Shown here: positions 1 to 64,000 of the stretch, one piece after another
Layout: each line of letters opens with the position of its first letter
Position numbering within the stretch: position 1 is the first letter of the stretch
Assembly (NCBI RefSeq): GCF_000263195.1
Contig: NC_018748.1
Span: 682,001 to 746,000 of the forward strand
Length of the DNA: 64,000 bases
Direction: 5' to 3'
From: Emticicia oligotrophica DSM 17448
Lineage (GTDB): Bacteria; Bacteroidota; Bacteroidia; Cytophagales; Spirosomataceae
Translations under genes and position numbers: made by a program
Notes under the pieces: generated by a model
Databases searched by the model: none
What the model was told of the DNA's origin: nothing
What the model saw: only the letters and a program-made list of their open reading frames with translations

Positions 1-1305
1 CTCAATCCAAACATTCGGGCCATCAATAAGCACATAATCATTTTTGGTCGTTAAGTCAGTAGTACCCGAATAAGAAATATACGTATTATCAATTTCTGAT
101 TTATACTTTGCATAAACTGCTGCTGCTGCTTTATCATCCAAATCATCTGTATAAGTCTTGATTGCAGCCAATACCAAGTCTTTCTTGGCTTGGGTTAAAT
201 CACCTACTTTAACCCCAGTTTTTGTAGTTGGAAACTTATTATCTTGTGCTGGCCCTAAAATTAAATCTGTTTGTGTTGAAGAACGCTTGGCCGAAGTTAG
301 TTCAGTAGCACTTAAACCTTTCAACATCGCAGAAAGTGCATTTAACTCCTGAGCAATTGGCTGATAAGTAACGTTTTTCCAAACATAACTTGGGAAAGGC
401 TCAGTTGAGCGGAAAGAAGGTGTTCCACCAGTCATTTTTCCACCATTATAAGTATAAATAATTGTTCCGTGATGGCCACCAATTTGTAAACACCACAAGC
501 CAGTTGCACTTGGAGTTCCGATGAAGGCAATGTAATAATTTCCAGAACCATAATCCGAACCTCCTCCGATTGAGTTTAAATAATCATCGGCAGCTAAAAT
601 ACCAATATACTCATCATTGCCTTCGTTTGCGGTAGTACTTGTGGCCGACTTTAAAAGATTGTAAAAGGCTGTCCATTGAGCGGTACTAAAAGTACTTGAT
701 TGCAAACCAGACCTGCCACGGTATAGGGCTTCTGGCAAATTTGACCACTTTTGAGCATGTGCCTTATTGTAAGTATCTTGAAGAGCACTCACTTGTGTAG
801 AAGAAAGTGTAGCCTTAAATGCATTTGCCATTGCAACAATAGTATTAATATCTGTTTCAATCGACCATCCAGCAGTTGTTGTAGTTGTACCAGTACCGCT
901 TGATGTAGCAGAAACAGTTAAACTCAAAGTACATGATTGCCCACCTACTAAAACTGCAAACGAGGCTGTTCCGCTCGTAAGAGGCGTACCTGTAATGGCA
1001 TAAGTAACCGAACCAGCACCTGAAGCTAGCGTACCTGCGGCCAGAGTAGCTGTTAGACCAGTAACACCTGTTGAAGCAATGGCGGTACCTGCTGAATAGG
1101 CAGCTCCATTTCCGCCTGTATAGGGTACGGTGGCCGTGCCAGTAAAGGCTGCTCCTGCCGATGGAGTGCCTGAATAAGTAACAGATGAACAACTCAATGC
1201 AGTGACTGTGGCGGTGGTAGCGGTTGTAACTTCTGTTTTCTCACAAGCTGCAATCATGATTGCAGCACTAATTGTTAGACTCAAAATTGCGTTTTTAAAC
1301 TTCAT
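1..1305 (-). CDS. DUF3500 lipoprotein, 3' end beyond window
   Basis: Reading left from an ATG at 1305-1303, the frame stays open for 435 codons to the window edge, so the C-terminus is missing. The N-terminus is a lipoprotein signal peptide with lipobox IAAC (Cys about residue 21). Next comes a roughly 120-residue Ser/Thr/Gly/Ala-rich region with beta-sandwich-like repeats that ends in a poly-Thr linker. From about residue 150 the sequence resembles DUF3500, including the hallmark IGGHHGT and a following PSFRSTEPFPSYVW stretch. DUF3500 proteins are secreted or surface proteins of unknown catalytic role. The gene is followed upstream (in reading sense) by a two-component pair on the same strand, with a 122-bp gap, so co-transcription is possible but not shown. 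Confidence 0.8.
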   Translation of the reverse strand, partial: MKFKNAILSLTISAAIMIAACEKTEVTTATTATVTALSCSSVTYSGTPSAGAAFTGTATVPYTGGNGAAYSAGTAIASTGVTGLTATLAAGTLASGAGSVTYAITGTPLTSGTASFAVLVGGQSCTLSLTVSATSSGTGTTTTTAGWSIETDINTIVAMANAFKATLSSTQVSALQDTYNKAHAQKWSNLPEALYRGRSGLQSSTFSTAQWTAFYNLLKSATSTTANEGNDEYIGILAADDYLNSIGGGSDYGSGNYYIAFIGTPSATGLWCLQIGGHHGTIIYTYNGGKMTGGTPSFRSTEPFPSYVWKNVTYQPIAQELNALSAMLKGLSATELTSAKRSSTQTDLILGPAQDNKFPTTKTGVKVGDLTQAKKDLVLAAIKTYTDDLDDKAAAAVYAKYKSEIDNTYISYSGTTDLTTKNDYVLIDGPNVWIE

Positions 1306-1427
1306 ACGATTTATTGTTTTAATAATACTTTAGTACTAACCTATTAGACGTAGGAACAATAAATCTGGTTGGGTGAGGTGGGTGGCTTTAGAAGTGAACA
1401 GGAAAAAATGCCAAGTGAATCGACGAA

Positions 1428-2183
1428 TTAGCCATTTTCGAACCACCGCTTGAAAGAGGTTACTTTTTCTTTACTTATTATTATTTCAAAAGAAGATATT
1501 GGATTAGTTTTTACTAAAGCTCTACTATTCGCGAAAGATTCAATAGCCGTGATGCTTGGTCTTGAAAGAATATATTGTCGATTGGCTCGTACAAATTCGT
1601 GGGAGTCTAGTTGATTTTCGAGGTCTTCAAGTTTAAAATCAAGAATAAATTTTCGGCCATCGAAAAGCTGCCCAAAGACAAGACTATTTTCAATAAAAAA
1701 ATAAGCAAAATCGGATGTTTTAATGGGTAATAATTTTTCTCGATATCTAACCAAAAAGCTTTTTCGATAATTTTTCTGAGAAAAAGCATGCCTTTGGATA
1801 AGCTCATTGAGTTTATCTCTTTGAATTAATCGTTGATTTTTAAATTTTTCAATGGCAAATGCAAGTGACTCTAAATCAAGTGGTTTTAAGATATAATCAA
1901 CACTATTGAGTTTAAATGCACGAATGGCGTATTCATCAAAAGCAGTAATGAAAATGATTGGAGCTTTGATTTGGACTTGTTCATAGATTTCGAAGGAAAT
2001 TCCATCGGCTAATTGAATATCCGAGAAAATCAAATCTGGACTTTCGTTACTGGTAAACCACTTAATTGACTCAGCCACACTATCAAGTACCGACAAAACT
2101 TCATGAGAAGTATTCGTTTGTGCTAATAAATACTTCAATTGGCTCGCCGCTGCCACTTCATCTTCAATGATTACAATTTTCAC
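1428..2183 (-). CDS. LytTR-family response regulator
   Basis: 251 residues. The N-terminal receiver domain (about 1-120) has the acidic pair ED at 7-8, the phospho-acceptor Asp55 in FSDIQL, Thr80 and the conserved Lys100 in LKPLD. The C-terminal part (about 140-248) is a LytTR DNA-binding domain (RYREKLLPI, EFVRANRQYI). LytTR regulators bind direct repeats and usually control a few nearby targets. The gene starts 10 bp after the stop of the kinase at 2194-3192 and is therefore its likely partner and operon-mate. Targets cannot be told from the sequence; the DUF3500 lipoprotein just downstream is one candidate. Confidence 0.93.
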   Translation of the reverse strand: MKIVIIEDEVAAASQLKYLLAQTNTSHEVLSVLDSVAESIKWFTSNESPDLIFSDIQLADGISFEIYEQVQIKAPIIFITAFDEYAIRAFKLNSVDYILKPLDLESLAFAIEKFKNQRLIQRDKLNELIQRHAFSQKNYRKSFLVRYREKLLPIKTSDFAYFFIENSLVFGQLFDGRKFILDFKLEDLENQLDSHEFVRANRQYILSRPSITAIESFANSRALVKTNPISSFEIIISKEKVTSFKRWFENG

Positions 2184-2193
2184 TTTAAAAAAA

Positions 2194-3192
2194 TTAATTA
2201 ATTAGTGGTAAAGTAACGATAAACTCCTTTTCGGTTTGGTCTATTTCTAACCCTTTATCTGCCAAAATTCTAAATCTTTCATTCAAATTTGCTAGTCCAA
2301 TACCCGTACCTTCAGAGTTTGGTTTACTATTCAATGAATTCCTGACTGTAAGCGTTTCATTCTCTAAATTAGCCTCAATTATGATTTTTAGCGGGGAAGT
2401 CATTGAAATAATGTTATGCTTAATGGCATTTTCAACGAGCAGTTGTAAAGAAAGTGGTGGGATTTTAAAAGCTGAAACATCATCAATATTTTTATTTACG
2501 ATTAAATTATCTCCAAAACGCATTTGTAGTAAGAAAATATAGCTTTCAATGAGTGTAAGTTCTTCATTAAGAGCAACCAACGATTGTTCTTGCATACTTA
2601 GGGAATAGCGTAAAACCTGCGAAAGTTTTTGCAAATATCGCTGACTTTTAGCTTTATCTTCATTGATTAACCAACTGAGTGTATTGAGCGAATTGAATAA
2701 AAAATGAGGATTTAATTGATTTTTCAGCGAAGTAAGTTGTACCATCAGATTTTCGTTGCGTAGAAGTTCATTTTCAAGTAAAATCTCATTTTTACGCTCC
2801 GCTTCTATTAAAAACCTGCTAAAAAAATAAGCGATTATTCCGATTACTCCCCCACGCATCACCACGGTAGGAAACATTTTCATTGACAATCCAATAATCA
2901 AAACATTTAGGCTCGTTAATAATACTACAAAGCCAATAAAAAGGACTATCAATTCAAGAATAATCCTTGACTTTCCTAGATTATTCTTCATACTCCGATA
3001 GACCAACTGAATGAAAAATACTGAATAAATCAGACATACTAGCACTTGAATCAAAATGTCTAATTGAGCGATACCCGACTTTTCTAACCGAGGTAGCTGA
3101 AGAAAAATAATTGGAAGATTGACGAACAATGCCAAGAAAAGCGACACTCCCCAAACAAACTGCTTAGTAGAAAATATTTTATTCATCATCAT
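2194..3192 (-). CDS. YehU/LytS-type sensor histidine kinase
   Basis: 332 residues. About four hydrophobic segments span residues 10-130, followed by a short coiled region (about 130-155). The His_kinase motif NQLNPHFLFNSLN carries the phospho-acceptor His163. The C-terminal HATPase domain shows LVENAIKHN (N box) and GTGIGLANLNERF (G box). This is the membrane partner of the LytTR regulator encoded 10 bp downstream. There is no large extracytoplasmic sensor domain, so sensing probably occurs in the membrane. Three consecutive Met codons open the frame, so the start could be residue 1, 2 or 3. Confidence 0.93.
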   Translation of the reverse strand: MMMNKIFSTKQFVWGVSLFLALFVNLPIIFLQLPRLEKSGIAQLDILIQVLVCLIYSVFFIQLVYRSMKNNLGKSRIILELIVLFIGFVVLLTSLNVLIIGLSMKMFPTVVMRGGVIGIIAYFFSRFLIEAERKNEILLENELLRNENLMVQLTSLKNQLNPHFLFNSLNTLSWLINEDKAKSQRYLQKLSQVLRYSLSMQEQSLVALNEELTLIESYIFLLQMRFGDNLIVNKNIDDVSAFKIPPLSLQLLVENAIKHNIISMTSPLKIIIEANLENETLTVRNSLNSKPNSEGTGIGLANLNERFRILADKGLEIDQTEKEFIVTLPLIN

Positions 3193-3203
3193 AAAAAATA
3201 TCT

Positions 3204-3211
3204 CAAATGTA
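3204..3211 (-). promoter_or_regulatory. -7 element TACATTTG upstream of the kinase/regulator pair
   Basis: The minus strand reads TACATTTG, an exact match to the Bacteroidota -7 consensus TAnnTTTG, 12 nt before the kinase start. The -33 TTG element was not found at a convincing spacing, so this is a candidate only. Confidence 0.45.
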
Positions 3212-3426
3212 TAAATTAAATCAGCCCATTTTTAAAAACTTTAAGTGAAATGGAAAAATTTGTGTTTGAAAACACTTAATATAAATAAATAAAACATGGG
3301 GCATTCTGAATTTTTAAATGATTCTATCAAATAAGCTACTAACAGGGTTTGAATAAGTATCAAGTTTCAAGCATTTATTAAGCTGTTAAAATTAGCTTTT
3401 GGAGATACTTTGGTTAAAAAAAATAG

Positions 3427-3434
3427 TATCTTTG
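3427..3434 (+). promoter_or_regulatory. -7 element TATCTTTG for the esterase gene
   Basis: An exact TAnnTTTG match lies 20 nt before the ATG at 3455 and inside the longer open frame that begins at 3410. If it is used, transcription starts after the 3410 start codon, which decides in favour of the 3455 start. Confidence 0.5.
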
Positions 3435-3454
3435 AAAAACAGCCTTTAAAACTC

Positions 3455-5161
3455 ATGAAAAAAATCTCCTTCATCGCCTTACTTTTTATTTGCTCCATTT
3501 CGTTCGCTCAGACCAGTTTTTCGGTTAAATTTCCTAGCTCTGGCACACTTGATGGGCGATTATTATTGATGCTTTCTAAAAATGACCAATCAGAACCTAG
3601 GTTTCAGATTCTTGATGGTCATAATACTCAACTTGTATTTGGATTAGACCTTGATAATTGGCCTTCTAACCAAAACAAAGTTATGAATGTGAAAAATACT
3701 TTGGGCTACCCGATTGAAGCTTTAAGCAATATTCCTGCGGGTGATTACTATGTTCAAGTATTGCTACACAAATACGAAACCTTTAAAAGAAAAGATGGAC
3801 ACGTGGTAAAGCTCCCAATGGACCGTGGAGAAGGACAACAATGGAATTTAGCCCCTGGAAATATCTATTCTAAACCTATTAAGGTGACGATAAACCCAAA
3901 AACTGTTCAAAACTTTGAAATAAAGATTGACCAAACAATTCCACCAATCGAAGAGCCAAAAGACACGAAGTATATCAAGCATATCAAAATTCAAAGCAAA
4001 TTACTAACTGAATTTTGGGGAAGACCTATGTATATTGGAGCACACGTGCTTTTACCCGAAGGCTTCGATGAGCATAAAGATGTCAAATATCCATTAGCCA
4101 TTTTTCATGGGCATTTCCCAAATGATTTTGATGGATTTCGCACTACACCTCCCGATGCTAATATGCCTACCGATGACTATAGCCCTCGATTCAAAATTTA
4201 TGGTTATAATAAGATAGTACAGCAGGAGGCTTATGATTTCTATAAATTATGGACAGGGCCAAACTTTCCAAGAGTTTTAGCTATCGAAATTCAGCATCCT
4301 TGCCAGTTTTACGATGATTCTTATGCAGTTAATTCTGAAAATATTGGCCCTTATGGCGATGCCATTACTTACGAGCTAATTCCATACATTGAAAAAAAAT
4401 TTAGAGGCATTGGTGAAGGCTGGGCTCGATTTACTTATGGAGGTTCAACAGGTGGTTGGGAAGCATTAGCAGTACAGGTAAAATACCCTAACGAGTATGG
4501 TGGATGCTATGCCGCTTGCCCCGACCCTATTGATTTTAGGGCGTTTACAACCGTGAATATCTATAAAGACAAAAACGCTTATTTTTATGAAAGTGATTTT
4601 AGAAAAACTGAGCGTCCAGGCTATCGAGATTATTTAGGACAACTCACTGCCACTGTTAGACAAATGAATATGCGAGAATTGGCTCTTGGAACAAAAACCA
4701 GAAGTGGTCAACAATGGGATATTTGGGAAGCAGTTTTTTCACCAGTTGGAAAAGATGGCTATCCACAACCAATTTGGGACAAAAAAACGGGTGTAATTGA
4801 CCCAAAAGTGGCAGAATATTGGAAAGAAAATTATGATTTAACCTATATTTTAAAGCGTGATTGGGCTAAATATGGCGAAAAATGGCGTGGAAAGATTAGA
4901 ATTTATTGTGGCGATATGGATAATTTTTACCTCAATAATGCAGTCTATTTAGCCGAAGAAGAACTTAAAAATCTAAATAGTCCAGCCTATGAAGGAGAAG
5001 TAGATTACGGTGACCGTGCAGAACATTGCTGGAACGGCGACCATACTCAGCCAAACTATATTAGTCGCCTACGCTATCACCGAATGTTTATTCCGAAATG
5101 GGTTGAAGATATGAAGAAAACTGCCCCTAAAGGAATAGATTTGACGAGTTGGAGATATTGA
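3455..5161 (+). CDS. secreted esterase-like alpha/beta-hydrolase
   Basis: 568 residues from the ATG at 3455. That start gives a clean signal peptide (KKISFIALLFICSISFAQ) and sits just behind a -7 element; the frame itself runs 15 codons further upstream. After an N-terminal beta-rich region (about 20-180) comes a hydrolase domain of the putative/enterochelin-esterase type. It has the strand YPLAIFHGH, the nucleophile motif GGSTGGW (Ser about residue 331), and a late His in DRAEHCWNGDH that may complete the triad. It is probably exported to the periplasm or surface; the substrate is unknown. It converges on another secreted hydrolase at 5212-6519, with a shared terminator between them. Confidence 0.75.
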   Translation: MKKISFIALLFICSISFAQTSFSVKFPSSGTLDGRLLLMLSKNDQSEPRFQILDGHNTQLVFGLDLDNWPSNQNKVMNVKNTLGYPIEALSNIPAGDYYVQVLLHKYETFKRKDGHVVKLPMDRGEGQQWNLAPGNIYSKPIKVTINPKTVQNFEIKIDQTIPPIEEPKDTKYIKHIKIQSKLLTEFWGRPMYIGAHVLLPEGFDEHKDVKYPLAIFHGHFPNDFDGFRTTPPDANMPTDDYSPRFKIYGYNKIVQQEAYDFYKLWTGPNFPRVLAIEIQHPCQFYDDSYAVNSENIGPYGDAITYELIPYIEKKFRGIGEGWARFTYGGSTGGWEALAVQVKYPNEYGGCYAACPDPIDFRAFTTVNIYKDKNAYFYESDFRKTERPGYRDYLGQLTATVRQMNMRELALGTKTRSGQQWDIWEAVFSPVGKDGYPQPIWDKKTGVIDPKVAEYWKENYDLTYILKRDWAKYGEKWRGKIRIYCGDMDNFYLNNAVYLAEEELKNLNSPAYEGEVDYGDRAEHCWNGDHTQPNYISRLRYHRMFIPKWVEDMKKTAPKGIDLTSWRY

Positions 5162-5166
5162 ATTTT

Positions 5167-5199
5167 AAGGAAGACTTCGCTTTAAGCGAAGTCTTCCTT
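5167..5199. terminator. bidirectional hairpin terminator
   Basis: A perfect 16-bp inverted repeat (AAGGAAGACTTCGCTT and its complement) with T-tracts on both sides lies between two converging genes. Confidence 0.85.
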
Positions 5200-5211
5200 T
5201 TAAATTACTGG

Positions 5212-6519
5212 TTATTTAATACCAGCCTCTGCATGAAGCATTTCTAAACCCACCGATGCTCGTGGCTTGAAACCAGTCCAAGGTTTATCGTTTGAGTTTT
5301 GATTGACATCTAAATATTTAGCATAATCTTTTTTCTTAAGATGAATACCCAAAAAAGCCGTCACGAAATGTTGATTGATATTATTGATACGGCGTTCATT
5401 CCAAGCTGGCTCTGCGTAGCGGTAGTATTCATCAAAATGTAAACCTGGGCGAAGTGACTCTGCTGGCGGTGGATTAGGGGCCACATTGTGGCGTGCATTC
5501 ATGTAAGTAAGCATATAACGATTGGCATTAACCACACCGTTATAAATTGCCTTGATTCCCTTTTCATAGCCTGAAATATCATCTTGACTTCCTGCTACAA
5601 AAAAGGTTGGTATTTTCAAGCCTTTTAAGGTTTCAGAATCCCAAACACCACGCTCCATGCCCCACGGAGCAAAGGCAACTACTGCTTTTATACGTGGGTC
5701 AATACTGGCTTTGTATTCAGTATTATTTCCTGTACGAACTTCAATAGCTTTGCTGCCACCACTCAATGCTCCAAAAGTTTTGATAATTTGGTCGCTATAA
5801 CCTGCACCCGCCACATTCAATACACCATACCCTCCCATCGAGTAACCAATGAGGCCGATATTTTGGTCATCAACGATTCCCGACAAAAAACTGCTTTTAT
5901 CTTTTCCTAAATTCGCAATTTGATTCATGATAAAAATATCATCTTTTGAGCGATTGAGTAAGGTACTCGAAAATGCAGCAGCATCACGGAATGTTGATTC
6001 GGTGTGGTCAATCGCAACCACAATATATCCTTTTGAAGCCAGATTTTCGGTCAAATAAGTTAATAAAAGTCTTGAACCTAAATAACCATGCGAAACGATA
6101 ATGAGCGGAAAAGCTCCGTCGGTAGTCTTGGGAGCGGCATCCCGAACAGCACGACCTAAAAATGTAAACGGAATAAGTGGACGTTTAGGGTCATTTGAGG
6201 CACCCATTACTTGCTCATAAGTTACCAATTCTTTTACACCTGCACCCACATTGGCTGGATACCACACTTCAACCTTGAGTGGTCGGTCGTAAGTTGGGTC
6301 AACTCCACCTTTAGATTTTAGAACATCTACTTGGTTTTTATTCACAAAATCAAGTGTTCGTACACCAACTTTGTATTCGCCACGAGGAGCCAATTCAGGG
6401 GCATCGGGCAGGGCATCGCCATAAACGAATGTATCCTCAGTGTGATTTTGTGCGATTACATCAACATAAAATACTAAGTTAATAGCGATAATCAGTAATT
6501 TAAAATGCTTTATTTTCAT
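5212..6519 (-). CDS. secreted PAF-acetylhydrolase/dienelactone-hydrolase-like enzyme
   Basis: 435 residues with an N-terminal signal peptide ending near VIAQ. The alpha/beta-hydrolase fold is clear: oxyanion region LIIVSHGYLGSR (about 139-150), nucleophile elbow GYSMGGYG with Ser227, an Asp in TFFVAGSQDD, and a His in MNARHNVAPNP. The overall pattern matches the platelet-activating-factor acetylhydrolase/chlorophyllase-like group, which cleaves short acyl esters. The substrate cannot be assigned. The gene is monocistronic in appearance, with hairpins on both sides. Confidence 0.75.
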   Translation of the reverse strand: MKIKHFKLLIIAINLVFYVDVIAQNHTEDTFVYGDALPDAPELAPRGEYKVGVRTLDFVNKNQVDVLKSKGGVDPTYDRPLKVEVWYPANVGAGVKELVTYEQVMGASNDPKRPLIPFTFLGRAVRDAAPKTTDGAFPLIIVSHGYLGSRLLLTYLTENLASKGYIVVAIDHTESTFRDAAAFSSTLLNRSKDDIFIMNQIANLGKDKSSFLSGIVDDQNIGLIGYSMGGYGVLNVAGAGYSDQIIKTFGALSGGSKAIEVRTGNNTEYKASIDPRIKAVVAFAPWGMERGVWDSETLKGLKIPTFFVAGSQDDISGYEKGIKAIYNGVVNANRYMLTYMNARHNVAPNPPPAESLRPGLHFDEYYRYAEPAWNERRINNINQHFVTAFLGIHLKKKDYAKYLDVNQNSNDKPWTGFKPRASVGLEMLHAEAGIK

Positions 6520-6609
6520 TTACTTAAGGTTGATTTTAATACTTTGCAAATTAGTGAAGAAAAAGAAAATTTTCTAAGTTTAATTGAGAACGTTAAATGT
6601 TATAAAGCA

Positions 6610-6642
6610 AAAACCTGTTCCAAATAAATGAAAACAGGTTTT
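6610..6642 (-). terminator. hairpin downstream of the GEVED gene
   Basis: Inverted repeat AAAACCTGTT / AACAGGTTTT with a 13-nt loop. It lies 34 bp after the stop of the minus-strand gene at 6676, and on that strand it is followed by a short T-run. Confidence 0.6.
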
Positions 6643-6675
6643 AATTATATAAGATAAACTAATAGTGTTAATGTT

Positions 6676-7386
6676 TCAATTTGGACATCCAGAAATTTTA
6701 CCTAAAAAAACACTTCCAGACTCAGCCAAAAAACCTGGTTGAATAATAATTGATGCCCCAGCATTGTAGGTAATATTAGCCCCTGTACTTATTATGTTCG
6801 ATGCAGTAATCAAACTAGAAGCATACATAGTGGCAGTTCCGTTATGAGCCTGCGTGAAGGTCTGTGAGTACGGGCAAGAAACATTCAATAGATAATCTTC
6901 TGTTTCACCCCATCTATATTCTGAGCAAGGGTCAGTAGCTATATTTTCAAAACTTACCCTTATTCTCATTCTTAAGGTTCCACTGGCATTGGCAGGAATT
7001 GTAATATTACCATTATATGGTTCTGTGACTGGTGTATTTGTTTGAAGTACCAGTTCACTCATGTCAAACAAGCCATCTTTATCTGCATCAATCCAAATAG
7101 ATACATATTCATCGTTAATGGCATTAATAAAATTTACTGAGAAATTGTAGGACTGGCCAGCATAGACACTTGCTGTATTGCTGCTATAAAACTGGAAAGC
7201 TCCTGTTGAACATCCACTATTAGTACTAAGCGTTGTACCGTTAATGGTGAAACTAGAAATACCATCATCAAACCCACATCCATCTGAATAAATAGGTGTA
7301 CAATAACTTTGTGCTGCACTCTTTTGGTTAATAAATACAAAAAAAGCGACTTGTAGAAAGAGTATTTTTAGGATATTAGATTGCAT
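6676..7386 (-). CDS. secreted GEVED-domain protein with C-terminal coat-hanger stack
   Basis: About 236 residues from the ATG at 7386. The frame extends 10 codons upstream, but this Met begins a proper signal peptide ending NQKSAAQ. The middle part has the GEVED-domain pattern: YVSIWIDADKDGLFD, a possible calcium loop, and the name-giving WGETEDYLL. The C-terminal 45 residues (ISTGANITYNAGASIIIQPG and following) match the 3-coat-hanger stack found at the ends of Bacteroidota surface proteins. It is probably an extracellular adhesion or display protein. It contains six or more cysteines in the exported part. No neighbour suggests a specific partner. Confidence 0.75.
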   Translation of the reverse strand: MQSNILKILFLQVAFFVFINQKSAAQSYCTPIYSDGCGFDDGISSFTINGTTLSTNSGCSTGAFQFYSSNTASVYAGQSYNFSVNFINAINDEYVSIWIDADKDGLFDMSELVLQTNTPVTEPYNGNITIPANASGTLRMRIRVSFENIATDPCSEYRWGETEDYLLNVSCPYSQTFTQAHNGTATMYASSLITASNIISTGANITYNAGASIIIQPGFLAESGSVFLGKISGCPN

Positions 7387-7444
7387 ATAAATAAAAATTT
7401 CAGGTTGTAAATACATTCATTAAATCGAGATAGTTGGGACCGAT

Positions 7445-8896
7445 TTATTGTATTCGTTGGAAATTTCCATTTACATCAAATATGAGTCTTAATTTAGTGG
7501 AACTTGGCCCATTTCGGATATAAGTTTTATAAATAGTTTCTCCTTTACGATTTGATTTTTCCGTACCTAAAATTGTATAAGTTGGATAATTAGTAGTTAT
7601 ATAAGAAATAGCAAGAGTTGGTAAAGTAGCTCCGCACGAATCAAAATCTCCATCATCATCAGAATCAGGGTCATCATTATCATTCATGCCATCATTGTCA
7701 TCATCACTATCTGAATCATCTAATTGGCCATCATCGTCAAAATCATCGTCATCACCAACCGATTTATCCTTATCATCATTAATCCCATCGTTATCGTCAT
7801 CGAGGTCATTAGTATCATTAATTCCATCATTATCATCATCGGTATCTACATCATCGGTATCTCCATCATTATCATCATCATTATCTATCCGATTTTTTTT
7901 ACCATCATCATCAAAGTCATCATCATTATTAGCTTGGTTATCCATCGAATCATGAAGGCCATCATTGTCATCATCGAGGTCTTTATCATCATTTACCCCA
8001 TCATTATCATCATCTTGGTCATTAGTATCATTAATCCCATCGTTATCATCATCACTATCTGAGTGATTAGGTAAGCCATCATCGTCAAAGTCATCATCAT
8101 CATCATGACGTTTATCAATAAAATCAGGCATTCTATCATTGTCATCATCAGCATCTACATCATCAGTCTTACCATCATTATCATCATCTGGGTCAACATC
8201 ATCATTTAATCCATCATTATCATCATCTGTATCTTTTAAATTATTTTCACCATCTTTATCAAAGTCTTCATTATTATTATACCTTGAATCATCTGTATCG
8301 TTTAGACCATCATTATCGTCATCTTTGTCAATATCATCATTTGTACCATCGTTATCATCATCTGCATCACTAATATCAGGAGTACCATCGTTATCATCGT
8401 CGGGGTCTGAGGTGTTGTTTAGACCATCATTATCAAAATCATCATCATCATAGTTTTTTTTATCAAAAATATCGGGGGTTTTATCATTATCATCATCAGG
8501 GTCAACATCATCATTTATACCATCGTTATCATCATCAGAGTCAACATCATCCTTTATGCCATCATTATCATCATCAGTATCTACGTTGTCATCTTTTCCA
8601 TCATGGTCATAATCTTCATTGTTTTGGTATAAGCCATCAGTACTATCATCCGTTCCATCATTATCTTTATCATCATCTGTATCACAATCTCCTTGTGAAA
8701 GTATTCGTGCATTAACCATTAATTTTTCAATCATTTCAACTGAAAGAATCATCGATTGACCTTCTGCATCATTAAATAGAGAATTATTAACTTTTTGATT
8801 AAAAGTATCTTCTTTTATGCAGGAACTTAGAGAAGATAGTGTAAAAAGTGCACCACAGGCGATAGTAATTTTCCAAATTTTGTTGTAAGTTTTCAT
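7445..8896 (-). CDS. acidic TSP3-like calcium-binding repeat lipoprotein with C-terminal PepSY-like tail
   Basis: 483 residues from the ATG at 8896. The frame extends 30 codons upstream, but only this Met opens a lipoprotein signal (KTYNKIWK followed by a hydrophobic run and the lipobox LSSC). After a short linker, residues about 70-422 are almost wholly Asp/Asn/Gly calcium-loop repeats of the type DDDNDGxxDDxDx, as in thrombospondin type 3 or OmpA-linker repeats. The last 60 residues (TLPTLAISYITTNYPTYTIL, then LRLIFDVNGNFQRIQ) resemble a single PepSY-like (DUF2874) domain. It is probably a calcium-stiffened surface stalk. It is divergent from the small Spy-like protein at 9042. The long Ser-rich frames on the opposite strand are only the complement of the Asp codons. 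Confidence 0.8.
   Translation of the reverse strand: MKTYNKIWKITIACGALFTLSSLSSCIKEDTFNQKVNNSLFNDAEGQSMILSVEMIEKLMVNARILSQGDCDTDDDKDNDGTDDSTDGLYQNNEDYDHDGKDDNVDTDDDNDGIKDDVDSDDDNDGINDDVDPDDDNDKTPDIFDKKNYDDDDFDNDGLNNTSDPDDDNDGTPDISDADDDNDGTNDDIDKDDDNDGLNDTDDSRYNNNEDFDKDGENNLKDTDDDNDGLNDDVDPDDDNDGKTDDVDADDDNDRMPDFIDKRHDDDDDFDDDGLPNHSDSDDDNDGINDTNDQDDDNDGVNDDKDLDDDNDGLHDSMDNQANNDDDFDDDGKKNRIDNDDDNDGDTDDVDTDDDNDGINDTNDLDDDNDGINDDKDKSVGDDDDFDDDGQLDDSDSDDDNDGMNDNDDPDSDDDGDFDSCGATLPTLAISYITTNYPTYTILGTEKSNRKGETIYKTYIRNGPSSTKLRLIFDVNGNFQRIQ
7631..8623 (-). repeat. nested coding repeat: 13-16 residue calcium loops in a 58-residue super-unit
   Basis: Within the acidic lipoprotein the calcium loops occur in a fixed order of lengths 16-13-13-16 residues. 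This gives a super-unit of 58 residues (174 bp) that repeats five times without a single length change (7754-8623), followed by a partial sixth copy down to 7631. Each super-unit opens with an xxDDFDxDG-type loop, and its fourth loop ends in a basic or polar spacer (DKKNY, DSRYN, DKRHD, DNQAN, DKSVG). Confidence 0.9.
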
Positions 8897-9041
8897 AGTT
8901 AGCTTGAAATATAAAGAGGTTAGTACTTTATTGAGTACGTCAGAAGATTTATTGAGGTTGCGTTGATGGCAGAAAAAAGCAAACAAGCAAATTTATTTGA
9001 GAAATTTATCTTATCATTGCTTTGAAAAATATTCCAAACAC

Positions 9042-9458
9042 ATGAAAAAAAGTATTAGATTATTTTTGATACTACTATTTTTAAGTAGTTTATCATTATA
9101 TGCCCAGCCACCCGCACATCGCCCTGATGGCCTTCCTCGTGGTGAACGACCTCCAATACCCAATGCTGAACAATTTACTGAAAGAATGACCAAAGAGTTA
9201 GGCCTAAATGCAGCTGCTTCTAAAAAAGTACATGATGCTTTTTTGAAAAACATCAAACAAATGGAGGATATTTTTACGAGTAAAATTGAAGAAAGAGAGA
9301 AAAGAGCAGCTTTAGATGCCCATCGAAAAAGTTTCGAAAAGACGATGAAAAGTATCCTATCTGCTTCTCAATTTGCTAAATTTCAAAAATTAGAGGCCGA
9401 ACATCATGGACCTCCTCCTCCTCCAATAAATGGGGAAAGACCACCAAGACCGAGGTAA
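9042..9458 (+). CDS. small periplasmic Spy/CpxP-like protein
   Basis: 138 residues from the ATG at 9042. The frame starts at 8997, but only this Met begins the signal peptide KKSIRLFLILLFLSSLSLYA. The mature part is Pro/Arg-rich at both ends (PPAHRPDGLPRGERPP; HHGPPPPP). Its helical centre reads LGLNAAASKKVHDAFLKNI, then SILSASQFAKFQKLEAEH, which resembles the two helical motifs of Spy/CpxP periplasmic chaperones or metal sensors. The likeness is in pattern and size only. It is divergent from the acidic calcium-repeat lipoprotein, with about 145 bp between the chosen starts. Confidence 0.6.
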   Translation: MKKSIRLFLILLFLSSLSLYAQPPAHRPDGLPRGERPPIPNAEQFTERMTKELGLNAAASKKVHDAFLKNIKQMEDIFTSKIEEREKRAALDAHRKSFEKTMKSILSASQFAKFQKLEAEHHGPPPPPINGERPPRPR

Positions 9459-9461
9459 TAA

Positions 9462-9500
9462 AAAAAACGGTAGCAAGTATAATTCTTACTACCGTTTTTT
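9462..9500. terminator. bidirectional hairpin terminator
   Basis: A 16-bp inverted repeat (AAAAAACGGTAGCAAG pairing with CTTACTACCGTTTTTT, one mismatch on the plus strand that is a G-U on the minus strand) with A- and T-tracts, between converging genes. Confidence 0.85.
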
Positions 9501-9515
9501 ATTAAAAATTGATAT

Positions 9516-10253
9516 TTATATCTTTCTTTTTAATTCAAAATGTTGACCTAAATAAACCTTTCTAACCAATTCATCATTAGCAAGGTCTTCGGCAGTTCCT
9601 TGGCGTAGAATTTTCCCTTCAAAAAGTAAGTACGCCCGGTCAGTAATCGAAAGCGTTTCGTTTACATTATGGTCAGTTATCAAAATTCCGATATTTCGGT
9701 GCTTAAGTTTAGCCACAATCCCTTGAATTTCTTCAACAGCAATAGGGTCAACCCCCGCAAAAGGCTCATCAAGTAAAATAAATTTAGGGTCAACCGATAA
9801 AGCACGAGCAATTTCAGTCCGACGGCGTTCTCCACCAGAACAAACAATACCTTTATTCTTACGCACGTGGGTTAAACTGAACTCCTCTAACAATATTTCC
9901 GTTTTTTCCTTTCGCTGTGCTTTCGTAAGTTCTGGTTTAGCCAATTCGAGCACACCTAATATGTTTTCTTCAACGGTTAAATCTCTAAAAACCGATGCCT
10001 CTTGTGCCAAATAGCCCACACCTAATTTCGCACGCTTATACATTGGCAAAGAAGTAATATCCATGTCATCGAGCCAAACCTTTCCACTGTTGGGTTTAAC
10101 TAGCCCAGTGGCCATATAAAACGAAGTAGTCTTCCCAGCCCCATTGGGGCCGAGCAGTCCAACAATTTCGCCTTGGCCAACTTGATAGCTCACGTTGTTA
10201 TTAACTAATCGCTGGCCGTATTTTTTTATTAAGTTTTCTGTTCTTAAAATCAT
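9516..10253 (-). CDS. lptB: LPS export ABC transporter ATPase LptB
   Basis: 245 residues, the usual LptB length. Walker [10 protein letters not shown] (35-43), Q-loop region [15 protein letters not shown] signature [15 protein letters not shown], Walker [14 protein letters not shown] and H-loop TDHNV are all intact. LptB powers extraction of lipopolysaccharide from the inner membrane with LptF/LptG, which are not in this window. The SGGERRR signature and FAGVDP are typical of LptB rather than of amino-acid importers. The LptD gene is 9 kb away at 19327-22380. Confidence 0.95.
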
Positions 10254-10368
10254 ATTTGGTGGAACAGGTTTTCAACCTATTTTTTCAAGTTCTCTATTTT
10301 GACAAGTTACAAACCTGTCCTACAAGCAAAATTACGCTATAATAAACAAATTTCAGCGTTAATTATTC

Positions 10369-12084
10369 TTAACTATACTTGATATCTTTCAACATCAATT
10401 GTAAAGATGTTTTATTATTAAACGTATTTTCATCAATCTGATAAGCTGCACTAAAATATTTATTGGTATGCAATCTTTCTAGGTGTTCTTCAACCATTCC
10501 AAATCCAACGGCAGTTAGAATTGCCCCCGTTTCTTCTTCAAAAAGCTCTAAACGTAGGTGTTTTTCCTTCATTACTCTTGGTGTATATTTAAGTGTAAGA
10601 TTTTCAGAAGCAAAAATTGGTTGCATATTTTCTGGTCCAAATGGAGCCATTTGATTCATAATTCGATAGAATTTTGCATTAATTTCAGCCAATTTTATTT
10701 TTACATCAATATTCACAACTGGAGTAAGCTGCTCAGGTGTGATATACTTACTTACCACTTCATCAAACGCCAATCTAAAGGCATCTATATTTTCAATGGG
10801 CATTGTCATACCCGCTGCGTGTGTGTGTCCACCAAATTGTTCGAGCAGGTCAGCACATTCTTCAATAGCTTCGTAAAGGTTAAATCCAGCAACAGAACGG
10901 GCAGAACCTGCCGCTTTTTCATGCGATTTTGTAAGAATTATCGTTGGTCTATAGTATTTTTCTATACAACGGCTCGCCACAATTCCTATAACTCCTTTAT
11001 GCCAATCTTCTCTGTAAAGTACCGTACTTTTCGCTTTACTCATCATCCACTCATCTCCCTCAATCATGGCAAGTGCCTCTTCGGTCATTCGAGTATCGTG
11101 TCCACGGCGTTCGCTATTATGCTTCTGAATCTCATGAGCAAACTCTAAAGCCTCATCATAGTCATCTGATAATAAGAGCTTTACCGCAGCTTTGGCGTGC
11201 TTGATTCGTCCCGCAGCGTTAATCCTTGGCCCAATGACAAAAACTACATTTTCAATAGTCATTGATGTGGTAAAGCCTGCTACTTCTTTCAATGCTTTGA
11301 GTCCAATTCTTGGGTTTTCATTGAGCTTTTTTAAACCATAAAAAGCCAGAACTCGATTCTCTCCCGTAATTGGTACAATATCAGAAGCGATACTTACAAC
11401 GCACAAGTCTAAGAATTCTAAAAGCGTATCAAGTGGTTTTTCGTTTCTTATACAATATGCCTGCAAAAGTTTAAAGCCTACACCATTTCCTGTTAATTCT
11501 TTATAAGGGTACAGACAATCTTTACGTTTAGGGTCGAGCACGGCAACTGCATTAGGTAAAGTATCGTCAGGTTCATGGTGGTCACAAATAATAAAATCAA
11601 TATTGAATTTTTCTTTCGCCAAAAGAACTTTGTCTTGAGCCTTAATGCCACAATCCAAACAAATTACCAAAGATACGCCTTGCTCAGCCGCCCATTCGAT
11701 TCCTTGTACTGAAACCCCATATCCTTCTTCGTATCGGTCTGGGTTATAGTATTCTAAATTGCTATAAAAGGTTGATAAATAGCCATATACCAATGCCACT
11801 GAAGTAGTTCCATCCACATCATAATCGCCATAAACCATTATCTTTTCACCATTTTCAAGGGCTTCAGTCAATCTTTCTACCGCTTTCTCCATATCTGGCA
11901 TCAGAAATGGGTCATGTAGGTGTTCGAGCTTAGGGCGGAAGAAATCTCGTGCTTCATCAAAAACCGTAATTCCTCGCTGCACAAGCATAGAAGCAAGTGC
12001 TTTATCAACATTAATTGCTTGTGCTAATTCATTAACAGTTTGAGGATTGGGTGTAGATTTATATAACCAGCGTTTTTCGGACAT
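10369..12084 (-). CDS. recJ: single-stranded-DNA exonuclease RecJ
   Basis: 571 residues, close to the family norm. The DHH phosphoesterase core shows motif I YGDYDVDGTTS (about 100-110), the DCGIK segment, and motif III CDHHEPDDTLP. The DHHA1 domain carries GRIKHAKAAVKLL and GGHTHAAGMTM. The C-terminal RecJ OB domain follows. RecJ degrades single-stranded DNA 5' to 3' in recombination and mismatch or base-excision repair, using Mn/Mg. It lies 115 bp upstream of lptB on the same strand. Confidence 0.95.
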   Translation of the reverse strand: MSEKRWLYKSTPNPQTVNELAQAINVDKALASMLVQRGITVFDEARDFFRPKLEHLHDPFLMPDMEKAVERLTEALENGEKIMVYGDYDVDGTTSVALVYGYLSTFYSNLEYYNPDRYEEGYGVSVQGIEWAAEQGVSLVICLDCGIKAQDKVLLAKEKFNIDFIICDHHEPDDTLPNAVAVLDPKRKDCLYPYKELTGNGVGFKLLQAYCIRNEKPLDTLLEFLDLCVVSIASDIVPITGENRVLAFYGLKKLNENPRIGLKALKEVAGFTTSMTIENVVFVIGPRINAAGRIKHAKAAVKLLLSDDYDEALEFAHEIQKHNSERRGHDTRMTEEALAMIEGDEWMMSKAKSTVLYREDWHKGVIGIVASRCIEKYYRPTIILTKSHEKAAGSARSVAGFNLYEAIEECADLLEQFGGHTHAAGMTMPIENIDAFRLAFDEVVSKYITPEQLTPVVNIDVKIKLAEINAKFYRIMNQMAPFGPENMQPIFASENLTLKYTPRVMKEKHLRLELFEEETGAILTAVGFGMVEEHLERLHTNKYFSAAYQIDENTFNNKTSLQLMLKDIKYS

Positions 12085-12275
12085 TGTATTCTTTCTAAAA
12101 TTGAAATGTAAAATTAAAGATTTATACCATGATTAAAAAGATTTAACCAACTCGTAGGCCTCATCTACCCACAAATAAGATTGTTTTTTGGGGCTTAAAC
12201 ACAAAATCAATGAATCTTTACAAAATCTTTATATAAGAAAGGCTTTGTTTTACATTTCATTTATAAACATAGGCC

Positions 12276-12283
12276 TACATTTG
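12276..12283 (+). promoter_or_regulatory. -7 element TACATTTG for the potassium module
   Basis: An exact TAnnTTTG match 23 nt before the start of the KdpD-like gene. A TTTG lies 28 nt further upstream (12244-12247), longer than the usual -33/-7 spacing, so only the -7 part is claimed. Confidence 0.5.
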
Positions 12284-12306
12284 TATCATCATAACGACTC
12301 CAACTA

Positions 12307-13401
12307 ATGAAGGATATTCTGACCAAAAAATATACGCAAGGCAATTCGGCATATTTGATAAGTATCATTATTGTATGTCTAATTTCAGCGATTTGTTATC
12401 CGTTTAGTGATTTAATTGGCTATCGCACGGTTGCCCTTATTCTTTTATTTACGGTTTCGGTCTTGGCTATGAAGTTAAGCCTTTACCCTGTACTTCTATC
12501 GGCGGTTTTGAGTGCTTTTATTTGGGATTTTTTCTTTATTCCTCCACACTTTACATTTCACGTATCAAAATCAGAAGATGTACTGATGCTTGCGATGTAC
12601 TTTATAATAGTGATGCTAAATGGGGTACTTACGGCTCGCATAAAACACTTTGAAAGTCTGGCAATTCAGCGTGAAGAACGTGTAAATGCCTTGAAACTTT
12701 ATGATACGCTTTTTAATTCTATTTCGCACGAATTTCGTACACCCATTGCTACTATTTTAGGAGCAACCGATAATCTATTGACCGATAATTCGAAATTTAG
12801 CGAAACCAATAAAATCAATCTCTACCAAGAAATAAATACGGCGGCCGATAGGCTTAATCGTCTTGTAGGAAATTTATTAAATGTTTCGAGGCTCGAATCA
12901 GGGTCAATTCGTCCGAAATTAGATTGGTATGACCTCACCGAACTGATTCATACAGCCATCAATCAACTGGAAACAGAACTAAAATTTCATGAAGTAAAAG
13001 TAGAAATGCCGCCCAATCTGCCTTTTTTGAAACTTGATTTCGGACTGCTAGAGCAAGCCATTTACAATATTCTTTATAATTGTTCGATTTATACGCCCGA
13101 AAAAACGCTTATTCATATCTCGGCCGATTATGTCAATGAAAAATGTATCATTAAAATTCAAGATAATGGCAAAGGTTTCCCGAAAGGCGATTTATCTCAA
13201 GTTTTCACTAAATTTTATCGCTCAAAAAACACACAAACAGGAGGTTTAGGCTTAGGTTTGTCTATCACAAAAGGCTTTATTGAAGCTCATGGAGGCACCA
13301 TCAAAGTAGGTAATAGAGCAGGAAGTGGAGCTTTATTTACGATTGAAATTCCGACTAAAGCCAACTGGGGCGATGATTTCAGCGGAGGATTCTTACAATA
13401 A
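12307..13401 (+). CDS. short KdpD-like sensor histidine kinase (DUF4118 + HisKA + HATPase)
   Basis: 364 residues, far shorter than the roughly 900 of classical KdpD. It lacks the N-terminal KdpD/Usp sensor domains and begins at the membrane part. Four hydrophobic segments (about 15-110) with FIWDFFFIPPHFTFHV match the DUF4118 domain of KdpD. The HisKA motif SISHEFRTPIAT has His141. The ATPase domain has YNILYNC (N box), DNGKGFP and GGLGLGLSI. It overlaps in arrangement with the KdpE-like regulator 11 bp downstream and precedes Kup, so it probably senses potassium or turgor state. Confidence 0.88.
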   Translation: MKDILTKKYTQGNSAYLISIIIVCLISAICYPFSDLIGYRTVALILLFTVSVLAMKLSLYPVLLSAVLSAFIWDFFFIPPHFTFHVSKSEDVLMLAMYFIIVMLNGVLTARIKHFESLAIQREERVNALKLYDTLFNSISHEFRTPIATILGATDNLLTDNSKFSETNKINLYQEINTAADRLNRLVGNLLNVSRLESGSIRPKLDWYDLTELIHTAINQLETELKFHEVKVEMPPNLPFLKLDFGLLEQAIYNILYNCSIYTPEKTLIHISADYVNEKCIIKIQDNGKGFPKGDLSQVFTKFYRSKNTQTGGLGLGLSITKGFIEAHGGTIKVGNRAGSGALFTIEIPTKANWGDDFSGGFLQ

Positions 13402-13412
13402 ACACAAAAGAC

Positions 13413-14102
13413 ATGAATAACCCAACAATATTAATCATCGACGACGAAGTTCAGATTCGTAAATTATTAGAAATAACCCTTTCTGCCAACAATTTTCGAG
13501 TATATGAGGCTAGTACAGGTAAAGAGGGACAAATTTCGGCAGCGATGCACCCACCAGATTTGATTTTACTCGACTTAGGTCTGCCAGACGAAGATGGACA
13601 AAGTATCTTGAAAAGGCTCAGAGAATGGTACAAAGCTCCTGTCATTATTCTTTCGGTACGAGATAACGAAGACGACATCATTCAGGCACTTGATAGTGGT
13701 GCAAACGATTATCTGACGAAGCCTTTTCGCACAGGCGAACTACTAGCTCGAATCCGAACCGCACTCCGATTGGCACAAAACACCGAAAATGTGCCTTTAC
13801 GAGAATATGGAAATCTAAGTATTGATTTTACTTCGAGAATCGTGAAGAAAAATCAAGAAGTTTTGAAGCTAACTACCACCGAATATCAATTATTGGTATT
13901 GATGGCTCAGAATGAAAGTAGGGTTTTGACACACCAATTTCTTTTGAAAACTATTTGGGGGCCAAGTTATCTTGAACAATCGCAGTATTTGAGGGTTTTT
14001 GTGCGACAACTCCGCAAAAAAATCGAAGATAACCCCGACCAACCCAAATACATAATCACCGAATCGGGGGTTGGCTACCGATTTATCGGAGGCGAAAAAT
14101 AG
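13413..14102 (+). CDS. KdpE-like OmpR-family response regulator
   Basis: 229 residues. The receiver domain has acidic DDE at 10-12, phospho-acceptor Asp54 in LILLDLGLPD, and Lys in LTKPF. The C-terminal winged helix (about 130-226) has LTTTEYQLLVLMAQN and HQFLLKTIWGPSY, followed by YLRVFVRQLRKKIEDNP, the KdpE-type recognition region. It is encoded 11 bp after its kinase. The genes behind it encode a porin-like protein and Kup rather than kdpFABC, so Kup is its likely local target. Confidence 0.92.
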   Translation: MNNPTILIIDDEVQIRKLLEITLSANNFRVYEASTGKEGQISAAMHPPDLILLDLGLPDEDGQSILKRLREWYKAPVIILSVRDNEDDIIQALDSGANDYLTKPFRTGELLARIRTALRLAQNTENVPLREYGNLSIDFTSRIVKKNQEVLKLTTTEYQLLVLMAQNESRVLTHQFLLKTIWGPSYLEQSQYLRVFVRQLRKKIEDNPDQPKYIITESGVGYRFIGGEK

Positions 14103-14139
14103 CTAACTTCGCCTAAATTTTATTCAAAATAGTATCAAT

Positions 14140-15219
14140 ATGAAGGGTTTCTTAATAATTATAGTGATTTGCACACAAACGATATTCATCGTCAATGCCC
14201 AAACTGATTCGTCTCGGTCAGTGGCTTTGAGTGCTTATCTTGAAACATTTTATGGATATGATTTTGCCAATCCAGTTAATCATTTGAGACCAGCTTTTAC
14301 CTATTCTCACAATAGACACAACGAAGTAAACCTCAATTTGGGGTTTGTAAAAGTAGCTTATCAGCATAGTAAAAGTAGAGCAAACTTGGCACTAATGGCT
14401 GGCACGTATGCCAATGCCAATCTTGCCGCCGAAACGGGAGTTTTAAAAAACATTCTGGAAGCAAATATTGGTTTTAAAGTATCTCGAAATAAAAACCTGT
14501 GGCTCGATGCAGGTATTTTTGGCTCACACATTGGCTTTGAAAGTGCAATTAGCAAAGATTGTTGGACACTAACCCGCAGTATTTTGGCCGAAAATTCGCC
14601 TTACTATGAAAGTGGAGTAAAACTTTCGTATAACTCTGATAACGAAAAATGGTTTTTGAGTGCTTTGGTACTCAATGGTTGGCAACGAATCCAACGGCTT
14701 GAGGGCAATAATACACCTGCCTTTGGGCACCAGATTACGTTTAAACCTATCGCCAAACTCACAATCAATAGTAGCTCATTTATTGGTAGCTATACACCTG
14801 ATTGGGTAAGGTTAGTGCGGTATTTTCATAATTTTTACGGAATCTTCCAAGTAAGCACCAAATTTGGTCTTACGTTTGGCTTTGATGTAGGATTTCAGCA
14901 AAAAACACCGAAAAGTACAAGTTATCATATTTGGTATTCGCCTGTGCTTATTGCTCGTTATTCACCAAATAAAAAGCTAAACTTTGCCGCAAGAAGCGAA
15001 TTTTATTCAGATAAAAATCAAGTAATTATCAGTACCAATAGCAAAAATGGTTTTCAGACCATCGGGCATTCGCTCAATGTTGATTACCTAATTAGCAATA
15101 ATCTTTTATGTCGAATAGAATACCGAAATCTGCACAGTAAAGACGTTATTTTTCAAAAAAACGAAACATTTATCCATCAGAATAACCTCATCATTAGCTC
15201 TTTGGCTATTACTTTCTAA
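14140..15219 (+). CDS. outer-membrane beta-barrel (porin-like) protein of the potassium module
   Basis: 359 residues with a signal peptide ending FIVNAQ. The rest alternates aromatic and polar residues in amphipathic strands, such as HNEVNLNLGFVKVAYQH, and ends in Phe (SSLAITF), the usual outer-membrane barrel signature. Similar barrel proteins are commonly encoded with kdp genes in Bacteroidota. It sits 37 bp after the KdpE-like gene and 107 bp before kup, which suggests an outer-membrane channel made together with the inner-membrane potassium transporter. This role is inferred from position. Confidence 0.75.
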   Translation: MKGFLIIIVICTQTIFIVNAQTDSSRSVALSAYLETFYGYDFANPVNHLRPAFTYSHNRHNEVNLNLGFVKVAYQHSKSRANLALMAGTYANANLAAETGVLKNILEANIGFKVSRNKNLWLDAGIFGSHIGFESAISKDCWTLTRSILAENSPYYESGVKLSYNSDNEKWFLSALVLNGWQRIQRLEGNNTPAFGHQITFKPIAKLTINSSSFIGSYTPDWVRLVRYFHNFYGIFQVSTKFGLTFGFDVGFQQKTPKSTSYHIWYSPVLIARYSPNKKLNFAARSEFYSDKNQVIISTNSKNGFQTIGHSLNVDYLISNNLLCRIEYRNLHSKDVIFQKNETFIHQNNLIISSLAITF

Positions 15220-15326
15220 GACCTAAAAAAACACTCAAATATTCAAAAAACGGGCTAATCAGTTTTGCTGATGACTGCTTTTGCTTTGCCCAAATTTTCA
15301 TTTTCAAACACAAAATTCTCACTATT

Positions 15327-17261
15327 ATGAGTAGTCATTCAAACACAAAAAAAGTTACGGTGGCTTCGCTGCTGGTTGCCCTCGGCATCATCTACGGCGA
15401 TATTGGCACGAGCCCTCTCTACGTTTTTAAATCAATCATTGGCGAGCGTGAAATCTCCGAGATTTTGGTCTATGGAGCAATCTCGTGTGTGTTCTGGACG
15501 CTGACTTTTCAGACAACTTTCAAATACATTATTCTGACATTAATGGCTGATAATCACGGCGAAGGGGGTGTATTTTCGCTCTATGCTTTGGTCAGAAGAT
15601 TCGGAAAAAACCTTATCATTCCAACCATTTTGGGAGCAACAACTCTCTTGGCCGATGGCATCATCACGCCACCGATTTCGGTCGCTTCGGCAGTCGAAGG
15701 TCTTGAAATTGTGGTGCCACATTTGCCCACCGTCCCGATTGTTATCGTCATTTTATCGCTACTTTTCTTTTTCCAGAGATTTGGTACACAAAAAGTGGGC
15801 AGTGCTTTTGGCCCGATGATGGTTGTTTGGTTTACGATGCTCTTTACGCTGGGTTTTACAGAAATCATCAAACATCCCGAAGTACTAAAAGCCATCAATC
15901 CGTATTATGCGTATCAGCTATTGAGTCAATATCCGCAAGGTTTTTGGCTGTTGGGAGCGGTATTTTTGTGTACTACGGGAGCCGAAGCCCTGTATTCTGA
16001 TTTAGGTCATTGTGGCCGAGAAAACATCCGTATCAGCTGGATTTTTGTTAAAATATGCCTTTTGGTCAATTATTTAGGCCAAGCGGCTTGGGTACTCAAT
16101 CAAGGCGAAAGCGTACTTAATGGCCGAAATCCATTCTACGAAATCATGCCTGACTGGTTTCTGATTGCGGGCGTAGTCATTGCTACGGCCGCCACGGTTA
16201 TTGCCTCGCAGGCACTCATTAGTGGCTCATATACGCTTATCAGTGAGGCAATTAGTATGAATTTTTGGCCGAGAGTTACGGTCAGGAATCCAACCGAATT
16301 GAAAGGACAAATATATATTCCGAGTGTTAATACGATTCTATGGATTGGCTGTGTGATGATGATTTTATATTTCCAAAATTCATCGCACATGGAAGCAGCT
16401 TATGGTTTTTCAATTACCATTGCTATGATTATGACCACGATTCTATTGACCTACTTCATGCGATACATCAAAAAATGGAATCCGTGGATAATTGGGCTAA
16501 TCTTGGTAGTTTTTATCGTGATTGAAGGCTCGTTTTTCATTACGAATGTGGCAAAAATTAAAGAAAGATGGATGTTTTTATTCTTTGAGGTATTTATATT
16601 CTTGGTGATGTATGTTTGGCACAAAGCTCGCAAAATCAATAATAAACTCGTTAATTTTATTGATTTAAGACACTATATTTCACGAATCACCGAATTGAGC
16701 GAAGACGAAAACATTCCCAAATTTTCAACGCATTTGGTTTATTTATCAAAAGCCGACCGCAAGAATCATATTGAAGAGAAAATCATGAAATCTATATTCT
16801 CGAAAAAGCCCAAACGTGCTGATGTGTATTGGTTTGTGCATATCAACCGCACCGACGAACCTTACACGCTCAACTACGAAGTAAGCGAATTGCTTGATGA
16901 TAAAATCATTAAAATCGACATTAATACGGGCTTCCGGGTACAGCCACGAGTAGAACTTTATTTCAAGAAAATCGTACAGGATTTGGTCGAGCGAAAAGAA
17001 TTGAATTTGCACATTCGCCCTGATGGTTCAACAAAATACAATAGCGAACCTGACTTTAAGTTTGTAGTGATTGAGAAATTCCTTTCGGTAGAGAATGAAT
17101 TTTCGGTTAGAGAAGGCATTTTGCTAAACACTTACTTTTTCTTGAAGCGAATGAGTTTATCCGACGAAAAAGCCTTTGGACTTGATAAATCTGATGTGGA
17201 AGTAGAATACACGCCTTTGGTGTATCACCCAGTAGAAAAATTGGAGTTAGTACGGAAGTGA
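15327..17261 (+). CDS. kup: Kup-family potassium uptake transporter
   Basis: 644 residues, normal for Kup/HAK/KUP. The N-terminal signature LGIIYGDIGTSPLYVFKSI is present, then about twelve membrane segments up to residue 440 (including GGVFSLYALVRR and GAEALYSDLGHCGRENIR), and a C-terminal cytoplasmic domain of about 200 residues. Kup imports potassium by proton symport. It is the last gene of a same-strand run with a two-component pair and an outer-membrane barrel. A hairpin follows the stop. Confidence 0.95.
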   Translation: MSSHSNTKKVTVASLLVALGIIYGDIGTSPLYVFKSIIGEREISEILVYGAISCVFWTLTFQTTFKYIILTLMADNHGEGGVFSLYALVRRFGKNLIIPTILGATTLLADGIITPPISVASAVEGLEIVVPHLPTVPIVIVILSLLFFFQRFGTQKVGSAFGPMMVVWFTMLFTLGFTEIIKHPEVLKAINPYYAYQLLSQYPQGFWLLGAVFLCTTGAEALYSDLGHCGRENIRISWIFVKICLLVNYLGQAAWVLNQGESVLNGRNPFYEIMPDWFLIAGVVIATAATVIASQALISGSYTLISEAISMNFWPRVTVRNPTELKGQIYIPSVNTILWIGCVMMILYFQNSSHMEAAYGFSITIAMIMTTILLTYFMRYIKKWNPWIIGLILVVFIVIEGSFFITNVAKIKERWMFLFFEVFIFLVMYVWHKARKINNKLVNFIDLRHYISRITELSEDENIPKFSTHLVYLSKADRKNHIEEKIMKSIFSKKPKRADVYWFVHINRTDEPYTLNYEVSELLDDKIIKIDINTGFRVQPRVELYFKKIVQDLVERKELNLHIRPDGSTKYNSEPDFKFVVIEKFLSVENEFSVREGILLNTYFFLKRMSLSDEKAFGLDKSDVEVEYTPLVYHPVEKLELVRK

Positions 17262-17268
17262 TTTAGCT

Positions 17269-17333
17269 CATAATTCTGAGTCTTGAGTGCTGAGTAATAA
17301 TGAATAACTCAGAATTCAGAACTCAGAATTATG
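17269..17333. terminator. inverted repeat between converging genes, made of a dispersed repeat
   Basis: The 13-bp arms CATAATTCTGAGT and ACTCAGAATTATG are perfect complements around a 39-nt loop. They lie between the stops of kup (plus) and the MCE gene (minus). The loop contains further CTCAGAATTC-like units. A 19-nt part (17306-17324) recurs inverted at 24727-24745, so the element is both terminator-like and repetitive. Confidence 0.6.
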
Positions 17334-17335
17334 CA

Positions 17336-18265
17336 TTACTTCTTCTCTTTCTTTCCAAACAATGAAAAATGCACATATCGCTTTGGATTAGCCTTCAAAT
17401 CAGCCATAAGTAGAGCAATATTAGCCGCTGTTCTATCTAAATTCACATAAAGTGAATCGTCTTTTGCCAATTTACCCAAAGTGCCCTTCCCTTGATTTAC
17501 TTCTTTAATGACTCCTTGCAATCCAGCCACTGATTTATTCAATTGAGCAACGGTTTCTCCTAATTTCACGGCATTTAAAGAATCGGCAAAAGTATTGGTT
17601 TTATTAAGAATTGGCTTGATTTGGTCATCAAGATTCTTTGAAAGTGTATTCAAATTAGCAGTTAAAACTGCGGCATTAGCTGTAATGGCTGAAAGGTTTT
17701 TAGCATTAGATGCAACCACCCCATTTACACCGTTGGTTGTTTGGGTAGCACTGGCCATAAGAACCTTTAATGCAACAGCCGTTTGGTCAAATTGTTTGAT
17801 AATAGCAGTAGTTGTAGTAAGCAAAGAATCAACATTTTTAAGTGTTGGACTTAGTTTATCGGTAACTGCAGCCACCATTCCTTTTTCAATTTCGCTACCG
17901 ATAGTTGCTTCATCTGCTAAAGGATTACCAACTGGAATTTTAAGTTTGATAACCTTTCCACCTAAAAGTCCATTATCAGCTAAAACTGCAATGGCTTTAT
18001 CGCTTACTTTGATATCACGCTTTATGGCAAGCATTACCTTCACTCGATTTTTTTCTTGGTCGGGTTCAACCAAAACTACACGACCAACTGGCACCCCATT
18101 GAACGTAACTGGGTTTGAGGTTTGTAATCCCTCAGCATTTTCGTAGTAAGTATAATATTCATTTTCGGTTCGAAAAATATCCAAACCTTTCAGAAAATTG
18201 AAGCCTAAATAAAATATTGCAAATGCAATAATGCCAAGCAAGCCAACTTTATATTCTTTTTTCAT
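17336..18265 (-). CDS. MCE/MlaD-family lipid-transport protein
   Basis: 309 residues. One N-terminal membrane anchor (about 7-25) is followed by a single MCE domain (about 36-115: YYENAEGLQTSNPVTFNGVP, then VLADNGLLGGKVIKLKI). A long Asn/Thr/Leu-rich helical region follows, predicted as coiled coil. MCE proteins form hexameric tunnels moving phospholipid between membranes. The gene stands alone, without the MlaE and MlaF partners. It is next to amiC-like and lptD genes, consistent with an envelope cluster. Confidence 0.9.
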   Translation of the reverse strand: MKKEYKVGLLGIIAFAIFYLGFNFLKGLDIFRTENEYYTYYENAEGLQTSNPVTFNGVPVGRVVLVEPDQEKNRVKVMLAIKRDIKVSDKAIAVLADNGLLGGKVIKLKIPVGNPLADEATIGSEIEKGMVAAVTDKLSPTLKNVDSLLTTTTAIIKQFDQTAVALKVLMASATQTTNGVNGVVASNAKNLSAITANAAVLTANLNTLSKNLDDQIKPILNKTNTFADSLNAVKLGETVAQLNKSVAGLQGVIKEVNQGKGTLGKLAKDDSLYVNLDRTAANIALLMADLKANPKRYVHFSLFGKKEKK

Positions 18266-18392
18266 AACCTCAACCCTTAAAGGGAGACTTTTATTTTTTT
18301 TACAAAAGTACGCTAAAGCAATCTACAAACCAATACTCATAATTTGTAAAAAGAGAACACCAAAAAAAACATTTTTTGTTCCCTTATCGAGA

Positions 18393-19160
18393 TTAGAGGC
18401 GTTCTTTACTTTCTTTATATGCTTTTACTGCCTTGAATATCGCCTCGGCCAACTTTTCTTGTCCATCCGTACTACCCAATATTCTCTTATCAGTCGAATT
18501 AGTTAAATAGCCTGTTTCGACATAAATCCCAGGCATAGCAGTTTGCCATAACACTTGAAATCCTGCTTGTTTTACTCCACGACTTCTGTGCCCTGACTTC
18601 GACATTTGCTTTTCAACCATACTTGCTAGTTTCACACTTTCTTTCATGAAAGCATTCTGATAATTAGCCAACATGATATTTGCCATAGGCGAACTAAGGT
18701 CATAGCCTTTATAATTTTTCTTGTAATTATCTTCCATCAAAATAACCTCATTTTCTCGCATAGCAAGGGCGAGATTATCTTCTGTTTTATGTAGCCCCAT
18801 CACGTATGTTTCTGAGCCACTCAACTTCGATGAATGAGGATTAGCATTGACGTGAATACAAATAAACAAATCGGCTTTATTTCTATTAGCTATAGCAGCA
18901 CGTTCGTGTAATGGCAAGAAAACATCGCTCTTGCGTGTGTAGATTACTTTTACATCAGGTAGTTTTTCTTGAATTTTTTTACCTAATTTAAGTGTTACAC
19001 TCAAAGCAATATCTTTCTCACGAAGCTTGCTATGCTGTGTTCCGGGGTCTTTTCCTCCATGCCCTGCATCAATCACAATTGTTCGGATTTTTCCGCTTTG
19101 GGCGTGTACAATTTCAAGGCTAAATATTAGTATAAGTAGAACTTTAAGATTTTTTAACAT
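18393..19160 (-). CDS. N-acetylmuramoyl-L-alanine amidase (Amidase_3)
   Basis: 255 residues with a signal peptide ending EIVHAQ. Zinc ligands and catalytic residues are present: TIVIDAGHGGKDPG (His), REKDIALSV (Glu), FICIHVNANP (His) and GIYVETGYLTN (catalytic Glu). It cleaves the bond between muramic acid and the stem peptide in the periplasm, during cell separation or wall turnover. It is divergent from lptD with 166 bp between starts, and 127 bp upstream of the MCE gene on the same strand. Confidence 0.93.
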   Translation of the reverse strand: MLKNLKVLLILIFSLEIVHAQSGKIRTIVIDAGHGGKDPGTQHSKLREKDIALSVTLKLGKKIQEKLPDVKVIYTRKSDVFLPLHERAAIANRNKADLFICIHVNANPHSSKLSGSETYVMGLHKTEDNLALAMRENEVILMEDNYKKNYKGYDLSSPMANIMLANYQNAFMKESVKLASMVEKQMSKSGHRSRGVKQAGFQVLWQTAMPGIYVETGYLTNSTDKRILGSTDGQEKLAEAIFKAVKAYKESKERL

Positions 19161-19312
19161 GATTTTATGAGCAAACGTTCTTTCACGACTATATAATAGC
19201 TAATTTTGTGCCATTACTGAGCGTTAATAAGAGAGAAATCAGAAAAATTGCAGTTTTTGGTAGAAATATCTGAAGGTTTCTCCTAATAGGTTATATTAAT
19301 AGGACATTTTTA

Positions 19313-19320
19313 CAAAGATA
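19313..19320 (-). promoter_or_regulatory. -7 element TATCTTTG, candidate promoter of the amidase gene
   Basis: An exact TAnnTTTG match on the minus strand, 152 nt before the amidase start. It would give a long leader. It abuts the start codon of lptD on the other strand. Confidence 0.35.
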
Positions 19321-19326
19321 AGTTTT

Positions 19327-22300
19327 TTGGAACAACTGAAAAAATATAAAACCCCAAGCACTAAGAAACTAACTACATTTACGGGTTTTACGTCGGAAAG
19401 CAATAAAAACTGGCCGATGTTAGGCTTATTCCTACATTTTAGCTTCGGATTGTTTTTGATTTTAAGTTCATTCAATTCAGTAGCACAATTTCCGGGAGGT
19501 AATCTATCAAAGTTTGGTGGAGGTAATCTCTCTCGCCCTAGCACCAAAACAACTACTCGCCCTAGTTCGGCTACTAAACCATTTGGCAATAAACTTTTTG
19601 AAGAAAAACGAGATACCACTCGTGTAATGATTGCCGATTCGATGCGAAGTAAAGAAAGCGGACTTTCAACAACAGTTAAGTATGTTGCCGAAGACTCTAC
19701 GGTAATGGACGTTTCAGGTGAAATCTTACACCTCTACGGAAAAGCTCGCGTGACTTACGGTGATATTGAATTAGATGCCGATTACATCAAACTTGATTGG
19801 GGGAAAAGTGAAGTTTTTGCTCATGGTTCGCCCGATACTACCAAGGGCAATGGTATTAAAGGAAAACCTATCTTCTCACAGAGTGGCGATAAATATAATA
19901 CAGATACTATTCGATATAATTTTAAGTCAAAAAAGGCACTTATTAAGGGAATTGTCACACAACAAGGCGAAGGTTTCGTGACGGGGGAACGGGTAAAAAA
20001 AGATGCCAACGATGATATGTATTTGGTTGATGCCAAATATACCACTTGTAATATGAAAGAGCCCCATTTTCATATTGCTGCCAAGAAAATCAAGTTAGTC
20101 AACAAAAAACAAGTTATTTCAGGGCCTTTCCACTTTGTTTTGAGTGGAGTCCCTCTGCCTATTGGATTACCCTTTGGGTTCTTTCCAGTACCAAAAAATA
20201 AAGAAGCTGGAACTTCAGGGATAATCATGGGCACCTACGGGGAAGATGCCAATAATCGTGGTTTCTATTTCCGTGACTTTGGCTATTATTTTGCCATCAA
20301 TGAAAAAATTGGTATGAAAGTCCTAGCCCAAATTTACTCAAAAGGTAGCTTTGGGGTGGGTGCACAATCAACATACTCTAAAAAATACAAATACTCAGGT
20401 AACCTGAATTTTCAATATAATTTTAACAATAACACACCTGAAGTTGTTGCCACTGACGATAATAATAACTATAAAACCAAAGACTTTAGCTTAAGTTGGT
20501 CGCATACGCCTGCCAATAAGCGTCCTGACCGTAGTTTTTCTTCGTCTGTAAATTTACGCAGTAATGGTTTTAACCGAAACAACGTCAATACCGTTGATGT
20601 AAGCAATTATTTGAGTAGTTCATCTAATTCATCTGTTCAGTTTGGACGAACTTTTAATCAAAAATTGGTTACAAGTTCGGGGCTTAATGTTTCGCAAAAC
20701 TTCACCACTGGGCAAGTTGATGCTTCGGCAAATTATAGCATTGGTTTGAATCAGTTTAACCCATTTGTACCAGAAAAAAAACAAATTGGCCGCTGGTATG
20801 AATCATTTAGGGTTGGACTTAATGTAAGTGGTGGTTATCAAGCAACTAATACACGTGTGAATAGTATTACGAGTTATTCTGATTATAAAATAGTTCGCCA
20901 AAATGCCGACGGAACCTATTCTTCTATTGAAGCAAAGCCTTTGACTAACGAAGAAATCAGACTCCGTGATGCTAACCCACTGACATTAACCCCCTCAGAA
21001 AGACTTTTGCAAAAAGCTTTACAGGAACGCCTCAGTAATGTGCGAAAACTCAATACACTCGATGCACTAAATCAAGTTTTGAGTGACGGTAAATTTACCA
21101 CTACCTATTCTATTCCAATTGCATTGCCGAACTTTAAAATCGCACGATATATCAACTTTACACCGAGTGTCTCACTAAGAGGTGACATTTCAACACAAAG
21201 CCTTAGCTATAAATATATTGCAAGTGAGAATGCCGTGAAGATTGATACCGTTAGAGGTTTCTTTCCAACGTATCAAACCTCGGTTTCAGGAAGTATGAAT
21301 ACACGTGTGTATGGAACTTACCAGTTTAGAGGTAAAAGTCGCTTGCAAGCCATTCGCCACACGATGGCTCCTTCGCTAAGTTTAAGTTATGCCCCTGATT
21401 TCACAAAAAGATTATTTGAATATAAAGTAGTAAGAATTGACCGAACAACTACAAATGGTATTACTACTTATGATACGTTACGTAAGCTTTTACCAAAATA
21501 CCCGACTTTAGGGGCTTCGGCAGGGGCTTCGGGTAATGTAAGTTTCAACCTTACGAATCAACTTGAAGCTAAAGTTCGCTCAAAATCAGATACAGCAGCC
21601 AAAGCATTTGACAAAATTTCATTACTCGATAATTTAAGTTTAGGCACAAGTTATAACCTATTGGCTTTGGGAGACTCGATGAATCTATCAAATATTAACA
21701 TGAGTGCTAACACCAATTTGTTTAAAAACTTAGTAAATCTAAATATGGGTGCAAGTTTTGACCCCTATTATTATCAACCAGAAAGTACACCAGAATTAAG
21801 AGCCTTAAATCCGGCTGGAAGAATAAGACGTTTCTATAAAATTGAACGAGTACAAGGATTTGCTGGTTTGGCCACTTTACGTACAGCCAATATTGCGATT
21901 TCAACTCGTTTATCTCCAGCAACTTTTAATCCTGATAAGGGAAAACCAAAGACAAATCCTCAATCGAATAATCCTGCGATGGATGCCATGAAGAAATTTA
22001 TTGCAGCTAATCCTGAACTTTATGTAGATTTTTCGATTCCGTGGACACTTAATTTAAGCTACAACCTCAATTATACGAAACAAGGTTTGGCTGACCCACA
22101 AGTTACGCAAGCAATTACTGTTCAAGGAGATTTGAGTCTAACCCCAAAGTGGAAAATTGGCTTTAATACAGGTTATGATATGCAGCTAAAAGCTCCTACA
22201 TTAACTAATATTACCTTACACCGTGAATTACACTGTTGGGATATGGCATTTAACTGGACACCAATTTCGGGCTATTCAGTACGCACAAGTTATTCATTTA

Positions 22301-22380
22301 CACTCAACGTACGCAGTGCTTTATTGCAAGAACTAAAAGTAAGTAGAAGACGCCAATACTACGGAAGTGGAGGATTTTAA
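19327..22380 (+). CDS. lptD: LPS-assembly protein LptD (OstA-like)
   Basis: 1017 residues if translation begins at the TTG at 19327. A later ATG at 19417 directly precedes a hydrophobic signal sequence ending NSVAQ but leaves it with no positive charge, so the start is uncertain. The periplasmic OstA-like beta-jellyroll (about 110-300) has VSGEILHLYGKARVTYGDIE. A large barrel of alternating aromatic strands follows. LptD inserts lipopolysaccharide into the outer leaflet. The N-terminal region has an unusual Gly/Thr/Arg/Pro low-complexity stretch (about 55-85). The neighbouring amidase and MCE genes support an envelope role. Confidence 0.85.
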   Translation: MEQLKKYKTPSTKKLTTFTGFTSESNKNWPMLGLFLHFSFGLFLILSSFNSVAQFPGGNLSKFGGGNLSRPSTKTTTRPSSATKPFGNKLFEEKRDTTRVMIADSMRSKESGLSTTVKYVAEDSTVMDVSGEILHLYGKARVTYGDIELDADYIKLDWGKSEVFAHGSPDTTKGNGIKGKPIFSQSGDKYNTDTIRYNFKSKKALIKGIVTQQGEGFVTGERVKKDANDDMYLVDAKYTTCNMKEPHFHIAAKKIKLVNKKQVISGPFHFVLSGVPLPIGLPFGFFPVPKNKEAGTSGIIMGTYGEDANNRGFYFRDFGYYFAINEKIGMKVLAQIYSKGSFGVGAQSTYSKKYKYSGNLNFQYNFNNNTPEVVATDDNNNYKTKDFSLSWSHTPANKRPDRSFSSSVNLRSNGFNRNNVNTVDVSNYLSSSSNSSVQFGRTFNQKLVTSSGLNVSQNFTTGQVDASANYSIGLNQFNPFVPEKKQIGRWYESFRVGLNVSGGYQATNTRVNSITSYSDYKIVRQNADGTYSSIEAKPLTNEEIRLRDANPLTLTPSERLLQKALQERLSNVRKLNTLDALNQVLSDGKFTTTYSIPIALPNFKIARYINFTPSVSLRGDISTQSLSYKYIASENAVKIDTVRGFFPTYQTSVSGSMNTRVYGTYQFRGKSRLQAIRHTMAPSLSLSYAPDFTKRLFEYKVVRIDRTTTNGITTYDTLRKLLPKYPTLGASAGASGNVSFNLTNQLEAKVRSKSDTAAKAFDKISLLDNLSLGTSYNLLALGDSMNLSNINMSANTNLFKNLVNLNMGASFDPYYYQPESTPELRALNPAGRIRRFYKIERVQGFAGLATLRTANIAISTRLSPATFNPDKGKPKTNPQSNNPAMDAMKKFIAANPELYVDFSIPWTLNLSYNLNYTKQGLADPQVTQAITVQGDLSLTPKWKIGFNTGYDMQLKAPTLTNITLHRELHCWDMAFNWTPISGYSVRTSYSFTLNVRSALLQELKVSRRRQYYGSGGF

Positions 22381-22410
22381 TAAACAAAACTCAATAGGCA
22401 ATTATCCACA

Positions 22411-22448
22411 GAAAAGCCCTTTAACGAAGAATCGCTAAAGGGCTTTTC
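22411..22448. terminator. bidirectional hairpin terminator
   Basis: 13-bp perfect arms (GAAAAGCCCTTTA / TAAAGGGCTTTTC) with an inner CGA/TCG pairing, between lptD (plus) and the PfkB gene (minus). Confidence 0.85.
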
Positions 22449-22490
22449 ATATTAAGTCAGTAGACGATTGACCATTAACTGTGGACTATA

Positions 22491-23405
22491 TTACAACTCA
22501 AATGCAGCTAATTTTTTGAATTCATCTACACGTGCTGCAATCTCTTCTTGCGTAAGGTTTTGGATACGCTCCGAACCGAACCTCTCTACACAGAATGAAG
22601 CCATTGCTGAACCATAAACGATGCCACGTTTCATGTTTTCGAAACTTAAATCGCCAGTTTTAGCTAAATGCGAAATAAATCCGCCCGCAAAAGTATCACC
22701 AGCACCCGTTGGGTCGAATACTTCTTCTAAAGGTAATGCTGGACAGAAGAAGATTTCTTCACCTTGGAACAACAAAGCACCGTGTTCACCTTTCTTAATA
22801 ATAAGTGTTTTTGGACCCATTGCCATGATTGTTTTAGCCGCACGACGCAATGAATAATCACCTGAAAGCATGCGTGCTTCTTCGTCGTTGATAGTTACAC
22901 AATCAACATCTTTCAATAGAGCTTTCAAATCATCTAAAGCAATATCAATCCAAAGATTCATTGTATCAAGCAATACAAACTTTGGGCGGGTAGCTAAACG
23001 CTTTAAAACCAAATGTTGAATCGCTGGTGCAGTATTTCCGAGCATTAAAAACTCACAACCTTGGTATGACTCTGGAATCTTCGGGTCGAAATTTTCCATT
23101 ACGTTTAATTGAACCTCAACCGTATCACGGCTATTCATATCATTATGGTAACGACCATGCCAGAAAAAAGATTTCTCGCCTTTTCTGATTTCAAGACCAT
23201 CCACATTTACACCGTGGCTTACCAAAGTATCAATCATTTCTTGTGGAAAATCTTCACCAACAACCGCCACGAGATTGTTTTCTTTTACGAAGTATGATGC
23301 AGTGAGCGTGATGAAAGTGGCAGCTCCGCCAATGATTTTATCTGTTTTTCCGAATGGCGTTTCCAATTTATCAAACGCTACCGAACCTACTGTAAGTAAT
23401 GACAT
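22491..23405 (-). CDS. PfkB-family sugar/nucleoside kinase
   Basis: 304 residues, typical of the ribokinase fold. It has an N-terminal substrate loop GGAATFITLTAS and the C-terminal PfkB signature DPTGAGDTFAGGF, which holds the catalytic Asp and the anion hole. LIIKKGEHGALLF precedes it. Substrate choice (ribose, fructose, adenosine and so on) cannot be read from these motifs. The gene is not next to a sugar operon. Confidence 0.9.
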   Translation of the reverse strand: MSLLTVGSVAFDKLETPFGKTDKIIGGAATFITLTASYFVKENNLVAVVGEDFPQEMIDTLVSHGVNVDGLEIRKGEKSFFWHGRYHNDMNSRDTVEVQLNVMENFDPKIPESYQGCEFLMLGNTAPAIQHLVLKRLATRPKFVLLDTMNLWIDIALDDLKALLKDVDCVTINDEEARMLSGDYSLRRAAKTIMAMGPKTLIIKKGEHGALLFQGEEIFFCPALPLEEVFDPTGAGDTFAGGFISHLAKTGDLSFENMKRGIVYGSAMASFCVERFGSERIQNLTQEEIAARVDEFKKLAAFEL

Positions 23406-23458
23406 AGATAATTTACCTTTGCAAAAGGATTTTTTTAGTGAAAATGTCTATATTATTG

Positions 23459-23466
23459 CAAAGATA
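23459..23466 (-). promoter_or_regulatory. -7 element TATCTTTG for the PfkB gene
   Basis: An exact TAnnTTTG match on the minus strand, 53 nt before the kinase start. Confidence 0.45.
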
Positions 23467-23503
23467 ACGATTTTTTGTTTATTTATTTCTTCAGAAATAG
23501 CTT

Positions 23504-24691
23504 TTAGATTTGCGGACAACGCTTAAATTCTTTATTCCTATCGAATAAGTATCTGTAAGTAATGTAGGTCTTATATTTTTTAGCTCCCAACATCTGTGTT
23601 ACTTTAAGCATTTTGGGGTTAAAATCGGCAATCCAATTGAGTTCCAAGGTTTTATACTGGTAATTCGGAACCCAACAAGCCCTCGAAAACGACAAAGCAA
23701 TCGCCGATTCAATGCCTCTTCCCTGATATTCTGGTATTACGCCAAAAATCACACCACGTGCTTTTTTATTGGTTTTCATTAGTGTATGGTACAACCACTT
23801 AATTTTCCCAATCAGATTAAGCTTTCCATTGACATATTTGATAATCTGATTTAACTCTGGAATCATGATAAAAAAAGCAATCGGCTCGCCATTATGATAG
23901 CCAAACCACATGAGTTCTTCCTCCAATATTGGTTTCATAGTTTGCATAATAGCACCGGCACGCTCGGGCGTCATTTCACCCGTAGCTGAGTTTTTTGCCC
24001 ATGCCTTATTGTAGATAATTCTGAAATCCTCGGCAAATTTGGGCAACTCCTTCTTGCTCACATGCTTAAACTCATAGCCTGGTGTATTGTAAATTCGATT
24101 GGCAATTTCAAACAAAGCTGGTCGAACTACCTTACGAGCTTCTTCTTCCGGAATTGGCAACAAGAATGTATATTGCTGAAAATAATCTTGAAAACCATAA
24201 TTTTCGAAAAACGCACGGTAATAATTATGGTGATAGAACATCCCCCAAGTTGGTTCGGCATCGTGTGGGTCAACGTGTAGCCCCCACCAGTTATCACGTT
24301 CACCAAAATTAATTGGACCATCCATCGCTTCCATACCACGCTCTTGTAGCCAAATTTTGCATTTATCGAACATCGCAAAAGCCACCGACTCATCGTTGAT
24401 ACACTCAAAAAAGCCCATTCCACCCGTTGGTTGCTCGTTCCCTTGTGTAGCAGTAGCAGGATTAGTAAACGCTGCTACTCGTGCAATGGTTTTACCCGAT
24501 TCATCAAGTGCAAGCCATCGAACACAATCACCCCCAATATTGAAAATTGGATTTTTCTGACGGTCGAATAATTTTTCAATATCTTGATCAAGTGGACGAA
24601 TCCAATATGGATTTCCTTTATACAGACCCACTGGAAACTCTAAAAATTCTTTTTGTAGCTTTCGGTTCTCTCCTACCTCTATGATTTGCAT
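23504..24691 (-). CDS. GNAT-like conserved protein
   Basis: 395 residues with no signal peptide. The N-terminal part is a conserved hypothetical region (VGLYKGNPYWIRPLDQDIEK). In the C-terminal half, IAFFIMIPELN, then ARGVIFGVIPEYQGRGIESA, resembles strand 4 and the acetyl-CoA pyrophosphate-binding loop of GNAT acetyltransferases (Q/RxxGxG/A). Such proteins are widespread in Bacteroidota with unknown substrates. It is in the same orientation as the PfkB gene but has its own -7 element. Confidence 0.7.
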   Translation of the reverse strand: MQIIEVGENRKLQKEFLEFPVGLYKGNPYWIRPLDQDIEKLFDRQKNPIFNIGGDCVRWLALDESGKTIARVAAFTNPATATQGNEQPTGGMGFFECINDESVAFAMFDKCKIWLQERGMEAMDGPINFGERDNWWGLHVDPHDAEPTWGMFYHHNYYRAFFENYGFQDYFQQYTFLLPIPEEEARKVVRPALFEIANRIYNTPGYEFKHVSKKELPKFAEDFRIIYNKAWAKNSATGEMTPERAGAIMQTMKPILEEELMWFGYHNGEPIAFFIMIPELNQIIKYVNGKLNLIGKIKWLYHTLMKTNKKARGVIFGVIPEYQGRGIESAIALSFSRACWVPNYQYKTLELNWIADFNPKMLKVTQMLGAKKYKTYITYRYLFDRNKEFKRCPQI

Positions 24692-24711
24692 ACTCTTTAC
24701 TATTTAAGATA

Positions 24712-24719
24712 CAAAGATA
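24712..24719 (-). promoter_or_regulatory. -7 element TATCTTTG for the GNAT-like gene
   Basis: An exact TAnnTTTG match on the minus strand, 20 nt before the start at 24691. Confidence 0.5.
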
Positions 24720-24726
24720 GTTTTTA

Positions 24727-24745
24727 GAGTTCTGAATTCTGAGTT
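24727..24745 (-). repeat. dispersed 19-nt repeat, second copy
   Basis: The sequence GAGTTCTGAATTCTGAGTT is the exact reverse complement of 17306-17324. In both copies a related AGTGCTGAGT unit lies nearby. Confidence 0.65.
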
Positions 24746-25009
24746 TTAAGTGCTGAGTTTTGTTATTTTTCAGATTTTCAGACAAGAAATACCCAATTAC
24801 GTGTAATGATTACCGATAAGATAAATATGATTTTGATTGTTTGGTTTGTGAATTGGGAATTTGGAAATTGCGAGTGATAAATTGAACAATGTGTGAAATG
24901 CTATAATCAAATCCTTAACTATAATACAAAACACGGCAATTAACTAAAGTTAAAATCATCAAACAATGATAATCTATAATTAAACACAACATCATATTGA
25001 TTACATTTT

Positions 25010-25830
25010 TTTCACCCCTTCGGAGTTGAAAAATTCATTTCATTATTAATTTACTATAATCATGGCACCCCTTCGGAGTTTAAATAATTTCGGAATAATT
25101 ATGTAGGAAAGAAAATCTCGAAGGGATGGAAGGTATATAGATAATATTTTATAATCATGCAACCCAAAGGAGTGACATAATTTTCCCCCTCGGGGTTTAA
25201 ATAATTGGACTAAAAATTCGGAATGATTATGTAAAAGAAAAAATCCCAAAGGGATGGAAAGATTATAGTTAATCATACAAATTTAATTATTATAAACCCC
25301 GTAAGGGTGGTATAATAATCACCCTTACGGGGTTGGTTCTTAATGGCTATTAAAAACATATCTACTATAATCCTTTCACCATTTCAGGGTTATAAATACA
25401 ATAAAAAATCCCGAAGCGATGGAAGAATTATAGATAATCAAACAAATTTTATCATTATAAACCTCATAGGGGTGGTATAATAATATCACCCCTACGGGGT
25501 TGGTTCTTAATGGCTATTAATAATATATCTACTATAATCCTTTCACCATTTCAGGGTTATAAATACAATGAAAAAATCCCGAAGGGATGGAAGGATTATA
25601 GATAATCAAAAAAATTTAATCATTATAAACCCCATATGGTATAATAATCACCCCTACGGGGTTGGTTTTTAATGACTGTTAAAAACATATCATCTATAAT
25701 CCTTTCACCCTTTCAGGGTTATAAATGCAATAAAAAATCCCGAAGGGATGAAATGATTATAGATAATCAAATAAATTCAATTAATAAAACCCCGAAGGGG
25801 TGATATGATAATAAAATTGATGTATTTAAT
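25010..25830. repeat. REP/BIME-like palindrome array beside a Y1 transposase
   Basis: This fills most of the 1,150-bp gap before the transposase gene. Units begin with ATCCCGAAGGGAT-type palindromes at 25243, 25408, 25576 and 25737, so the periods are 165, 168 and 161 bp: three full copies and a partial fourth. Each full unit has a second, longer hairpin (in the first copy AACCCCGTAAGGGTG at 25295-25309 pairing with 25320-25334) and a third weak palindrome ATAATCCTTTCACC...AGGGTTAT. Degenerate earlier units (ACCCCTTCGGAGTTT and ATCTCGAAGGGAT) extend the array left to about 25010. The remaining 24746-25009 is AT-rich with no gene. Confidence 0.88.
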
Positions 25831-25841
25831 ACAGAAAAAAC

Positions 25842-26303
25842 ATGGCAGGAACATTCTCACAAATCTACATTCAATATGTATTTGCAGTAAAAGGGAGAGA
25901 AAACCTACTTCAAAAACCGTGGAGAGATGAGGTCTTCAAATACATAGCTGGAATTATCAAAGAGAAGAATCAAAAGGCTATCATTGTTAATGGCGTTGCT
26001 GACCATGTTCATGTTTTTGTCGGCTTAAAACCTTCTATGAATATCTCAGACTTGGTTCGTGACATCAAAAATAATTCTTCAAAATTTATTAACGAACAAA
26101 AATTTGTGAAAGGTAAGTTTTCTTGGCAAGAAGGATATGGTGCTTTTTCGTATACTCATTCACAGATTGAAAATGTCTATCAATACATCTTAAAACAGGA
26201 AGAACACCACAAGAAAAAGACCTTTAAAGAAGAATATCTCGATTTTCTACAAAAATTTGACATTGAATTTAACAAAAAATATCTATTTGAATGGCTGGAT
26301 TAA
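25842..26303 (+). CDS. IS200/IS605-type Y1 transposase, RAYT-like
   Basis: 153 residues, the size of IS200 TnpA and of REP-associated tyrosine transposases. The HUH motif is DHVHVFV (His55, His57). The catalytic tyrosine lies in VYQYILKQEEHH, most likely Tyr115. WQEGYGAFSYTHS and TFKEEYLDFL are family hallmarks. These enzymes cut and rejoin single-stranded DNA at hairpins. No TnpB partner is present. The adjacent palindrome array, whose last unit ends about 12 bp before the start codon, suggests a domesticated REP-linked role rather than a free insertion sequence. Confidence 0.9.
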   Translation: MAGTFSQIYIQYVFAVKGRENLLQKPWRDEVFKYIAGIIKEKNQKAIIVNGVADHVHVFVGLKPSMNISDLVRDIKNNSSKFINEQKFVKGKFSWQEGYGAFSYTHSQIENVYQYILKQEEHHKKKTFKEEYLDFLQKFDIEFNKKYLFEWLD

Positions 26304-26366
26304 CTTGTGTACATTTTTAAAGCCATACACATTCCACTCATTGATTTTATTCGTAAATTAGCCACT

Positions 26367-27059
26367 ATGATAGATTTTTCTCAAGCCAAACCCCAATTTC
26401 AGCATGTTACTAATTTTCAAGACCTCGTTTCTACGCCATTTAGTGAAGAAATAAATGCGATTGGCTGGATACGTAATCTAGTGGGTGATTTCGCTGAGAT
26501 TGTTAATAAGGTAGAACTAAATGAAAATATAACGGTAATAGATGAAGAGCTACTTCGTAAACTTACTTTAAGCAAACAAGGGAATCTGGCCCGTGAGATT
26601 ATCCTAAACGACTTACAATTACTCACTGCACATGGTGCGGCTCCAGTTCTTAATGTGATTAAATCTTATGAACGAGACAAGGAGTATCCGTTTTTTTCGA
26701 CAGATGTATATTCTTTTCATGTGGACCGTTCAACCGTACCAACCGATACTATTTTATGCACTTATTATGGTGCTTCAAGCGAAATAGTACCAAATTCAGA
26801 GGCTACACAAAAAATATTGATTCCAGAAATACGTAATGAACTTAAAAAAATTTATGGTAGCGATGACGAGGGATTTGAAAACTTTTTGATTGAAAATTTC
26901 TTTGACCTACATTACCAAGTTAAATCAAATGCAGTTCCTATCAGTTTAGGCATTGGGCACATTTGGCGATTAGCGATTGATTATCCAGAAACTAAAATAC
27001 CCCCATGCGTTCACCGTGCCCCTACTGAAAATACTGAGCGGTTGTTGCTCATTTGTTGA
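26367..27059 (+). CDS. DUF1826-like protein
   Basis: 230 residues from the ATG at 26367. A GTG 20 codons upstream is possible, but a TAAATTAG near-match to the -7 element lies 12 nt before the ATG. SFHVDRSTVPTDTILCTYYG and the terminal CVHRAPTENTERLLLIC resemble DUF1826, which has a histidine/aspartate pair and an HRxP ending that could bind metal. DUF1826 has no known function, though some relatives lie near metal-homeostasis genes. It is followed 53 bp later by an epimerase. Confidence 0.55.
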   Translation: MIDFSQAKPQFQHVTNFQDLVSTPFSEEINAIGWIRNLVGDFAEIVNKVELNENITVIDEELLRKLTLSKQGNLAREIILNDLQLLTAHGAAPVLNVIKSYERDKEYPFFSTDVYSFHVDRSTVPTDTILCTYYGASSEIVPNSEATQKILIPEIRNELKKIYGSDDEGFENFLIENFFDLHYQVKSNAVPISLGIGHIWRLAIDYPETKIPPCVHRAPTENTERLLLIC

Positions 27060-27112
27060 AACCAAACTACCTCGCTTTCGGTTACCAATAAAACCACTAA
27101 CCAACCAAAACC

Positions 27113-28006
27113 ATGCGAATATTTTTTACAGGTGGCTCGGGTAAGGCAGGTAAACACGTAATTCCGTACTTACTCGAACAAGGACATCAAGTCTTAAACG
27201 TTGACCTCACTCCTCTCAAACATCCCGGTGTAGATAACCTTATTGCCGATATTACCGATTCTGGACAAATGTTTAATGCTATGAGTTCGTACATCGGTTT
27301 GCATGAACTCGAAGCGGGTAATGGCGTACCAAAATTTGATGCCGTCGTGCATTTTGCAGCCGTTCCTCGAATTTTAATTAAACCCGATAATGAGACTTTT
27401 CGAGTAAATACCGTTGGCACTTATAATGTCATTGAGGCCGCTGTTAAATTAGGAATCAAAAAGATTATAATTGCTTCCTCAGAAACTACTTACGGTATTT
27501 GTTTTTCAGATGGAATAACTGACCCAAAAGTTTTGCCTTTAGAAGAAGATTATGACGTTGACCCAATGGATAGTTATGGTCTTTCAAAAGTTGTGAATGA
27601 AAAAACGGCTCGTACTTTTCAGCGACGCTCTGGCTATGATATTTATGCCCTTCGCATCGGAAATGTAGTTGAGCCACACGAATATGCTGAGCTTTTTCCG
27701 CATTATTTCAAAAACCCAGAAGTACGTCGCCGAAATGCTTTTTGCTATATAGATGCTCGTGATTTAGGTCAAATTGTAGATTTATGCCTACAAAAAGATG
27801 GCCTTGGTTATCAGGTCTTTAATGCTGGAAATGATACTAATGGAGCAATAATTCCGAGTAAAGAATTGGCTGAAAGATTCTTCCCGAATGTGCCAATCAC
27901 CCGTGAATTAGGTGAGTACGAAGCCTTATTTTCTAATCGAAAAATCCGTGAAATGTTGGGCTTTAAAGAACAACATAACTGGCGAAAATATGTAAATATA
28001 GACTAA
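27113..28006 (+). CDS. NAD(P)-dependent sugar epimerase/dehydratase (SDR)
   Basis: 297 residues. The Rossmann loop TGGSGKAGKHV is near the N-terminus (about 6-16), HFAAVPR follows at the usual position, and the catalytic Tyr and Lys are in SYGLSKVVNEK. This is the extended SDR fold used on nucleotide sugars. The exact sugar cannot be told. It is followed 10 bp downstream by a DUF2200 gene, so the two are probably one transcript. Confidence 0.88.
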   Translation: MRIFFTGGSGKAGKHVIPYLLEQGHQVLNVDLTPLKHPGVDNLIADITDSGQMFNAMSSYIGLHELEAGNGVPKFDAVVHFAAVPRILIKPDNETFRVNTVGTYNVIEAAVKLGIKKIIIASSETTYGICFSDGITDPKVLPLEEDYDVDPMDSYGLSKVVNEKTARTFQRRSGYDIYALRIGNVVEPHEYAELFPHYFKNPEVRRRNAFCYIDARDLGQIVDLCLQKDGLGYQVFNAGNDTNGAIIPSKELAERFFPNVPITRELGEYEALFSNRKIREMLGFKEQHNWRKYVNID

Positions 28007-28016
28007 TTGAAAGACA

Positions 28017-28373
28017 ATGAAAACGCACGATGAACGTATTGCTGAAATGACATTTGCTTCGGTGTATCCGCACTATATTGCTAAAGTAGAGAAAAAAGGC
28101 AGAACCAAACAAGAGCTTCACCAAGTAATCGAATGGCTTACTGGCTTTGATGAACATCAAGTGCAAGCACAAATTGATGCTAAAGTTTCATTTAAAACTT
28201 TTTTTGAACAGGCTATATTAAATTCTAATGCTCATCTGATTACAGGACTGATTTGTGGCTATCGAATAGAAGAAATCGATAACCCTTTAACTCAAAAAGT
28301 TAGGTATTTAGATAAATTGGTCGATGAACTAGCAAAAGGCAAAAAGATGGAAAAAATTCTGAGAAACAGTTAA
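28017..28373 (+). CDS. DUF2200-domain protein
   Basis: 118 residues covering the whole family length. The diagnostic pattern is MTFASVYPHYIAKVEKKGRT, then EWLTGFD and the C-terminal VRYLDKLVDELAKGK. It is a small soluble protein of unknown function, probably translated together with the epimerase 10 bp upstream. Confidence 0.88.
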   Translation: MKTHDERIAEMTFASVYPHYIAKVEKKGRTKQELHQVIEWLTGFDEHQVQAQIDAKVSFKTFFEQAILNSNAHLITGLICGYRIEEIDNPLTQKVRYLDKLVDELAKGKKMEKILRNS

Positions 28374-28506
28374 TATTTAACACCGAAAAATATTTCGCCG
28401 CCCGTACAGGGTTTATTCATGTTTAGGAAATAGCTTCAAAGGTACCTTTTGAAAATTTTAATTGAAAAAAAAATATAAAAACTCTGCAAGCTATTGTTCT
28501 AAGAAA

Positions 28507-28514
28507 TACCTTTG
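28507..28514 (+). promoter_or_regulatory. -7 element TACCTTTG that fixes the NIPSNAP start
   Basis: An exact TAnnTTTG match 31 nt before the ATG at 28546 and inside the longer frame that begins at 28462. It supports the internal start. Confidence 0.55.
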
Positions 28515-28545
28515 CCAAGTAAAATTCAACCTTTCAATTAAAACA

Positions 28546-29292
28546 ATGAGAAAATCACTCCTTTTAGTAGCATTATTAACACTTGCCAACTTAGTTTTTG
28601 CCCAAAAGCAAGATAATCGCTATTTCGAAATGCGTATTTATTACTGCGAACCGGGGCGTTTGCCTAACTTATTAACTCGCTTTAGAGACCATACCACTAA
28701 AATTTTCGAGCGTCACGGAATGACAAACATTGGCTATTGGGTGCCAACTCAAAACGAAAAAAATGCTTTGTATTACGTTTTAGCTTACCCAGATAAAGAG
28801 GCTCGTGATGCCTCATGGAAAGCTTTCGGAGCTGACCCAGAATGGAAAAAAGTGAGCGAAGAATCACAAAGAGATGGTAAGATTGTAGCGAAAGTTGAGT
28901 CTATCTTTATGACTGCGACTGATTTCTCTCCGAAAATTAAAGAAAAAGTAAAAAATCCTGAGCGAATGTTTGAGCTTAGAATCTATACAGCCACTCCAAA
29001 TAACATTGATAATGTGTTGGCTAGATTCAGAAACCATACTACTAAACTTTTCAAGAAGCATGGCATGGAAAACATTGCTTACTGGAAAAGCATAGAAAAA
29101 GAAGGAACTCAATCAAGATTGGTATATATCTTAGCTCATAAAAGTGAAGAAGCAGGAAAAGCTTCGTTTGACTCATTCAGAAAAGACGAAAAATGGATAA
29201 AAGTTCGTGATGAGTCGGAGAAAAACGGTAAAATCGTAGAAAAAGTAGAATCTATCTACATGACTCCGACTGACTTCTCAACGATTCGATAA
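28546..29292 (+). CDS. secreted protein with two tandem NIPSNAP domains
   Basis: 248 residues from the ATG at 28546, which begins the signal peptide RKSLLLVALLTLANLVFAQ. Two homologous halves follow. The first has YFEMRIYYCEPGRLPNLLTR and RHGMTNIGYWVP, the second MFELRIYTATPNN and KHGMENIAYWKS. Each ends with a KVESI(F/Y)MT(A/P)TDFS motif. NIPSNAP domains have a dimeric alpha-beta-barrel fold; the bacterial exported forms have no settled function. The duplication covers the whole mature protein, so one chain may form the two-domain barrel by itself. Confidence 0.88.
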   Translation: MRKSLLLVALLTLANLVFAQKQDNRYFEMRIYYCEPGRLPNLLTRFRDHTTKIFERHGMTNIGYWVPTQNEKNALYYVLAYPDKEARDASWKAFGADPEWKKVSEESQRDGKIVAKVESIFMTATDFSPKIKEKVKNPERMFELRIYTATPNNIDNVLARFRNHTTKLFKKHGMENIAYWKSIEKEGTQSRLVYILAHKSEEAGKASFDSFRKDEKWIKVRDESEKNGKIVEKVESIYMTPTDFSTIR

Positions 29293-29305
29293 AACTTTTT
29301 TTAGT

Positions 29306-29339
29306 AAAAAATCCAAAGTCTTTAGACTTTGGATTTTTT
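29306..29339. terminator. bidirectional hairpin terminator
   Basis: A perfect 16-bp inverted repeat (AAAAAATCCAAAGTCT and complement, 2-nt formal loop) with T-tracts, between the NIPSNAP gene and the minus-strand gene at 29349. Confidence 0.88.
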
Positions 29340-29348
29340 TTATCATTA

Positions 29349-29930
29349 TCAAGCTCGTTTTAATAAAACCTTCACTTTCTTACTTAAAATAGGTTCGTGA
29401 TTTTTCAAATTGTTGGGCAAGGAATTTTTGCGAAAAACAATCGTCAGAACAAAACTCATTTGATTTTCTTGCCAAACACCATTCGTAAACAAAAATGAAT
29501 AATGATACGGTGGTGTATCTTTCTCATTCGCAAGCAGATGAAAATCGAAAAATTTAATATTCTTCCTATTTATCGAACCTCTCACCTTATACTCTTCTTT
29601 GTTATACTTTTTTTGAATAATAAGATAGCCTTCAAATTTATTTTTAGCAATATAAACACGTCTTTTATAAGGAAAACCTATGCTATAAAAAATGCGTTCG
29701 AGCTTCGTATAGGGCTCATATATCTCTAAACTAATTTTCTTCTCAACGCTATCAGGTTCAATAAACTTTCCTGCCCACTTACCAACTAATAAAGGTTTAT
29801 TTTTATCAAAACTATAAGCCCACGGATACTCCCTACTATCAGTTTTATAACTTACGTAATAACCCATTCCACCTACAATTATAAATAACAAGGCGAAAAA
29901 CAAAGCCATAATAAGTAAACCTAACTTCAT
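29349..29930 (-). CDS. membrane-anchored protein of unknown function
   Basis: 193 residues. One strong N-terminal membrane segment (about 4-27) is followed by a soluble domain rich in Lys, Tyr and Phe with alternating beta strands (KRRVYIAKNKFEGYLIIQKK, then FFDFHLLANEKDTPPYHYSF). I recognise no domain. The topology suggests a periplasmic domain anchored in the inner membrane. It stands alone, with a terminator behind it. Confidence 0.6.
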   Translation of the reverse strand: MKLGLLIMALFFALLFIIVGGMGYYVSYKTDSREYPWAYSFDKNKPLLVGKWAGKFIEPDSVEKKISLEIYEPYTKLERIFYSIGFPYKRRVYIAKNKFEGYLIIQKKYNKEEYKVRGSINRKNIKFFDFHLLANEKDTPPYHYSFLFTNGVWQENQMSFVLTIVFRKNSLPNNLKNHEPILSKKVKVLLKRA

Positions 29931-30073
29931 TTTGTAAAAATAATAAAGTAAAATTCCTAAAATTAAGCATTTTTACAACTTTAAGCAATTAAAGTTGTGC
30001 TACAAGAATTCATAATTTTATTAGTATTTACCACACTTGAGATTCTATTATTTTTTTCACCAAAATAAGTTTA

Positions 30074-30904
30074 CTACACCTCAACGATTCCAAACTTACG
30101 CTCGGGCGATTGGGTATCTTGCATATAAAAACTGGCGGGAGTCATGCCAGTAAATTCTTTGTAATCTCTTACCAAATGTTGGTAATCATAATAGCCGCAA
30201 TCAAGTGCAATACTAAGCCAATCTTTATTCGGGAAAGCATTTTTCATTCTGAAAGCTTTATCGAATCGAATGATACGAGCAAAATATTTAGGATTAATAC
30301 CTACACGTTCATTGAAATTTCTTTCAAACTGCTTAACACTCAAACATGATTCTTTAGCTAACCAATCAAGCGAATATTGATTGACATTCTGAAGCATAGT
30401 AATTCCCACTTTATCAATCGGGCGAACCTCGTAGGTGGATTTCTTAATCAAATTCAACAAAAATTCTTCGACAACGGGTATCATCTTTGGATAATCTTCG
30501 ATATTAGTCAGACGTTCGTTTAGAGTCTTTACTTCTTTGCCCAAAACGGCCTCAGCATCAAAATATTGGTTATTCAAATCTATCGTCGGAATACCCGTTA
30601 GTCGATACAGCCCACCCGGTTGAAAAACAACTTGCACCATCAGAAACTCCTTGCCAACGTGCCGATTACTCACCACACTTTGCTGCCCAATCAATGCCGA
30701 CCGCACAGGGGGCAGCACTCGGCCATCTTCATAACTTACTTTTTCGGAGTCTCTCGGATAAAAACTCAAAGTTACTTCTGGCCGAGGCGGATAAGCTTTG
30801 GCAGGCGGTAAAGTACTATCGGTAAATGACAAGTGCATAAACCGATAAACTCTTACGTGCTGCCGCAAAGCTAAACTGGGTTGTAAATCATAAAAAAATG
30901 GCAT
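30074..30904 (-). CDS. AraC-family transcription regulator (paralogue 1)
   Basis: 276 residues. The N-terminal domain (1-150: LRQHVRVYRFMHLSF, VVFQPGGLYRLTGIPT) is the DUF6597-type effector part. The C-terminal HTH_18 domain (about 170-265) has LAKESCLSVKQFERNFNERV, then IALDCGYYDYQHLVRDYKEF. It is alignable over its length with the regulator at 32161-32991. The two bracket a cupin and a DUF4440 gene on the same strand. Confidence 0.9.
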   Translation of the reverse strand: MPFFYDLQPSLALRQHVRVYRFMHLSFTDSTLPPAKAYPPRPEVTLSFYPRDSEKVSYEDGRVLPPVRSALIGQQSVVSNRHVGKEFLMVQVVFQPGGLYRLTGIPTIDLNNQYFDAEAVLGKEVKTLNERLTNIEDYPKMIPVVEEFLLNLIKKSTYEVRPIDKVGITMLQNVNQYSLDWLAKESCLSVKQFERNFNERVGINPKYFARIIRFDKAFRMKNAFPNKDWLSIALDCGYYDYQHLVRDYKEFTGMTPASFYMQDTQSPERKFGIVEV

Positions 30905-30946
30905 GACTTTATGCTTTTTTATTCAATTTACCAAATTTAGCTTCAA

Positions 30947-31495
30947 TTACAAAGTAATAGGCGGGCCAACTACTTTCATACCATGTGCTTGATGGATCTG
31001 CTGCACCAATTCGGGTGTTGGAGGACCTTGCAATTCATTCATTTTCTTGAAAAACTCTTCCATTTTGCCGGCAGGTTGTAAGAAATACACCAATTTTCCT
31101 TTGTCGGTTAGTTGCAACCATGTATGTGGCACTGCTCTTGGCAAAAAAATCGTATCACCCGCTTTTAGTGTAGAGCGTTCGTCGCCTACTTGAAACAAAT
31201 ATTCGCCTTCTACCACATAAAAAATTTCGTCTTGGTCGAAATGAACATGTAGTTGTGGACCAATCTTCTGAAATCCAACGTACTCAAATACTGATAGTTG
31301 ACCATCGGTATCTTTGCTCGAAATTTTTACATCGTTGGGATTTACACCTCGGTACTTGATTGGTTGGTTAAATCGGTCTTTACCTGCTCCTACCGTAAAA
31401 CCTTTAGGTGAACGATTTCCGTCTGTCAATTTTGATGGATTGGCAATTACTGGAAAAGCGGCTAAAGTGGCCTGAATGAAGTTTCTGCGTTGCAT
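30947..31495 (-). CDS. cupin-domain protein with Tat-like leader
   Basis: 182 residues. The leader MQRRNFIQATLAAFPVIA has an RR-NF motif like a twin-arginine signal. The cupin core has metal-binding motif 1 LHVHFDQDEIFYVVEGEYLF and motif 2 FLPRAVPHTWLQL. The C-terminus is helical. The substrate is unknown; such proteins include dioxygenase- and isomerase-like enzymes. It sits 42 bp upstream of AraC paralogue 1 and 86 bp downstream of the DUF4440 gene, so all four genes may be one unit. Confidence 0.85.
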   Translation of the reverse strand: MQRRNFIQATLAAFPVIANPSKLTDGNRSPKGFTVGAGKDRFNQPIKYRGVNPNDVKISSKDTDGQLSVFEYVGFQKIGPQLHVHFDQDEIFYVVEGEYLFQVGDERSTLKAGDTIFLPRAVPHTWLQLTDKGKLVYFLQPAGKMEEFFKKMNELQGPPTPELVQQIHQAHGMKVVGPPITL

Positions 31496-31581
31496 CGTTT
31501 TTTGATTTATTAGGTTCGATAATCATTTCGATACAAAGTTTGACTTTCATTGGCATATTTTAGTGGTAAAAAATCGACATT

Positions 31582-32088
31582 CTATTTCGGCATTTTATTG
31601 ACAGGATTACTCCGTTGAGCTTGCTCAATTACCACCACATTTTCAACGGCTGTTAGAAGCCATTTTTCTGCTTTTTTTACAAAAACCAACAGTTTTAAAT
31701 TATCAGCTTCTGGGTATAAAGTACCCGATGGCGAAGTATAAGCTCCCACTCGCTGCAGCAGATGCACCACCATCACATCTTTCGTAACAGCCCTAAAATG
31801 AACGCTTTTCTTGGTTAACGTAACATTCTTGAACATCCCTTCATGAAAAACTTGATGAGCGTATTGTATCTCACGGCGGTTTTTCCACCACATACCTACT
31901 ACATTTACCCAGTCGCAATCTTCGGTGGCGTAATTGGCAATATCATCGTAATTGTGGTTATTCCAGCTCGCAATCAAAGCATCGACTTGCTTATCAACCG
32001 CCACTTCATCGGTGGTTTTAGCTTGAGCAAAAAGTACGTTTGATAATAAAAACAGAGAGCAAAATGAAACTAATTTTCTCATAATCAA
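31582..32088 (-). CDS. secreted SnoaL/NTF2-like (DUF4440, SgcJ/EcaC-type) protein
   Basis: 168 residues with a signal peptide ending SNVLFAQ; a second Met at residue 3 is an equally good start. The mature part has the NTF2-like cone fold: VDALIASWNNHNYDDIANYA, DWVNVVGMWWKNRREI, VVHLLQRVGAYTSPSG and LLTAVENVVV. Members are small ligand-binding or isomerase-like proteins; no catalytic residue can be assigned. It is located between AraC paralogue 2 and the cupin gene. Confidence 0.82.
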   Translation of the reverse strand: MIMRKLVSFCSLFLLSNVLFAQAKTTDEVAVDKQVDALIASWNNHNYDDIANYATEDCDWVNVVGMWWKNRREIQYAHQVFHEGMFKNVTLTKKSVHFRAVTKDVMVVHLLQRVGAYTSPSGTLYPEADNLKLLVFVKKAEKWLLTAVENVVVIEQAQRSNPVNKMPK

Positions 32089-32160
32089 TTATTTATGTTT
32101 AATTCTTGATTACAAAATTAGCGGATGAGTAGTTGCTGGAATAGTACAAATACGACAAGT

Positions 32161-32991
32161 TTAATAATAGAGCTGATTACGAAGCGAAAATGGAGTTTCA
32201 TTAAATTCGTTTTCGATAACTGAAGGGGAAACTCCACAAAAGGCCTTAAAATCTCGAATCAAGTGCATTTGGTCAAAGTAGCCACATTCGTGAGCAATGG
32301 TAGTCCATTTGATATTGGGTGTATTTTCTTTCATAACCCAAGCCTTAGCAAAGCGAGTTTGGCGAATAAAAAACTTAGGCGAAACTCCTACTCGCTGCAA
32401 AAATTGGCGTTCTAATTGTCGGTTACTCACACAAGCTTGCGAAGCAATGGTATTAACATTTACAAGTCCGCCATCTTTTAGAATAATCGGCAAAACACTG
32501 TCAATTGGCAGTCTGCTACGTAATTTATTGAGTTTTTTTAGTAGAAAAGTCTCAACAATTTCTTTCAACCTATCAGGCGATTGCGTTTCGGCTAATTGTT
32601 CGTTGATAAAATGAATATCTTTATCCAAAATATAAGTACTATCAAGCGATTCATCAACGGGAAACTTATTCATCGAAATACCTAACAAACGATATAAGCC
32701 ACACGGTTGAAAACCAACTTTCACCGTAAAATTTGAATGGTGCATCTTCAACTTGATTCGATTCACCTGCGGGCCAACCAAAATGCTGCGATTGAGTTTT
32801 ACTTTTTTATTGGTGGTAAGATATTCACTTTCAGGAGCTTCAAAAGGATAAAAATAAAGGCATTGCTCGGGAAGTGGTGGAAACGAAAACTCAGGTCGAG
32901 GTAGATTTCGGTCTAATTCAAAGCGAAAAACCATGATGTTATTCACAAATTCGCTCAAAGCTGGATGTGGTCTATAAACTTTGTGAAACAT
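32161..32991 (-). CDS. AraC-family transcription regulator (paralogue 2)
   Basis: 276 residues, the same length as the regulator at 30074-30904 and similar throughout. The N-terminal domain shows LSEFVNNIMVFRFEL and VGFQPCGLYRLLGIS. The C-terminal HTH pair is IASQACVSNRQLERQFLQRV and IAHECGYFDQMHLIRDFKAF. It heads the same-strand group with the DUF4440 protein, cupin and AraC paralogue 1, and probably regulates it. Confidence 0.9.
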   Translation of the reverse strand: MFHKVYRPHPALSEFVNNIMVFRFELDRNLPRPEFSFPPLPEQCLYFYPFEAPESEYLTTNKKVKLNRSILVGPQVNRIKLKMHHSNFTVKVGFQPCGLYRLLGISMNKFPVDESLDSTYILDKDIHFINEQLAETQSPDRLKEIVETFLLKKLNKLRSRLPIDSVLPIILKDGGLVNVNTIASQACVSNRQLERQFLQRVGVSPKFFIRQTRFAKAWVMKENTPNIKWTTIAHECGYFDQMHLIRDFKAFCGVSPSVIENEFNETPFSLRNQLYY

Positions 32992-33061
32992 GATTTTTGA
33001 TTGAAATTCATAAAATTTACAATTACTCCATCAAATTAAGCGAATTTGCGTAATATTTCAC

Positions 33062-33904
33062 TTAAAATACAATGTTATCTATTAAACGGACACCGTCTAA
33101 GAATGCCGCTATACAAAGTGCAGTTTTACCATCTGCAATTTTTGCTTCGATAGATTCGAGAGAGTCAAAATTAGCTACTTCAAAATATTCTAATTCAAAA
33201 GCTGGAAATGCTTCAAAATGTTGTTTGACAACTGCTTGGGCAGCCTTGGCACTTGCCCCTTCTTGTAAGGTTTGCTTGGCTAAATTGAGGGCCTTATAAA
33301 TTTGTGGAGCCAAAATTCGAGCTTCTGTTGAAAGACGTGTATTGCGTGAAGACATCGCCAATCCATCCGCTTCACGCATAGTCGGACACGGAATAATTTC
33401 TACATCAAAACTTAAATCCTGCACCATTTTTCTAATAACAGCCACTTGTTGCAGGTCTTTGAGTCCGAAATAAGCTTTTTCGGGTTTTACAACATTGAAA
33501 AGTTTGCTAACCACAATTCCAACGCCATTGAAATGTCCGGGGCGAAACTTTCCTTCCATAACAGTTTCCAAACTTCCAAAATCCATACGTAATTGTGGCA
33601 AACTCGGATACATTTCTTCGGCTGATGGAGCAAAAACCACATCACAGCCCGCAGCTTCGAGCATTGTACAGTCTTTTTCGAGCGTACGTGGGTATTTTTT
33701 TAAATCTTCTGGATTATTGAACTGTGTTGGGTTCACGAAAATACTACAAACGGCCAATTCGTTTTCGTGTTTGGCCTTCTCAACTAAAGAGATGTGTCCT
33801 GCGTGTAAAGCCCCCATCGTAGGCACAAAACCAATAGTTTTACCCCCCCTTTGTTGGGCTTTGAGAAATTGCTGGGTTTCAGAAATTGTATTGAAAATAT
33901 GCAT
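33062..33904 (-). CDS. panC: pantothenate synthetase
   Basis: 280 residues. The first signature FVPTMGALHAGHISLVEKA holds the HIGH-like nucleotide motif. FVNPTQFNNPEDLKKYPRT, YFGLKDLQQVAVI (the KMSKS-like region follows later) and READGLAMSSRNTRLS are all conserved. It joins pantoate and beta-alanine using ATP, in coenzyme A synthesis, in the cytosol. No panB or panD is beside it. Confidence 0.96.
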   Translation of the reverse strand: MHIFNTISETQQFLKAQQRGGKTIGFVPTMGALHAGHISLVEKAKHENELAVCSIFVNPTQFNNPEDLKKYPRTLEKDCTMLEAAGCDVVFAPSAEEMYPSLPQLRMDFGSLETVMEGKFRPGHFNGVGIVVSKLFNVVKPEKAYFGLKDLQQVAVIRKMVQDLSFDVEIIPCPTMREADGLAMSSRNTRLSTEARILAPQIYKALNLAKQTLQEGASAKAAQAVVKQHFEAFPAFELEYFEVANFDSLESIEAKIADGKTALCIAAFLDGVRLIDNIVF

Positions 33905-33966
33905 AAAATCTAAATCAGAACGGTTTCAAGTGATTTGTTGAAATGCCAACAAACTGGTTTTCGACT

Positions 33967-33974
33967 CAAAGTTA
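33967..33974 (-). promoter_or_regulatory. -7 element TAACTTTG for panC
   Basis: An exact TAnnTTTG match on the minus strand, 62 nt before the panC start. A TTTG lies 15 nt further upstream (33990-33993 on the minus strand), slightly closer than usual for a -33 element. Confidence 0.5.
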
Positions 33975-34000
33975 TAGAATTATTTAGACCAAAAGTATAA

Positions 34001-34130
34001 CAATCCTGAAAGGCTAATATAATTATAGAAAATAGAGAATCTTTTTATCAAAAAGAACCCCGAAGGGGGTGATATATCTTCAAAAGTATTGATGATGGAA
34101 GTTTCATTATAATCCTTTCAGTATTTTCAT
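34001..34130. repeat. isolated REP-like unit in the panC/LpxH-like gap
   Basis: The 389-bp gap 33905-34293 has no gene. It contains AATCCTGAAAGG at about 34002, the palindrome ACCCCGAAGGGGGT at 34057-34070 followed by GATAT, and ATAATCCTTTCA at about 34109. The same three motifs occur in the same style in the array at 25010-25830, 9 kb away. Confidence 0.7.
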
Positions 34131-34293
34131 GCGTTTGTCCAAAAAATTATTTGCTATCCTGCATTCATATTAAAAATTTCAAAGTTATTTCTACCTGATG
34201 AGCAAAGTAAAACTCCGCTCAACAAACACAACTTTACATTTTCATAACTTCTTGATAATAGGCAGTTTATATAGAATGTAGAATTTTGTTGGC

Positions 34294-35130
34294 ATGAAAA
34301 AACACAAACATTTTCGCACCATTGTACTTTCTGATATTCATTTAGGAACGAGTGGTTCCAAAGCGAAGGAAGTTACTGAATTTCTAAAACAATACCGCTG
34401 CCAAAGGCTCATCTTGAATGGTGATATCATTGATGGTTGGGCGTTGAAAAAATACGGAAACTGGAAGAAAAAACACACAGCTTTTTTTAGAGTTGTGCTG
34501 AAAATGATGGACAAACATGATACTAAAGTTGTGTATTTAAGGGGAAATCACGATGATTTTCTTGACCAAATAATGCCTTTGGTAGTTGGAAAACAATTCC
34601 AAATCAGAAGAGACTACATACTCCATTCGGGCGATAAAAGATTTTACATTACCCACGGCGATGTTTTTGATAGCATCACTACTAACATGAAATGGCTCGC
34701 ACATTTGGGAGATTTGGGCTATACTTTTCTACTTTGGCTAAATAAAAACTACAATGCTTACCGCGAATGGCGTGGACTACCGTATTATTCACTTTCTCAA
34801 GTAGTAAAACAGAAAGTTAAGATAGCAGTAAATTATGTAAACGATTTCGAGGAAAAACTTTCCGATTTAGCAAAAGCCAAAGACTGCGATGGCATTATTT
34901 GCGGACATATTCACCAAGCGGCTATTCGAGAAATTAATGGAATTACTTACCTCAACTCTGGTGATTGGGTAGAAACGATGTCGGCCTTGGTAGAAGATTT
35001 TGATGGCAAATGGAGCTTAGTTTATTATTCAGTGAGTGATGAAATTTCTGAAACAGATGAGAATGAAGAAGAGGAAGAACCTAGTAATAACGAAAAGTTT
35101 GTTTTACCTCGAATCGCGGCTTCTTTATAA
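34294..35130 (+). CDS. LpxH-like metallophosphoesterase
   Basis: 278 residues. All calcineurin-type metal motifs are in order: LSDIHLGTSGSKAKE, LNGDIIDGW, LRGNHDDF, ITHGDVFDS and CGHIHQAAI. The layout matches the UDP-2,3-diacylglucosamine diphosphatase type used in lipid A synthesis. The C-terminal 30 residues are a very acidic tail (ETDENEEEEEPSNN). The protein has no signal peptide. It is followed 54 bp later by a glycosyltransferase, a pairing that points to a lipid or glycolipid role, but LpxH activity itself is not proven. Confidence 0.82.
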   Translation: MKKHKHFRTIVLSDIHLGTSGSKAKEVTEFLKQYRCQRLILNGDIIDGWALKKYGNWKKKHTAFFRVVLKMMDKHDTKVVYLRGNHDDFLDQIMPLVVGKQFQIRRDYILHSGDKRFYITHGDVFDSITTNMKWLAHLGDLGYTFLLWLNKNYNAYREWRGLPYYSLSQVVKQKVKIAVNYVNDFEEKLSDLAKAKDCDGIICGHIHQAAIREINGITYLNSGDWVETMSALVEDFDGKWSLVYYSVSDEISETDENEEEEEPSNNEKFVLPRIAASL

Positions 35131-35184
35131 GAACAAAATAAGCAATTTTCAATAGACATTTTTGATTAAAAGCTCATCAAAGGC

Positions 35185-36312
35185 ATGAAATATCTTTTCA
35201 TTATCCAAGGCGAAGGTCGTGGGCATCTAACTCAAGCGATTGCCCTCAGCGAAATGCTGAGTAAAAATAATCATGAAGTAATTGGAGCTCTTGTAGGTTC
35301 GGCCGATGGCAAGAAAATTCCATCATTTTTTCTTGAAAAATTTCATGCACCAAGCTTCTCATTTGCAAGCCCTTGTTTGGCATATTGCAAGAAAACCAAA
35401 GCACTAGATATTAGAAAAACACTTACCCAAACCTTTTTGAATGTAAAAAAATACATTTCAAGTATCCGAAAAATAAACACCATTATCAATCAATTGAACC
35501 CCGATATAATTATAAATTTTTATGACGTTTTGGGCGGAATTCATCAATTTTTATATCGACCAGCCATTCCGATGGTATGTATCGCCCATCAATACCTGCT
35601 ACTCCACCCTAACTTTCAACACCCAAAAAACCATTGGTTTGATCAATTGCTTGTCAATACCAATACTCGTATTACAGCCTTAGGTTCAATTAAAAAACTG
35701 GCCTTATCTTTTACTCCATTTGCCAACGATGAAAAGCAAAATATTTATGTTATACCACCGCTTTTACGCTCAGAAATTGAGCAATTAAAACCCCAAAACA
35801 AAGACTTTGTTTTGGTTTATTTAACCCAATATTCTTTGGCAGATGAGCTTATCAAATGGCACAGTAAAAATCCTAAAGTGATGGTCCATTGCTTTTGGGA
35901 TAAACCCCAAAATACTGAAGTCTATAAATATGCAAGAAATTTGCATTTTCATCGAATAAACGGGCAAAAGTTCTTAGAAATGATGCAAAACTGTAATGGT
36001 TTGGTCACTACGGCAGGATTTGAGTCAGTTTGTGAAGCCATGTATTTAGGTAAGCCAACGCTTATGATTCCTGTGCCGAAACACTACGAACAGGCTTGTA
36101 ATGCACTCGATGCTAAACGTGCGGGTGCTGGCATTATGGGTAATAAATTTGAACTTAATGAGTTCATGAAGTATATCCCTAAACACCAAGATATTAGCAC
36201 CGATTTTCAATTATGGCATAGCCGTAGTACTTTTTTATTTTTAAGAGAAATTGACAATATTTTTGATACACACAATGCTCCAAATTTTGATTTAATACCT
36301 ACTATAGCCTGA
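35185..36312 (+). CDS. MJ1255/VC2487-type glycosyltransferase
   Basis: 375 residues. The N-terminus YLFIIQGEGRGHLTQAIALS is the GRGH acceptor loop of the GT-B family related to MurG and diglucosyl-diacylglycerol synthases. The nucleotide-sugar side is LVTTAGFESVCEAMYLGKPT, then IPVPKHYEQACNA. It probably adds a sugar to a lipid at the inner leaflet, together with the upstream phosphoesterase; this link is by position only. Confidence 0.85.
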   Translation: MKYLFIIQGEGRGHLTQAIALSEMLSKNNHEVIGALVGSADGKKIPSFFLEKFHAPSFSFASPCLAYCKKTKALDIRKTLTQTFLNVKKYISSIRKINTIINQLNPDIIINFYDVLGGIHQFLYRPAIPMVCIAHQYLLLHPNFQHPKNHWFDQLLVNTNTRITALGSIKKLALSFTPFANDEKQNIYVIPPLLRSEIEQLKPQNKDFVLVYLTQYSLADELIKWHSKNPKVMVHCFWDKPQNTEVYKYARNLHFHRINGQKFLEMMQNCNGLVTTAGFESVCEAMYLGKPTLMIPVPKHYEQACNALDAKRAGAGIMGNKFELNEFMKYIPKHQDISTDFQLWHSRSTFLFLREIDNIFDTHNAPNFDLIPTIA

Positions 36313-36317
36313 AAAAA

Positions 36318-36344
36318 ATGGTTACTGAATAATTCAGTAACCAT
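36318..36344. terminator. bidirectional hairpin terminator
   Basis: A perfect inverted repeat ATGGTTACTGAAT / ATTCAGTAACCAT (13 bp, 1-nt formal loop) lies between the converging glycosyltransferase and alkaline-phosphatase-family genes, with an A-run on its left. Confidence 0.8.
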
Positions 36345-36365
36345 CCATTTCTTCATTAGTTTTTT

Positions 36366-37436
36366 CTACTTTTTTATTCCTGTAATGACAGTTCCCACGG
36401 GCTTGCCATTTTCAAATTCATAACCCAATAACTTGGCTGCCGTTTTAGCAATTTGATTTTGGAATAATTGTCCTTCTTCTTTTACTTCTCCTAATGCTGG
36501 CGTGTCTGGCCCAATGGCTGCCATCCAAATCTGATAACAATCAGACACTTTTTGACCATGGCTTGTCCATTGCGATTTTACTTTATCACCTCTACCATGG
36601 TCAGTTAAAATAAGGAAAGTTGTTTTACCTTTATATTCAGGCGTTGATTGACAATATTTCCATAAATCGCCAATGAATCTATCGGCAGTATTCGCCGCAA
36701 AAAGATACTCATCATATTTAGCTTCATGGGCAAACTCATCAGTTTCATCAAAAGATAAAAAGAAGACCTTCGGCTTATTTTTCTTGATATATTCTTTAGC
36801 TAAATAATAGGTAATGAAATCATGACGGTCGCTTGCAAGACTTGGGTAGTTTTTCAAAATTTCATTCAAAAGTTCTTCTTTTTCAGTCAATTTATCTGCT
36901 TTCACTACATCTTTAGCAGCATTTACAGGAATTCCACTACGTTTATCGTTAATTATGTAAGGGAAAGCATCCCATGTAGTATAAGCCGCAACCTTTCCTT
37001 TTAATTTAGGCTGATTGTTTAGAAACTCAAGTACGGTGATATTTTCGTTATAATTTTTATCGTTCGAATTGATTTTATCATCGGCATACCCACTTAAAAT
37101 CTCATTATAGCCAGGATAAGAAAACCAATATGGATTCATGACATTCACCTTATTATTGTACCAACGATTACCATACAATTGTCCTTCTTTGGCAACCGTA
37201 TTCCACATAAATGGCATTAATTTTTGACGGCTTTCTTCTTTTGTTGGGGCGAAAAAGCTATTTTTTATTCTATTACGATTTCTGACAAATTTATCATCTT
37301 TCAAAATTGTGGTGTCAACTCCTCCAAAAAGTTCTTGCCAACGAAAACCATCAGTTGTGATAATAAAAACGTTTTCGGTTTTGTTTTGAGCAAAGACGGA
37401 AAGGCTCAGTAAAAGTAAAAAGAGAGTTTTTTTCAT
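36366..37436 (-). CDS. secreted alkaline-phosphatase-superfamily phosphatase/phosphodiesterase
   Basis: 356 residues with signal peptide KKTLFLLLLSLSVFAQ. Metal-ligand motifs of the nucleotide-pyrophosphatase/phosphonoacetate-hydrolase branch are seen: IITTDGFRW (Asp29), a candidate nucleophile region WFSYPGYNEILSG, LSFDETDEFAHEAKYD (Asp and His), LTDHGRG (Asp, His) and SHGQKV (His). It is periplasmic or extracellular. Its start overlaps the stop of the PhnZ-like gene by 4 nt, so the two are translationally coupled. It would supply or process a phosphorus compound for that enzyme. The substrate (phosphate ester, phosphodiester or phosphonate ester) is open. Confidence 0.85.
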   Translation of the reverse strand: MKKTLFLLLLSLSVFAQNKTENVFIITTDGFRWQELFGGVDTTILKDDKFVRNRNRIKNSFFAPTKEESRQKLMPFMWNTVAKEGQLYGNRWYNNKVNVMNPYWFSYPGYNEILSGYADDKINSNDKNYNENITVLEFLNNQPKLKGKVAAYTTWDAFPYIINDKRSGIPVNAAKDVVKADKLTEKEELLNEILKNYPSLASDRHDFITYYLAKEYIKKNKPKVFFLSFDETDEFAHEAKYDEYLFAANTADRFIGDLWKYCQSTPEYKGKTTFLILTDHGRGDKVKSQWTSHGQKVSDCYQIWMAAIGPDTPALGEVKEEGQLFQNQIAKTAAKLLGYEFENGKPVGTVITGIKK

Positions 37437-37993
37437 TGTTGAGTTAGATAGATGTTTATAATATCAAGGAAATGCTCTAATTGCGGTAAGGGCATATTTT
37501 CAACCTTGGCGGCTTCATCCCAGCGTCGCATTTTTATGATAAGTTCAAAATAAGGATTTTGTTCGAAATTTTTCGCTTCATTTTCGGTCATTCTCCCTCC
37601 TTGAAACATCAATGTTTGCTTACTGGCCTCTGAAAGAGCTTCGTAGTAATCTTCATCTAAGTAGGTCAAATATCGCTTAGCATTAACATGATTTTCGACT
37701 AAAATAGCTATTTTTTCACTAAAACCTCGTTCTCTAAGCCAATCAGCAGCTACCGATTCATGGTCTTTTCGACCATAAACTTCCATCAATTCTTCTTCAG
37801 TTTGAGCAGGAAATAAATGCCCAATATCGTGCAAAAAAGCGGCTATTTGTACTTCTTCATCGTAGCCTTGTCGTTTAGCCAAAATGGCTGCTTGAGCGGC
37901 ATGTTCGTATTGACTGATTTTTTCACCGTAATATTCATCATCTCCTTGATTAACGAAAAGTTGGCGAATTTCTGAAATTATTTTTTGAGCCAT
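37433..37993 (-). CDS. PhnZ-like HD-domain di-iron oxygenase
   Basis: 186 residues, the size of PhnZ (2-amino-1-hydroxyethylphosphonate dioxygenase). By my alignment from memory, all six iron ligands of PhnZ are present as His31, His55, Asp56, His78, His102 and Asp159. The PhnZ-specific Tyr and Glu in the Y-x-GE motif are Tyr21 and Glu24 (EYYGEKISQYEH). NHVNAKRYLT (Lys106), LSEASKQTLMFQGG and KMRRWDEAAK are the other hallmarks. PhnZ cleaves the C-P bond oxidatively to glycine and phosphate. It is cytoplasmic. It lies 81 bp after SusD, with a hairpin between, and 4 nt overlapped with the secreted phosphatase. No PhnY hydroxylase is in the window. Confidence 0.85.
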   Translation of the reverse strand: MAQKIISEIRQLFVNQGDDEYYGEKISQYEHAAQAAILAKRQGYDEEVQIAAFLHDIGHLFPAQTEEELMEVYGRKDHESVAADWLRERGFSEKIAILVENHVNAKRYLTYLDEDYYEALSEASKQTLMFQGGRMTENEAKNFEQNPYFELIIKMRRWDEAAKVENMPLPQLEHFLDIINIYLTQQ

Positions 37994-38021
37994 TAAATTA
38001 TCCTTTTGAATTAAACCAAAG

Positions 38022-38049
38022 AAAAGCGGAGCTAAAAAACTCCGCTTTT
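38022..38049 (-). terminator. hairpin between SusD and the PhnZ-like gene
   Basis: 10-bp arms AAAAGCGGAG / CTCCGCTTTT around an 8-nt loop, followed on the minus strand by a T-rich stretch. It may end most SusCD transcripts or attenuate read-through. A near-match to the -7 element (TTTCTTTG on the minus strand, 38017-38024) overlaps its far end, so the next two genes could have their own promoter. Confidence 0.65.
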
Positions 38050-38074
38050 AAAACTAAACCTATGATATGAATTA

Positions 38075-39670
38075 TTACTTCAATAACCATAATGAATCAT
38101 TGATATCATCTTTTCCACCAAACTGGCTATCAATAGCTGCTTTGTAATTGGTAGAATTTGTTGTACGCTCTGATAACGGATACTGCCAACGAATAGCAAT
38201 ACGGTTTGAGTTTCCATTACCAACACCTGCATAGAATTTAGGAAAGCCCGTACGTCGCCAGTTAAAATACGCTTCCATACCAGAATTCATGAAAAACGCC
38301 AAATACTTTTGAGTTAAAATCTGCTCTTGACCTTTAGCTGTTTTACCATCATATTTTACTGAAGTTTGAGCATAATATTTTTCAAAATCAAAATCAATGG
38401 TAAATGTAGCTAAATCAGCTGCATCACGTCCACCTGTTTTTGAGTAAGTCATGGTATTTGTACCATTTTTTACACCATAAAAATCCATTGAAGCCTGAAT
38501 ACCTTTTTTGTACCAAGTCTCAGCATCACCAGTTGCCCAACCTAGATGGTAAGCCTCAGCGATATTGAAACACATTTCAGGGAAGCCTACGATAAAAGTT
38601 GTTTCAGCAGTATAATTTCGGTAATAACGGAAACGATTTTGGAATGAATAAACACCCGGAGCATAGCCAGCACCATTATTACGGCCCGCTTTTTCACTCA
38701 TATCGGTTAAATCTTCAGCTGAAGATGCACCCACGTAAGCACTAAAATCGGAAGGTTTTTTGCCTGCTTTCAATTCAGCACCTGCAGGTTCGCAAGTAAT
38801 CATTACACGTGGGTCGTTTAGTAAAGATAATGGCTCAACATATGCCTTCGACATATTCTGACGTGTAGCATCAAAACCAAAGTTATCAGGATTTGAAGGA
38901 TACTTATTAAAATTATTGTAGGTATATTGTAAGCTTTCTGTCAAACTTGTAAACAAAGGATATTTAGTAGGATTTGACATCAATTCAGAAAAACGAGCTT
39001 TGATATTGAGGTCGCTATCCGTTTCTTTTTTGCTCAAAGCTACTAATACTCTCAACTTATATGCGTTTACAGCTTTTTGCCATTTACGCATATCTCCACC
39101 AAAATAAAAATCGCCAGAAACTGAAGTTTCACCTTTTGTAATTAAGGCCCCCATATTATCATTCGATTCATCTAACCATTTCAAGATTTGCACAAAAACT
39201 GCTTTTTGTGAATCATATTTTGGGGCGATGTTGTCGATACCTTTAAGTGCTTCACTCATAGGTAAATCTCCCATACGAACGGTCATTTCATAAAAGAAAA
39301 ATGCACGGAAAAATTTACCTAAAGCACTATAACCATTTACATCGGCCAAGCCTGCACGCTTAGCTTCCTCTTCCATTTTAATAACGTTTTTAAGCGTATT
39401 GTAATGGTTTGAGCCTGATGTCCAAGTATATTCGTTGGTTGCATAATAGTTATAATTTGAACAATAGAACTGATTCCAACGCATTTCAGCACTAAATGGA
39501 CGACCAATATTATTGAACATATCCGATTCTACTCCTTGAAGTACCAAAGAAGCAGGTACGTTCACTGGGCGGTTCGGGTCTTTTTCGAGTTCTTCGAAAG
39601 ATTTTTCGCAACTACTCAAGGTAAGAGCTGCAACTGCGAAAATAGCAGTGAATATTTTATTTATTTTCAT
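38075..39670 (-). CDS. SusD/RagB-family outer-membrane nutrient-binding lipoprotein
   Basis: 531 residues from the second Met (frame begins at 39685). This start gives a lipoprotein signal with lipobox LSSC. The mature N-terminus FEELEKDPNRPVNVPASLVL and the interior TPR-like helices (WQKAVNAYKLRVLVALS, FNIAEAYHLGWA) fit the SusD-like_2 subfamily, which is often linked to peptides or small solutes rather than to glycans. It forms the lid of the SusC channel encoded 98 bp upstream. Confidence 0.92.
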   Translation of the reverse strand: MKINKIFTAIFAVAALTLSSCEKSFEELEKDPNRPVNVPASLVLQGVESDMFNNIGRPFSAEMRWNQFYCSNYNYYATNEYTWTSGSNHYNTLKNVIKMEEEAKRAGLADVNGYSALGKFFRAFFFYEMTVRMGDLPMSEALKGIDNIAPKYDSQKAVFVQILKWLDESNDNMGALITKGETSVSGDFYFGGDMRKWQKAVNAYKLRVLVALSKKETDSDLNIKARFSELMSNPTKYPLFTSLTESLQYTYNNFNKYPSNPDNFGFDATRQNMSKAYVEPLSLLNDPRVMITCEPAGAELKAGKKPSDFSAYVGASSAEDLTDMSEKAGRNNGAGYAPGVYSFQNRFRYYRNYTAETTFIVGFPEMCFNIAEAYHLGWATGDAETWYKKGIQASMDFYGVKNGTNTMTYSKTGGRDAADLATFTIDFDFEKYYAQTSVKYDGKTAKGQEQILTQKYLAFFMNSGMEAYFNWRRTGFPKFYAGVGNGNSNRIAIRWQYPLSERTTNSTNYKAAIDSQFGGKDDINDSLWLLK

Positions 39671-39782
39671 TTTTTTGAAAGTCAATATTATTGAAGTGAT
39701 TCACATCTCCTTACCCTCAAAGCGGAACTTTAAAATCTTTCCTTTGATAAAAGGGTAAAGAGATATTATACTGTATCAATTA

Positions 39783-42700
39783 TTAAAATGTAAAGTTCAA
39801 ATTCACACCATAACGGCGAGTTGAAGGAGTTTGTAAGCCCGAACCGCCATCAGTTAAATATTGATTAAGGTCGATATCTTTCTTTTCAGCGAAATACAAT
39901 AAGTTTCTACCAACCACCGAAATCGTTGCATTTTTGATATTCTTACCAAACCATCTGTCAGGTAAAGTATAACCCAAAACTACTTCACGCAACATTCCGA
40001 AAGAACGACTCATAAGGTTACCTTCATCTGAATTGTAATAACGGCTTACATAATCTTGCACAAACTGTTTAGTAGTATTGGGTGCATATTTCAATTCAGC
40101 ATAATTAGTGATATTACCATCAGCATCGTACTTAATAGCTACGCCATTAGATACCACTACACCTTCACCAACGTAGGCTTTCACACCTAAATAATCTTGG
40201 TAGCGAGCCTCACCAAATTTGCCTGTAGTAGTCTCGATATGACGACCTCCACGGAAAGTTTGACGTTGGATATAATTTGAAATAACACCACCAATACGAC
40301 CATCAAATTGGAAACTTAAGTTGATGTTTTTGTAGTTGAATTTATTATTGATACCAAACACAAATTTTGGATTCACATAACCTAAGAATTGGTTAACTGG
40401 ATTGTAAATCGGACGACCAGAAGCATCGTTAATTATCTGACCATCTGGCGTTTTAGCGAATGCACGTCCGTAGAATTTATCTAATCTATCGCCTACTTTG
40501 AAGAAAGTATTAAGGTTTGTTACACCCGGGTAAATTTCTGTAAGCACCTCTTTGAAGGTAGAGTAGTTGGCTACGATATCCCAGCTAAATTTAGCTGTTT
40601 TGATTGGAGAACCAGTGATAGCTAATTCCCATCCTGTTTTCTTAGTCTTAATACCATTTACTAAAGCTGAGCTATAGCCAGATGCAGTAGATATTGGTAA
40701 AGAGAAAATTCTTGGACCTTCATTAGAAATGAAATGTGTGAGGTCGAAACCAAGACGATTTTTCAATACTTTGAAATCAAGACCAATCTCAGTCTGAGAA
40801 GTTGAACTTGGCTTTAAGTTAGGATTGTTCAAAGCTCCAGTAAAATAAGCTGATGGTTGGTTATTATAAGCAAATGGCGTAGAATAAACAGCAGCATTTG
40901 TATAAGCAGGGCCATCATAAGGCGAGTAATACTGTTCGCCATAACCTATTGGGTTACCATCACCCGTTAAGGCTGGTGTAGTACCGATTGTTGAGCGAGT
41001 CAAACCATCTTTTACGTTCGCATACGAACCACGAACTTTCAAGAAAGAAATAAACGATGGAACATTTACGTAGTCAGAGATAACCGTTGCAAGTGCGACC
41101 GAAGGATAAAAGAAAGTATTATTTCCAGACGGAAGCGTAGAAAGTTTATCTACACGACCCGTAGTTGAAACTGTCAATAAGTTTTTGTAAGAAAAGTCAG
41201 CCGAATAATATGCTGAATTTACACGCATTGCTGAAGCGAAATTGGCCGTACGAACTGGGTTGGATGAGTTATTGAAATTGTATAAACCCGGAACGTTCAA
41301 ATAATCTGTTGAGCCATATTGTGAATTATATTCAAAAGAACGAATATTAGCACCTGCCCAAATTTTTGTATTAAAGCCCGCAAAAATATCTTTATCGAAT
41401 TTTACTAATACATCGGTATTATTTTCGAATAGGTTTCTTCTGTCTTCACGGTAATCTCCTCTACGTTCGTCACGGCCATAAGCACCAGCCGAATAAGGCA
41501 TTTTTTCATTGCGGAATAAATTCCAAGTTGTAACCTGCGAACGAAGCGTTGCCTCTAAATAATCAGTAAACTTATAAGTCAATGCTGCTTGCCCAATGAT
41601 ATCAGTTTTATAATGTCCACGCAACCACTCATAACTCATGAAATATGGGTTATTATAGCGTTGATACTCAGCATAAATTTGTTGAATACCTTCTTTTCCT
41701 GGCTGCCAATAATTACGCATATCATCTACACTCCAGTCGGCACCAGCCCAAAGAGTCATGTTATAGATGATTGAGTTTGGACCATAATTGATATCAGGAA
41801 TATTTGGTGTGTATTGGCGATTGTATTGAAGATTAGAAGTAAACGAAAGTTTATTTGAAAATTTATAATCAGCAGCAACATTGAAGTTGGTAATATTCAA
41901 TTTAGTATTTGGAACAATACCACGTTGAGAAATCTGAGAAGTAGAGAATCTCAAATTGTACTTATCACCAGTTGACGAAACTGAAATATTATTAGTTGAT
42001 AAAATACCTGTTTGTAAGAAACGCTCTAAATTATCTTTACCACGAGCAGTCCAAGGCGTAGGAATTCTTTGTCCTGTTACTGGGTTGATAGGGCTATCGT
42101 ATTGTGGAATTAATTGACCTTCAAATTTTGGTCCCCAACCACCATCATAATCACCATCGTTCAAACCACCACCTTTACCATCAACAAAGGCATAACGACC
42201 GTGGTCGCCCGGGCCATATTCATCCTGAACTTTTGGAATTGCATAGAAACCTCTATCAAACATTGTAGATGAATTTACATCAACCGAAAAACCCCTTTTA
42301 TCTTTCGAACCACGTTTAGTAGTAATCAAAATAGCACCATTTTTACCACGGAAACCATATAAAGCTGATGCCGAAGCACCTTTCAATACTGAATATGACT
42401 CAATATCATCTGGACTGATATTCCAAGTATCAGAGTTAATTGGCACACCATCAACAACGAAAAGTAAATCACTATTACCTCGTAAAGAGATATTTGGCTT
42501 ACGAAGCATTTCTTGTTGAACACCCACAGTTAAACCAGCTACTTTACCAGCTAAAGCGTTAATTGCATTGGGTTCACGAGCCTTAATTGTAGAAGCTCCA
42601 TCTACACTCTGAATAGCCACACCAATTCGACGAGCATCTTTTTTAATACCAAGGGCCGTCACCACCACCTCATTGAGTGTTTTAGTGTCTTCCTGTAAAG

Positions 42701-43004
42701 CAATACTAATAACTGACTGATTGCCAACTGTTTTTTCTACAGTTGTGAAACCAATTGCTGAAAAAACTAATACCGAACGAGCCGAAAGATTAGATAATTT
42801 GTAATTACCTTCTGCATCGGTATTTGTACCTTGATTCGTTCCTTTCACAAGGACGCTCACTCCCGGAATGGCATCGCCATTAGGAGCAGTAATTTTACCA
42901 CTAACATTCTGATTTTGGGCATTGGCATACGTAACTGCCAATAGCATGCAAAACAAAATTCTGATTAAACCAGTAAATCTGGTTTGGCGTAGAGATTTGT
43001 TCAT
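39783..43004 (-). CDS. SusC/RagA-family TonB-linked outer-membrane receptor
   Basis: 1073 residues with a signal peptide ending TYANAQ. A carboxypeptidase-regulatory-like domain (about 30-115: GKITAPNGDAIPGVSVLVKG) is followed by the TonB plug (about 120-240: LNEVVVTALGIKKDARRIG, NSDLLFVVDGVPI, LKGASASALYGFRGKNGAIL) and a roughly 800-residue barrel ending GVNLNFTF. It imports ligands too large or too rare for porins. There is no ECF sigma/anti-sigma pair beside it and no glycan enzyme. Neighbours are a PhnZ-like enzyme and a phosphatase. Confidence 0.95.
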   Translation of the reverse strand: MNKSLRQTRFTGLIRILFCMLLAVTYANAQNQNVSGKITAPNGDAIPGVSVLVKGTNQGTNTDAEGNYKLSNLSARSVLVFSAIGFTTVEKTVGNQSVISIALQEDTKTLNEVVVTALGIKKDARRIGVAIQSVDGASTIKAREPNAINALAGKVAGLTVGVQQEMLRKPNISLRGNSDLLFVVDGVPINSDTWNISPDDIESYSVLKGASASALYGFRGKNGAILITTKRGSKDKRGFSVDVNSSTMFDRGFYAIPKVQDEYGPGDHGRYAFVDGKGGGLNDGDYDGGWGPKFEGQLIPQYDSPINPVTGQRIPTPWTARGKDNLERFLQTGILSTNNISVSSTGDKYNLRFSTSQISQRGIVPNTKLNITNFNVAADYKFSNKLSFTSNLQYNRQYTPNIPDINYGPNSIIYNMTLWAGADWSVDDMRNYWQPGKEGIQQIYAEYQRYNNPYFMSYEWLRGHYKTDIIGQAALTYKFTDYLEATLRSQVTTWNLFRNEKMPYSAGAYGRDERRGDYREDRRNLFENNTDVLVKFDKDIFAGFNTKIWAGANIRSFEYNSQYGSTDYLNVPGLYNFNNSSNPVRTANFASAMRVNSAYYSADFSYKNLLTVSTTGRVDKLSTLPSGNNTFFYPSVALATVISDYVNVPSFISFLKVRGSYANVKDGLTRSTIGTTPALTGDGNPIGYGEQYYSPYDGPAYTNAAVYSTPFAYNNQPSAYFTGALNNPNLKPSSTSQTEIGLDFKVLKNRLGFDLTHFISNEGPRIFSLPISTASGYSSALVNGIKTKKTGWELAITGSPIKTAKFSWDIVANYSTFKEVLTEIYPGVTNLNTFFKVGDRLDKFYGRAFAKTPDGQIINDASGRPIYNPVNQFLGYVNPKFVFGINNKFNYKNINLSFQFDGRIGGVISNYIQRQTFRGGRHIETTTGKFGEARYQDYLGVKAYVGEGVVVSNGVAIKYDADGNITNYAELKYAPNTTKQFVQDYVSRYYNSDEGNLMSRSFGMLREVVLGYTLPDRWFGKNIKNATISVVGRNLLYFAEKKDIDLNQYLTDGGSGLQTPSTRRYGVNLNFTF

Positions 43005-43087
43005 AAAAGATGATTATTTGGGTTTATGGTTCAGGCTTTCTGGATGAGTTGTTTATTTTATTATATGAAAGCCAGAATTTGACGCCG

Positions 43088-43095
43088 CAAAGGTC
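43088..43095 (-). promoter_or_regulatory. candidate -7 element GACCTTTG for susC-like gene
   Basis: The minus strand reads CTGACCTTTGCGGCG, 84 nt before the susC start. GACCTTTG matches TAnnTTTG in seven of eight positions. The same CTGACCTTTG core precedes the other TonB receptor gene (53860). Confidence 0.4.
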
Positions 43096-43246
43096 AGTAG
43101 TTAGTATAAATTGAATATGACCCAAGTTTTAAGCAATTGTGAAGAATCAGGGGCAAATATTAGCTTTTCGTTAAGAATGAATTTAGAGAATTGTTGGTAT
43201 AAAAAAATTATTTAATCGTGCACACACATGCTCAATTAATAAAGTT

Positions 43247-44041
43247 TCATAAATAAATTCCAAGTTTTTCCGTCCACTTTTCTAGTTTTTGAGCATACAC
43301 CTCACGATATTCTGCGATTAAAGAAGCATGTTTTTCTTGAAATTCCACTGTCATTTTTTTATTAATAGAAGCATCTCTCAGCACACATTCAAAATTATTC
43401 ACCCTTCCTACCAACCACTTGTAATCAATCGTTTGAGGCGTATTATATTTAAAATTAAACCATTCTCTTTTGTAAAATTCTACCGCAGTATCGTTGATAG
43501 CCAAGCCCTTTGCTATCCATTTTTCTTCTCGACAAAGTCCTTCATACAGAAAATACTCGCCCGAAAAAAGACCATTCTTTTTGGTGGCTGATGGCGTCGA
43601 ATAAAATAAGTAATAATCGGGTTGAACAATATCTACAAAAAACTTCTTGGCGTGCATGCGTTCAAGCCACTCTCCTACTGCCAAAGGTTTAGAAGAATCA
43701 ATAAAAAAATCGAAAACCAATTCAATGCCATCATATTCAAGCAAAAGAGCCACATGAAAACCCCAAGTAAGTAAACCATTGGGTGAAAGTTGGTTAGGGT
43801 CGGGTAATTGAATGGTTTGTTTTGAATTTTCTGAATAACGAGTTGGAGCATAAATCCATATCTTTTTGTGCTGAACCCCATAACTACGTAAAATAAGTGA
43901 AGCAAAATGGGTTAGATTATGGCAATTCCCCTGCTTGTATTCGTAGAGTGGAAATAGGAGAAATTTGAGTTCTTCAAAATAATACTCAAGATAATTATTA
44001 GTAATTCGCGAAAGTTGGGTATGTGTTTTGGGTAAAACCAT
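43247..44041 (-). CDS. candidate papain-like/protein-glutaminase-fold enzyme
   Basis: 264 residues, no signal peptide. YKQGNCHNLTHFASLIL (Cys40), LTWGFHVALLLEY (His96) and ELVFDFFIDSS (Asp111) give a Cys-His-Asp order and spacing like protein-glutamine glutaminases and transglutaminase-like folds. I cannot assign an activity from this alone. It lies 242 bp upstream of susC on the same strand and divergent from the phosphonatase-like gene, with 175 bp between starts. It may therefore belong to the phosphonate locus or be a bystander. Confidence 0.5.
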   Translation of the reverse strand: MVLPKTHTQLSRITNNYLEYYFEELKFLLFPLYEYKQGNCHNLTHFASLILRSYGVQHKKIWIYAPTRYSENSKQTIQLPDPNQLSPNGLLTWGFHVALLLEYDGIELVFDFFIDSSKPLAVGEWLERMHAKKFFVDIVQPDYYLFYSTPSATKKNGLFSGEYFLYEGLCREEKWIAKGLAINDTAVEFYKREWFNFKYNTPQTIDYKWLVGRVNNFECVLRDASINKKMTVEFQEKHASLIAEYREVYAQKLEKWTEKLGIYL

Positions 44042-44216
44042 TTTCGTTTTTTTAGCAAAAATAGGTTAGCAAAAAACGAAGATTTCTACCAAATTGATTA
44101 AGGATTTGTTAATTGTAAAGTCCTAATATTTGCTTAACAATTTGTTTATATTTTGTTTAAATCCAACTAACTTTAAATGGTTTACTTTGTCGAGCAATCA
44201 AACTAATCAGCAAAAA

Positions 44217-44957
44217 ATGTCAGCAATTAAATTAGTGGTTTTTGATATGGCGGGTACAACCGTACAAGATAAAAAAGAAGTTGAAACTTGCTTTGCACGT
44301 GCTTGTGCTGAAACTGGCCTTCAAGTATCCGATGAGAGAATTTTAGCCTTACAAGGTTATTCAAAAGTTGAAGTTTTCAAACTTTTATGGGATGAACGTA
44401 TCGGACAATCTCATCCTGAATACAATGAAAATGTAGTGTATTCATACGATTATTTCCGCATGATACTCGAAGACCATTACAAAAATTCTCCGATTCTACC
44501 AACAGAAGGTTGTTTAGAAATCTTTGATTTTCTTCGAAAAAAAGACATAAAAATTGCTCTCACCACGGGTTTTTATCGCAAAGTGACTAATATTATTCTC
44601 GAAAAACTGGGCTGGCTCGATGGCTTAGAATATAACTATTTGAATATTTCTGGCAAATCGGTAATTGATGTTTCAATCGCTAGCGATGAGGTAGTGAAGG
44701 GACGCCCCGAGCCATACATGATACAAAAAGCCATGAAACTTTTAGGTATTGAGAGTAAGTCTGAAGTAATCAATATTGGAGATACTCCTTCTGACCTTCA
44801 ATCGGGAGTTAAGGCAGGATGTAGAATGTCTTTGGGCGTGGTAAATGGCACACACACGCGTGAACAATTACAAGTTATTCCAAACGATGGTTTGCTTGAT
44901 TCGGTCTTAGGATTAAAAACTATCATCGAAAATGCCTCAATTTTAAACGAAGAATAG
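44217..44957 (+). CDS. phosphonatase-like HAD hydrolase (PhnX-like)
   Basis: 246 residues from the ATG at 44217 (the frame extends 29 codons upstream without family similarity). Motif I is FDMAGTT (Asp10), the DxAGT form seen only in phosphonatases. The cap domain holds QGYSK with Lys50, at the place of the Schiff-base lysine of phosphonoacetaldehyde hydrolase. GRPEPYM carries the Arg that replaces the usual HAD lysine, and NIGDTPSDLQSGVKAG is the acidic motif. It should cleave a 2-oxo-ethylphosphonate. Members of this TIGR03351-type clade go with an FAD oxidoreductase rather than with PhnW, as here (31 bp downstream). Confidence 0.88.
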   Translation: MSAIKLVVFDMAGTTVQDKKEVETCFARACAETGLQVSDERILALQGYSKVEVFKLLWDERIGQSHPEYNENVVYSYDYFRMILEDHYKNSPILPTEGCLEIFDFLRKKDIKIALTTGFYRKVTNIILEKLGWLDGLEYNYLNISGKSVIDVSIASDEVVKGRPEPYMIQKAMKLLGIESKSEVINIGDTPSDLQSGVKAGCRMSLGVVNGTHTREQLQVIPNDGLLDSVLGLKTIIENASILNEE

Positions 44958-44988
44958 CCTCAATTTACCATCTTTATCACTCTTTTCA

Positions 44989-46134
44989 ATGAAAAATTTT
45001 GACCTTATAGTCGTTGGTAGCGGGATAATGGGGGCTTTTCATGCCTATCATGCAGCTAAACTCGGCAAAAGTGTATTAATCCTCGAAAAAGACAATTTCC
45101 CGGTTGGTTCAACGGTGAGAAATTTCGGACAAGCAGTACCTTCTGGTTCATCAGGTAGGTGGTTTGATTATGGTCGCCGAAGCCTTGAAATTTACCAAGA
45201 TATTCAACAAAAATTTGATATTTCGGTTAGAAATAACGGAACCGTGTATGTTGCCTCTGATGATACTGAATGGACATTAGCTAATGAACTTTATGCCATT
45301 CATCAAAGTAAAGGCTATAATTGCAGCCTTCTTTCTAAAAGGCAGTGCTTGGAGCAATATCCAGAACTAAAAGCAGATTATGTAAAGGGAGGCATTTATT
45401 ACCCTAACGAAGTCAGTATAGAACCTAATTTGTTGATTTACAGAATCTTAGATTATCTTCAAGAAAATCATAAAGTTGCTTACAAAACTAATGCTACCGT
45501 CATTGACTGTCAAGAGGTAAACGGACGTGCGGAAGTTCTAACTGCCAGTAAAGAAAAGTTTACTGCTGATAAAATCATTATTTGTAGCGGATATATCTTC
45601 AATTTATTGTATCCAGAAGTCTATGCACAAAGTGGACTCATTGTTAGCAAATTACAAATGATGCAGACTGTTCCGTTGAAGAATATTTCATTAAAAGGTA
45701 ATATTCTCACTGGACTTTCTATTCGTAGATATGAGTCATTTGAGGAGTGTCCATCTTATAAAGATAGTACAACTCCAGAGCATTATACAGAACTAAAAAA
45801 ATGGGGCATTCATATACTTTTTAAGCAAGCAATTGATGGTTCAATTATCATCGGAGACTCGCACGAATATGCACCAGTAGGGAAAACCGACGAATTGGGT
45901 TTCGATACAAAAGAATATATCAATAAACTCATGATTAAGGAGGCCGAACGAATCGTGCATTTTCCTGTAAATCAGATAGCTCGTACTTGGGCTGGTTTTT
46001 ATGCACAACACCCAAATGAGATTTTTGAACATACTATTTCTCCCAATATCCATATTTTTACGGGTATTGGTGGCAAAGGAATGACTACCAGTGCTGGTTA
46101 TGCCGAACAAAATATTCAGCAGTTGTATTGCTAG
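44989..46134 (+). CDS. FAD-dependent oxidoreductase of the phosphonatase-linked (TIGR03364-type) family
   Basis: 381 residues. The FAD loop is VVGSGIMGAFHAYHAAKLGK, followed by LEKDNFPVGSTVRNFGQ, and the C-terminal FAD segment is FTGIGGKGMTTSAGYAEQ. This is the DAO fold that oxidises amines. It begins 31 bp after the phosphonatase-like gene and matches the family known for this exact partnership. The expected job is oxidative removal of the amino group of an aminophosphonate, giving the aldehyde that the HAD enzyme cleaves. The actual substrate (AEP, hydroxy-AEP or an N-alkyl form) is not determined by sequence. Confidence 0.85.
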   Translation: MKNFDLIVVGSGIMGAFHAYHAAKLGKSVLILEKDNFPVGSTVRNFGQAVPSGSSGRWFDYGRRSLEIYQDIQQKFDISVRNNGTVYVASDDTEWTLANELYAIHQSKGYNCSLLSKRQCLEQYPELKADYVKGGIYYPNEVSIEPNLLIYRILDYLQENHKVAYKTNATVIDCQEVNGRAEVLTASKEKFTADKIIICSGYIFNLLYPEVYAQSGLIVSKLQMMQTVPLKNISLKGNILTGLSIRRYESFEECPSYKDSTTPEHYTELKKWGIHILFKQAIDGSIIIGDSHEYAPVGKTDELGFDTKEYINKLMIKEAERIVHFPVNQIARTWAGFYAQHPNEIFEHTISPNIHIFTGIGGKGMTTSAGYAEQNIQQLYC

Positions 46135-46136
46135 AG

Positions 46137-46210
46137 ACAACCTTGTAGAGACGTAATATATTACGTCTCTACAAAATGAAATAACAATTGTACCACATCT
46201 CGAAGGTTGT
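46137..46210. repeat. nested palindrome between converging genes
   Basis: A perfect 32-bp palindrome (arms TTGTAGAGACGTAATA and complement, 46143-46174) sits inside a wider 8-bp inverted repeat ACAACCTT / AAGGTTGT (46137-46144 and 46203-46210). It lies between the FAD oxidoreductase and the DUF5690 gene. It can act as a terminator for both and has the form of a mobile REP-type element. Confidence 0.8.
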
Positions 46211-46223
46211 GCCACAATTACTT

Positions 46224-47534
46224 TTATCCAATCGGATTATATTCAGATTCTTCTTGTGGCGAAACCTTCCACCACAATTTTCCTTTAAGATATTTATTTG
46301 AAAAGTAGAATAGTTGAAGCACAAGCAGCGTAAAGCAAACCATTGAAATAATATAACTAAAAGTGCTGAGAATATTCAGAAAAGATATTTTTCTCAAGAA
46401 AAACTCTCTATAAAATAGCAAAATAACACTTCCCAGATAACCGACCGAGTCACAGATATATACCAAAAAACCTACGTTTCCCCGAGCCTTGAAAAGAGCA
46501 ATTAAGCGTTCAAATACTACTGTTTGAATGAGTAAATAAGGCAAGAATAAGCCAATTCCAAGACTTACCATCCAAATTTTAGGGCTAATTAATTGCTGTT
46601 CAAACGCCCACGTACTTCCACCACAGAGCATCACGGCTAAAATCATCATACCTGAAAAAGTAAGATATGAGTGAAAATTATTTTTTATAAACGCATTGAG
46701 AGCTATCAAGCTAACAACTACCAAACCAATACTCGTTTCAACCTTTGAGAAAATAGTTTTATTAAATTGGGGGTCAATTTCTCGCCAAACTTCAATGGCA
46801 AAATTATCTCTAAAATCACGCATTGTTGCTAAAAGTAAATAAGTACCTACGAAGCAAAGCAGACCAAAGCCAAATTCTTTCATTATTAAGCTTTTATCGG
46901 TTTGATTCATGGCCGTACGCTCACTTCTTAGTTGCAAATCTTCGGCATTAGGAGCAGGAATTTGTGCCAACATCCACACAAAAAATAAGAAAAAAGGCAA
47001 AAAGATAAGTCCGATTACAAATGGTAAATTAAACTCGGACAAATGGAAAGTTTCTTGAAGATGCAAATAAATTGTTTTGAGTACACCGGAGGTCATTACT
47101 AAATTTAAACTTAAGCCGAGAGCCAAAAATTCGGTTAGTTTTCGCCCCTCTAAAAAACTAAAAATTACCCCCCAGACCATTCCCAGAGGTAAACCATTGA
47201 GAAATAAAAAAATAAAATTATATGGAAACGGAACCGCCGCAAATGCCAATAAAGCCGCTTCCGCAAAAGCTATTAGGCATATAATCAAGCCGATACGTTT
47301 TTTATCTTTTAGTTCGGCAATGACCTTAATTCCAATTACTTTCGATAACATATAGCCAAATACCTGCGAAATAATCAGAATACTTTTATAGCCCATTCCC
47401 CAAAGTTTGAAATTTTCATATAATCCTGTTGTGAATGGCTTACGAAAGGCATACATACAAAAATAGGCCCCAAAAGCGGCAATAATACACCATAAAACGA
47501 GCAAAACCTCTGACTTTTCAAGTAGTTTTTTCAC
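46224..47534 (-). CDS. DUF5690-family MFS-type transporter
   Basis: 436 residues with about twelve membrane segments. The first, ALLWCIIAAFG-like stretch, then AYFCMYAFRKPFTTGLY, resembles the start of UhpC/GlpT organophosphate transporters (MFS). The N- and C-terminal halves are joined by a polar loop (APNAEDLQLRSERTAMNQTD). DUF5690 proteins are Bacteroidota-specific with unknown substrate. It converges on the phosphonatase/oxidase pair. I infer that it may be the inner-membrane importer of the phosphonate locus. Confidence 0.75.
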   Translation of the reverse strand: MKKLLEKSEVLLVLWCIIAAFGAYFCMYAFRKPFTTGLYENFKLWGMGYKSILIISQVFGYMLSKVIGIKVIAELKDKKRIGLIICLIAFAEAALLAFAAVPFPYNFIFLFLNGLPLGMVWGVIFSFLEGRKLTEFLALGLSLNLVMTSGVLKTIYLHLQETFHLSEFNLPFVIGLIFLPFFLFFVWMLAQIPAPNAEDLQLRSERTAMNQTDKSLIMKEFGFGLLCFVGTYLLLATMRDFRDNFAIEVWREIDPQFNKTIFSKVETSIGLVVVSLIALNAFIKNNFHSYLTFSGMMILAVMLCGGSTWAFEQQLISPKIWMVSLGIGLFLPYLLIQTVVFERLIALFKARGNVGFLVYICDSVGYLGSVILLFYREFFLRKISFLNILSTFSYIISMVCFTLLVLQLFYFSNKYLKGKLWWKVSPQEESEYNPIG

Positions 47535-47722
47535 AATAAATATTTAATTGAGATGAAGCAGAATAGCAGTAAACGTGCTTTTCGAAAAATTCTTGGAGGT
47601 GCTAAAATCAATTCAAGTTCAGAAACTCATGTAAACTCATCATTAAGGCAGTATTACGAATGAGTTAGTTTTTGGTGAATAATTGGTGGATAATATATTT
47701 TTCGATTTTGGTAGAATGCTCT

Positions 47723-47730
47723 TACCTTTG
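47723..47730 (+). promoter_or_regulatory. -7 element TACCTTTG for the DUF4494 gene
   Basis: An exact TAnnTTTG match, 38 nt before the start at 47769. Confidence 0.5.
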
Positions 47731-47768
47731 TTTCGTTAAATTTTTGCTTACTAAAAAATCCAATAGCA

Positions 47769-48263
47769 ATGTCTAATTGTTGGTATCAAGGGAAAATCCG
47801 CTATCAAAGGGTAGATGAAAAAGATAAAACTGTAAAAATCACAGAAGTATATTTAGTCGATGCGGTATCATATACAGATGCAGAAGCTCGAATCTATGAA
47901 ACCGTGGCATCAAACACACCTGATTTTCAGCTGGTTGGACTTTCAAGAATGCGACTACATGAAGTGTTTTTTGTGGATGAAGGTTCAGAAAAGTGGTTTA
48001 AAGTAAAGGTGAACTTTGTAAGTTTTGACGAAAAAGCCCAAAAAGAAAAACGTACGGCATATAATATGCTTATCAATGCCGATAACCCTCTTTTGGCTTA
48101 TCAATTAATTTCGGAAAGACTCGGAACCGTGGAGGATTATGAAATTACTGATATCAATATCACGAATATTTTAGAGGTTGTACCTTATGAAAGTCCAGAC
48201 GAAAAGAAGCTGAAAAGTGGTAATTTCCGACCGCTTTCGGAAGTAATGGCAAATGCGGAATAA
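47769..48263 (+). CDS. DUF4494-domain protein
   Basis: 164 residues, a full-length member of this Bacteroidota-specific family. It has WYQGKIRYQRVDEKDKTVKI, then VDAVSYTDAEARIYE, and MRLHEVFFVDEGSEKWFKVK. It is a small cytoplasmic protein of unknown function. It has its own -7 element and terminator, so it is a single-gene unit. Confidence 0.88.
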   Translation: MSNCWYQGKIRYQRVDEKDKTVKITEVYLVDAVSYTDAEARIYETVASNTPDFQLVGLSRMRLHEVFFVDEGSEKWFKVKVNFVSFDEKAQKEKRTAYNMLINADNPLLAYQLISERLGTVEDYEITDINITNILEVVPYESPDEKKLKSGNFRPLSEVMANAE

Positions 48264-48276
48264 AAATCGTTCGTAG

Positions 48277-48295
48277 CACAAGTCTCCGACTTGTG
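48277..48295. repeat. short palindrome of a dispersed type
   Basis: CACAAGTC / GACTTGTG with a TCC loop, preceded by CGTAG, just behind the DUF4494 gene. A degraded related unit (CGTAGACTTTTGCTAC) follows at about 48316. Confidence 0.55.
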
Positions 48296-48342
48296 TTTCT
48301 CTAACCCGAACAATTCGTAGACTTTTGCTACAACACAAAAGA

Positions 48343-48371
48343 AAAAGTCAGAGACAACGCCTCTGACTTTT
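48343..48371 (+). terminator. hairpin terminator of the DUF4494 gene
   Basis: 11-bp arms AAAAGTCAGAG / CTCTGACTTTT with a 7-nt loop, ending in a T-run. Confidence 0.75.
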
Positions 48372-48518
48372 CTGATTTTAACACCAATATGAATCAATTG
48401 AACTACCGTAGTAGTTGATTCAATTCTCAGCCATTAGCTGATAATCTTTTTGTTTTCACAAATATTTTTAGATTAGAGTATAAGGGTAATTGACAATAGA
48501 TGGACGCCAGAATGTTTT

Positions 48519-49091
48519 TTATTTTTCAATTTTTGTTGAATCTTGCTCCTTAACTATTGACTTCACACCCACCCATTCATTTATTTTTTTATCATAAACC
48601 AGCATAGAATCTGGCCATTCGATGTAATGTTTCATGCCTAGATATTTATCCAAATTTCCATTTTTCACAAGTTCTTTAAATAAAAATGCTCCTCTTTCTT
48701 TCACTAAAGCCTCTTCTAAATGTGGGGTATTTATGATTTCTTCAAAATCTACGGGCATTAATGTCCCTTGCTTTAATCTAAACTTCCCAACAACACCTCT
48801 ACGGTATTTAAGCGTATTACCAACTGGACGAATCAGAAAGAAATAGTGTGTACTATCAGGAGTAATAAAGTAGTTTTCTAGTGAAAACTTTGGCAAGTTT
48901 TGCACATAATATTTTCTAAATTGTGGTTCGAATCTGGTAGCGTTTGATGCGTAAGGTGGTTTTACGTAAACGTAGGTAATAATATTAGTTAATAGTGTGT
49001 CTCGTTCGCTTTCGCTATAATATTTGCTTACTTTATTATTATTTTGGCAAGCAATCATTACTACTGAAAAAAACAGAAGTAGGATTCTCAT
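48519..49091 (-). CDS. small lipoprotein of unknown function
   Basis: 190 residues with a short lipoprotein signal (lipobox MIAC, Cys15). The mature part is basic and aromatic-rich (SKYYSESERDTLLTNIITYV, then YFFLIRPVGNTLKYRRGVVG). I recognise no domain. It follows the beta-helix lipoprotein on the same strand, but a 17-bp hairpin separates them. Confidence 0.6.
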   Translation of the reverse strand: MRILLLFFSVVMIACQNNNKVSKYYSESERDTLLTNIITYVYVKPPYASNATRFEPQFRKYYVQNLPKFSLENYFITPDSTHYFFLIRPVGNTLKYRRGVVGKFRLKQGTLMPVDFEEIINTPHLEEALVKERGAFLFKELVKNGNLDKYLGMKHYIEWPDSMLVYDKKINEWVGVKSIVKEQDSTKIEK

Positions 49092-49119
49092 TTTAATATT
49101 TATTGGTGTTTTGTTGAAA

Positions 49120-49162
49120 CTTAATTCTTACCCCTCCTTTAACGAGAGGAGTAAGAATTAAG
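49120..49162 (-). terminator. hairpin terminator of the beta-helix lipoprotein gene
   Basis: 17-bp arms (CTTAATTCTTACCCCTC pairing with 49146-49162, one G-U on the minus strand), 21 bp after the stop at 49183. Confidence 0.75.
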
Positions 49163-49182
49163 TAGTGTAATTTTATAGAGGA

Positions 49183-50946
49183 TTACTTAATATAAGTAAC
49201 TGATTGTGGGTTAAATTCAGCCCAACCTTTTGTCCAATCTGTATCTTTGAAAGCACCAACAAAATCAGTTTTATCAAAGAAAGCTGGTAAAGTTGCTGGT
49301 AGCGAAGAACCAATTAAAGATTCTGCTGTACCTGTTGTAAGCGTGAAAGTTGGTGTTCCTGTACCCCACAATGTTGAACTTAAACCAGTTTTGCTTGTGT
49401 TAGCTAGGATTTTATTACCTTTTAAGCTAACAAACCACTCTGAAGGTTTTTGTGTGCCAATCAAAATAGCAGTTGCTGCTGTATTTTGTTCTGCATCAGC
49501 TACTGCAAAACCTTTTGGGTTAGTAGCAAATCCTTGTCCCCAACCGTTTGTTCCCCAACCATCAACACCTGCTAATACTACGTTTTGTAAGTCGATATCA
49601 CCTTTTGCGGCATTTCCTTTAGCATCACCTCTTTGGCTATCAATATAAACACCATTCGGATAACCTGTGATGAAGGTATTATAAAGTTTTTGCTTATTGT
49701 TTCTTCTCAATTGAGCACCATTTTGGAACTGTACATTGATTGAAGTTTCTGCTTTTCCTTTTGCTCCAATGATTGACATATTAGCGAAAATAGCTGAAGT
49801 ATAAGGCGTGTTCGAAGAACCATTAGCATCATTATCACATTCAAAACCATTAGAACCTGACTGGTCAGCTTGTGTAGTACCACGAATACCAACACCATAT
49901 TGAACATATCCACTAAAACCATTATCTGTATCAAAATCATCATCTAAACCTCTGTATGCAATCATGTGTTTACAATTTACTGTACCACCAAACCATTCGA
50001 ATGAATCATCTAATCCATAAGAAGCCATGATGTAATCAACTGTAGTACCACTACCAACCGAACCAAATGTAAATGAGTTAATCTCTTGGTTAGGGTTTAC
50101 TGGAATACCTGCGTATTCTACACGTACATATTTCAATGAACCAGAGTTATCAGCAGCATCAGAACCACCGTGGAATGCACCATATCCACCTTCCAATTCA
50201 CGGTTTGTTTTATCATCAGGTAAGTTGTTTGGAGCTTTACCACAAATAACTAAACCACCCCAGTCACCAGCTTCTCTTTCGCCTGGATTTCTTTCTGAAG
50301 TAAATACAATTGGTTTATCGGCTGTACCATTAGCAATAATTTTGCTTCCACGTTGAACCACTAAAGTACCTTTAGTTGCACGGTCACCGATGATTGTTGT
50401 ACCTGCTTCGATTGTAAGCGTACCAGTTTTTGTAATTGTACCAAATACTTCTTCTTGACCTACACGTACGAAACCTACTAATTTGTAGATTTTGTCCGCT
50501 GTCCAAGTTACATTGCCCTCTAAACTTCCTTTTACCTCAACAATTGTTTTTGGTGGTATAGCCGTAATAGTTACTGGAATTGTAGCTAATGTAGATGATT
50601 GATTATTGTTATCTAAAGCCTGTACTGTGAAGTTGACAACCGCACCTGCTGCCAAATTATCAATAGTATATTCTTTGGTATAAGTCGCTGATGTTTCACC
50701 TGCGAAAGTTTTTGAATCGAAAGCAGCACCATTTTTCAATACTGTGATTGACTTTAAACCTCCAGGAGCCGAAACAGTAGCAGTGATGGTAACTTTTGCA
50801 CCCGGAACACCCGAAAGTGCTGCACTACCCGCCGAAACTGTTGGAGCTGGGGCTACCTCGTCTTCTTTTTTACAAGCCGAGAATACCAATGCCATCGAAA
50901 GCATCATTGCTACAGCCTTTGTAATTTTCGATTGAATTAATTTCAT
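49183..50946 (-). CDS. beta-helix surface lipoprotein partnered with a TonB receptor
   Basis: 587 residues with lipobox FSAC (Cys25) followed by KKEDE. After an Ig-like domain (about 35-130: SGVPGAKVTITATVSAPGG), the rest is a right-handed beta-helix type domain: GTLTIEAGTTIIGDRATKG, LVVQRGSKIIANGTADKPIV, and acidic turns such as RGLDDDFDTDNGFSG that could hold calcium. Such proteins are regularly encoded directly behind a TonB-dependent receptor in Bacteroidota, as here (51 bp gap). It is probably the surface ligand-binding partner of that receptor. The ligand is unknown. Confidence 0.78.
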   Translation of the reverse strand: MKLIQSKITKAVAMMLSMALVFSACKKEDEVAPAPTVSAGSAALSGVPGAKVTITATVSAPGGLKSITVLKNGAAFDSKTFAGETSATYTKEYTIDNLAAGAVVNFTVQALDNNNQSSTLATIPVTITAIPPKTIVEVKGSLEGNVTWTADKIYKLVGFVRVGQEEVFGTITKTGTLTIEAGTTIIGDRATKGTLVVQRGSKIIANGTADKPIVFTSERNPGEREAGDWGGLVICGKAPNNLPDDKTNRELEGGYGAFHGGSDAADNSGSLKYVRVEYAGIPVNPNQEINSFTFGSVGSGTTVDYIMASYGLDDSFEWFGGTVNCKHMIAYRGLDDDFDTDNGFSGYVQYGVGIRGTTQADQSGSNGFECDNDANGSSNTPYTSAIFANMSIIGAKGKAETSINVQFQNGAQLRRNNKQKLYNTFITGYPNGVYIDSQRGDAKGNAAKGDIDLQNVVLAGVDGWGTNGWGQGFATNPKGFAVADAEQNTAATAILIGTQKPSEWFVSLKGNKILANTSKTGLSSTLWGTGTPTFTLTTGTAESLIGSSLPATLPAFFDKTDFVGAFKDTDWTKGWAEFNPQSVTYIK

Positions 50947-50997
50947 TGTTTTCTAAATTTGGTTTAAACGAAATAATTGGAGTTTTTATGAGAAAAT

Positions 50998-53826
50998 TTA
51001 TTTCTTGCTAAATGTATAATTAACCCCTAATGAATAAACTCTACCTGCTCTGTAAGATTGAATCACCTGGTCTTTATTAATATCAAACTTACCATCTTGA
51101 TTACCATCTTGAAGCACTAGATTGCGGGCATTCAATAAATCGGTAATTCCACCCTTCAATACTAAGTTTTTGCCAATACCTTTCGAGAACGTCACATCTA
51201 CCACATTTCTTGGCATTTCATACCAGTCAGGATATTGGTATCCATAGTTATTACCAACTGCGTAAATACGTTTACCAATTACATTATATAGCACATTGAT
51301 TTGTAATTGCTTCTTAGTATCGTTGTAGCTTAAGCCACCATTAATAACATAAGGAGATTGTCCTTGTAGAGGTCGGTTATCTGATTGATTAGCAGCGATT
51401 GCTGAATTTAATTTTACTCGGCTATAAATAAAAGCAGCGTTGAAAGTAACATTCAATTTGTTTAAGAACGGTGAACTTGTTAAACCTTCTAATGATTTAC
51501 GAGTTTCGAGTTCGATACCTGCACTATAAGCTCTTTCGGCGTTTTCGAAGCTAAGGTTTGGATTTGAACCACTAGCAAATACAACCTCAATTGGGTTTGT
51601 AAATCTCTTATAGAATGCTGCGATGCTTACTACCTCAGCTGGTGTTGGGTAAAACTCATGACGAAAATCGTAATTTTCTACTTGAGCATTTCTTAGGTTT
51701 GGATTACCAGTAATATTACGGTTATTTACAAAGTCATAGAACGAAAACGGAGCAATTTCACGGAATTCTGGACGATTTAATGTTTGGCCATAAGCAAAAC
51801 GAAGTAACGATTTCTCTGAGAAATTATAAGTAACATTTACTGATGGTAAAACGTTGGTCTTTGGATTATTATAATTAAGTGGATTATTCACTAAATCATA
51901 ACTATCTAATTTTTGCTTATTATTTTCTACTCTTACGCCTACAATTGCGTTTAATTTCTTGGTTAATGAATAATTACCTGATACATAATAAGCTAACAAA
52001 GTATTTTTTGCAGTATATGAGTCGTTCGGGTTGGTTTGCTCATCAATTTTCACACCAGTAGTAGCATTAATATTACCCGGTGCAAAAATTTGCTCAATTG
52101 GTAAAGTACCACTATTAAACAAGGCACTATTAGATTGTACATAACCCAAGTTGCGAGCACCAAACTGGCGGTCTTTCAATTCATAATAAACACCCGCTTT
52201 TACTTCAACTTCTTTATTATCTTCTTTCTGAGTAGCTTTTTTCACTACAAACTTCTGTACTAAATTCAAACCAGCAGTATAAGAAGCTTCTGTCATTTGG
52301 ATATTTGTTCTACCCAAGTTAAAAGTCTGAGCCGAACCTTGCGGTACTAACAAAATTGGTTCATTCCCATCAAGATTATATCTAAAACGCTTATAATCAG
52401 GTTGGTCACGATAAGAATTATTATAACCAGCAACCCAGTCGATAGTAGTTTTATCTTTAACAAGTGTGTGTTTACCCGTTAATTGTCCAGAATAGATACC
52501 ACGATAAACTTGGTCGAATGAACGAATATTCCATTTATTACCACTATCAAAACCTGTACGATTCACAAACTGTCCATTACTTAATTGGTTGTAAAGGTTT
52601 TTAAATTCAATCGTATTTTTATCGTTTATTCTAAAAGCCCAGTTGTGTAAGATACCCAAACGAATGGCATGTGTATATTGCTTATCATTAAAGTTGAAAA
52701 CCTCACCTGCTTCACCGTTCTTTAAGATTTGACTAAATTCAAAGTCATTGCGTTGCATTTCAAAGTTTGTGTAGCTATTACTATAATTTACAGCTGAGAA
52801 GTTTCCAATTTTCAATTCACCTTTTTGTATTTTAAATCCTCCTGTGAGTGAAAAACGTAAATCTGGAATTGCTGTTGATTGCAATGGCGTCCAATTGTTT
52901 TTCAACATCTGCCCGATTTGAGCCAAACGGTCAGCACCAGCATTAATAATATCAGCTTTAGTTGCAGGAAAAAATTTTGGTAAATCACTGTATCCATCGT
53001 TGAAACCCGTCCAGTAATTTGCTCCGTGCTGAGGTTCGTAAAAGTTTTTAGCAGTTGTACCTTCACGGTAAGAACCACCCAAATCAACAGTTAAGAAATT
53101 TTGGTCTGGAATACTCTTCGTATAAATTTTTACAACACCACCCGAAAATTCAGCTGGAAGCTCGGCCGAAGGGCTTTTGAATACTAGAATACGGTCAATT
53201 TGATTACTTGGAATAATATCAAATGAGAAAGAACGAACATCTGTTTCCATAGAAGGTGTAAACACGTTGTTTAACATTACAGTATTATAACGTTCGTTCA
53301 AACCTCTAATATTGATAAAGCGATTTCCGAAGATAGTCACACCTGGTACACGTTTCACAACCTCAGCAGCAGTTCTATCAAGTGTTTTCCCGATTTGTGC
53401 AGAAGAAATACCACTCACAACCATTTGAGAAGCCTTAATTTCAGAAATTACCGAAACCTCAGTTCCAGTTATACGATTTGCCACAACTTTTACCTCTTGC
53501 AAAACCACTTTATCTTCTTGAATCGTTGTGTTTATTTCGATAACTTTTTCAGCTTCTACGTTTATTTCTATTTCCTTAGTTTTATATGAAACATAAGAAA
53601 CAACTACTTTCTTTTTCCCAACCGGAACTCTCGAAATTGAAAAGAAACCATTGATATCGGTTGCAGCACCTAACGTTGTTCCATCAATTTTTACGGTTGC
53701 ACCGATAATATCTTCATTAGTAACAGCATCCTTTACATTTCCACGTACTACACCAGTTTGAGCAAACGAAATAAATGAGATAAGTGAGAAAAGAAGAAAA
53801 TAAATAAGTCTTAATTTGGAGTTCAT
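50998..53826 (-). CDS. TonB-dependent outer-membrane receptor
   Basis: 942 residues from the ATG at 53826. The frame starts at 53862, inside the -7 element, and only this Met opens the signal peptide ending FISFAQ. A carboxypeptidase-regulatory-like domain (GVVRGNVKDAVTNEDIIGAT) precedes the plug (ISSAQIGKTLDRTAAEVVKR, NRFINIRGLNERYNTVMLN) and the barrel. It is not of the SusC type and has no SusD; a beta-helix lipoprotein takes that place. The gene upstream encodes a glycerophosphodiester phosphodiesterase. Confidence 0.92.
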   Translation of the reverse strand: MNSKLRLIYFLLFSLISFISFAQTGVVRGNVKDAVTNEDIIGATVKIDGTTLGAATDINGFFSISRVPVGKKKVVVSYVSYKTKEIEINVEAEKVIEINTTIQEDKVVLQEVKVVANRITGTEVSVISEIKASQMVVSGISSAQIGKTLDRTAAEVVKRVPGVTIFGNRFINIRGLNERYNTVMLNNVFTPSMETDVRSFSFDIIPSNQIDRILVFKSPSAELPAEFSGGVVKIYTKSIPDQNFLTVDLGGSYREGTTAKNFYEPQHGANYWTGFNDGYSDLPKFFPATKADIINAGADRLAQIGQMLKNNWTPLQSTAIPDLRFSLTGGFKIQKGELKIGNFSAVNYSNSYTNFEMQRNDFEFSQILKNGEAGEVFNFNDKQYTHAIRLGILHNWAFRINDKNTIEFKNLYNQLSNGQFVNRTGFDSGNKWNIRSFDQVYRGIYSGQLTGKHTLVKDKTTIDWVAGYNNSYRDQPDYKRFRYNLDGNEPILLVPQGSAQTFNLGRTNIQMTEASYTAGLNLVQKFVVKKATQKEDNKEVEVKAGVYYELKDRQFGARNLGYVQSNSALFNSGTLPIEQIFAPGNINATTGVKIDEQTNPNDSYTAKNTLLAYYVSGNYSLTKKLNAIVGVRVENNKQKLDSYDLVNNPLNYNNPKTNVLPSVNVTYNFSEKSLLRFAYGQTLNRPEFREIAPFSFYDFVNNRNITGNPNLRNAQVENYDFRHEFYPTPAEVVSIAAFYKRFTNPIEVVFASGSNPNLSFENAERAYSAGIELETRKSLEGLTSSPFLNKLNVTFNAAFIYSRVKLNSAIAANQSDNRPLQGQSPYVINGGLSYNDTKKQLQINVLYNVIGKRIYAVGNNYGYQYPDWYEMPRNVVDVTFSKGIGKNLVLKGGITDLLNARNLVLQDGNQDGKFDINKDQVIQSYRAGRVYSLGVNYTFSKK

Positions 53827-53859
53827 AACCTTATATTGGTGTTTTTGATTTTTGTGCCA

Positions 53860-53867
53860 CAAAGGTC
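53860..53867 (-). promoter_or_regulatory. candidate -7 element GACCTTTG for the TonB receptor gene
   Basis: The minus strand reads TTCTGACCTTTGTGGC, 33 nt before the chosen start; seven of eight positions fit TAnnTTTG. It shares CTGACCTTTG with the susC upstream region. Confidence 0.45.
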
Positions 53868-53921
53868 AGAATCCAATATTAACTAATTGTTAAGCCAATG
53901 TTACGAGTTAATTATTAATAC

Positions 53922-54725
53922 CTATTTCCTAAGGTTATTTTTAGTTAGGTAGTCAATTAAAGCCTTTGGATTGTCAGTCTGTAAAGCATTAATATTCAAA
54001 TCAATAGCCATTTTCCACCCTTGTTCATTATCGTCTTTGCCCAAAACATCAAGCCAAACAGGTACGTTAATTTCAGTTAATTTATTCAATACATCAGGCT
54101 TGTAGGTGCGAATATTTCCATCTAAAGCTGATGCTGGAAAACTCAATAAAAATGATTCAAAATCAGTTGGACTTTTTAAATTTGGGAAAGGACTAGTCAT
54201 GACGGGAATCGAAGGAGCCAGTTTTTTCCATTCAATAACTTGGGAAGCGGAGCAATAAATTATCACACGCTCACGCATTTGATATTTATCGAGCATTGAA
54301 ATTATCTTTTCGGGCGAAGCATCTTTAATATCTAAGTAAAGATTTATTTTCCCACTGGCCTCCATCAAAAAACTCGAAAAAGTAGGTGGATTTATAGCCG
54401 TATCTTTAATTTTCAAATTTTGAAAATCAACAGTTGAAATAGTCGATACTTTACCTGTTCCATCGGTTGTACGTTCTAGATTCGCATCGTGCATCACTAC
54501 GGGCACACCTTCAAGCGTACTCCTTACATCTACTTCTACATAATCCACCCCTAATTCAATCGCTTTCTTCAATGCTTCAATAGTATTTTCTGGAGCATCT
54601 ATATGAAATCCACGGTGTGCAATGACAATGAAATTATGTTTTGTCTTAGGAAAAATAACTTTTGATTGAGCCCATAACACACTTGGTAATACCATGAGTA
54701 ATATTTTGATTAAGGAGCTTTTCAT
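53922..54725 (-). CDS. secreted glycerophosphodiester phosphodiesterase
   Basis: 267 residues with a signal peptide ending SVLWAQ. Catalytic and metal motifs are VIAHRGFHIDAPENT (His, Arg, Glu), YVEVDVRSTLEGVPVVMHD (Glu, Asp, His) and LYLDIKD. It hydrolyses glycerophosphodiesters to glycerol-3-phosphate and alcohol in the periplasm or outside the cell. It precedes the TonB receptor on the same strand by 95 bp, which has its own promoter candidate. With the phosphatase and phosphonate genes 10 kb away it makes a phosphorus-scavenging theme. Confidence 0.92.
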   Translation of the reverse strand: MKSSLIKILLMVLPSVLWAQSKVIFPKTKHNFIVIAHRGFHIDAPENTIEALKKAIELGVDYVEVDVRSTLEGVPVVMHDANLERTTDGTGKVSTISTVDFQNLKIKDTAINPPTFSSFLMEASGKINLYLDIKDASPEKIISMLDKYQMRERVIIYCSASQVIEWKKLAPSIPVMTSPFPNLKSPTDFESFLLSFPASALDGNIRTYKPDVLNKLTEINVPVWLDVLGKDDNEQGWKMAIDLNINALQTDNPKALIDYLTKNNLRK

Positions 54726-54985
54726 ATAACTAGAAATAATTTGAACGATTCAAAATTACATGGGTATCTCGTCATACTGATTTTCTAGAAGTTATGATTT
54801 TGTTAAGATTCTGTAAAAATTGCACCTAAAAGAGCAATAATTGTACTTTAACAGTTTTTTAGAATTTAAGTCAAACATTTTCAAAAACTACGCTTTTTTC
54901 AAACATTTTGGCTTAATTTTGGGGTAGAATTTCAACGTGACACACACGTATCTCCTTTATCAGCAATTAATTAAAAAGTACAACA

Positions 54986-56449
54986 GTGGAAATCATACAC
55001 GAAAAAAACCTCGGAACTAAGCAAAAGGCCCTGCGTATCAACATGAACAAGCAAATCTATGGTAGTTTTGCTGAGATTGGTGCGGGTCAGGATGTAGCCG
55101 CCAACTTCTTCAAAGCAGGTGGAGCATCAAAAACGATTGCGAAAACGATGTCGGCCTACGACATGACTTTCTCCGATGCAATCTACGGAGTCATGGAAAA
55201 TGGGCGTTATGTATGTGAGCCCCGCCTAATGAGTATGCTCGACCACGAATATGGACTCTTGATTGAGCGTTTGGGCGAAAAACGTGGGAATGACTCAACT
55301 TTTTTTGCTTTTTCAGATACCGTCGCTGCACTTAACTACCATAAAAATAATGATGCCCATGGTTGGATGGGTGTGAGATTTCAACTCACTCCACACGGCC
55401 AGTATAATGATATTGTTATTCACGTGAAGATGCTCGACAACGACAGCATCTTACAACAACAAGCCTTAGGAGTATTAGGGGTAAACCTCATGTATGGTTG
55501 CTTTTTCTACCATCAAGACCCAGAAGTATTGATTTTATCGCTCATGGATGATTTGGCTAAAGATAGAATCCAGATTGATATGATTCGTTTCGAAGGTCCT
55601 GACTTCAAGCACGTTGATAATCGTTTAATGAGCTTAAATTTAGTGAAGTACGGTTTTTCAGACATTGCACTTTTTGGTGCAGATGGGAAAAACCAACAAC
55701 CTTCGGAAGTGCTTTTCCGCAAACACGCTTTGGTATTACGTGGACGCTTCCGTCCGTTGGTGAATGTACACCTCGATATGCTCGAAAATGGTCGCAAACA
55801 ATTCATGCGTGAACCCGATGTAGATAAAGATAAAGTAGTAGTAATATCTGAAATTACACTGCAAGGTTTGCAAAAAGAAGGTTCTGAAATTGATGAAAAA
55901 GACTTTCTTGATAGAGTAGATGTGCTATGCTCGATGGGTCAGATGGTAATGATTTCAAACTATCAAGAATATTATAAATTGGTTGCTTACGTTTCGAGGA
56001 TTACGAAACTAAAAATGGGCTTGATTATTGGCTATCCTAACCTACAATATATTTTTGAAGAAGAGCACTATAAAGACCTTCCGGGTGGTATTCTAGAATC
56101 ATTTGCTACACTATTCAGTCGCAATCTTAAATTGTTCGTTTATCCAACCTATCAAAACAACAATATCTTGAATTGCATGAGATTTAACCCTCCTATGCAC
56201 TTGATTGATTTATACCGTTATCTAATAGCCAATAATAAAATCGAAGATATTCATCATTATAATGAAACTAATCTCGGTATAAGTACTAATAACACACTTG
56301 AATTAATCAAGAAAGGAGAAAACGGCTGGGAAGAAAACGTACCAGACGAAGTAATAAAAATGATTAAAGACCGTTGTCTATTTGGTTTCCCTTGCGTTGT
56401 TATTCCGGGTGTTCCTGGCCCCGCAAACGTTAAAGAAATTAAAGAATAG
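54986..56449 (+). CDS. large conserved protein of unknown function
   Basis: 487 residues, GTG start at 54986; an ATG 19 codons in is possible, but the upstream KQKALRINMN belongs to the family pattern as I remember it. Conserved blocks are FAEIGAGQDVAANFFKAGGA, KTMSAYDMTFSDAIYG and LGVNLMYGCFFY. The sequence has no signal or membrane segment and is therefore cytoplasmic. Relatives are widespread and sometimes annotated as nicotinate-nucleotide adenylyltransferase, but I see no HxGH nucleotidyltransferase motif, so I do not support that name. Confidence 0.7.
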   Translation: MEIIHEKNLGTKQKALRINMNKQIYGSFAEIGAGQDVAANFFKAGGASKTIAKTMSAYDMTFSDAIYGVMENGRYVCEPRLMSMLDHEYGLLIERLGEKRGNDSTFFAFSDTVAALNYHKNNDAHGWMGVRFQLTPHGQYNDIVIHVKMLDNDSILQQQALGVLGVNLMYGCFFYHQDPEVLILSLMDDLAKDRIQIDMIRFEGPDFKHVDNRLMSLNLVKYGFSDIALFGADGKNQQPSEVLFRKHALVLRGRFRPLVNVHLDMLENGRKQFMREPDVDKDKVVVISEITLQGLQKEGSEIDEKDFLDRVDVLCSMGQMVMISNYQEYYKLVAYVSRITKLKMGLIIGYPNLQYIFEEEHYKDLPGGILESFATLFSRNLKLFVYPTYQNNNILNCMRFNPPMHLIDLYRYLIANNKIEDIHHYNETNLGISTNNTLELIKKGENGWEENVPDEVIKMIKDRCLFGFPCVVIPGVPGPANVKEIKE

Positions 56450-56514
56450 CTATTAAAACTGACGATGTATAAATGCAGCAATTTTTTTGCTAATTTGTAA
56501 AATCAAGATAAAAA

Positions 56515-58092
56515 ATGAAATTTAAACTACTGACAATCAACATACTTATATTATTATCGTTTAGATTATTTGCCCAAGAAAGTCCCAAAATTGTACTACC
56601 AACTGGTAAAGAGTGGACTCAAATAAAGGAAGGAAGTGAGGTGTCGTTTGAATTAAAAGTGGAAGGGAAAAACTGCGAAAAATTTCGTTTTTCAATTCCA
56701 CAAGGTAAGCTAGATGGAATGGCTTTCGATTCGCTTGGGAGATTTACTTGGATTCCACCGTATTCAATGGTTGAGCGTCTTGAACCTTTTAAGTTTCATC
56801 AAGTAATTTTCGAGGCAAAATGTGATTCTACCAACGAGACTATCTCTTCAAAAGTTGAATTCAGAATTCAACACGTCAATCGTAGTCCAATCATCCGCGA
56901 TTTGAAGCCTTTTTATGTTCAATACAATACCAACAATGTTTACAAAATAGACCGTGATTTTGTTTTTGATGAAGACAACGACCCTATTGTTTTTATCCCT
57001 TCCTTTGAAAGTATGCCCGAAGGTATGAAAATGACTTCACAAGGTGAGATTTCATGGTCGCCATCTCTTACACAATTTAAGAAACTCAAAGAAAAAACTT
57101 TAGAAGGAAATCCGATGTATCTTGATTTTTATGTGGAAGACCAACCCGCTAAATCTCAAACTAAAGGACGTTTAAAAATTGAAGTTACGCAAATAGACCT
57201 TCCGCCCGAAATCATCGTAGTACCTAAAGATAATGTCTTTAAAATTAAAGAGAATCAAACAGTCAACTTACGTTTCTACTTATCAGACCCTAATGGTGAT
57301 GATGACATTCATGAATTTGACTTTTTGACTGAAAATCAACAAATTAGCAAGAAAAGTTTAATTAAAAACACATCCAATCAATACGAATTCACATGGCAAC
57401 CTGGCTATGATTTCGTGAAAGACCCTCTCGATTCGCTTGGATTTAATATGGACTTTTTTGTTTTGGATAAAACAAAGAAAAGAGATGTAAAAACCATTCG
57501 AATTGTTGTTAAGAATACGGTAAATGAAGCCGAAACCGATTTGAAATTATACAATCTTTATCGTGGTACATTAGTACGAGGCTGGGAGTTACTCGAACAA
57601 CTGAAAGATAAAGAGGCCGAATTAAAAAAGTTATATACCAAAGCCAAGAAAGGGAAAAAGCATCGTTCGGTTATCAATGCTTCTCTAGGGGCTACAACGA
57701 GTTTATCATCAGTTTTTGTACCTAAAGATAAACCTGACCAACAACGCCTCATTTCGACCTTAGGAGGAACAACCGTACTAACAATTGGTACACTTGAGGC
57801 AACTGAGGTAATTGGTCGTTCGATGAAAGATATCATTGACCGACTGAATTACATTATTGAAAAGAAAAACGAAATTCAGAGTAAAGGAGATATTTTCTCA
57901 CGTGATTTTGCACTTAAATCATCACGTAGAAATCAAGATTTTTTAAGAAAAGTTGATGATTTCATGAATGTAATGAGCCTAAAAGGCCTAGTTGTTCTTG
58001 ACTTAGATGCCTCATGGGAACCTAAAAGTAAGGCAACCGATGCTAACATCAAGAAAACTTTTAAAGATTTCAGTGCAGAAGAAAATAAATAA
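56515..58092 (+). CDS. secreted Ig-like-repeat protein with coiled C-terminus
   Basis: 525 residues with a signal peptide ending RLFAQ. At least three Ig/cadherin-like repeats follow (about 25-355), each with a wall-type motif such as DSLGRFTWIPPYSM, QGEISWSPSLTQF and QYEFTWQPGYDFV. Residues about 355-480 are Lys/Glu-rich helices (ELLEQLKDKEAELKKLYTKA) around a glycine-rich hydrophobic stretch. It may be a periplasmic scaffold. It starts 65 bp after the preceding gene on the same strand. Confidence 0.68.
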   Translation: MKFKLLTINILILLSFRLFAQESPKIVLPTGKEWTQIKEGSEVSFELKVEGKNCEKFRFSIPQGKLDGMAFDSLGRFTWIPPYSMVERLEPFKFHQVIFEAKCDSTNETISSKVEFRIQHVNRSPIIRDLKPFYVQYNTNNVYKIDRDFVFDEDNDPIVFIPSFESMPEGMKMTSQGEISWSPSLTQFKKLKEKTLEGNPMYLDFYVEDQPAKSQTKGRLKIEVTQIDLPPEIIVVPKDNVFKIKENQTVNLRFYLSDPNGDDDIHEFDFLTENQQISKKSLIKNTSNQYEFTWQPGYDFVKDPLDSLGFNMDFFVLDKTKKRDVKTIRIVVKNTVNEAETDLKLYNLYRGTLVRGWELLEQLKDKEAELKKLYTKAKKGKKHRSVINASLGATTSLSSVFVPKDKPDQQRLISTLGGTTVLTIGTLEATEVIGRSMKDIIDRLNYIIEKKNEIQSKGDIFSRDFALKSSRRNQDFLRKVDDFMNVMSLKGLVVLDLDASWEPKSKATDANIKKTFKDFSAEENK

Positions 58093-58093
58093 T

Positions 58094-58122
58094 AAAAAAG
58101 AGAGCTTAAAGCTCTCTTTTTT
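58094..58122 (+). terminator. hairpin terminator
   Basis: 14-bp arms AAAAAAGAGAGCTT / AAGCTCTCTTTTTT, directly behind the stop at 58092. Confidence 0.9.
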
Positions 58123-58248
58123 ATTTACCGCTCATCCGATTTCTTTTCAACAAAAAAATCGTTCTATATTAAAAAAAGGTCAAATAAGATTGGTTTATTG
58201 CAGTCAGTTGAAATTGAATGACAATAAAGCTATTTACAGACATTAAAT

Positions 58249-58275
58249 ACTCCGTAGGAGTTAAATATCGGTAGA
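58249..58275. repeat. REP-like unit of a second family
   Basis: The palindrome ACTCCGTAGGAGT (58249-58261) is followed by TAAATATCGGTAGAAA. The head-plus-tail structure differs from the CCCGAAGGG family at 25 kb, and I remember similar units scattered in other Bacteroidota. Only one copy is in the window, in a 244-bp gap with no gene. Confidence 0.6.
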
Positions 58276-58336
58276 AAAAATAGGCCAAAAATCTTTTAAA
58301 CACAAATTCAATTATATTGTCGTCTAAAAACATAAA

Positions 58337-59863
58337 TTACATCTTCATCAAAGCCACATAAGTTTCTATACTATTCCAGATGTTCTGAATTCTGATGTTT
58401 TCATTTTCGGCGTGTTGGTTATTATCGTGATTAGCAATCGGAACTGTAATCGTTGGTGTGGCCAAATATTTTTCAAATAAAAACAAAGGTAAACTTCCAC
58501 CCAAACTTGGCATCAAAACTATTTCTTCGTTAGTACTGGCTTGCACTGCTTTGATTACCTTTTGAGCAATCGGCAAATCCATTTTTGTGCGTTGAGCATT
58601 ATAGCCTTTCCCCACACTCACACGAGCAATAAGCGGGTATCTCATGCGTTCTTCATCGGTTATGCTTTCATTTTGGGTCACGTAATAGCCTTGTGCCTTG
58701 ATGTGGTCTATTACTTTTTGTGCTTGTCGTTGGGCATCATTACCTAAAACTAAGCGTAAATCTAAGGCAGCAGTTGCCGAAACTGGAATCACGTTAGCGG
58801 CCATTTTTCCAACATTCGCACTCGAAATTCCATTTACATTCAGTGAAGGCAAGTTAATCAATTCAACCAAAGTTTTCCCCCCACCTTCGGCACGCATAAA
58901 GCCCAATTCATTTCTCATTTGCTCATCAACCGATGGTACTTTAGCAATAGCTTTTCTTTCGGTTTCGGTAAAAGGTACAACATCATCATAAAAACCTTTA
59001 ATCAATACTCTACCATTATCATCTTTCATCGACGATAATAATTTTGAAAGCAACATCGCGGGATTTGGTGCCCAGTTTCCATAATGTCCGCTATGCAATG
59101 GGCGTTTAGAAGCATATACTTTCACTTCCATATTTATATCGCCTCTTACACCAAAAACTACCTGTTTTTTCCCCGATTGGTGAACTGGACCATCGCAAAT
59201 TACCCAAAGGTCTGATTTTAGTTTGTCTTTGTATTTTTCTAAGATTTCGGCGAGGTGTGGAGAGCCAGCCTCTTCTTCCCCTTCAAAGAAAAACTTCATA
59301 TTTACACTTGGCTGTTGCCCAATTTTACCCAAAACTTCATAGGCAGATAAAATAGAGAATACACCTGCCTTATCATCAGAAGCACTTCTTCCATATATTC
59401 GCCATTCAGGATTGATTTTTTCATCTGATTTTGGAGCAGGAATTATTTTACCACCTTTTTCGAGAGAAGCATCTAAAAATACCGATTTGAAAGGTTCGAT
59501 TCCCTCCGCCCACTGATTCGGATTTACAGGCTGTCCATCATAATGTGCGTAAAATATTACGGTTTGTGTAGCATTAGGCACCTTTACTTCTCCATAAACT
59601 GCTGCTGGAGCTCCCTTGGTTGTTGGTTGAAGTAATTCAGCCTTTATGCCCCTTTTCTCCATCATTTGCATAATATAGGCAGCGGTTTTTTGAATTCCGA
59701 CCGTATCATAAACAATATTGGGTATTGAAAGTAATCCCATAAACTCGTTTAAAAGTGCGTGTTCGTTTGACTTACGGTAATTTCGAGCTTGTTCGATAAT
59801 TGTACTTTGTGTAAAACCCAAGGTCGAGGCCAATAGTAATAATGCTAAAAGCAGACGTTTCAT
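58337..59863 (-). CDS. secreted M20-family metallopeptidase/dipeptidase
   Basis: 508 residues with signal peptide KRLLLALLLLASTLGFTQ. Zinc and catalytic motifs: FYAHYDGQPV (His), SASDDKAGVFS (Asp), FFEGEEEAGSPH (catalytic Glu pair), KRPLHSGHYGNW in the lid domain, and DNNQHAENE (His). It fits the CNDP-like dipeptidase group acting on small peptides in the periplasm. It stands in the same orientation as the ABC genes behind it, 47 bp away, but need not be linked with them. Confidence 0.92.
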   Translation of the reverse strand: MKRLLLALLLLASTLGFTQSTIIEQARNYRKSNEHALLNEFMGLLSIPNIVYDTVGIQKTAAYIMQMMEKRGIKAELLQPTTKGAPAAVYGEVKVPNATQTVIFYAHYDGQPVNPNQWAEGIEPFKSVFLDASLEKGGKIIPAPKSDEKINPEWRIYGRSASDDKAGVFSILSAYEVLGKIGQQPSVNMKFFFEGEEEAGSPHLAEILEKYKDKLKSDLWVICDGPVHQSGKKQVVFGVRGDINMEVKVYASKRPLHSGHYGNWAPNPAMLLSKLLSSMKDDNGRVLIKGFYDDVVPFTETERKAIAKVPSVDEQMRNELGFMRAEGGGKTLVELINLPSLNVNGISSANVGKMAANVIPVSATAALDLRLVLGNDAQRQAQKVIDHIKAQGYYVTQNESITDEERMRYPLIARVSVGKGYNAQRTKMDLPIAQKVIKAVQASTNEEIVLMPSLGGSLPLFLFEKYLATPTITVPIANHDNNQHAENENIRIQNIWNSIETYVALMKM

Positions 59864-59910
59864 GATTGTTTGTTTAGGAAGTTTATATATTTAAGATGTA
59901 ATATTAAATT

Positions 59911-61584
59911 TCACTCGAAAGTAACCTTTTCCCAGCCAACTTCACGGTATTTTTTTAATAAAAATAAAGCTAAAGCTAACTGCAAGAGTCCGAAAACACC
60001 TATTACGTAGGGTACTTGCATAAGGAAATAATGAATGATGGCCAATATGCCCGCCCCAACAATATAAAGCATATTTTTAATAAAATTACCTCCACCATTT
60101 TTCTTCAATTCGATAGAAAAAGGTAATTCACTAGACATGCCGATTGAGGTGAGTAAATCAATATTAATAATAGCTAAGATGCCGAAACATAAATCATCAA
60201 GCATATTTACGCCCCATACCAAACCCAACATCAGAGCAAGTATGATACACATAGTGAAAATATACTTAACCAATACGGCCCTTAGAGTTCCGCTCAAAAC
60301 TTCGCCTGGTCGAGAAAGTGGTACAATTTGATATATCCAAGAAGCTTTAAAATCTTCAGTTTGCGAAATTTGTGTTCTAATTGCCAATAAAATGGTACTA
60401 CACATATAAACAGCCATTAGAGCCACCCATTTTTTCTCTTCTAAACTCTTGATTTGCTCAATAAAAGTACCATCTCCCCTACTAGCACCAATCATAAATA
60501 TTGGATAAATGAGTAAATAAGCCAAAGAAGGGTACACTCTCAATTTGAATTTACGGTCGCGGGCGGTCATTTTCCATACAAACTCGAAAGCTCCTCTTTC
60601 GATTGATGTACGAGTGAAAGTTTTTGCTAACCTAGTTACCAAATCTTTATTATTAACTTGTCGAGGACTTACAACTGTACGTTTGGCATTATCAATACTG
60701 GCAATTTTTTCACTGAAAATATTAGTAAAACCGCTGTTCAGGAAAAACAGTCCAACAAAAGGAATGGTCAATGTGAGAAATATAAAAATAAAATGAGGGG
60801 CATCAACTGTATGATTCACTACTGTGTTGATTGAATTCCCCATCCAAATAGGTGGCAACATATAATGCCACCACTCAACTTTTGTTTCTACCGAAGTGGT
60901 GAATGTTTTTGCATCAATCAAATTTCCAACGACTCTATACCCACCCATCAGAATAAATGTCATAAAAATCTGAAAACCGTTAATGATATTCCGTAGTCGT
61001 TCTTCACTCGTAAATTTCATGAGTGTCAAGTAAAGAATATTGGTCAGAAAAACTACTAACATCAAGGCTAGTAAACATACAAAAAATAAGGTTATGGCTG
61101 TCAACAAACCATATTTAATACCCGTTATGATTAGCGTTGGTAATGAAAGTGCCAGCATCATCGAAAGCAAATACATTAATATATGCGTAATTCGGGCAAT
61201 CAACAGTGTTTTGCTTTCAATTGGGCGAGGAAGAAGAACGGCATTATCGTTGGAATCGAGTAATACTGACGAAAAATCGGTGATTAACGACATGGCAATC
61301 ATGAACATCAGAAATGCAAAAAAGACCGAATATACCGCCGTGACTGAATCAGAAGCATAAACGAATACCGCAAATACAGTAGATGATATGAAATACAAAA
61401 ATAATGTGAGATAAAAAGTCGAATTTGATTCGTGTTGGTTTTTATTCCATTGGTTAAATCTTGTTCTTCGATTATCCATTTTGAGTTTTATCTCCACAAT
61501 AGCCCGAAGCTGGTAATAATTGATTCCTAGTCTATTAAATAAAGGATATAGAAAATCTAATATTTTTAGATAAATATTTATCAT
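59911..61584 (-). CDS. ABC transporter permease
   Basis: 557 residues with about ten to twelve membrane segments (for example FYLTLFLYFISSTVFAVFVY) and a large central cytosolic or periplasmic loop (RQVNNKDLVTRLAKTFTRTS). It belongs to the large ABC-2-like permeases of exporters. The C-terminus is soluble. It follows its ATPase by 36 bp on the same strand. Confidence 0.85.
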   Translation of the reverse strand: MINIYLKILDFLYPLFNRLGINYYQLRAIVEIKLKMDNRRTRFNQWNKNQHESNSTFYLTLFLYFISSTVFAVFVYASDSVTAVYSVFFAFLMFMIAMSLITDFSSVLLDSNDNAVLLPRPIESKTLLIARITHILMYLLSMMLALSLPTLIITGIKYGLLTAITLFFVCLLALMLVVFLTNILYLTLMKFTSEERLRNIINGFQIFMTFILMGGYRVVGNLIDAKTFTTSVETKVEWWHYMLPPIWMGNSINTVVNHTVDAPHFIFIFLTLTIPFVGLFFLNSGFTNIFSEKIASIDNAKRTVVSPRQVNNKDLVTRLAKTFTRTSIERGAFEFVWKMTARDRKFKLRVYPSLAYLLIYPIFMIGASRGDGTFIEQIKSLEEKKWVALMAVYMCSTILLAIRTQISQTEDFKASWIYQIVPLSRPGEVLSGTLRAVLVKYIFTMCIILALMLGLVWGVNMLDDLCFGILAIINIDLLTSIGMSSELPFSIELKKNGGGNFIKNMLYIVGAGILAIIHYFLMQVPYVIGVFGLLQLALALFLLKKYREVGWEKVTFE

Positions 61585-61620
61585 TTTTCTTGTGAATTTG
61601 TGGAAAAGAAAGGATAAAAT

Positions 61621-62400
61621 TTAGCGATTCATGATTTGAATAAACTCTTCAGCTAAATGTACGTGTTCGGTATTGCCTGTTAGTTGATTAAAGATTTGTT
61701 CTAAAGAACCAGTTTCTCGTTGAGCTTTTAGTTCTTCAAATGTTCCGTTGGCAATCACTGTTCCTTTGTTAATCAACACAATACGATCTGAAATTTTTTC
61801 AACCACATCCATAATATGCGAACTATAAAAAATGGTTTTTCCTGCCTGTTTTAACTGCGATAAAATCTCTTTGACCAAAATCACGGCATTAGCATCAAGC
61901 CCAGAAAGAGGTTCATCCAAAAAAATTATCTCTGGATTTTGTAGAATTCCCGAAATCAACAATACTTTTTGTTTCATTCCTTTCGAAAAGGTTGTCATTC
62001 GGTCATCTCTTTGGTCATAAAGTGCGAACAAACGAAGTAATTCGGTTGCTTTTTCTTCAATTTGGTTCATTTCTAATTCATACAAACTTCCCAAAAACCG
62101 CAAGTATTCCATTGGCGATAACGTATCGTAGAGCGAGGCATTTTCTGGAACATAACCAATCAAACGCTTTACTTCAAGTGAATTGCTCTTCACGTCATGG
62201 CCCAACACCTCTACTTTTCCATCAAAATCGGGAATCATCCCAATTAAAATTTTAATAGTAGTTGATTTTCCTGCACCATTGGGCCCAATATAGCCTATAA
62301 TTTCTCCTGAATTTACTTCTAAGTTAATGTCTTTTAATACGAGCCCACTTCCGTAGGATTTTTGTAAGTTTTCAATTCTAATAACATTCATAATCAACAA
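61621..62400 (-). CDS. ABC transporter ATP-binding protein
   Basis: 259 residues; Met4 (62391) is a likelier start. Walker A is GPNGAGKST, the signature FSKGMKQKV, Walker B IIFLDEPLSGLDA and H-loop SSHIMD. The C-terminal extension (LKAQRETGSLEQIFNQLTGN) is typical of exporter ATPases of the CcmA/NatA type. It pairs with the permease at 59911-61584. The substrate is unknown. Confidence 0.93.
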   Translation of the reverse strand: MLIMNVIRIENLQKSYGSGLVLKDINLEVNSGEIIGYIGPNGAGKSTTIKILIGMIPDFDGKVEVLGHDVKSNSLEVKRLIGYVPENASLYDTLSPMEYLRFLGSLYELEMNQIEEKATELLRLFALYDQRDDRMTTFSKGMKQKVLLISGILQNPEIIFLDEPLSGLDANAVILVKEILSQLKQAGKTIFYSSHIMDVVEKISDRIVLINKGTVIANGTFEELKAQRETGSLEQIFNQLTGNTEHVHLAEEFIQIMNR

Positions 62401-62767
62401 TAAAGGATTTAGTGGAAATAAAGTGAAAATGTAGAATTATGCAGGCATATTTCCAACAATAATCTAGATAATTGCTTGAATTTAGCCATGTAGCTAAACT
62501 TCAACTGTTTTTTCCTTTCAATCTCTTGTGTTTTCTATATTCTCTACTCAAATATTCATCTCGCCTTTTATCCTCATCTAATTAAATTTCTAAAGAAAAT
62601 CCTTGACTCATATCGTTTTTTTTGCTTCATTAGATTAATAAAAGTTCTTTGACAAAGTAAATGAGGAGATTTTGGCGATAACTAAGGTTATTGACCTTAA
62701 TTATCTTTAGCAAAACACCTTTATCATTAACTGTTTATATATTATTCACTCTAAAAATTAGTGTGTT
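62401..62767. other. 367-bp gap without a gene
   Basis: AT-rich sequence between divergent genes. The only structure I see is a weak AAGGT/ACCTT inverted repeat near 62685-62698, close to the start of the hibernation-factor gene. No exact TAnnTTTG element is found. Confidence 0.6.
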
Positions 62768-63127
62768 ATGAAGATTCATGTGCATGCAGTCCATTTCGAC
62801 GTTGACCCTAAATTAGTGGGGTTCATTCAATCAAAGTTAAACAAGTTAGAAACCTTCTACGACAAAATAATTAGTGGCGAAGTCTTTCTCAAATTAGATA
62901 AAGGAGATAGTACTAAAATTCACAAAAAGCACATTGAAATCAAGCTGAGTGTACCAGGAAGTATAATTTTTGCAGAAGAAAAAGGTACAACATTTGAAGA
63001 AGCCACCGACATTGCTTTGGAGGCTTTAAAATCACAAATTAAAAAATTTAAAGAAAAGAAAAACGAAGTAGAACATAAAAAACGTGAGATTCCTGCCGAA
63101 GAAGAAGTTGTAGAAGATGACTTCTGA
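62768..63127 (+). CDS. ribosome hibernation-promoting factor (short HPF/RaiA family)
   Basis: 119 residues. It has the beta-alpha-beta-beta-beta-alpha fold pattern: KIHVHAVHFDVDPKLVGFIQ, LETFYDKIISGEVFLKLDKG, HIEIKLSVPGSIIFAEEKG and FEEATDIALEALKSQIKKFK. The C-terminal tail is charged and acidic; the long-HPF dimerisation domain is absent. It binds the 30S subunit and stalls or protects ribosomes in stationary phase. Confidence 0.92.
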   Translation: MKIHVHAVHFDVDPKLVGFIQSKLNKLETFYDKIISGEVFLKLDKGDSTKIHKKHIEIKLSVPGSIIFAEEKGTTFEEATDIALEALKSQIKKFKEKKNEVEHKKREIPAEEEVVEDDF

Positions 63128-63134
63128 AATATTT

Positions 63135-63170
63135 AAAAGAGGGGTAAATCTAATGATTTACCCCTCTTTT
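63135..63170. terminator. hairpin terminator
   Basis: A perfect 16-bp inverted repeat AAAAGAGGGGTAAATC / GATTTACCCCTCTTTT with a TAAT loop and T-run, between the hibernation-factor gene and the converging last gene. Confidence 0.9.
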
Positions 63171-63209
63171 TTTCACAGAATAAATTCTGTAATTATTTCT
63201 ACTGAATAT

Positions 63210-64000
63210 TTATTCCCTTAATTTATCCTTACGAGTTACTTTATACAATCTTCTTTGTTCGTTGGTCATAATCAAATCGGTATCGTTTACATAGGCAATA
63301 GCCTCCATCTGATTTCGCCCTATTTTAATGCATGATTTAGGCTTTGAAAAGTCAATTTTTCCAGCATTTACTTCAAAAATATAAATTTTCCCATAAGATA
63401 AAAGGGCAAATTCTTTTCCATTTGGACTAATATCTGCCGATGTGACGGGGCTTTTTAAAAAGATACTTTGTTCTGGTAATAGTACATAATTTCCAGCTTG
63501 GTCTGGGATACTGTATAATTGAGTTTGGTGTTTTTGTGTCCAATCTTTAGAAAACAAATACAATCTTCCTTCATACCAGAAAAATGCTTCGCAATCAAAA
63601 ATTCGTTGACGTGCAGGAAAATGGTCTTGGTCGGCGTAATGAAAGGTTATTTTCTCTGTCTTTCCGTTTTTAAACTTATAAATCGTCAAGTCTTTTCTAT
63701 TTTGGTTATTATTACCAAAATCACCGATATAAATATTCCCTTTATTATCCTTGGCTAAATCTTCCCAGTCAATATTTTGCGAATCATTTACAAAAAGTGT
63801 ATCGAATACCCGTCCTTGCTCTCCTACCATATAAAGTTCAGTATTCCCACCACTATCATTGATAGTCCAATAATAATTTTCCTGCCATGCCTTGGCAATT
63901 CCAGAATTTTCATTGATACAGGTAGGCATTCGACCAGATTGTGTGATTGTATATTCTTTTTTAGCTCGTTGAAAACCACTTTTATTTACCTCTGAGTGGC
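63210..64000 (-). CDS. beta-propeller-like secreted protein, 5' end beyond window
   Basis: A Met lies at 63929, but the frame stays open to the right edge (23 more codons, including QRAKKEYTITQSGR), so the true start is probably outside. The 239+ residues hold repeated strand blocks such as YYWTINDSGGNTELYMV, GNIYIGDFGNNNQNRKDLTI and SADISPNGKEFALLSYGKIY, in the manner of a beta-propeller (SdiA-regulated or YncE-like). It probably is extracytoplasmic, though the signal peptide is not visible here. Confidence 0.65.
   Translation of the reverse strand, partial: HSEVNKSGFQRAKKEYTITQSGRMPTCINENSGIAKAWQENYYWTINDSGGNTELYMVGEQGRVFDTLFVNDSQNIDWEDLAKDNKGNIYIGDFGNNNQNRKDLTIYKFKNGKTEKITFHYADQDHFPARQRIFDCEAFFWYEGRLYLFSKDWTQKHQTQLYSIPDQAGNYVLLPEQSIFLKSPVTSADISPNGKEFALLSYGKIYIFEVNAGKIDFSKPKSCIKIGRNQMEAIAYVNDTDLIMTNEQRRLYKVTRKDKLRE

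Follow-up and report, generated by a model that had tools for sequence, protein, structure and literature searches.

Gene Content of the Locus

The window, a 64,000-nucleotide stretch of contig NC_018748.1 of Emticicia oligotrophica DSM 17448, carries the gene cluster given in Table 1. Judged by profile matches, its parts are of known kinds, and the cluster is conserved in Bacteroidota. All seven genes named by the first-pass annotation are present, with the coordinates and strands that it gave, but it had overlooked the PF18626 gene. Found in 10 of 41 HD-centred neighbourhoods of the family (the window among the 41), this gene probably encodes a genus-level passenger. The HD and ALP-like frames overlap by 4 bases, and an alternative TTG start of the PhnX-like frame, at 44130, is also open. 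Hairpin-type sites in the region number nine, compared to 8.0 expected from shuffling, a count that is not significant, and promoter and terminator scans of the region gave results near the shuffled expectation. No XRE-cupin regulator adjoins these genes in the window; a dedicated one adjoins many relatives of the locus.

Table 1. Features of the locus, with positions in the window.
Feature	Position	Strand	Evidence
Secreted alkaline-phosphatase-superfamily phosphoesterase (ALP-like), 356 aa	36366..37436	-	PF01676 26.2 bits, weak
PhnZ-like di-iron HD oxygenase, 186 aa	37433..37993	-	TIGR03276 216.3 bits, cut-off 214.6
12-pair hairpin between SusD and HD, terminator- or processing-like	38022..38049	-	pattern scan
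SusD-like surface lipoprotein	38075..39685	-	PF12771 209.5 bits (cut-off 27), E 9.9e-62
SusC-like TonB-dependent outer-membrane porin	39783..43004	-	TIGR04056 489.7 bits, cut-off 368.25
PF18626 (Gln_deamidase_2) protein, 264 aa, between SusC and PhnX	43247..44041	-	Pfam E 1.3e-12
Phosphonatase-like HAD hydrolase (PhnX-like)	44217..44957	+	TIGR03351 177 (cut-off 218.9), TIGR01422 95 (220)
PbfD-type FAD amine oxidase	44989..46134	+	TIGR03364 366.8 bits, cut-off 285.1
DUF5690 polytopic membrane protein, candidate aminophosphonate carrier	46224..47534	-	PF18943 481.2 bits, cut-off 25

Enzymes of Predicted Aminophosphonate Breakdown

Among solved chains, the HD protein is nearest to PhnZ (4mlm, E 9.2e-40), followed by TmpB (6npa, 2e-29). 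The PhnZ motif described in PMC8177086, which consists of the iron ligands H...HD...H...H...D and a YxxE loop, is complete in this protein; the residues present are Y21 and E24 of the loop, H31, H55, D56, H59, H78, H102, K106, S124, Q131 and D159. All 12 positions checked are kept in 126 of 129 aligned sequences, some of which are counted twice because the family-genome and named-locus samples overlap (G015, G016, G024, G044, G050, G068 and G299 occur in both). The iron and substrate residues are lost in low-scoring relatives from genus g21 (L040, L050, L051). The protein exceeds the curated TIGR03276 cut-off by a small margin (Table 1), scores 142 with the TmpB model and 136 with the PhnZ1 model (cut-offs 300), and retains the glutamate in contact with the amino group. 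Its gene is found in 112 of the 150 genomes of the window's family, about three quarters. The conserved residues of the protein suggest that hydroxy-AEP (AEP, 2-aminoethylphosphonate) is its likely substrate. In iron ligands and YxxE loop, the enzyme resembles that of the PhnY*-PhnZ oxidative AEP pathway, but the window's cluster has no PhnY* partner, so hydroxy-AEP would need an external source. The best PhnY-model score among the four PhyH proteins of the same genome is 35.5 (MPhHdxlPhnY, cut-off 500), and no AEP-PhnY* model was among the matches.

The FAD oxidase is the sole TIGR03364 match above the cut-off in its genome. The PhnX-like protein matches phosphonoacetaldehyde hydrolase (2iof, E 1.9e-11) best among solved chains, and both its DxAGTT motif and its cap lysine line up with that chain. 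D10, A12 and K50, which we take to be the nucleophile aspartate, the alanine at +2 and the Schiff-base lysine, are conserved in 108, 107 and 108 of 109 aligned sequences, respectively (some likewise counted twice). Since the protein falls below both curated cut-offs (Table 1), we name it phosphonatase-like and do not file it as PhnX.

The first-pass annotation treated the TIGR03364 family as only proposed to act on the same substrate as PhnZ or a related one. According to the accessible portion of PMC10590968, PbfD proteins of this family oxidise N-methyl-AEP and AEP to phosphonoacetaldehyde; "only proposed" is thereby outdated. Hence, the HD route and the FAD/PhnX route most likely serve two different headgroups. 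The same portion describes PbfD-phnX clusters without phnW, including the PbfD2-PhnX pathway of Mariniblastus fucicola, in which an FAD oxidase and PhnX occur without PhnW, as in the window. In contrast to that pathway, the FAD oxidase of the window belongs to a TIGR03364 branch sharing about 30% identity with the other form in Bacteroidota, its PhnX-like protein lies below the curated cut-offs, and SusCD, DUF5690 and HD are added. Family matches and conserved residues make it very likely that the PbfD/PhnX route works in this locus as proposed.

DUF5690 and the Secreted Phosphoesterase

The model of the DUF5690 protein (pLDDT 92.4) has 12 helices of at least 20 residues, and R31, K32, K65, R80, R131, R206, R239 and R343 are invariant in 39 sequences. 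Its profile gave no match to PDB sequences, and a profile comparison with two GlpT-like sequences (hhalign) gave a probability of 1.5%, with no detectable relation. We found no paper naming DUF5690 in the open-access literature. In the parts of PMC8316502 available to us, the 2-AEP transporters AepP, AepXVW and AepSTU show the same arrangement of a dedicated transport gene adjoining AEP enzymes, but AepP, an MFS carrier, is related to GlpT, whereas DUF5690 shows no sequence relation to the GlpT-like profile. A second DUF5690 copy in the same genome, among the matches listed, has none of the tracked genes adjoining it. DUF5690 is a reasonably probable aminophosphonate carrier.

The ALP-like protein has an N-terminus that was judged by eye to be a Sec signal. 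Searches of PDB sequences gave nothing useful for it, and the best PDB matches of its AlphaFold model (pLDDT 87.3) are LtaP/LtaS, sulfatases and NPP enzymes. Across loci, this slot is occupied by varied phosphoesterase families (ALP, PF01663, PF00149, PF04185, GDPD, PhoD, PHP), and a phosphoesterase of the tracked families is present in 50 of the 74 Bacteroidota-titled HD loci among the matches listed.

Gene Linkage across Genomes

The first-pass annotation had suggested comparing the neighbourhoods of SusC and SusD across Bacteroidota for steady linkage with PhnZ-, PhnX- and TIGR03364-type genes, and the comparison was positive. In the 150 family genomes, 85 of the 102 SusD copies sharing 54% identity or more with that of the window lay within 20 kb of HD or FAD, compared to one of 20 less similar copies (34-47%, E 1e-60); the 20 are not all SusD paralogues, since at most the best nine candidates per genome were scored, and the 54% line was chosen post hoc, at the gap between 47 and 54%. 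This count omitted one FAD match that fell below the cut-off as well as four SusD fragments located at contig ends; including the fragments gives 87 of 106. Of the 88 genomes with both HD and a SusD of at least 54% identity, 81 have the two within 20 kb.

That unrelated genes merely ended up side by side is extremely improbable. Genomes of the family do hold many SusD-like genes, but by our own arithmetic, for a 5 Mb genome, a given SusD should lie no more than 20 kb from HD about 1% of the time, and, among the matches listed, the gene set turns up again in records with Cytophagales, Chitinophagales and Sphingobacteriales in their titles. A chance grouping was ruled out by the 81 of 88 linkage together with this recurrence across orders.

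The linkage is modular: HD and FAD lay within 20 kb of each other in 66 of the 104 genomes with both and apart in 38 (on different contigs in 28 of these).

Among the matches listed, the 74 Bacteroidota-titled HD-centred loci hold SusC and SusD in 51 cases, PhnX, FAD or PhnA in 60, DUF5690 in 49, and SusC, SusD, PhnX, FAD and DUF5690 all together in 31, whereas six have none of SusD, PhnX, FAD, DUF5690 or PhnA. As these loci were selected for HD, only the presence of the other genes is informative; the greedy ORF caller dropped the HD label in five of the 74, although the search had found HD there. Outside the family, all nine HD loci sampled keep SusC/SusD and/or PhnX, FAD and DUF5690, and SusCD was found in three of 13 further FAD loci. 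Some SusCD orthologues, for example in genus g32, have no tracked gene nearby. The receptor genes of about 950 aa in L128, L131 and L132 were identified solely by visual inspection.

In a quick tree of SusD (63 linked rows and 28 others, thinned from 101 and 31), the phosphonate-linked proteins form two main lineages. A single linked clade was rejected, as 13 label changes were needed, compared to 24 in shuffles; several of the "unlinked" rows are orthologues with phosphonate genes elsewhere in the genome or past the contig end.

Gene Replacements in Related Loci

Replacement by other aminophosphonate genes provides the strongest evidence for the proposed pathway. Locus L082 carries PhnW, phosphonoacetaldehyde dehydrogenase (PhnY) and PhnA, all above the curated cut-offs; labels such as PhnW or PhnA in L135, L136 and L137 are based on similarity to L082 proteins. 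L064 and L066 combine PbfA, above its cut-off, with PhnX, FAD and DUF5690 while HD is absent, and L130 carries PbfA alongside SusCD. A GlpT/PgtP-like carrier is present in L135 and L137, where DUF5690 is absent within the stretches examined. In Pseudomonas fluorescens (L204), the 2-AEP ABC transporter PhnS2-PhnT2-PhnU2 adjoins FAD and HD, all above the cut-offs, and no SusCD label was found at that locus.

None of the 66 loci holding HD or PbfA holds both. HD was likewise absent from all 13 genomes with a PbfA at least 75% identical to that of L064, and the only PbfA label in the 80 named loci, among the matches listed, is a 25% match. This exclusion per cluster agrees with Table 1 of PMC8154272, in the available part of which HD and PbfA alternate in phnWX and phnWAY clusters with phnZ or pbfA and never share one; here, the clusters are from Bacteroidota, with SusCD and DUF5690, and one genus holds both genes at separate places. 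A strict exclusion per genome was rejected, since 11 genomes of that genus (g31) hold both, with PbfA at another place.

The exclusion also bears on a rival substrate for the HD enzyme. A different 1-hydroxyphosphonate (hydroxymethylphosphonate or a trimethylated compound, for example) in place of hydroxy-AEP is, in our view, rather improbable. The lack of a PhnY* partner in the cluster, the poor PhnY-model matches of the four PhyH proteins and the existence of relatives with different substrates (TmpB, PhnZ1) would fit such a substrate, but the scores with the TmpB and PhnZ1 models are well short of their cut-offs, no solved chain is closer than PhnZ, the glutamate touching the amino group is conserved, and the gene that HD excludes, in agreement with Table 1 of PMC8154272 as far as available, encodes a hydroxy-AEP enzyme.

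SusCD and the phosphatase could instead handle ordinary phosphoesters in a general scavenging of organic phosphate, with the phosphonate enzymes mere neighbours under the same phosphate-starvation control. This is unlikely, although the many kinds of phosphoesterase in the slot, the SusCD orthologues without nearby phosphonate genes and the lack of SusCD in 10 of the 13 extra FAD loci agree with it, and the accessible part of PMC8115612 proposes phosphodiester scavenging for Flavobacterium PUS clusters of this broad type. Against it, C-P enzymes are exchanged for other C-P enzymes in L082, L064 and L130, SusD keeps close to HD in nearly all genomes having both, and it is a 2-AEP transporter that adjoins FAD and HD in Pseudomonas, with no SusCD label found there.

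A PhnW-type match at E 1e-60 was found in none of the 150 family genomes, and neither was a PEP mutase above its cut-off, with weaker matches in two. Phosphonate synthesis as the source of the substrate was rejected on the PEP mutase result, and both results together suggest that the substrate of the locus is probably imported.

Discussion

It is highly probable that this region is a dedicated aminophosphonate utilisation locus. The best explanation is an aminophosphonate-ester system, a kind of "phosphate utilisation system" that is served by SusCD and specialised for compounds with a carbon-phosphorus bond. SusD and SusC would take a phosphonate-bearing molecule (for example the headgroup of a phosphonolipid, the glycerol ester of that headgroup or a piece of phosphonoglycan) into the periplasm, where the secreted ALP-superfamily enzyme may cleave the ester to release AEP, N-methyl-AEP or (R)-1-hydroxy-AEP; import of a phosphonate ester by SusCD seems fairly likely. 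The released aminophosphonate would then cross the inner membrane by way of DUF5690. Once inside the cell, AEP or N-methyl-AEP would meet the PbfD-type FAD oxidase, which is predicted to convert either compound in the cytoplasm to phosphonoacetaldehyde, which the PhnX-like enzyme would split into acetaldehyde and phosphate; the chemistry of both families is published, and the residues are present here. Its residues and the exchange for PbfA suggest that the HD enzyme could convert external hydroxy-AEP to glycine and phosphate, with PhnY* not required.

These routes also yield glycine, acetaldehyde, ammonia or methylamine, and the locus might serve to supply nitrogen or carbon, or to clear away inhibitory hydroxy-AEP, instead of supplying phosphorus. 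We give this little weight. The dedicated XRE-cupin regulator beside many relatives suggests control by substrate over control by phosphate, and the available part of PMC8154272 discusses how racemic hydroxy-AEP inhibits the growth of E. coli, but the window has no such regulator beside these genes, and both the phosphoesterases and the investment in SusCD are in keeping with scavenging.

The first-pass annotation knew of no described phosphonate system using a SusCD porin together with this gene set, but Flavobacterium PusCD loci beside phosphonate-degrading enzymes are already in print (PMC8115612). With PbfD-phnX clusters lacking phnW also published (PMC10590968), the novelty is lower than was supposed, going by the accessible parts of both papers. 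The window has the gene content of PUS/PusCD loci, a SusCD pair and a phosphoesterase gene. In the available sections of PMC8115612, the Flavobacterium loci likewise set a SusCD-like pair beside phosphomono- and diesterases, but the PhnZ-like HD, the PbfD-PhnX pair and DUF5690, all three in the window, are not named there, and here one set recurs in records of Cytophagales, Chitinophagales and Sphingobacteriales. As far as their accessible text goes, PMC8812569 mentions PusCD in passing and PMC10752948 uses "phosphonate" only for predicted biosynthesis clusters. The new elements are an architecture that is conserved, the logic by which its members are swapped, and a candidate role for DUF5690 as an aminophosphonate carrier.

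We lean slightly towards the joint reading of a widespread, modular aminophosphonate-ester locus of Bacteroidota, in which DUF5690 would be a new family of inner-membrane carriers, SusCD would capture phosphonolipid or phosphonoglycan esters, and PhnZ-type oxygenases would use environmental hydroxy-AEP without PhnY*. Counting against a dedicated aminophosphonate utilisation locus are the PhnX-like scores below the cut-offs, the separation of HD and FAD in 38 of 104 genomes, the co-occurrence of HD and PbfA in g31, the linked SusD proteins not being one clade, the six HD loci without the other genes, the SusCD orthologues with no tracked gene nearby, the presence of SusCD in only three of 13 extra FAD loci, and, for DUF5690, the negative profile comparisons and the unaccompanied second copy.

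The available part of PMC8154272 describes information on the abundance of hydroxy-AEP as limited; the locus implies that hydroxy-AEP may be a real environmental nutrient, and, if the joint reading is true, one sufficiently common for a gene of its own to be maintained in roughly three quarters of the family (112 of 150 genomes). In that case, the SusCD pair would also gain a non-sugar substrate class, which is directly testable, DUF5690, a domain of unknown function, would gain a function, and lipid- or glycan-bound carbon-phosphorus compounds would be usable by Bacteroidota.

Gene Layout and Enzymes of the Locus

All seven genes that the first-pass annotation had assigned to a SusCD-served locus for aminophosphonate uptake and degradation are present, but its list was incomplete, as the interval holds eight genes, the overlooked one encoding a PF18626 protein (table below). 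The stop codon of the PhnZ-like di-iron oxygenase gene (HD) and the start of the secreted alkaline-phosphatase-superfamily gene (ALP) overlap by 4 bases, and DUF5690 converges on the pair formed by the PhnX-like enzyme and the PbfD-type amine oxidase (FAD). The PF18626 gene is retained chiefly within the same genus.

Positions and strands of the features of the locus and of two other loci discussed in the text
Feature	Sequence	Position	Strand	Arrangement
Eight-gene locus	window	36366-47534
SusC	window		-	first in order of transcription
SusD	window		-	second
PhnZ-like HD	window		-	third
Secreted ALP-superfamily enzyme	window		-	fourth
PF18626 (Gln_deamidase_2), 264 aa	window	43247-44041	-	upstream of SusC, between SusC and PhnX
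PhnX-like HAD	window		+	divergent from PF18626 gene; 31 bases to FAD oxidase
FAD oxidase	window		+	paired with PhnX-like HAD
Second DUF5690 gene of the genome	L099	9722-10990
PhnT2, PhnU2, PhnS2, then FAD and HD (Pseudomonas fluorescens)	L204	4843-10555

The HD protein passed the TIGR03276 cut-off (216.3 vs 214.6), whereas at 142 and 136 it fell far short of the cut-offs (300) of the models for TmpB and for hydroxymethylphosphonate; its closest solved chain is PhnZ (E 9.2e-40), followed by TmpB (2e-29). It carries the H...HD...H...H...D ligands and the YxxE loop that PMC8177086 gives for PhnZ and TmpB. Twelve HD positions are intact in 126 of 129 aligned sequences, the three exceptions being low-scoring homologues from a single genus. 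At three loci of one genus (L040, L050 and L051), low-scoring TIGR03276 relatives have lost the iron-ligand and substrate residues and still adjoin an XRE-cupin regulator gene; they are perhaps regulatory or a dead remnant.

The PhnX-like protein scored below both curated cut-offs, and its top solved match is phosphonoacetaldehyde hydrolase. Phosphonatases are marked by an alanine two residues past the nucleophile; among 109 sequences, D10 is kept in 108, A12 in 107 and K50 in 108. K50 aligns with a position that varies between hydrolase chains (K in 2iof, R in 2ioh); the lysine at this position forms the Schiff base in phosphonatases. The FAD protein is the only match over the TIGR03364 cut-off in its genome (366.8 vs 285.1). 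According to PMC10590968, PbfD enzymes, one of them annotated TIGR03364, convert N-methyl-2-aminoethylphosphonate and 2-aminoethylphosphonate (AEP) to phosphonoacetaldehyde, and PbfD2 is suggested as a substitute for PhnW. In the window's family, PbfD would act in place of PhnW.

Replacement of Locus Genes by Other Phosphonate Genes

The best evidence for function is the replacement of members of the set by other genes. Locus L082 lacks PhnX and the TIGR03364 enzyme and carries, between DUF5690 and HD-ALP-SusD-SusC, genes for PhnW (485, cut-off 400.8), phosphonoacetaldehyde dehydrogenase (665, cut-off 635.65) and phosphonoacetate hydrolase (496, cut-off 407.55). One genus (g32) lacks HD and has instead the (R)-hydroxy-AEP ammonia-lyase PbfA (730 vs cut-off 525), which adjoins PhnX, FAD, a PF01663-type phosphodiesterase and DUF5690. 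In 13 genomes, none of them with HD, the start of PbfA lies at a distance of 1.3-1.6 kb from DUF5690 and of 2-8 kb from FAD. The row at L130 reads SusC, SusD, phosphodiesterase, PbfA, ALP, DUF5690, FAD, PhnX and regulator. Loci L135 and L137 have FAD and PbfA together with PhnW, PhnA and the dehydrogenase, these three assigned through similarity to L082, and a GlpT/PgtP-like carrier, with DUF5690 absent from the sampled stretch. In Pseudomonas fluorescens (L204), PhnT2, PhnU2 and PhnS2 are followed by FAD (TIGR03364) and HD (TIGR03276), all over their curated cut-offs; no PhnX label was found within the 20-kb stretch.

HD and PbfA never occurred together in the 66 loci having either (56 HD, 10 PbfA). 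Table 1 of PMC8154272 gives the same picture for other bacteria. However, 11 genomes of Runella (g31) have both genes in separate places, which speaks against a strict exclusion. Runella and Larkinella belong to the Spirosomataceae, the window's own family, according to a taxonomy look-up.

Linkage of the Set within the Family and across the Phylum

In a sample of 150 family genomes, the window's own included, TIGR03276 was found at E 1e-3 in 112 (over cut-off in 52), TIGR03364 over cut-off in 122 and DUF5690 in at least 134. SusD copies sharing 54% or more identity with that of the window occurred in 102 genomes, four contig-end fragments being excluded, and 85 of the 102 copies had HD or FAD at most 20 kb away (87/106 counting fragments), whereas of the 20 less similar copies among the candidates scored (34-47%, E 1e-60) only one did so. 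SusD was at most 20 kb from HD in 81 of the 88 genomes having both. HD and FAD co-occurred in 104 genomes and lay within 20 kb in 66; in the other 38 they were on one contig in 10 and on different contigs in 28. The 41 HD-centred family neighbourhoods (the window and 40 others) contained SusD in 32, SusC in 30, PhnX in 24, DUF5690 in 24, FAD in 23 and an ALP type in 15. There are thus two modules, SusCD-HD-phosphoesterase and PhnX-FAD, which are usually joined. In a sister group of SusC/SusD pairs (L219, L221, L222 and L223), SusD has 41-47% identity to that of the window, and each pair is followed by a protein that looks secreted and resembles protein-tyrosine phosphatases (PF13350, from a domain scan of L221 only); the group is perhaps another phosphorus-related SusCD system.

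Across the phylum TIGR03276 is rare (E 1e-30 in 12 of 296 genomes, three of them from the own family). All nine HD genomes outside the family have members of the set near HD: SusC in 8, SusD in 7, DUF5690 in 8, PhnX in 6 and the TIGR03364 FAD in 7. A scan of named genomes gave at least 80 HD loci; without five records from Pseudomonas and one with a Gammaproteobacteria title, the 80 listed left 74 Bacteroidota-titled loci, many of which lie on short contigs. SusC and SusD were together in 51 of these, PhnX, FAD or PhnA in 60, DUF5690 in 49, and SusC, SusD, PhnX, FAD and DUF5690 all together in 31; for the 48 loci with a stretch of at least 20 kb, the corresponding counts were 38, 38, 31 and 25. 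Six of the 74 had none of SusD, PhnX, FAD, DUF5690 and PhnA. Four Mucilaginibacter loci (L166, L175, L182 and L197) carry FAD, DUF5690, PhnX and an XRE-cupin regulator on one side, and HD, SusC, SusD, a PF04185-type phosphoesterase and a glycerophosphodiester phosphodiesterase (GDPD) on the divergent side. A conserved XRE-cupin regulator of about 192 aa is also present in L064-L068, L070, L078-L081 and L084-L086, and does not adjoin the window's genes. Sampling centred on FAD is less favourable to linkage than sampling centred on HD: among 13 additional TIGR03364 loci outside the family, only three had SusCD, while DUF5690 was in the sampled stretches of nine genomes and PbfA in four.

Substrate and the Candidate Carrier DUF5690

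Neither a PhnW-type transaminase (E 1e-60) nor a PEP mutase over cut-off was found in any of the 150 family genomes, so that the substrate is probably not self-made. The window's genome has four PhyH proteins, none near a PhnY model, and could conceivably encode a PhnY* for AEP. Members of seven families occur in the phosphoesterase slot (ALP, PF01663, PF00149, PF04185, GDPD, PhoD and PHP), of which at least ALP and PF01663 belong to one superfamily. This variation points to an esterified phosphonate whose alcohol partner differs among species, and GDPD in the slot suggests glycerol esters in some of them. Inspection by eye revealed no obvious signal in the PHP proteins, which may be cytosolic.

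The DUF5690 structure model is confident, with 12 helices, and eight arginines or lysines are invariant in 39 sequences, including R31, which follows helix 1, and R239 within helix 7. In GlpT, phosphate is bound by arginines of helices 1 and 7; a sequence relation between DUF5690 and GlpT-like proteins was looked for and not found. Since extra copies lie outside the clusters, in the window's genome as well, the DUF5690 family is broader than the function of the locus. No tracked phosphonate gene adjoins that genome's second copy (L099).

No paper found in the open-access literature names DUF5690, and among the matches listed there for SusC/SusD or TonB in connection with phosphonates, no title or abstract opening described the HD-PbfD-PhnX-DUF5690 set. 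SusCD-type loci next to enzymes of phosphonate breakdown are, however, already on record for Flavobacterium (PMC8115612), which narrows the novelty proposed by the first-pass annotation: the enzymes and SusCD phosphorus loci are already known, and what is new is the conserved gene combination and the proposed role of DUF5690 as a candidate aminophosphonate carrier.
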